This document shows, piece by piece, positions 1 through 64,000 of a DNA stretch of 64,000 nucleotides. The stretch's first letter is position 1. The number at the start of each line of letters is the position of its first letter. A model generated the notes under the pieces. The model was given only the letters and a program-made list of their open reading frames with translations, had not been told where the DNA came from and did not search any database. The stretch is from Hirudinaria manillensis (taxonomy: Eukaryota > Annelida > Clitellata > Hirudinida > Hirudinidae): the NCBI GenBank assembly GCA_034509925.1, contig CM067534.1, positions 6,412,001 through 6,476,000 of the forward strand, in the 5' to 3' direction. The translations under genes and the position numbers were made by a program.

Positions 1-3000
1 GTGGACCATTAATATTAATTATATTAAATAATATTAAATTAAATTAATATATTAATTATATTAAATAATATTAAATAATAATAAATTAATAATAAGCTAT
101 AATAATAATAATAATAATAATAATTAAAAAAATGGCGATAATTTTCATTCAAAACACCATCAATTGGTTCTGAATTGAACTAAACAGTTGCCCGAATACT
201 CAGAGCAGACAAAGTAATCGTTAAACCAACCTATGAGGGGAACAACAAATCTCTGGCTTTTGGGGGAAAGTGTACAAATGAACTGGATCTGAAGAGTGAA
301 GACGCTGATCATGACGACGATGGATGGGATCTTAATGCACTTCTCGACAGGCAACTTGAGCAGAAACACGAGTGGCAGAGTTATCAATCCACTAGGACCG
401 AGTAGGATCAAGGCATAGAAAGTCAGATGTCTTCTAAACTCGACTTTGAACTCCAGTTTGCTTCGCGTGCCATTCCTACCGTCGCTTGGCTTGAAATCCT
501 TAGAGCTGAAGACGACAAAGCAGAGAGGATTAGATGAAATTGACAGGCCCGTCTAATCACTTACTCCACCCCCCGAAGTAATAACAAGTCATAAAAGGCA
601 GCACGCGGCTGTATAATTCCAGAGATCCGAAAAGATGTTCATGCATCGCCGAAGGAAAAGTTCAGTCGAGCGAGACCTGCTTGTCACACGTCACACATCG
701 TCTGACGCTCTTGTCTGCTGATGACCTGTTGGAGCGGAAACTTGCCCGGATATGGAAAGGTGTTTCGTGACGAGTTCTTGACCATGCTGGAATTTTAGAC
801 TGTTTCCCTTCTGGACACATCCCTCTATATACTTTCAATTATAACTTTATAATCAGATATCCTTTACTGTCATGGATATCATCACCACCACTACCATCAT
901 CACCGTCGTCGTCATCATCATCATCATCATCACGATAGCAGGCATCGACGGTCATAATCGCCACATCGGATCATGTAGTCTTGCAGCCTCGGGACATTTG
1001 CTTATCTTCCCCATTACATGTTTCTTCCCGGTTCCTACTTCGAACTCCACGGCTGCTGATGTTTATCACATCTCACGGACAATCGTTACGCCTGCCTGGT
1101 TGCGTGCAGGTCAAGTTGAAAAGAAAAAAAAACAGTCGAAGACATGATAGCGAAGGAGAAGAAGATGAAAAGGAAAGCAAGAGAATGAAAAGTTACAGGA
1201 GAATCATCGAATCGAAACAAACCGACCTGTCTTCGGACAGACATAGATGATTGGGCCACTGGATGGCTGCCTCGCTAGCCGTGAAGGAACTCCTGGATTG
1301 GATGAAGGCAGAATTGGAGGCAACCAACTGGAAAGAGCAGACGTATCTGTCGTATGGAAACAGGAATCCATCCCCTGTGCAGTGGATGCACACCTCTTCC
1401 GAGTATTCGATTTCGCGTTCGTCTCTCGTCTCCGAGAATCGCACCTTTTCGCTTTCCTCGGCAGTTGCTGATCCGACGGTTCTCAAACTGAAATTACGAG
1501 CAGGAAGTTCATTGCTCCAGTTGAGTTCTGAGAGATGGAATTGCGATTTGAAGCGAAAATGTCGTTTGATCGCTTAACTTTCGCAACGGCTACTATTTAA
1601 GAGAGACAGGAGACAAACATTCAAAGTGTTCCTACTTAAACAAATTCTTTGCAAGAAAACTTCTGTAAATGCTCGACAACAAGAAAACCAAACAACAAGA
1701 AAGCAGACAAACTGTCTACGTTTTTTATTTCTTATGTGCAGTTGTATTGCCTTGAAATTATTACGATCGCAATTATTTTGAAAAATGGAATCCTAAAACG
1801 AAGTGGTCTGGCAATTTGCATGCATCTCAAAGGAACCAATCACATCTGAAGCGCTTGTCATGTGATTAGTGAAGGGAGACGGAAGAGGCAGACGACTTTT
1901 TAAAGGAAACCATGACACATTGTTTTCCAATGGGTGGAAACACTCCAAGTACACTCCATTCAAAGCCGCTTTGCTGGTTTCAAAGCGGAACATTTCGCGA
2001 TCATCTTTCTGCGAATATTTTCTTTGAGATTTTCCCTAAGATTTATTTTATTCAAATACGAAAAACAAAAAAAGCTCGACTCGTCGATGAAGTTTAGACA
2101 TCACATATTGTCTGTTGATTATGGAACGATTATGCGATTTACGACCTGCAATGACGTGTAATTGGTCCCGGGTTCGTCATCCCGTGACGACGTGATTGAT
2201 CCGTCGTGATTGAAACGTTTTCAATTGAAAAATCGTTTCGTCACCTGTTTGTGAATCCGACCCGAGGAAGCCAGAAGTCAGGGGATGATTGGTTGCTGCC
2301 GAGAGAGCCGTTCGACTGAGAACTTGTGCCGTTCCATCTCTGCAGGACGATTTCCGAGTGAAAAAAATGTCTGACGTGACCAAGAATTTGTGTACGATAT
2401 CAACGGGCAATAAATAAATTATGCATGCTAATTTATAACCAATTACGGGCCATGCATAATAATGAAAGAATAAAAGGGCACTGTAACACTGGCTCATTTT
2501 TATGGCCATATCTGAGCAATTACTTGATTAAATTTCGAACGCGTGATGGAATCATTCTCACCATCGTGACCTTTACTTTCGAGCAGAGGATGAGTTTAAC
2601 TTCATTCTGCGAATTAATTTTAAATTTGAAAAAAAATGTTTGAAATTCGATGAGGAATTAGTCGGTTTAATTTCAAATTTCTACGTAACGAAAATTAGTC
2701 TCGAAATTTTCTCTACGAGCAAATTAGGAGGACTATTAAGGACTCAATTTCTTCAAATTATAATTCATAAAATTCTCGAAAATTTCATATAAAAATAAAC
2801 AAACAAATCCATTTATAGTGCATTATCTGATGTTCCTCGGAGATAATTTGAAAACGAAACTTTCTAAAAGTTGGGCAATTTTTAATTTCCATATCAAAGG
2901 ATTGCACTCACGAAGCTGATGAATTGAGTGAAATTGAGGTGGACTGTGATGTTGATGGATGGACTCAGCTGAATTGGAAGTGGCTCCGACAGACTTTCAG

Positions 3001-4729
3001 ACTTTTGCGATGATGCTGGAGTGTCTGGAAGGGATGATTGGCAGTTTAAAAGCGTCTTAAATTCGCTCTTTATTGACCCGATACTTTAAACACATCATTT
3101 TCCTTCGAGGGAAGGCATAAAATAGGATGCGGTGGGAGCCGAGTATCCTGTGCTGATGTGCTGGGGAATTGAGTCAGGTGGGATATTCTTCATCTAGATC
3201 AGAAGACTGGGTCGATTTATTATTTGGAACAAATCGTTGTGTCGTGACTAGGTTAAGAGGTTAAGAGGTTAAGAAGTCTTCTGAGAATCGAATTCCATTT
3301 TCCGAGTATCAAGTATTTCACATCTTTTCGAAGCGTCCATTTGAATGTAAATTTAAGAAACGAATTCATCATCGTTTTCCTAAAATGTTTTTTACTTTTT
3401 AAAATGATAATTCAGGACGATAACAACATCGTTACATCTTCTTTTTTTTCCTTCAAACTTTCCAGAACGAAGAAATGCAATAAAATTCCTCCGCTCTTCT
3501 GGGACCGTCCCGATCCTAGATTCGTGCCTATACGTCATTAGGTTCTAATTTGCAAATGTTGTCGCACGAAATATCAGACTCAGGTACTTTGGATCGCAGT
3601 GTTTGCACCCCGAGGATCATAAACTGTCGATGATTCCATTAAATATGATGACCCTCTCTCCAAACTCATTCACTCTCTCTCTCTCTCTCTCTCTGCCCCC
3701 CCCCCCTCTCTCTCTCTGTTGAGAATGAAAAGCAACAATCTCATTTAAGGTTTTAAAATTCCCAACAAGAATGAAACTTCCTAATAATCGATGGATTTAA
3801 TCCTAGGTGAATAATATTCCCCGTCATCAATGTACTTGCGCTTTCGATTCCTTGCACGGATGATTCCCTTGTAAAAGCTTCTGTTTTTTTTGGGGCAAAG
3901 GAATTTCCACGAAAAGGACAAGAAAAATATTCATTTTCCATTCGAGGCAACCCTTGGTTGTCGTGACATTCGTCTGTTATTCAACAAGGGACAAGAAAGA
4001 ACTTCAGTTGGGAGTAACTACTTGGCACCAGAACATCACAAGAAACGGACTGCCGGCGGAAAAACGATACCGATAACGCGGTAGAATACAAAGTACTAAT
4101 TTCATCCATGCTGAGCCGTTTCTTTCTTTCTTTCCTCCAATCTTTCCATTCTTCTTTGAAACTGTAGAGATCGTATGAAACTCTTCTGGTATGAAATTCC
4201 TCCTTTTTTCTAAAACTCTCCGTATCTAAATGTTTCTGGATGGCTGGGTTCGTTTCGTTTGTGCCGACGGGGGTTAGAGCAGAGGAGATACGAGCGCATC
4301 GGAAGCCCAAATTTCGAGAAAAGAAATACACGAGTTGGCTTCGACGGAGGCATAAAGAAGGAATGAAAATGGTGAAATAAGCAGCACTCAGAGCCGTAAA
4401 TATTTGACCAATGCCAAGTGTCCTCGGTCGAGAATTATTACTGGACGTCAAAAGGCAACCAGGTCGTCATGGCAACCGCCGCGGACGCCACCCGACCGGG
4501 AATGTTTAATTAGTACTTAGTTGCTTCATTTTGGCTTCATCGGGACGGAATCTCCGAGCGGCGAGCATTAAGCATGACTGTCGCAACAATAAATGAGGCC
4601 AGACAGGAATTATTGTAGAAGCGACTTCCTTCGTACTTCATGCAAACTTTAGCAGATGGCTACAATTACGTACTTCATGTAAACATTTCCAGATGCAAAC
4701 CTCGTTCAAACGTTTTCAAATTGCTGCTA
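1..4729. other. gene-free stretch, no coding signal found
   Basis: I see no convincing exon on either strand. The left end (about 1-135) is a very AT-rich run of short TTAA/TAA-type repeats. There is a short CAT/CGT microsatellite near 880-930 and a TC-rich tract with a poly-C interruption near 3671-3718. The open frames here (at most about 155 codons) show no recognisable domain and no splice-supported continuation. This lies downstream of the minus-strand lectin gene, so part of it may be that gene's 3' flank. Confidence 0.5.
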
Positions 4730-15182
<10,453 letters not shown>

Positions 15183-15711
15183 GTTAAGAATCGTCCTCTG
15201 AAACGTGAACTACTTCTGAGCTGGAAGCGACCGACGACTTCCACGTCCGCCGAGCATCCATCGGGAAAGGGCAGTCAACGTCGGAGGGAAATTAGACACG
15301 GTTTCGATCGACGGACGGACGGACGGTCGTAGTTGTGTCGTTGCGTCCTGATGTTGTATTTCGGTTGAGCTGTTGTTGTTGTTGCTGTTGTATTGTTTTA
15401 AGTCCAGTTATTGAGTTGTTGTTCAAGTCTAGTTGTTGGTTGACGTGTCGTTGTCTGACGTCCTGAAGTCCTGCAAGTCGAGTTGTTCGAGTGGAGTTGA
15501 TCCGCCACAAAAGTCAACTGGAAGCGATCACGCGACGGGCGTTAAGAGATTTCAGGATTTCTCCACCGAAGATATTTTCCAGGCATGTGCGTGCGTGCCG
15601 TTGTGTGTTTGTGCGCACGTGAGCGCTTGTGTGCGTGTGATTCCATTCAATCCAAGGTTGTTTAGAAGAACGTGAGGTTGGATGCTGAGATTGGTTCGTG
15701 GATGCTGTAAA

Positions 15712-15841
15712 TTCATTCATTCATTCGTTCATTCATTCGTTCGTTCAATCATTCATTCGTTCATTCATTCATTCGTTCAATCATTCATTCGTTCATTCAT
15801 TCATTCGTTCAATCATTCATTCGTTCGTTCATTCATTCGTT
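15712..15841. repeat. (TTCA/TTCG)n tetranucleotide array with higher-order pattern
   Basis: About 130 bp of ATTC-type units in which CATTCATTCGTT words alternate in a semi-regular higher-order order, including repeated CAATCATTC blocks. It lies about 530 bp upstream of the lectin gene's start codon. Confidence 0.85.
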
Positions 15842-16795
15842 GCTTCCTCTCTTAAGACGGACGTTGATTGAGTGAATGATTTGTATTTAAAAAAAAAGAA
15901 AAACACAATTTAAACAAATAAAACAATATAAACAAATATATTAGTAACAAAATATTCGAAAGAATAATCGTCTTTCAAGTCTGCAGAAAAAGTCCATCAC
16001 TGCCTGGAGAACGTTTTCCAACAGGAAACTGAATTTCAGAGCAGACGCAACTTGACGCGCCGTCTTTTTCCCGCCGATTCAAATTCTGGTTGCCAATGAC
16101 AACCGGGTCGATTATTTTTAGCCAGATGGGGTCAAAAGGTCGGCCTGGAATGGATTTTTTTTCTTTTTTTTTCAATCCAGGAGGATATTTTTAGCTTCGA
16201 GAATTTAATTCATTCACCAGATGGCAGAGTCATCATCCGGCATGTCATGGAACGTCGGAATCGTCAGAAATGGCGGACTTAAATTACTGTTTACGTCCGC
16301 TTTATTTGGAATAAATGAATGAATTTGAACTAATTTATTTTATTTTATTTAGAATTTAGAATTTAATATCTTAAAATTGGAGAATTAAATTGAATCAATT
16401 GACAAATGACAGGTTTAAAACGAAGGACATTTATAAATGAAACTGAAGCCGTCCTCCATTCTCAAAGTTTGGAGTCCAAAATGTCGTCTTGTTTCAATAT
16501 CGACATCCGGACATGCGCACAACGCATCAAAGTGACGTCAGGACGGTCATACATCAGCCCCCTCATGACGTAATAATGGCATCCTGACAGAAAGAATAAA
16601 AACCTTTTAAACCCTACGCACCGTGCATAATTTCCAAACTCGTATTTAAAATTATCTTTCAAAAATATAAATATAAATATGAATTTATATTTTCCAAAAA
16701 TAAACCCCCACCATCTCTGGCCGCAACAGCACATCTTTTCATGAAGGCGATTTTAAGGATAAACACTTTAAGAAAGTTAGGGTGATATTTTGTCA

Positions 16796-16908
16796 TCCAT
16801 CCATCCATCCACCCATCCATCATATATCCGTCCATCAGTCCATCCACCTATTCATCCATCCATCTATCCGTCCGTCCATCCACCCATCCGTCCGTCCGTC
16901 CGTCCATA
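16796..16908. repeat. (CATC)n microsatellite
   Basis: Imperfect CATC/CGTC units over about 110 bp, immediately before a candidate plus-strand exon at 16979. Confidence 0.85.
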
Positions 16909-16978
16909 AATCGATGCAGGTGCCCGGATTGTGATTGTCACGCTTGAATGAAGACGATTCTCTGTCGTCTGCTTACAG

Positions 16979-17135
16979 TCTGCTCTCGACAAAGCAGTGG
17001 AACTGCACTTGGAATTTAAAGAGAAATTCAACTTCCTACTCGCCGATGGTAAACCTGCCCCCAGCCTGCTCGACATTCAATCGTCCTTGAAGTTAATGGT
17101 GCCAGTTGATTTGAATAATTTATTAATTTATTCGC
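16979..17135 (+). CDS. candidate internal exon of an unidentified gene
   Basis: A 157 bp open segment is flanked by a good acceptor (GCTTACAG) and a strong donor (C|GTAAGT). It enters in phase 0 and leaves in phase 1. The 52 codons have coding-like composition, for example ALDKAVELHLEFKEKF, then a LLADGKPAP segment and LLDIQSSLKL, consistent with a helical protein. I do not recognise the family and find no partner exons; neighbouring sequence is microsatellite-rich. It could be a real exon of a gene with very long introns, or a chance frame. Confidence 0.35.
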
Positions 17136-17592
17136 GTAAGTTCAGCGTATTGACCTATAATGAGAGGCAAGGATTTGCATAATAAATGCGACTCGAGCAA
17201 TTAAGAGCTCAAGAATTAATAATTACTTGGATTACAGAGGATTTCCCACAGATGTGACCTGAAAGTGAAATATTGAATCCTCTTATGGGGTCAAGTGCCT
17301 AGTAATATTCAACAACAACAATAACGACAACAACATCATTAGAAGTAGCAACAACAACAGCAACAGCTACAAGGACGACGACGACAACCACAACAACAAC
17401 ACCAGCACCGGTAGCAGAAACAACCGCAAAACAACAACTGAAACAACAACGACAACAATTACAACCGGATGTTGGAAAGGAGTTCAAGCCGGAGTGCGCA
17501 TGCGCAAGAGTCAACACCTGCGGGCACCGAATGAGTGCCACTTCACTCCTCCCCGGCACTCCAACGAGACTGGATCCTCTGCATGGATCTAC

Positions 17593-17851
17593 TTGAAACT
17601 TTCTTCGTCTTCGTCGTCGTCGTCGTCATCACGTCATCATCATCATCATCATTATCACCATCGTCGTCGTCGGAGCAATTATTCAGAGGTTTGATTTTTG
17701 CAATATGTAAATAATAATAATGATAATAATAATAATAATAATAATGATAATAATAATAATAATAATAATAATAGTAATAATAATAATAATAATAATAATA
17801 TTAATAATATTAATAACGATAATAATAATAGTAATAATAATAATAATAATC
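17593..17851. repeat. (TCG/TCA)n followed by (TAA)n microsatellites
   Basis: TCG/TCA repeats at about 17602-17675 are followed by about 145 bp of TAA with GAT and AGT interruptions at 17705-17851. No gene signal. Confidence 0.9.
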
Positions 17852-18984
17852 TATTTGTTGCTATAAATGTTCAATTTATTTATTTATTCAGTTTATTAAT
17901 ATCCTGATTATTTAATTAATACAGATAATTAATTAAATTTGTTGGTTTAAAATATGGTTGCTTAACTAAAACCATTGAATTAGTAAAATAATAAACGAAA
18001 ATAATGAATTAATTTCACAACATTTTTCAAAAAAAAAAAATAAATAAAAAATAAAATAAATTATTAAAAATTTAAAAAAAATGAAAATCCTTTTAAAATC
18101 GAAAACGATTCCTCTTCGACTTTTGTCTTCCGTCTTAAGAATAATAAAAACCCATTTGAAGTTGAAAGCGAAAGTATTTTGAATCTGGAAAAACCCGGCC
18201 ACGGCATTGATCTCCATCGAACCGGTCGTTCATTTTATTAAAGGAACTTCTATGCTTTCTTTCTGGGTTTTCCCGACACTGATTTGCTTTCTAAAGCAAC
18301 GGCTTTGTCAAAATTCCGCTTGCCTGTCCTTCAAGAATCACTTTCGATTTTATCATGCTGACCTTCTGATGACCTTTGCTCGATAAGTTATTGGAAGGGA
18401 ATGAACTTTGCCATTGATTTTTATTGATGATGTGAATCACGTGACATTGTCGTGGAGAATAAATAATTATTGATGAACTAATATTTAATTTAACGATTTT
18501 TATGGAATTATTTAAAAATAATTTTAATGAATTGTTAACAAAATTAGCAAAATTTATACAAGAATAATAAATATAATAATTTAGTTTTTTAGTGTCCATC
18601 CATCCATCCATCCTTCCATCCACCCATCCGTCTGTCCATCCATCCATCCATCCATCCGCCCATTCGTCCATCATTGTGCCTGGAAAATTCATGAATTTTC
18701 CTAATTGGTTTCACGGCGTGCAACCACCTGCTTCACGGAAAATCGTTTCCCGGTCCTTCGAGCGACTTCATTTGTAAACGTAAACAGCTTTATGGGAAAT
18801 TCCATGAGTCGGTGACGATGACGACGATGACGACGATGATGATGATGATGAAAGTGGTGAAGATTTTTTCAAATTTATTTTTCCATCATCATCATCGTCA
18901 TCATCAATGTTGTGTATGATACGTTTTCGTGATTGTGATGTCAATTATTGCGATACTATAACTTATCAACATTTTCTCAGTCTC

Positions 18985-18988
18985 GACG

Positions 18989-19078
<90 letters not shown>

Positions 19079-19115
19079 GCAGCAGCAGCAACAGCAGCAG
19101 CAACAACAACAACAA
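18985..19115. repeat. (CAA)n microsatellite
   Basis: About 130 bp of CAA with terminal CAG interruptions, producing poly-Gln/Asn frames. No initiation or splice context supports a protein. Confidence 0.95.
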
Positions 19116-20096
19116 ACAGATGCTGTTGGCGCTTGAAGAATTATTTATTAAGTCACATCCTTGTGTGGATGTTTCTTTCATAGCCATTGTCATCATCATC
19201 ATCACCATCGTCATCATCATTTTTGCACAATTACAACAAAATAAAAGAATTTAAATTTGAGCATTTAAAGTCCCATTATGTAAAATTTCTTCCTCAGAAA
19301 TTAAAAAAAAAAAAAACTATTAAAGTCACGAATTGCGGCTAAAAAAATTAAAATTTATTTATATAAATATTTAAAAAAATAAAATAATTAGAAATTTAAA
19401 AAATTTATTTATATAAATTATATAAAAATTAATAATCAAAAATATTTTAAAAATAAATAAATAGAAATATTAAAAATTAATAAAAAATATGTCATTATAA
19501 TATCATTGATCATACTGTCAAATGAACGATAATAATAATAATAATAATAATTCCTCCGATTAATCTGAATATTTCAACAAACAATATTTAATCCGAATTA
19601 AATAAATAAATAAAATATGATTTTCATCAGAATTGATTATTATATTATATATTAAATTATATTAAATTCTGAAATAAATTTCTTAATTTCATGAAAATAA
19701 TTTAAAATCACTTTTAAGGACCAATTTTGAAATTGATTTTCTTGTCAGGATTTAATGAAAATAATGAGATATTAAAAGGCCCGTCGGCGGTCCGAATACG
19801 GGCCACAATAAGGTTCTTGGAGGGAATAAACTGTCAATTAACCCTCGTCTTACTTCCGGTTAAATTTATTATTATTTTTTTTTTTATTATTATTATTATT
19901 ATCATAGTCGTCATCATCATCGTCGTCGTCGTCGTCATCATCATCATTCATGATGGAATTAATTTCTTTTTTAAAGCCTTTGCCTCTTTTTGTCTCCGTC
20001 CACCTGTTGCACTTGTTGAACTCCAGGAATTCTGCTCGTCCACGAAACAATGTCCTTTATTCCATTCAATTTGCACTGCCTTTTTTAAATTAAATA

Positions 20097-20127
<31 letters not shown>

Positions 20128-20135
20128 ATGACTGG

Positions 20136-20302
20136 TCATTAATATTAATGAGACTGATTAATAATTTACACGTTCTATATATTTTGTATAATGATTGGTC
20201 ATTAATATTAATGAGATCGATTGATAATTAAAAATACAAGTGCCTGTAACAGTTGTACACGATTCATATATTATTATAATGACTTCTCATTAATATTCAT
20301 GA
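20136..20302. repeat. 16 bp palindrome TCATTAATATTAATGA in three copies
   Basis: The word TCATTAATATTAATGA, a perfect inverted repeat, occurs at 20136-20151 and 20199-20214. A one-base variant is at 20287-20302. Each is followed by GAGA and a GATTNATAAT-like word, so the repeating block is longer than the palindrome. Function unknown; homeodomain-type TTAAT sites or a short dispersed repeat are both possible. Confidence 0.7.
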
Positions 20303-20404
20303 GATCGATTAATAATAATTTACATAGTCTGTAATTTTATCGGACTGGGTTCAGAGGAATACGATTCGAGGATGGAACTTCACGATTGACTTTCTAATGG
20401 ATGA

Positions 20405-20426
20405 GTGTGCTTGTGTGCTTGCGTGC

Positions 20427-20503
<77 letters not shown>

Positions 20504-20528
20504 CGTGCGTGCGTGTGTGTGCGTGCTC
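20405..20528. repeat. (TG)n microsatellite
   Basis: About 95 bp of TG repeat flanked on both sides by GCGTGCGTG units. It can adopt Z-DNA in principle. It yields poly Cys-Val frames that are not genes. Confidence 0.95.
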
Positions 20529-21979
20529 AAAATGAATCAGCTCTTGACACGGCTGTGTGCTCCTGTAATTGGAAATCTCCTGGTATCAATCGGAACGTGA
20601 TCTCCGTTTGATGGGCGGAGTGAATAATTAAGAGGAAGGAATGGAGAAGGAATGAAATGGAAAACCATGAACCACGAACCATCGGTGGGTGGGCAAGCAT
20701 TTGCAACTGTTTTAAAGGTTGCCACGTGACTCGAATCCTTGCATCGTCGGTGGACGGATCCGCCGACTACAATTTCCACGCAGCAACTGTGAAATGGCTT
20801 TCCAGCCGTGCTCGTTTCCAGGGGATCCATCCGTCCGTCCGTCCATCCATCACCTTCAGCGGAAGTTCTAATTAATGGCTCACGAATGCTCCAACTCCTC
20901 TCTCTCTCCTCACCAATCACAACACTGGAAGCTGAAATGGCCGCTTCAATCTTTCCACCGCTTTCACTTCACGGTCTCACCCAGACGAAGATGACGTCAT
21001 CGCCGGAGTCCCCCAATCCCACCGCACCTCAGCCCCAACCCATCCATCCATCCATCCATCATTGGTTGTCAGATCATTTATGACTGGAAACATGGTCCTG
21101 CGAACCCAACTGAGATTCGCACAGTAAATCCATGAGGCTGTCCAAAACATCGGTTTGTTCCAATGCCGGCATCGTCATTACCTTCATCATCATCGTCATC
21201 GTCGTCGTCGTCATTACCATCATCATCATCACCACCACCATCACCATCACCATCATCATCATCATCATCATTATCATCGTCATCATCATGGGAAAGACTG
21301 AATTTCCTATTCACATTATGGTTTCATTACCACAGATAAATATTTATTATTATTTTTTTTATTATCATTGTTATTATCACGATTATTATTATTATTAATA
21401 TTATTATATTATTCCTTGGATTTGTTGACGGATTTAAAAACTTAAAAATAAAAATCAATTTAATTTAAAATAAAAAAAAGTAAAAATTAAATTGCGTTTT
21501 TAAGAAAAACATTTCTTTCTAATTCACGAGATTAATTGTTTTTTTTCACTTTGACGCAACGAGGGTGGCGGTGATGACGACGACGACGACGATGGTGATG
21601 TTGATGACGACGATGATGACGGTGATGACGATGATGATGACGATGACGTTGATGATGGTGATGACGACGACAATGATGACGATGATGATCGTGGTTATCA
21701 GAAGTGGTGTAGCTTTGTTCGCCTATCCATTAATGATTCATCGCCATCTTCGTCGTCGTCGTCATCATCCATTTAAATATGGAGGTTTGATAATAAATTG
21801 CTTCTCATTCAGTGGAGTGAAGGAAATGATTTTCCAACGATTGGTTTTCATTTGATTTATTATTTATACGTTTATTAATTAATAATTCGAAATTTATTAT
21901 TTTATTATATATATAATATTATTTTTCTATTTATATTAATTTAATTATTGCAGAAAATATTTAGTTAATGAAACGTATT

Positions 21980-22029
<50 letters not shown>

Positions 22030-24377
22030 CTTTGAAAGTAAAGCTTGAGTCTCACCAGCTTGAAGAGATGAGGATGATGACGACGACGACAACGAAGATG
22101 GCTACGATGATGACGAAGAGTTATGACCGATGGTGGACGCTTTTCAACGGAGATGAAAGATTTCAATGGAAAACTGTTTCTCTGAACCTCGTCTTGAATT
22201 TTTTTAAAGAATTTTTTAAGACTTTTCTTTCAAAAACATGTCGCCGAGAAAAAACAGAAAACAAACGGCAAGCATCCATAAACATTAACATTCATTAATA
22301 AACAACAGCAACAGCAACAACAACAACAAAAACAACAACAAAGAACATACAACGAGGTAAACAAGAGTTTTCCGACCCGACTTCAAAACCGTCCTCAGTC
22401 CTTCCACTGAAATCGTTCTGATTCATGAAACGTGGCTCCGGAGAACAAATCCGTGGACCTTTGTTGACCCTGGACTGAAGTATTGAGGATATTTGTCAGA
22501 GCAGGACAAGGCACCTTGAAACTTTTAAATGCCTTTGAAATGGAAATGATTTCCACTGCAAACAAGTGACGAAATTAAGGACGACGGATTTTTTTTTTTT
22601 TTGCATGACGTTGTCATGGAAACCACATACATACTTTTGGCTTCGTCGTTTGTCGACTGAAGTAGCTGCAGTCACAACACCACCACCGTGGCCACCACCA
22701 CCACCATCACCACCACCAACAACAACAACACCAACAAAAACGACGACAACAAAATAAATCATTTTCGGGATCAGATAGCTGGGCAGCCTATCTTTCATGC
22801 TCGGATCAATCCATGATCGCAAAACTCAGTTTTCGTTCCTGCCATGCCAAAGAATTTTATGTTCCTTCTGTAAAATCATGGCGGAGCACTTTGCAATCAA
22901 GAATTGCATGCCGTTTGGAACTAATATTTGGAATTATGAGCTGTTTGTTTTATATTTTATTCGTTATGTCGTGACTTTTCCAATCAATCAATCAATCACT
23001 CGGCCAATCAATCAATCCGTTCCTTTGAGCTCTTTCCACTGTTCACTGAATTGTATTATAAGCCATCTTCACACCCCTTACATCACTTGCTTCGAGTGAT
23101 TGGCTCTCGTTAAATCAGTCACCAAATCAGTGGTTCTCGTCATCGTCACCATCACCACCTCCGCCACCATAAACAACAACAACATCATTATCACCGCCAC
23201 CATCGTCATAAACAACAACATCATCATCATCATCGCCGTAAAGCGAAAGTGAAAGAAGAAATCCCTGGCCTTCAACCCAATGAACCGCAGAAAAACCTTT
23301 GCTCATTTTCTTTTCATTTAATACTCATTCCTTCCTTCTTTCCAGAGCCAATGACTCCCCAACACCCCCAAACCCCCCTCTTTTTTGTAAGTTGTTTATG
23401 GAAATGTCCAAAAAGTAAACCATGGAAATGGAGCTCAAAAACATTAAAATCGCCAGGAGACGCTAAACTCAGCGTCTGTTTGTTGGCATAAACGGAAGGA
23501 AGTTGTTGTTGTTGTTGATGATGATGCTGTTTCTGCTCCTATTGTTGTTGTCGTCATCGTCTTCGTCGTCGTCGTCGTTGTTGTTGTTGTTGTTGTTTTA
23601 AAAGTCTTTGGCAGGGTTAATCTTGTTGTTTCTTAGTTGGGATTACCGAAGGATTAAGAAAGGTTTTACTTTTTTTTTGTCAGTCATCGGTGATTTCCTG
23701 ATTTAAACATTGAATTCGCGCCTTAACGGCTTTACAAAGCCAGACGAAAGCACAGGATGTACATGTTAAATAATCGAAGATGTCAAAGATCAATCTGTAA
23801 AAACAAGGCAGGCTTTATCGACGTGTTATTTCTCAATAACTTCGAAATTTGCAGGAATTTCAAATATAAGGAATTTCAAATATAAGGCCGTTCAAATTTT
23901 TGACGTCCTACGCTCTGAAAACTCCGTTGTCGTCGTCTGCAAAGATTGATTGGGGTTGAAGTAAACAAAAAATGAGACATTTTGTTTGGAAACGGCCGAC
24001 TATTCAGAGTCTTTGTTGCTGATACAACGTGGAATGCGTAGGATGAAACGAAGGTTTCAAAAAGAGGTGAATAAATCGATTAAGTCGATCGTGGTTTGTT
24101 GAAAGTCAGTTATTATTGCAGATCGTGATTGCAACGTGTTCTTCCGCTGAAGTATTACATGTCTTGTATTCCATGCTTTGTATTCCATGCTTTGTGTTTC
24201 ATGCTTTGTGTTTCATGTTTTGTATTTCATATTTTGTATTCTAGATGCGCCACTGTATGAACCACGAGGGTCATTGATGTTGCATATTGAAATGTTTACA
24301 AACAGACAAAAGTCGTCTGCTCTCCTCCCGCCCGCCCTGGAATGTATGGGTTAAAATAAATCTTAAAAACACAACGC

Positions 24378-24441
24378 GACCTCATTTTCAACGACCTCAT
24401 TTGAATGACCTCATTTCAATGACCTCATTTGAATGACCTAA
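24378..24441 (+). promoter_or_regulatory. array of GACCTCATTT units (TGACCT half-sites)
   Basis: Five units start at 24378, 24393, 24407, 24421 and 24435, spaced 14-15 bp. Three read TGACCT, the complement of the nuclear-receptor half-site AGGTCA, in direct orientation with 8 bp spacers. It lies about 1 kb upstream of the first detected exon of the lectin/CUB receptor gene. It may be only a minisatellite. Confidence 0.3.
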
Positions 24442-25477
24442 TTTAATAGAACTCAGAAATTGTACCTGAGGAGCATAAATTTAGTACATGCAAATGATGC
24501 AGAGATGCACTAATCTGGAGACTGAGCAGAAAATAAATTTAAAAAAGTAATAAATTAATTAATTAACCATTAATAACAAATAAATTATTAATAACGAATG
24601 ATTAATTGACAATGTTTACGTAATTTATGATAATTTATGATAAAACCTGGTGAATTACTTGGACTGTTGTTGTTGCATCACCAGAGCAGGCCATCAAAAT
24701 GAATTCGGCCCTTTATTGTCAGAAAAGCATTACAATCCCCAATCTGATTGTACAAGCAGAAGTTGCCTGACAAATAAAATTCATTATAAAAAGGTTTTAA
24801 AATATTTAATTTGAATTTAATTGTGACAGTAAAAGAAGCAATTTAATCATCTCAAATACTTTGCCATTCGAGTTCGTGCAAAACGAATATTCCCAGGCCA
24901 TTAGTGACACCATTGAAAGTATATTTTCAGGGATGTGCGTGGTCGTTTAAAATATTTATTTTGCGTCTTAAACGTTAATTTAAATTATTTCCACTAAGTA
25001 ATCGTGTTAATTTATTTGATATTAACTTCTATATTAATCGTTTCATCGACATCTTCGATTTATTTAAATTTAAGGTCTTAAAAAATATAAAAAACGTTTA
25101 GAAATTGTTTAGAAATTGCGCTTTAAACGGACAATGTTATCATCGTCGTCAGCTTCGTTGAAGTTCAAAGAACCACAAAAATACTCAAAAAATATTTGCG
25201 GACGTTTATTAATTTTTTTGAAATTTAAAAATTTTAATTCGATATTTTATTTGTTAGGGTTAGGGTTAGATATTTTATTTGTTCAGCATTTTATTTCTAT
25301 TTATCGTTTATTTACTTTTATATGCCACTTAATGATTTCAAATTTGTCGGAGGATTTCCAGATTCCACCTTCAACAGAGTTTTCATTCATCATTTAAAAT
25401 GCTAAGCGACTTGAATATTCAGATCCCGTCGTAAGCATTTGCTAATGAATAATTTATTTATGCTGATGAGCCTGCAG

Positions 25478-30533
<5,056 letters not shown>

Positions 30534-31429
30534 TGGCGCTCTTATTATGATCGTTATTATTAATTATTTATTAATTATTCCATTAATTATTATGACTATT
30601 GTCCATTATATTATTATTATTGCTGTCAATGTTGTTATCATTGCTTCTTGCAACTTATCCCTTGTGATCATTTCACGAACAATTTGAATATTAAGTAATA
30701 TTAAATTATATTAAATCACATTGAAACTCGCATCAAATGCTTTTCAATTGCACTGTTGATGTTCAACTTCTTAGAAATTAAAATGTTTACCTGAAATACA
30801 TTTATGTTTATCGGACGAATGGGGGGCGTGGCTTAACCGACAGTCGATCAATTATTCATGAGTTAGTGCCGTTAATGCGAGAACGAATAATGAATAAACG
30901 ATGAATTCATTAAAACCTTTCTATGGTAATTACCAAAACAACGTCACATGAATCGGCCAATGGGCGCCCTCGTCCGGACAGATAAGACGGCCTCCTGCTA
31001 CTGCATAAACATGAGATGCATCATCCCTGAACCCTGATGGATGGAAAGACAGGGGTGGGCAAGAATTTCAAAGGGACAGGCCTCTGGTGGCCTCTGAATC
31101 CGTATTTTTTATTTTGCTGCGAATGGTTTTATTATTTCCGGATGAAATAATTAAAAGAATATCGATATTATTATTATATAACATATTTATGTATACATGT
31201 TGCAGCATTATCTTTGACAAGTAATGATAATAACCTCAATTATGACAAATTACGTAATCAATGAGTTCGACTTTTACGACCCTAGGGTCGTCTCATCCCT
31301 TTTATCGCCCGCGTTAAGATGTTTGGTTATCAAATCACAGCCTAGCACGGGGTTGAACCGGGAAGCAGTTTATGACTGTAAGAGGACTCAGGAGTGCCAC
31401 GAGCAGGTCAGTGCAAAGGATGGCGTGTA

Positions 31430-31566
31430 TGATGGATATGATACATGTGGTTGTGATAGATATGATATGATACAAGTGGTTGTGATAGATATGGTATGAT
31501 ACATGTGATTGTGATAGATATGGTATGATACATGTGATTGTGATAGATGTGATGTGATACAAATGG
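31430..31566. repeat. 29 bp minisatellite
   Basis: Four to five copies of a 29 bp unit containing TTGTGATAGATATGGTATGA. Unit starts are at about 31451, 31480, 31509 and 31538. It generates Tyr/His-rich frames of no coding value. Confidence 0.85.
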
Positions 31567-31807
31567 CAGGTATCTGCTAGATAGCACCAAATGCGTAATC
31601 TGAGTTTGAAATTAAAGCCGTAATCATCCGTCGCGGATTATATTGAGCTGAACACATTGCATTCATCCTGAATTGCTACTGTAGTGTACTTGTTACATAC
31701 ATATATCTAATATTGCGTGCACATGCACTTAAAGGTTGTTATTCTGATGTTATTAGGGAAAATATCTCTAAAAATCTTGTTAAATAATACATTGGAAAGA
31801 TACTTAC

Positions 31808-32038
31808 ACTATGGCCACAGCTGCAAGAATTATTATTAAGTCAAGAACGTCGAATAAACACCGTTTACTTTCAGAGCCATAAAAATCCCACCGAGTGACT
31901 TTAAAAGTGGAAATTCCCCTTTCTATTTTAAGCACCCAATCCATCAGGAGAATCAAAGCTAACGTGGGAAATACCCGGCCAATCAATCGGTGGTCTTTGT
32001 AAAGCCAGTGGAATTTATGGATTGAATTTATCACGACT
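31808..32038 (-). CDS. candidate exon of an unknown membrane protein
   Basis: A 231 bp minus-strand open segment is bounded by a CCCAG acceptor and a strong GTAAGTAT donor. It encodes two hydrophobic stretches (FPTLALILLMDWVL and LFDVLDLIIILAAVAIV) separated by a charged linker. The LLMDWVLK and FDVLDLIIIL patterns are reminiscent of S2-S3 segments of voltage-sensor domains, but the match is too short to call. No partner exon was found. A neighbouring minus-strand frame at about 32.9-33.0 kb (VQLSILILPMSGF) is another weak hydrophobic candidate. Confidence 0.3.
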
Positions 32039-33861
32039 CTGGGATTATTGTGTGATTTGTCTGAATTTATTTCGGATTATTTGAAATTAAAAGTTTGTAA
32101 CTTTTGGCAGTTTATGTTACAACACTGCGAGACCAATTCTCACGTACTTCACGATTAGTTCACCGACATTCACACACACATATACGCACAAACACCACGT
32201 ACGGTCAGTCTGACCTCTAGCTATGGTAGGTCCAAACAAATAATGCTTCAATTATAGATGTCTCAAATGATAATTTCGATATATCAAATATCAAGTTGTG
32301 TTGCATAACCTACTCAGAATCGTAATTTGATTATTGCTATGCATTTAAGAGTAGTTTTTTCTGTATTTATTTTTTATATAATTAAGATGCACATATAAGG
32401 ACGTTTGAAGTTTATTCTTTAGAATAAAGTGTATGCAGTGCTATGAATTCCTGAAGGAATCTGGAGCTCCAATCATCAGGTTCGTCTCTCATTCTGACCG
32501 CCACCCTTGAAACCAAGAATTTCGTATTTCATAAGTTTCACAAAAGCAACAAAACGCTGTTCCAAAATTAGGTGATAAGTTTCGACTGTTTATATTTCCG
32601 ATGTCCTGATTTATTTGATTTTCGTTCCACACTTGATGGTGTTTCTCACAAAAAGTTTCCTCATCTTCCTGGCACGTTCGCATTCTGGCTGAGTTCAAAT
32701 GGTTAAGAGAATGGAATTCCTTTCAACCAGTTACGAACCCCCTGCGGTTCGCTACACTATGCCCCCAACCTAAAGCCGATAAGCATCATCATGGAGCATC
32801 ATTTATGCTTCTTGCGGACAAGAGACATCTTAAAACAAAAAGTTTGAATTAATCGATTCTCGGCTAATAGTTTTAATAAGAATGAAATGCTTACAGTTTT
32901 TTTTTTACAGTCAATAGTCATTAGCGAAGAATTGACCAGCTCGAGAAATCCACTCATTGGCAATATGAGAATCGATAGCTGGACATCGTAGGATACCATT
33001 AGCAGGTCCTAACTTGTGCTCAGGCGTTGAAGAAAATTAACGACTCTGAAGATTCACAAGCCTTTTAATCCCGTGTTTTAAATGCAACGTGGAGGCTTAC
33101 TTCCGGTCTTAATCAATTCTATCGCTTCCTGGGCTCCTAATGACTGGGCGTGAAGCTTCGTGTTCTTTGCGTTGTAAACAAGGTTTATGGAAACTTTATG
33201 GTCCTGAAATGATTTATATCGGGCGTTTGGAGATAAAATGTAATTACAGCTTCATTGGCCCCATTCCAACATCAAATGGATAAGCAATTGATCGTGTCAT
33301 AACAGAATATAAACATCTTTACGTGTATACAAAATACAATTCTCCATATGTCGCATGTTCTTTGGCAGCTAAAGTTTGTACGGAGGTCTGCAACATTTTG
33401 ATGATATTGCAGCAAGGCTACATCACAATTCTATTTGTGCCAAAGACCTAGTATACCAATGATAATGATTTATAGTCCTAACCCACATTATTACTCTACC
33501 TATGCCCTGCTGGCCCTATGCTTTTTCGCCCAAACTTCTCCAGCATCCAATAAAATTAATATCGAGGACATAGATGGAGCCAGTAACACATAGGGTACTT
33601 AAATTTTGTTTTGCAGATTTAAGAAATTATTCACTTTTTGAAGTGTATTTCTTGAAAATCACGCAAATAAATTATTTAGGTGCTCTGTTCATTCAACCAA
33701 GAATTGAATTTTAGTTTCTATTGGGCAAGAACAATCCGAACGGTCATTATTACCAATATCCAAACATGTAAAGTAGGTATTTATAGGTAAAGTCCATATT
33801 TATGAACATAATGAATATTCATGAAAATTATCAACATGCATGCTCCGCTTTCCGAGCAGCA

Positions 33862-36800
33862 TCAACAAAAAGGGTCGAATGTTTTGAAAGTTTTTGTAAA
33901 TTCAACTGTTTTTCTCCTTTGCTCCTCAAAGTCATCGAACCTTGGCTTCCTCCACAAAGTGGACTCCAAATCCAGAAGTCCACCCAAAACCTCCTGGATT
34001 GGGTAAAGTATGAATATTAATCGACATAAATGAATTTGCTAATTCAAGTCAGGCCTAGGACAATAGGCGACAGACGCTCACCCTTCCAAAGTACCACGGA
34101 AAACTTCCCTCGTCTTCGATGACGTGTCCGTAACCGTCATCCGTTCCAAAGCCGACGTGGAAATAAGGAAAACCGGCTGGAATCTATATATACAAACATA
34201 TATATAGTTGCATTAGTATATAAATATATCAGAATCTATACATACATACATATATTTATATATATATATTTATGGTTTTATGTTATATTGAAGTTTATTA
34301 GTATTAGTTTATTATATATATTTGCATTAGTATATATATCTGTTTTCAGATTTCGAATGGCTTACATGGTAATTGCAAAATAAAAAAAAAGGTATTGTGC
34401 ACTAATAAACTTCAACGTAACATAAAACCATAAATAGTTACACAGACCCAAAGACAGTCCATTATGAGGACTTGTTCAACATTAGGAAAATTTTGCAACT
34501 AAGCAAGAGAACTGATTCAACAACCATCTAGCACATGTGCTACCAAATATCACTTCAAAAATTTCATAATCGATTCATCATCCCAACAATAATCTCAGTA
34601 GACAGACATCTTTGTCAAATTCAAGATAAATTTACTCATTATATGATGGTAATCACATAATTAATCTATTAAACCGTTTGGCCACCTAGCTGGATTGAAA
34701 TCCCTTCTGGCCAACTGATATTAATGTAATAATATTTAAAAAAAAAAATAAAAACTAACGGATCTCTTGACTCCTCCCCTGATTGTGACCAATTTCTTGT
34801 TGTTGCTCCACTCTGGTCCGCACTCGTTGATGGCCTTCTGGAAGCAGATCGGAGCGACTTCCCCGATCTCCCTTGGCACGGGGATGCACTCGATGACCAG
34901 GTGGGGGTAGGATTTCAAGTTCTTGCACGTCTCCATGAAGACGACATCTTCATCGTTTGCCTCGAACATCCTCACCAAACTCTTTTTGTACGTCTGCATT
35001 AGATAGAGAAGAAAAAAAATGTCAAAAATCCTAATTTAAACCGTTTAAGACTATTTAAGGGAGATCTTTTTTAAACTTTAACAACAAACAATTTGAATCA
35101 CACATGATCAATTACATTTCAATTAATTAACTAACTTTTGCAAAAAGTGTTTAAAAAAAGCAAAACAACAGTCTTTAAAATACCAACAACAACAGCAGCA
35201 ACAACAAAAACTTGTGACTAACATTGATTTCCTCCAGGACGTCTTCATCGCAAGCTGTACTCTGAACGACGTGTTGCAAAGTCACGATGAGACAATGACC
35301 TTCCACCATGGACTTGTTACGTGGCACGCACAACAGCGCCTGCAACAACAAGCAAATCGGGTCATAATCATCATCATTCCGGCACAATTAATAATCGCGT
35401 GTCCGTATTTTTATTATAAATCATTCGGATAACTTGGAGCAAAAAAAAGCAGAACCTTCGTTCCCATGGAAACGACGAGATGCTTCTGAATGTTCTTGAA
35501 GCAGAACGTGCAATCTCCGATCTTCGAGGACATTTTCTTCTGCTCTGAAAATAAAAAAAAACAAAACAAAACAATACAAAACTAAACAAAAACATAACCA
35601 CGACGTCAGGTTTTCAACTCGCGACACGAAGATTTCAATAGAAAACCGACCGATGATTGCGAGTTGTTTCTGCTTCGAGAAGGTCTTTGAAGGTTTGTTG
35701 GTTGATTCGTTTCTCAACATTTCGTCATCAATCGTTTCATCTTCATACAACGGTCGGGCAGCCTGACATTTGGGACGTGGAATTTTTAGGCGTAAGCAAT
35801 GATTTTTAACTAAAATAACGTTTTATAAATAATAATAATAAAATAATAATAATCGATCGTGTAACTTGGTCGATTAATGTGAAGAAAATATCTTTTTAAA
35901 AAAAATCAGGCAAACGATGAAAAGTAAACTACGATTACAAATTGAAACTTTTAAAACATTTGTCTAAAAAAATATAACCACTTTCTTTCACTCACCCTTC
36001 CGGCCATCCTGTTGATGGCATCGACATCATCACTTCCGCGACCGAGTTTCTCTTCCCTGACGAGCGCCTCCAGGGACTTTTGGTCGTCGTCATGGAAATA
36101 TCTGAATCTCTGTCCGTCCCTGTGAGTCTCCAGCTTCTGCCTCTTGTTTCTTCCCTGAGGTTCAAAGGTGGTTCTCTTGTCCTGGAATGGAACAGCTCCT
36201 CCCCTCTGGTTTTGAAGTACCAGAATTTCCTCCTCTTCATCCTCTTCCTCATCTTTCGTCGAGATGGCTTTGTTTTTTCCGTTTCCTCCAGGATTCGGAC
36301 GAGCCGAGCCTTCAATTGCGGCTTTCAACTGCTTGACCAAATCCTGTTTTAATAGTCCAGAAATTAATTAATTAATTAATTTGTTAAATTACTGATGTTA
36401 TTGTTTAGAAATCATTCAAAAGAATGAATCGATAGCAATCAACTTGTTATGTCAACATCGTAAACCTACCTTATCTCCCATCATCTCTGCTCTCAGCAAC
36501 TTAGCAGAAAGTTTGTTTTTTTCCTCGGCCGAAAGCTGTTTTGGGGGCTCTTGAATGTTTTGCTCGCTTCTAATTTCTTTGTCTGCGTTTCTCGGCTTTG
36601 CCTCAGAATTTGAGGATGTTGACGGAGGAAATGGTTTCACTTCCTGTGGATCATCGTTTCTTCTTCTGCAATTCTCCTGATAAAATCGATCCCTCTGGCC
36701 GTATCTCTTATCATTTCTTCTATCATCTATGTCTCTTCTTCTTTCATCCCTATCCCTTTCTCTATCATCTATATCTTTCTTTCTGTCATCAATATCTTTT

Positions 36801-37535
36801 CTTCTGTCATGTTCCCTCTTTCTTCCAGAAAAATAATCAGAGTCCAGTGAGTCATTAGGTTTTGTCAACGATTTGTTTTTGAAGGACTCCCTACTCCTCC
36901 TGTTGTCTGATGATGATGATGATGATGGATGACCAGTTGATGCCAAGTAAAGTTCTGCCTCTTTGATCTTGTTGTGCAGAAAGGACAATGATCCATATCT
37001 TTCAGCTGCAACCTCTTCTAAGGACTTACCCTCATCTGAGGCCATCTCTTTGCACCTTTGCAGGGCTTTTTTCCACCACGATAAACCTCCATCACCAGCT
37101 GTTGAACCTTGTTTCCTGTTTGAATCATTTGGCTTTGGCAAACCAGATCCACCATTTTTCCAGTAGGGATTGAGCTCTTTTGAATTCTGTCCAGGCTGTT
37201 GAAAATGTGTCTATTTATCAACTAGTAATAAATACAATATTACAAACTAAATATTTTCTTATTTCGCAACGTTTTCTTAGGTTACGTCACTGTTAAAACA
37301 TATGATAATTGAAATTTATACTTCCTTTCAAAACTTAAAAGAAATAAATTTTGGATGATATACAAAACGCATGGAATCAAGAAGATTACTATTGCAATGC
37401 GTGCGCAACACGCATCATTTGAAACAACGTTTAACTTGAACCAATTTTTACCTTAGCCTCAGGAATTACATGCTTTGTTTTATCTTTTGATTTGCACGTT
37501 ATACTGTTCAGAAGTGAGTCAAGATCGGAATCCAT
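33862..37535 (-). CDS. CWF19L2: CWF19-like protein 2 (spliceosome-associated)
   Basis: Eight exons in order: complement 37452-37535, 36470-37195, 35996-36343, 35651-35762, 35456-35544, 35223-35339, 34760-34993, 34082-34183, with the last at 33862-33993. That makes nine exons and a protein of about 647 aa. Every boundary has GT-AG signals and phases are continuous. The N-terminal half is charged and low-complexity, with Asp-Arg repeats (RDIDDRKKDIDDR type) and SKSRE-like stretches. The C-terminal third is the CwfJ pair: a CTFC zinc-binding motif near residue 435, the HIT-like EGHCLI near 466, then YPHLVIECIPVPREIGE and a final YFGREVLGGLLDLE to FDPFC stop. Fission yeast Cwf19 and human CWF19L2 act in spliceosome disassembly and lariat turnover in the nucleus. 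The start ATG at 37535 faces the UPRT start 749 bp away. A six-serine run is coded by a CAT-type repeat near 36915. Confidence 0.9.
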
Positions 37536-38283
37536 TACTTTGTTTTGTTCAGTAGCGATCGCTCGCCAACTCAATTTTCGTTCGATTACGAATCTTAATC
37601 CCTATTATTATATTTCACAAATCAAAACAAAGACTACGAACAACGAGGTAAACATTCCTTTTGGAATGCATTAAATGTTGCGTCTACCATAAACCACTAC
37701 ATTTATTTTCAGGAATTACATGATTCCTTAGAAAAGTAGATCTAGTAGATCACGTTAGGGCACCTCTGTCTGTGTAACACTTACGTTGAAGTAATCTCTT
37801 GAGATTTAATCTCTTATCCACTAGAAGTAAAATAAATGGTAATTATTTCTAAATAATTCTACATATAAATGATAAAGAAGGCTAAAAATAGATGGTTAAA
37901 TTTAGGTGCCTATATTTTGCCAGACATGCCCATATGGTGTTGTGCACGGTGCATGTGCATTCACAGTCGTAATAATTCACAAGGTACCTTTTTCCATCAA
38001 GATCAAAAGAGCGCATTTATATGCCACTTTAGATTTCCTTTTCATTGTCTATTTCATGGTAACAATCATTGCATAACAATGATTTTTACGAAATGAATAA
38101 AAGTAAATGACAATACATATTGTTTATATTTTTGATCGGTGAAACACGTTGTTTTTTAGAAGGTCGAAAGCTAAATTTGTTGTGGTTCGGTTACTAACTT
38201 ATCCTTTTGCGCATTGATATACATATAAATCTAAGAGCTAGTGACTGTCAAGCTCTTTTTCAGCAGTAGTTGTGCCATTGAAT
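37536..38283. promoter_or_regulatory. shared divergent promoter region
   Basis: The 748 bp between the start codons of CWF19L2 (minus) and UPRT (plus) must hold both promoters and 5' UTRs if both starts are right. It is AT-rich and microsatellite-free. I see no clear TATA or initiator pair. A bidirectional promoter is inferred only from the head-to-head layout. Confidence 0.4.
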
Positions 38284-39841
38284 ATGGATGACGTTCTGAC
38301 AAATCCAAATCTTATTATACTGAAGATTACAAACCAGATTAAAGAACTTCAAACTGTTATTAGAGACAGGTGACTTTGTTTTATTTTTAAATATGACCGG
38401 CTTTTTAGTGCATAAACAAGATTCATTAATGACTTATTTTACCTGATGTTGATAATATTTCAGACAGACAAAAAGAAACGACTTTATATTTTATGCCGAT
38501 AGACTGGTATTTTCTTTCTACAGTATATCATTTGTCTGATTAGTCTTGCAACAATATTTATGTTCATTTTCAGATTCGCCTCATTGTTGAAGAAAGTCTC
38601 AATCAGTTGCCATATGTACCACACATAGTCACAACTCCAACAGGTGAAAGGCTGATTTAATATTAGCATTTTGTTCAAAAACGGTTAAATAATCACTTCG
38701 AAAATGCAATTACAGTCATGTTATCTAATTTTGGTTCATTCAGGTGAAATATATGAAGGTCTGAAATATGAAGAAGGAAATTGTGGTGTTAGTGTCATGA
38801 GAAGTGGTGAGAACAGCCTTTTATATTCATATAAATATGTTTGATGAAGTTTTGAGTACAACATAAACTCACTTGTGTTTTGAATTTCTAAATTATGAAA
38901 TTCAACGTGGGTCCATGCCCATCAGTTTCTATTCTGAAAAGAGTTCAATTTAAGGTGAAGCAATGGAACAAGGTCTCAGGGATTGCTGTCGGTCGATAAG
39001 AATTGGAAAGATTCTGGTCAGCAAGGATCAAGACACGAGGGAAGCAAAAGTTTTTTATGCAAAATTTCCTGCCGACATTTCAGAAAGGAAGGTGCTGCTC
39101 ATGTACCCGATACTTTGTAAGTGACGTTATCGTATTAAATAATATTCATAAAAAGTTTATTACTTAGAAATGTGTTAATCTTTACTTAACTTATTAAATA
39201 CATTTCTTCATTTGAGTTTCTTTCTTGTCTCAAATAATTGTCTGAATTATTGTCTGACAAGGCAAATACCGACCGGAACTTGAATCATTGCTCGTAATGG
39301 CACATTAGACAAAACAACATAATAATGCAACAACCTTTGGACTCACAAATTGCATTTTTACATCGACTCTGTTTTATTTTATACCTTTCCGTTGACACCT
39401 CATTTGTTAACATTTCTAGTAAAAATTAGTTTTTCTTTTGCTTAAATTATTTTCTCTGACAGCCACAGGGAACTCAGTCTGCAGAGCAATAGAAGTGCTT
39501 ATTCAGAATTCAGTAGTAGAGGATAGGATCATAGTCCTTACTCTGTTTGCTGCCCCAGAAGGTGTCATTCATATGTCAATTAATTATTTTTGTTATTTTA
39601 AGTTGACCATAGTCAGCCATACTATTCTACATTTCTGGCAACTAGGCATACCAACATAGGAGCCTTGTATACACATATATACTCTTATCCAAACCATTTT
39701 TCACCCAAATTTCATGCCACTAAAAATTTTTCAGGCCTCAGAAAGCTGTTTAAAGAATTTCCAAAAGTACGACTCCTAACGTCTGAAGTTGACGACGATC
39801 CACCAAACCATTTTGGTCAGAAATACTTTGGAACCGACTGA
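38284..39841 (+). CDS. UPRT: uracil phosphoribosyltransferase homologue
   Basis: Seven exons: 38284-38369, 38464-38506, 38574-38643, 38744-38806, 38955-39116, 39463-39561, 39735-39841. They sum to 630 bp, 209 aa plus stop, with all phases continuous. Family landmarks in order are IRLIVEESLNQLPY, TPTGEIYEGLKYEEGNCGVS, VMRSGEAMEQGLRDCCRSIRIG, VLLMYPILSTGNSV (the PRPP-binding loop region) and the C-terminal HFGQKYFGTD ending. The bacterial/protist enzyme makes UMP from uracil and PRPP. Metazoan UPRT homologues keep the fold but are reported to lack residues needed for uracil binding, so catalysis should not be assumed. At 209 aa it is shorter than human UPRT (about 309 aa), mainly lacking the N-terminal extension. 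A poly(A) signal AATAAA is at 39976-39981. It is tail-to-tail with the DDIAS-like gene, 383 bp apart. Confidence 0.9.
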
Positions 39842-39975
39842 GCCGCCAGAGGGAAAACGTTCAAATTCCGTCTGCCGATTTCCCGTCTTCAGATCGACTT
39901 GGCAAAACGTTTTGGTTTTGAAAAATGCCTGCTCTTATGTTCCCAAATGATCAAATCTCTTCTGTGATTGGAGTC

Positions 39976-39981
39976 AATAAA
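39976..39981 (+). terminator. poly(A) signal of the UPRT homologue
   Basis: AATAAA lies 135 bp after the UPRT stop codon, before the convergent DDIAS-like gene begins. Confidence 0.6.
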
Positions 39982-40224
39982 TACATTTATGGAAGTATTA
40001 ATGATTTTCAATTTATTTGCTTTGATATGAAAAAAAAGGGAGTGTTGACTTGATGAAGGTTGTTGGTTTTTATGATTCTTTTGATTAATTTAAGTGACAG
40101 CAGAAATCCAAATTTTGCAGACACAAGCAACCCAATATACAAAAAATTATTTCAATTATTGAAAACAAATGTTAAATAATATGTCTGACGACCCTGCAGG
40201 TTAAGTTCTATCGTTGAGTAAACA

Positions 40225-41627
40225 TCAACCTGTGGATTCAAAGAGATCCATGCTCTGAGCATCATCGCCATCTTGGTCCACTTCGGATCTACTGGCAAAG
40301 AGGTCGCTGACCGATTTGTCATCGCATCCGAAGGCGAGAGCGGACGACTGGCACGCTTCCGAGATTCTCCGCCTTTTGGCTCGATGCTGGGGACAAGCGG
40401 GGGTGCTCGTGACATGGGAATGTCTTTGCCTCTTGAAGATGTGGCTCCAGGTTACGTCCATGTTTGTGCTGTCGTTAAACGAATCTTTTGCGTCGTTGGA
40501 CGTCGGCATACGAACGCCATTGTTGCTGCCGTCGTTCCGAGGGCTGCTCGGCATCACCGGAGTCATTGGAATCTGCAGGAGGATGCTATCGTTCGTACTC
40601 CAAACCTCTGAGAAATTGAAATTATTTTGTGGTGATTCCAAAAGTATTGGATGTTTCAATTTGGATTTGTTCTCAGCGACTTCCGTGTAAGTAAAACTGA
40701 AAGAATTTCTAAAAAATTCTTTTACAAAAGAGTCATTCATCAACAAGCTGGGTTTGTTATGCTCCATGGTCACATGGACATCTGCTCCTGGAAAAGTTGA
40801 ACAAACATCTTTGTTTTGATCGGGATAGCCACCCTTGTACTCTCCGGCTTTGGACCAATCCTCATCCCGATGCCAAAGCGTTTTCTGAATTTCACTTGCC
40901 CTTCGTTTCATTGTTTGGGCTTCACGTTTGAGCTCGTTGAGATAATCTTCTTCAGCAGACTCTGACTGAATGTGTTGGAATTCAGCCAAAATGCAAAAAA
41001 GCACTGTCACAGATGTTGTGTTTCTGTGCACTGAAACCATTTGCTTCACAGAGAGTGATGATCTATTGGCATTTGAAGCTCCTTGATCAGAAGATTTCAA
41101 TGGAAAAACTTGGTTTGAATTGAATTCAAAACAAAATATTTGGCCAACGAAAACCTCGGACATTGCAGAGTTTAAAATTGTTTTTGATCTGCTTTTACTT
41201 CCATCAGTCTTATTTATAAGATCCACCAGCCTGGAGAAAACATAAGACAGATTACACCAACTTCAATAAATCAATAAAACTTAGGTAATTTGTTCCTACC
41301 TGACCAAATCGTATGCTTTGCACCCGAAGTATTTTTCTAACAATTTGTCGAAAACTGTGATTAGAATTCTATTCGAGTTACGAGCGATTACAAACTTCAA
41401 CTTGTATTTGCAGGTCGTTGTTACGTCATTCGATTTACATCTGTAGCACGTAAATCTGAAGCATTCACATTACATTAGATATCGCACTTTGTTATTTGGT
41501 ACATTCTTAAGACGTACCCCTTTGATCGGTAATCTACTTTTTTCTGACAACCGTGACACGCATAATAATAAAAGTCTTCAGACTTTACAACTCCAAGAAT
41601 ACTGGCAACTAAGAAATCTCTGGCCAT
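40225..41627 (-). CDS. DDIAS: DDIAS/noxin-like protein
   Basis: Three exons: complement 41518-41627, 41300-41455, 40225-41230, giving 423 aa with continuous phases. The N-terminus (MARDFLVASILGVVKSEDF) is followed by a four-cysteine zinc ribbon, CHGC at residues 24-27 and CYRC at 40-43, and then an OB-fold-like segment (YKLKFVIARNSNRILITVF, LLEKYFGC). This is the replication-factor-A C-terminal type fold found in vertebrate DDIAS (DNA damage-induced apoptosis suppressor, noxin). The rest is Ser/Asn-rich and likely disordered, ending in an acidic tail (DQDGDDAQSMDLFE). In vertebrates the protein responds to DNA damage and suppresses apoptosis; the role here is inferred. It is much shorter than human DDIAS (about 1000 aa). 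Other RPA-like zinc/OB proteins are the alternative. Confidence 0.75.
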
Positions 41628-42358
41628 AAAATGGATTAAATCATTTATTAACTTGCAACATTAACTTGATTATTGGACGATAATCCCACCCCAATTTTGA
41701 AACTGGAACCAAAACAAAAACCCCTATAGTTGAGGATTGTATAATCTCAAATTATGAGTAGCTAGGAATAAAAGTGTTCAACCCGTTTGATTTATAAATG
41801 AAAGTAATTTTAAAATGTTTATCCGTTAAAATTTTCCTTTCGATTGAAAAAGATCATGAGATGATTTTTATTCAAAATCATTGAATATTCGTGTCGATGA
41901 AGACAATTCTTGACGGATTTTTATGAATTGTGCTGTAGTAGTTAACTTATTTAATAAACTAACGATTTACACCGATCGTCAACTGAATTTGAAAAAAGCA
42001 ACAAATCCCAATTTCTCTTTGTCTACCTATTAAGATGTCATCATTTTACAACATACAAACGTTAAAAAAATCAATTTAGAAAATTTTATTACGTAAAGGC
42101 AACTCTTTGTCACGAAAGCAGTTTTATTAAAACGGGGATGAAGCACAATCAGTCAGTTGATGTTATGTTAGTTTTACGTATCGATTTGGACCTTTAAAAC
42201 AAAAGTCTTTTAAAGAACAACACAAACTTGTTTTGTTTGCTTTGAAAAGAAAAACGCACAACATTTGGACTGTTATTTCGATCAGAGATCATGAAAAGTC
42301 CCTAACAACGAATCGAACGTTTTGTTGGAAACAACAGCTCCATTATCATCTGACATCT

Positions 42359-42365
42359 TATAAAA
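42359..42365 (+). promoter_or_regulatory. TATA-like box of the micro-exon gene
   Basis: TATAAAA lies 70 bp before the ATG at 42429. A transcript starting about 30 bp downstream would have a short 5' UTR of about 40 bp made largely of CAACA repeats. No other gene here has such a clear TATA. Confidence 0.4.
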
Positions 42366-42428
42366 CTTGCTTTGCAACCACAACAACACAACAACACGGC
42401 TCGGCTCCAACAACTTCAACAGCTCAAG

Positions 42429-44924
42429 ATGAAGATCGTTATCATTACTTTGGTTGTTGCTTCCTTCTTGAACTCTCTGACCTCAGGTAGTTGAAAGTTG
42501 TTTAAACGTAATGATCATTCTTTGTTTAATGTTTATAATAAAATAAGTCAATATTTATCTAATTAAAACCTAATTAATTAAATATCTGATTGAATTCTTA
42601 AACTATATTTGTGATATTATATCTGTAGATCTTTAACACATATTATTTAACATTTTTAATCTATATGAGACGGCAGAGAGTTGAATTTATAATAGTAGTA
42701 ATTATAGGCATAATTAATAATTTTTATATTTAACCGAGTTAAATTATGATTTTAATTTCAGCGAGTCTCGTGGGTGCTCACGGTAAAAGTTGATTTTAGA
42801 TTTCGTTTTAAGTTACGTCATACACTCTTACTTTTCTCGCTTTTAATGCTTACAAATTCTTATGTATAATTATAATTAATTATGACGTATAATTAATTTT
42901 GAATGATTATAATTATAAATTAATATCGTATAACATAATTGTAATTAATGATGACTCTCAATTCTGAATGATTATGATTGTATGATAATATAATATAATG
43001 ATTATAGTTGTTATATTATAACAATATTATAATATTATAATTATAATTAATGATGCCGTATAATTCTGAATTCTTCTGACTTATAATTAATTATGATTAT
43101 AATTTGCTAGTCAAAACCGACCTGGATGTAAAGAAACGTAAGAAAGATTACGTTACGAACGATTAGCAAATATTTACAATGTCTTTCATGTTGTAAACTT
43201 GATACAAATTGCTCGTTCACTCGGCCCATCATCACTACTCATATAGTTTTGAAACATTGTTTATCTATTTACAATTTTGAGACATAATTTATAATCTATT
43301 GAGTTTATTATTATTGTTGTTAATAATTTATTATTTATATTATTAATTACTATTTATAATTTATTAATTTATTAAATTTAATTTAACTTTTTTGCAGCCG
43401 AAGTGGACTTGACATTGGTGAACAACACAGGTATTTCTTGGTTTTTCAACTTTTCAACTGAAAATTTATAATATATAATAAAATATTTTAAAATATTTTA
43501 TCGAATTTTGTAAAAAGATTTCCATTCAAATTTAAATTCTCGTTGTTTAAAAACTGTGAATGATTTTAATAAATTTAATTGAAAACAAATATTAAACAAA
43601 TTCATTTTCAGTGAAAGACGTCGTCGATAAAGGTTATAATTATTTATTTATTTTATTTTATTATAGTACAACATAAAGATTATTTTAATGTTGTTTTTCA
43701 AAAAGCGGAAGATGCTTTGGAACAAGTTAAAGGTTTGAAATATTAAAATATAATATGATGTAAAAAATAATATTTAAATAAATATCTGTTAATATGTTAA
43801 AAATTACTTTTATAACTTGATATTCTTGAAGTTTTGAAGCTTCAATTCATGTTATTTATAAGTTACATTTAAGTTATAAATTTAATCGCAATTATAACTT
43901 GAATTAATATTAACAAAAAATAAATAATTATGAATTTATAATTTACGCATAATTTTGTGATTTTACCGCCAAATTTCAAAATTTGAAAATCATGTTCTTT
44001 CAGTTCCTGAAACCGAAGCGGATGTTGAAGGTGGATTTAAAATGAATTTATTATTATATATTAATAATTATTTTAATTTTAAATACTTACTAATTACATT
44101 AAAATATAAAATGTTATTTATGTTATTTTAAAATTAATTCACTAAGTTGTTTTTCCATTAGCTGGTGTTCAAGCTGGAGTTCAGAAAAGTGAGACTATTT
44201 TTTCTGACATTAAACTTGAAATTTTAATAATTATTAATAAATATTATTAATTTAGGATTAATCATTTTAATATTTATTATTTAATTTTCAAGTATAAAAT
44301 TACAAATATTAAAATTATTATCATTTAATGTAATTAATAAATTTTGGTACAATTAACATTGAATAATATTAAATTTAATTTTAATTACAAATAAAAAATA
44401 ATTATAAATATAAATAAAATTCAATGAATAACCAAAATTATGTTTGATTATATAATAAATAATTTAAAAATATTTTTAGGAGCCTTGAATTCAGGATCGA
44501 ATTTAAGAGGTTGATATGATTGACGAATGATTGACGAATGATTGAACAAATTGCTGGTCAAATTACATCAAACCGATATTTATATTAACATGACTCATAA
44601 TTGCAAACTTATTAGGTTTGGGAAGTCTTGGGACTAATTCGACAGGTGAAATTAAAATAATGTTTTTAACTTATTTTATTTCAAAATTAAAAATAATTAA
44701 GTTTTAATTAATTTCGAAATTAATTTTTTTGTTTATTATTTAATATTTGCAGTTGGATAAAGAAAACTAACGTCGAAGACTGTTAGACACAACATTTTGC
44801 TTATTTATTGCTTGATTTGAAATTAAAAATACTTTAAAAACCCATTATAAATTATAAATATTTATTGTCTCAAACATCAGCTGTTTCAAGTGGCGATGAT
44901 GAATCTGAAGACGACGATGATTGA
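42429..44924 (+). CDS. micro-exon gene encoding a short secreted protein
   Basis: The signal-peptide exon at 42429-42486 (MKIVIITLVVASFLNSLTS) is followed by nine tiny exons: 42762-42782 (21 bp), 43111-43137 (27), 43398-43430 (33), 43612-43632 (21), 43706-43732 (27), 44004-44030 (27), 44162-44188 (27), 44480-44509 (30), 44616-44645 (30). Every internal exon is a multiple of three and every intron is phase 1, so any subset can be skipped without a frameshift. Each exon adds 7-11 residues, such as VKDVVDK, AEDALEQVK and VPETEADVE. Two alternative ends exist: a stop in an exon at 44753 (giving about 102 aa) or an acidic tail exon at 44881-44924 (SSGDDESEDDDD, giving about 114 aa). Exon 43111-43137 is the least certain, since it ends in C rather than the usual G. 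AATAAA follows at 44964. The layout matches the micro-exon genes of schistosomes, which make variable secreted peptides; aphid bicycle genes also use micro-exons. I recognise no sequence family. Confidence 0.7.
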
Positions 44925-44963
44925 AGCTTTCAACCTCTTTAATGGAATTGAAATAACATTTGA

Positions 44964-44969
44964 AATAAA
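44964..44969 (+). terminator. poly(A) signal candidate of the micro-exon gene
   Basis: AATAAA occurs 40 bp after the distal stop codon, with more copies just downstream in AT-rich sequence. Confidence 0.4.
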
Positions 44970-57661
<12,692 letters not shown>

Positions 57662-58408
57662 CTGCGGAGATGAGACCATAAATAACATAACAACGCATAA
57701 ATTAAGAAAAACATTCGAATATTTGTTTGTTATAATTGTTAATTTAATAAATGAATAATTCATTAAATAGTGACGACGATGATGATGATAATGATAATGA
57801 TGACAATCATTGAAAAGGATTAATTTTTTAATAATGCCAGATTTAACAACCCACATGTGTCTGGCCTGCGAATTAGTTCGAATTGACATAGAAAATAAAA
57901 TCGATTTTTTAAAAATTTGTTTAAATTGTAGAATTATTGTCTTAATTCTTTCTCATTTCACAAGAAATTCTATTTCTATAAATTATAAATTATATTCAGA
58001 ATTACATTTCAACTTATAAAATATTTTCTATCGCGCCATTTTGTCAGCCATTAGAGTTAAGTTCTTGAACAAGACTCGTAAAGGCAAGATGGCGTATATT
58101 ACTATATTACTATATATATATATAATATCTTAAATATTATATATTTATGTATACATATATATTTTATCTTTATATATAATATATCTTAAATATTATATAT
58201 ATTAAAAAATATTTATTAGAATTAATTCAATAATATGAAAATTCACAATTTACCAATTTCAAACAACGATACAACATTGTTGACATTGTTGACAACAGAA
58301 AGTCAGTTTAAACTGACGCAAGTCACGAATGGTTGGTGTTTTTATATTCAGCTTGTTGGGTTAATAAGTCTCAATGTCACAAGTTTATTATTATTATTTA
58401 TGTTATTA

Positions 58409-58458
<50 letters not shown>

Positions 58459-61400
58459 TGTTATCATCATCAATATCATATGCAGCATATGATATAACAT
58501 ATATTGACATTTTCAATTTTATTATATATACAATATATTTTAATATATTATAAATATAATATATATATTATATATATATATTAATAATGAAAATTATTTG
58601 TAATTATTTAATAATAATAATAATTATTTAGATTGATAATTATTCCGACAACATCAGAAATAAATCTTGGGCGGACTTAACCTCGCGAACACCAATTCAC
58701 AGCAACTTCTTTTTAATCAATCAACCGGCGCTTATATCGAATTTTCTCCATCCGTCCATCCGTCTCTCCCCTCATCCATCCATCCATCCATCAATCCGTC
58801 CATCCGTCCATCCATCCATCCAGCCAGCCAGCCAGCTAGCCAGCCAGCCATCTATCCGTCCGTCCATCCATCCGTCTGTCCATGCTATATTTACATTATC
58901 CATTAGTTTATTAGTCCACCCAACTGGTAATCATTTACTTTTCCACCCGCCTCTCTATCCATCCATCCGTCCGTTCGTTAGTCTATACTTTCGTTGCGTT
59001 ATCAGTTTGTTTCTTGTTCCATCCATCTATCCCACCATCTCTCAATCCATCTATCTGTCTGTCTGTGCATTCATTCATCTACTCAGTTCACTCTTCCTTT
59101 CCATTTTAGCACACACGCCAACACACGAGCACATGCCTGTGGGCGGACCAATCAGCTGGAGCTGCTCGGACGGCCACCTAGCCACCACCGACAGAATTTG
59201 AGTGACCGGAAATTTCCGCCAATCAGATTTCGACGCGTTTTCCACGGTATTTTTGGGCATTTTCTTGCTTAAATCTTTAAAATCCCGCGAATGTGTTTGT
59301 TTTTGTCAAGAAAAACTGCTGATTGGGGTCTCAATTCCCCCTTTTGTGGTAATATCTTCAATGTCCGCCTTGGATTCATAAAAAAGAAAAACAATAATAA
59401 CAAATACTATTAATATAACAACAATAATAATAATAATAATAGTAATAATAATTCTTATTATAATATTATTTGACTTTATTAATTAATTACAATAATAATT
59501 TCCAAGTGGTAGCTTGTTTGAAATAATAAAAGCGTTTACACTAACCACGTCAAATTCATTATCTAGATATTCGTTATAAAATATTTGTTCCTGAATTCTG
59601 ACCTCTTGTTTTCCTCGAGCTTTTTAAGACTGATTGTTGAGCAGTGCAATGACGGAAATCATTTGAGCACAAAACGTTTATTGCTTCAAGAGGAACAAAG
59701 ATGGCCGACCAAAGAAATAAAAGTCGATCGAGGGAAAGCGCACAGCAAACGCTCCTGCAAACACTTTGATGCGATAAATCATTTTTCTCCCCACAAATAC
59801 GTCCCTCAAACAATCACTTCCCTGCAGCACTTTGCTATTACTGACCAGAATTATGGCGAAATAAAATTTCAATTCGAGATAATAAAATGTAAAATAAGTT
59901 AAAGTAATTTTCTAACTAAAGACAAATCGAAATATGCTGTGGAATTTTTGTGGAGGGTTGCAATTTCGAGGAAATAATTTCAAATATTTTCAAATAATTT
60001 ATAACGGGCTTGGGTATTGCCATATTTTAGCTTCCAAAATGCTGCTCTTAAATCATAGCGACGGCTATTTTCTTCTATTATCGTGCACCAAAGAATAAAT
60101 AACTGCCGTCCATAACAGAACCAACAACAAAAAACTGCGCGCTACATCAATCGATAGGCAAAAAGTACAACAGCAATGAGAACAATCCTAAAGACTCTTA
60201 TGTACACTTTTCATGTGAAAGCTGGTGGCGTGGCGTTTATAGAAGATTTGTTCGTAAAATAGATAAATATATAAATAAATACAGATTAATTTCCACGAGT
60301 ACGCATAAATTTTAAACTATAAATTAGTTTCAAATTAATTTTTTTTTGGAGTTGTTTTAAATTTTAATAACATTTGGAAACGGAATCGAAAAGGATATGA
60401 CTCACGAAATGTATATCGCTCACGAAATTAATGTAAAATACAGTATAATATGAATATAAAGACACACACACACACATATATATTTGCTCAATATGCATGA
60501 TATCAATTTAAATGAAATTTTAATGCAATTAAAATGTAAATTGTAAAAAATTTATAAATAAAATAAATAAATTTAATACAAAGTTTTATGTGAAAGCCGT
60601 GGCTTGTGGTGAAATCAAAAATTTTCAAAGATTCAAAATATAAAATATTTATCAAAACATTGAGTGAAAGATGGCTCATCGTGTGAAAGTTTGGCAACAA
60701 ATTCTTAACCTTATGAATAATATAATAATACTGGTAATAATACTTATTATTATAATATAATAAAATAATAATTATTATTAATATCATAATTCTGCAATAA
60801 TAATAATAATTATAATTATAATAAATAATAATAATAATTATTTTTACTAATAATAATAAATAATAATTATTATTATTAATAATAATAATTATTATTATTA
60901 TTATTGTTATTATGAATAAATTATGCTAATTGTATATATTAGAATAAATTATTTTTATACAATTTAGAACCAATCAACGAAATGTTTTCATGATTTTTTT
61001 TTATTCTTCTCATTTCAACTGTCCAGCGTCCAACGAGTGAATTACACCCATATTACATAAATAAACATAATTTATTCATACTCATTACCATATACACATT
61101 AACACAATCTATTCATTGACATTCCTAAACATAATAACTGGAAAGTACTACAGTAATTCAAAGTCCCCTCTTTGCGTCTGGGGGTTAATTAATTTGGAAT
61201 TAATTAAGACGGAAAATAAATCAGGTCGATGATGGTGGTGACATTGCCATGAAATAGTCCTCCATGTCATGTCAGTGTCGCCATTTGCGTTGACGACACG
61301 GGTGTCGATGCTTCAAAACGTGACCTTTTAACGTCCTATTTTGTCATAAATGAATTTAATTCTTTTAAAATCCCACTTTCAAATCACAAACGGATGTCAA

Positions 61401-62262
61401 TGACGCCAAATGGAGTGGCACAATAGGAAAGTTATCTAAGAGTGCTAATATGTTATTATTAATATTTATTATTTATTATTATATTATCATTAAACATCCC
61501 ATTCATTTGGAATTTCTGAAATTCCAACTCCGTCTGATTACACTGATTACAAATACCTGTCATACATACGCGACGTATGGGCTGAAAGTGAAGAATGAAT
61601 GACAGATTTCGGATGACATGTGCATTAAACAAGTCTGGTGACGAACGAGAATATTTTAAAAGCGATTCCGACGATCGGATGAAATTTGAGACCAACAAAT
61701 GATGTCGGAAGTTTATTCATTCGCAAAAAAATTCTAGGATGAAGTGACTAGGACAGCTCTTCAAAGACTTTCACAGATCAATAACGCATCGCTATGACTC
61801 CAATCACATCTACAAAGGAAAATACCACACGATACAGAGCCATTTATAACATACTCTATAAAGATTCTAAATCTGAAATGAAAATACTTTGACTTTCGCG
61901 TTTCGCCCTGCTTTTTCCAACCAGCCGGGAATTCGAGCAAGCGAATTCCATATTTTTAGCGGAAAACATTTGAGAATTCGCTTGAAATTTTTAAAATTGT
62001 TTTTTTTTTTTGCGAAACGTATCGCTTATAATTTGAAAATAGTCCGTACGTTTTGTACTGGAGACTTTTGGAGTCAATGTGATAATGAACAGATTTCTGC
62101 AGGCTTCATATTGGACTTAAAAGAAGAAGAAATGACAGATTCTAATAAATGAAAGGACAAACCAAAACCTCTGAAACTATTCGTCTTAAAGAAATTTGTT
62201 TTGTCTCCTTTGTCATCGTGAATCGTTTTCAAACATCGTACTCGTGGATTCCCTATAATTTC
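57662..62262. other. interval between the ChAT first coding exon and VAChT
   Basis: This 4.6 kb is probably ChAT intron and VAChT 3' flank. It contains AT-rich runs (58100-58220, 58540-58630, 60480-60910), a TTA tract near 58390-58455, CATC repeats at 58739-58884, and the GC-richer CCAAT-containing patch at 59130-59230. No exon was recognised. Confidence 0.6.
59141..59223. promoter_or_regulatory. GC-box and two CCAATCAG motifs
   Basis: GGGCGG at 59141 overlaps into CCAATCAG at 59148-59155, and a second CCAATCAG starts at 59219, in an unusually GC-rich patch for this area. CCAAT boxes work in both orientations. The patch lies about 1.5 kb upstream of the ChAT start codon, so it is a candidate ChAT-specific promoter. 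This is inference from motif and position only. Confidence 0.3.
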
Positions 62263-64000
62263 CTATCTTGTAGCGTTTGTGGTCCCGGTACTGGCAAAAG
62301 GATTCTTAGTCTCCTGAACCTTTTTGAATGGATTCTTAGACTGATCGTTGGATTGACTCGTCCTTCTCACTGTTGTATCGGTGAGCGGTTGCTGGGCCGA
62401 AGAGCCGTTTGCCTGGGGCATAACGATGGTCTGAGTGGAGGGCACGCCCCCTAAATCCTTGGAGTACGTGTTGTACTGGTAATGGTCGTTCGCCGGCTTT
62501 TTCTCACCGCCGGGCAAAGCATTCCTCTCCGTCATGAGCATCTGATCCGCGTTTGACTTCTTGAGGTGAGACTTTTCATCTTCGCTGTTGAAACCTTCGT
62601 CTTCATCGAATCCAATTTCCTTGTACTTGTAGACATTCTTTAGTACAATGAGGAGAGGTGCGTAGAGTACGTTACTGAGACAGATTCCGATGTTGAGCCA
62701 CGTGAATCCGATAGTCTGGTAAATCTTGTCAGCTACGATTGGCCCGAAAGCATAAGCCAAAGAATAGGAGATATCGGCTATGGCGTAGACGCTTCCGTAC
62801 ACCGACACGTGTCTATGGTCGACCAGGTACCCTAGGGTTGGAAGGATGGCCGTATCGACGAGGGCTATGCCGAAGCATTCGATCATGAGAGGAATGATGA
62901 CCATGCCGAAGTTTGTGCAGAAAGGAATGATCAGACAACTCAGGCCTTCGATGACGAGGCCGACGGCAGTGATGAGCCACTGTTTGGTTGGATGGAGCTT
63001 TGCCAACTTGACGGTCACGTAGACGCCGAGAACGTGAGGAAGAAATGCAGGAAGCCAGACTGCTCCTATCTGGAACTCGTCGACGTTCATGGTTTCTTTC
63101 ATCCAGAGCGCTATCGTGGGCTCCAGAAACGCCAGCGATACATTGGCCATGACCAGGGCTCCAGCGCACAGCGCTATGTAGGGGTCCATGATGAGGCGAT
63201 AGATCGGAGTTCCGTGCTTGACTTGTGCATTTTCTTCGAGAGCTTTCTTTTCGGCTTGAACTGGTTTCATGACAAACTTGATCATGATTCCATCAATCAG
63301 AGCAATCAAGGACAGCACTAGAAATGGAACCTCTTTTCCGGCATAAGTGTAGAAGAATCCGCCGAAAGGCGGTGCAAATAGACAGCCGAAACTGATAAAA
63401 GCTAGGGCAATGCCTTGAGCTTTGGATCTTTCGGAGTCGATCTTATAGCGGTCGGCTATCATGGCCAGTCCTGCAGTATCTGCGAAAGCGGACCCAACCC
63501 CCTGGAGGCTTCGAGCGACGAACAGCACCCCGTAACTCCTTCCAAAAGCAAATATGGACGTCGAAATGAAAATGATCGACAGTCCGATGATCATGGGAGT
63601 CTCGTAGCCAATCCTGTCGATGACTGTACCGCTGATGGGACCCACGAACAGCTGAACTATGGCCTTGGAAGCGAACAGAGCGCCGACTCCGGCGTCCGAA
63701 TGCTTATTTCCGGTGTACTTAACCAGGATCGGAATGGTTTTCCCGACGATGGCGTCCTGAGCATTGAAGTCGACAAACGTGTCGTTGGAGTAGGAGGAGT
63801 TCGAGGGAAGAGGAGTCGTCCTGCGCCTGACTTTGACCTTCTTTCTCGACAGAATTCTCGGGGTCGTTTTCGGCAGGTCCAAGTAGGACGAGGTTTCGAC
63901 TTGTGGGAGGTTGTTGGCAACAGGTGACGAGTCGTAGGCTTGAATCGCCTCGCTGTATTCGTTCAACTTCTCCAGGTAGATCGGAATGATGGGTACGATG
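62263..64000 (-). CDS. VAChT: vesicular acetylcholine transporter (5' end beyond window)
   Basis: One intronless frame stays open from the right edge to a TAG at 62263, about 578 residues visible. It is a major-facilitator antiporter of synaptic vesicles that exchanges protons for acetylcholine. The visible part starts at the end of TM1 (VPIIPIYLEKL), so only the N-terminal cytosolic tail and most of TM1 are missing. Family signatures are GYETPMIIGL, RSLQGVGSAFADTAGLAMIADR, FISFGCLFAPPFGG, NVSLAFLEPTIALWM and HVSVYGSVYAIADISYSLAY, the last two being strongly VAChT-like. VMAT is the alternative, but the position upstream of ChAT settles it. The C-terminal tail of about 120 residues is long and polar, with an acidic EIGFDEDEG stretch and two NPF tripeptides near the end. 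TTG at 63966 is not the start; the frame continues upstream. Confidence 0.95.
   Translation of the reverse strand, partial: IVPIIPIYLEKLNEYSEAIQAYDSSPVANNLPQVETSSYLDLPKTTPRILSRKKVKVRRRTTPLPSNSSYSNDTFVDFNAQDAIVGKTIPILVKYTGNKHSDAGVGALFASKAIVQLFVGPISGTVIDRIGYETPMIIGLSIIFISTSIFAFGRSYGVLFVARSLQGVGSAFADTAGLAMIADRYKIDSERSKAQGIALAFISFGCLFAPPFGGFFYTYAGKEVPFLVLSLIALIDGIMIKFVMKPVQAEKKALEENAQVKHGTPIYRLIMDPYIALCAGALVMANVSLAFLEPTIALWMKETMNVDEFQIGAVWLPAFLPHVLGVYVTVKLAKLHPTKQWLITAVGLVIEGLSCLIIPFCTNFGMVIIPLMIECFGIALVDTAILPTLGYLVDHRHVSVYGSVYAIADISYSLAYAFGPIVADKIYQTIGFTWLNIGICLSNVLYAPLLIVLKNVYKYKEIGFDEDEGFNSEDEKSHLKKSNADQMLMTERNALPGGEKKPANDHYQYNTYSKDLGGVPSTQTIVMPQANGSSAQQPLTDTTVRRTSQSNDQSKNPFKKVQETKNPFASTGTTNATR

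Follow-up and report, generated by a model that had tools for sequence, protein, structure and literature searches.

Secreted micro-exon genes have so far been described mainly in parasitic flatworms and aphids (PMC10526429, PMC7653826, PMC9168663; here and below, published accounts are cited for the portions of their text that were available). In Schistosoma, Echinococcus and Hymenolepis, these micro-exon genes (MEGs) have a signal-peptide exon and a long run of exons divisible by three, with a secreted product and the possibility of exon skipping (PMC10526429, PMC7653826). The published structural definition calls for at least seven exons (PMC7653826), most schistosome micro-exons are 15 nt long, and a hydrophobic/aromatic motif follows the signal peptide in schistosome MEGs (PMC10526429). 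The bicycle effector genes of aphids also encode secreted proteins in many micro-exons of the same phase; nearly every internal exon begins at codon position 2, and they have about 17 exons on average (PMC9168663). In leeches, the hirudin/decorsin superfamily of secreted factors has a six-cysteine globular domain; the first hirudin exon is 61 nt long, other hirudin exons have lengths, 50 and 76 nt, that are not multiples of three, and recombinant exons are known among the hirudin genes (PMC11564256). Exon recombination and exon skipping have both been brought up for this superfamily (PMC11564256, PMC12651989), the latter being proposed as a diversifier of the decorsins of Hirudinaria manillensis (PMC12651989). 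No report of leech micro-exon genes was found among the papers listed from an open-access library, where broader listings were judged by title and the start of the abstract.

The locus considered here lies in the blood-feeding Asian buffalo leech H. manillensis, in a window of 64,000 nucleotides that is the whole stretch of DNA analysed (C9:6412001-6476000); the genome searched comprises 148,429,096 bases in 23 contigs. Judged from its sequence, the locus is likely to be a real gene, one of two found, for a small acidic protein, secreted and free of cysteine, with a mature part that comes from a chain of phase-1 micro-exons. As modelled, there are 11 exons in the window gene and 12 in its copy, both above the published minimum of seven (PMC7653826), with the micro-exons in a single run (9 of 11 and 10 of 12 exons), and all 9 window and all 10 copy micro-exons start at codon position 2, as in bicycle genes. 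The architecture agrees with the published structural definition (PMC7653826), and like the flatworm MEGs the gene joins a signal-peptide exon to a long run of exons divisible by three. It differs from them in belonging to an annelid, in the two gene copies found and, compared with schistosomes, in exons of 21-33 nt where most are 15 nt (PMC10526429); it differs from bicycle genes in phylum and in having fewer exons than their average (PMC9168663).

The sequence marks of these families are absent. Neither mature protein has the schistosome MEG motif as described in the available text of PMC10526429, because neither has aromatic residues, and neither has the CYC motifs of bicycle genes, because neither has a cysteine (the count of cysteine or aromatic residues is 0 in both). 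The lack of cysteine also places the gene outside the hirudin superfamily, as do its 11-12 exons against the four given for hirudins and HLFs (PMC11564256). The original prediction had seen the logic of schistosome MEGs in this locus, which holds for the structural rule and is not supported as sequence kinship. Since the rule is followed and the schistosome, bicycle and hirudin marks are missing, the leech gene would appear to be an independent annelid case of a known architecture.

Layout of the window gene

The modelled gene spans 42429-44924 (+), and its spliced frame is open for 114 aa. The exons are 58, 21, 27, 33, 21, 27, 27, 27, 30, 30 and 44 nt long; the nine internal ones are each divisible by three and each in phase 1, and the introns measure 73-328 nt, with GT-AG and phase 1 at all ten joins. 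A signal-peptide exon followed by nine phase-1 micro-exons of 21-33 nt, with introns of about 70-350 bp, is what had been predicted, and the copy likewise has a signal exon and ten such micro-exons. The features are as follows.

42150..42524 (+): conserved 5' block (upstream sequence, 5'UTR, exon 1 and the beginning of intron 1); 97% identity with the copy
42359..42365 (+): TATA box TATAAAA, 70 nt upstream of the ATG; putative promoter
42429..42486 (+): exon 1, signal peptide MKIVIITLVVASFLNSLTS (recognised by eye), ends in phase 1; 58/58 identical to the copy
42762..42782 (+): micro-exon 2, 21 nt, ASLVGAH, GC 67%; without conservation in the copy
43111..43137 (+): micro-exon 3, 27 nt, VKTDLDVKK; 19/27 identical to copy exon 3
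43398..43430 (+): micro-exon 4, 33 nt, PEVDLTLVNNT; N-glycosylation sequon, present in the copy too
43612..43632 (+): micro-exon 5, 21 nt, VKDVVDK; donor weak, match to the copy tied for best
43706..43732 (+): micro-exon 6, 27 nt, AEDALEQVK; closer to copy exon 5 than to copy exon 6
44004..44030 (+): micro-exon 7, 27 nt, VPETEADVE; without conservation in the copy
44162..44188 (+): micro-exon 8, 27 nt, AGVQAGVQK; matched in the copy
44480..44509 (+): micro-exon 9, 30 nt, RALNSGSNLR; matched in the copy, donor weak in both copies
44616..44645 (+): micro-exon 10, 30 nt, GLGSLGTNST; without conservation in the copy
44753..44800 (+): competing acceptor and G+C-rich island; alternative protein end (VG, stop) or decayed exon
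44881..44924 (+): proposed last exon, 44 nt, acidic tail AVSSGDDESEDDDD and stop; acceptor score 0.0
45278..45437 (+): match to the final two exons of the copy and the intron between them; 75-77% over about 45192-45437

GC content is 46% in the micro-exons versus 17.5% in the introns. Two G+C-rich islands lie within introns and outside any exon, one in the window (43197-43249, 0.56) and one in the copy (L009 5633-5577, minus strand, 0.59), and these are possibly missed exons or splicing elements. The direct repeats listed for the window gene (20 of 21 families) consist mostly of AT-rich intron sequence, and a search for shared intron elements gave CCATCAC in 3 of 21 introns, all three in the copy, which is not convincing.

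From residue 20 onwards the window protein has no cysteine and no aromatic residue, and a pI of 4.2; dibasic sites lie at 34 and 80, and there are two N-glycosylation sequons. The number of residues is odd (7, 9 or 11, in 6-nt steps) in 16 of the 19 micro-exons of both copies, with a post hoc p of 0.004, and alternating hydrophobic and polar residues can be seen by eye in exons 3 and 4 and in copy exon 10. The peptides had been called unrecognised, and database searches agree: a Pfam search with the window protein came back empty and one with the copy gave three weak matches (E 0.04-0.19), none of them convincing, and among 5.8 billion proteins the window protein drew 3062 short-word candidates with none at E<=1, and residues 1-104 of the copy drew 14 with none at E<=10. 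H. manillensis seems to be absent from that collection, since the best match there to the vesicular acetylcholine transporter (VAChT) of the window is only 87% identical. Kinship to known structures was rejected; a profile of both proteins gave 17 PDB matches, the best at E 0.035, mostly to ribosomal protein S3 or to acidic tails.

The transporter itself lies at 62263-63966 (-) as one 567-codon ORF (best PDB match E 7e-136), and its best named relatives are in annelids. Elsewhere in the window, the ORF at 25480-25845 (+) contains a SUEL (rhamnose/galactose-binding) lectin domain (E 3e-11), and that at 55646-56485 (+) has a SAP domain at its N-terminus (E 2e-7) and repeats, seen by eye, that are rich in proline and glutamate. 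Four simple-repeat ORFs (7769-8152, 18291-18692, 29392-29835 and 57150-57889) have short-unit repeats of poly-N, WMDG, NQSI and IHPS.

Comparison with a second copy

Open AG..GT candidates for phase-1 micro-exons number 34 in the gene span, so a chain picked out by eye is weak evidence on its own, and it is the second copy that, within what sequence can tell, decides whether the chain is real. A genome search with 42400-45000 found a single further locus with the same 5' end, 0.5 Mb away on the opposite strand of this chromosome (C9:5948081-5948314, minus strand); the remaining matches listed lie in AT-rich intron stretches of the query. The copy gene, on L009 (-), has 12 exons as modelled (58, 27, 27, 33, 21, 21, 33, 27, 30, 33, 27 and 92 nt) and encodes 142 aa, with all ten micro-exons in phase 1 and a long acidic tail at the end of the protein. 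In copy exon 8 two in-frame acceptors lie 6 nt apart, and the longer form was used, which equals window exon 8 in length. The copy tail (L009 5184-5093, minus strand) has, by eye, 18 acidic residues in its last 21, and the genome has similar DNA in many other places.

No third locus with the promoter block was found in the whole genome, where a 381-base query of the 5' block matched only these 2 loci at E<=1. A pattern made from exon 4 gave 6 matches with at most one mismatch versus 9 for the reversed control, and around the four one-mismatch matches the structure scan described below yielded no chain of two or more exons. The exon-9 pattern gave 6 matches including the two genes, and its control likewise 6.

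Similarity between the two genes is a mosaic. In the 5' block 37-40 of every 40 alignment columns are identical from 42194 to 42513 (97% overall), the middle introns have no clear similarity, and identity is again 75-77% in a 3' block at about 45192-45437. Gene conversion and strong constraint on the 5' part would each explain the identity of the 5' block.

Exons were scored against the copy with 500 shuffles, and introns, paired in order, with 50 shuffles each. Exons 3, 4, 8 and 9 outscore all 500 shuffles and exon 5 outscores 496, and exons 2, 6, 7 and 10 are unremarkable (183, 34, 123 and 71 of 500 shuffles score as well). Intron 1, the start of which falls within the conserved 5' block, has z 20, and introns 2-10 have z 0.1-2.1, all positive, with similarity that is not clear. 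Among the 171 possible exon pairs, the four best are collinear (window and copy exons 3, 4, 9 and 8, in order of score), and the fifth, window exon 6 with copy exon 5, is off the diagonal. When all open AG..GT candidates are compared (34 in the window, 25 in the copy), exons 3, 4, 8 and 9 are again reciprocal best matches and exon 5 ties. The least secure parts of the window gene are exons 2, 6, 7 and 10 and the last exon.

The codon analysis used the five pairs of equal length (3, 4, 5, 8 and 9) and left out exons 2, 6, 7 and 10, which are of unequal length, and the end exons. Differences at codon positions 1, 2 and 3 number 15, 13 and 26 of 46 each, with dN 0.41 and dS 1.39. The same residue is found at 23 of 46 positions versus 15.2 expected from random placement of the differences, a value reached in 1 of 5000 simulations, and a stop codon was present in 4145 of those 5000. 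Because the differences fall mostly at third codon positions, with this dN and dS, the comparison of the copies shows exons 3, 4, 5, 8 and 9 to be coding and under purifying selection.

Residues at two junctions are also the same in both copies, namely Pro at 3-4, with different codons, and Arg at 8-9, where the peptide GVQKRALNS is identical across the join and a dibasic KR spans it. Exons 3 and 4, and exons 8 and 9, are therefore probably spliced to each other in both genes, which suggests that these joins are normally fixed and argues against free shuffling. Together with the purifying selection on the five exons, the conserved joins favour an ordinary, constitutively spliced secreted protein, whose micro-exons would be a by-product of exon duplication and the growth of AT-rich introns, with no regulatory role. 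This is a serious alternative, with a probability that we put somewhat short of even. The uniform phase of all modelled internal exons in both copies, combined with the differing exon sets, would however be unusual for an ordinary gene, and exon duplication within the gene is weakly supported (z about 3 among 171 pairs).

Chance and decay as explanations

The original prediction had stressed that such a consistent phase is hard to obtain by chance. As an argument from the chain picked by eye this is weakened by the number of candidates, and it gains support from the copy for exons 3, 4, 5, 8 and 9. A structure scan was also run on both strands of 279,601 bases with generic, untrained splice matrices. 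In the first run, with whole sequences and a penalty of 7, the window chain came eighth; both the penalty and the piece size were changed after that result, and in the later runs on 10-kb pieces it came first at penalties 2, 3, 4 and 5. The copy chain in the 10-kb scan was second at penalty 2, third at penalties 3 and 4, and fifth at penalty 5. In the window gene the scan recovered 5 of the 9 micro-exons, and in the copy it found 4 of 10 as a chain; at penalty 2 none of 500 dinucleotide shuffles reached the score of either chain. On the window segment every shuffle is also outscored by the wrong phases, 2 and 0 (scores of 27.5 and 21.2 versus 56.6 for phase 1). On the copy segment this is true of phase 2 (20.4 versus 30.7 for phase 1) and not of phase 0. 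Since wrong phases also beat the shuffles, the scan is firmer evidence of unusual exon-like islands than of their phase.

For exons 3, 4, 8 and 9 a chance origin is ruled out by the second copy. That the whole chain is a chance series of AG..GT segments selected by eye, for which the many open candidates and the lack of clear conservation in 4 of the 9 micro-exons (2, 6, 7 and 10) speak, is extremely improbable in view of the exon-only similarity, the codon pattern, the scan ranks and the shuffles.

At the 3' end the model is less comfortable. Several splice sites are weak compared with the generic consensus, among them two donors (exons 5 and 9) and the final acceptor, and the acceptor at 44881 of the proposed last exon scores 0.0, against 2.6 for that at 44753 and 4.2 for that at 45278. 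Use of the acceptor at 44753 would give two residues (VG) and then a stop, and that at 45278 could open another last exon. In the stretch at 45278..45437 the match to the first of the two copy exons has its acceptor and lacks the donor, the second lacks the acceptor, and the acidic part is unaligned; the stretch probably represents decayed exons, not ones that never functioned. The acidic exon of the window gene lies upstream of the 3' matching block, and the tails of the two copies are alike in their acidic composition.

These observations bear on the reading that the window copy is a decaying relic and the second copy alone is functional. The stretch without some of its splice sites, the weak last acceptor and the G+C island at 44753, which may be another decayed exon, are in its favour, yet frame, GT-AG sites and signal exon are intact over ten joins, an in-frame acidic last exon exists and the 5' block is 97% identical, and we consider such decay of the whole gene quite unlikely.

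Skipping, exon turnover and secretion

Under the preferred reading of a real gene for a secreted protein, the signal peptide would be removed and the protein secreted, and cleavage at the conserved KR site would probably set free an acidic C-terminal peptide. Gland secretion, salivary or from the skin, is predicted as the most likely setting. With all exons symmetric and no stop created at any modelled join, exons could be gained, lost or skipped while the frame stays intact.

It had been claimed that exon skipping would produce many in-frame variants from this one locus. All skip forms are open and distinct, 512 of 512 in the window gene and 1024 of 1024 in the copy, several exons have weak donors, with that of exon 9 weak in both copies, and skipping has been proposed for decorsins of the same species (PMC12651989, available text). 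A combinatorial system, in which gland cells would skip exons and secrete many variants per locus as in schistosome MEGs, is on this evidence possible, if doubtful. Open skip forms follow automatically when exons are symmetric and open and none ends in T, as is the case here, and the residues kept at 3-4 and 8-9 suggest fixed joins. The claim thus stands as regards open reading frames, and the fixed joins argue against the free shuffling of exons.

Gain and loss of exons between the copies is better supported than combinatorial splicing. The window gene has 9 micro-exons and the copy 10, their exon content also differs, and downstream in the window lies a counterpart of the two final exons of the copy that lacks some of their splice sites. 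The micro-exon design would mainly serve a fast change of the secreted protein through exon turnover, and would secondarily allow alternative splicing.

Flatworm and aphid micro-exon genes for secreted proteins both deliver their products into a host. It is conceivable, though on the sequences at hand rather unlikely, that blood-feeding leeches have evolved a micro-exon system of their own in a third animal phylum, one in which skipping and turnover together would yield many frame-safe secreted variants per locus at the host interface. If true, an unrelated case in a blood-feeding annelid would suggest that fast-changing secreted proteins have repeatedly been built from strings of symmetric micro-exons, and in a leech that is kept for medicine and research one could then ask directly which of the two, skipping or exon turnover, the architecture serves.
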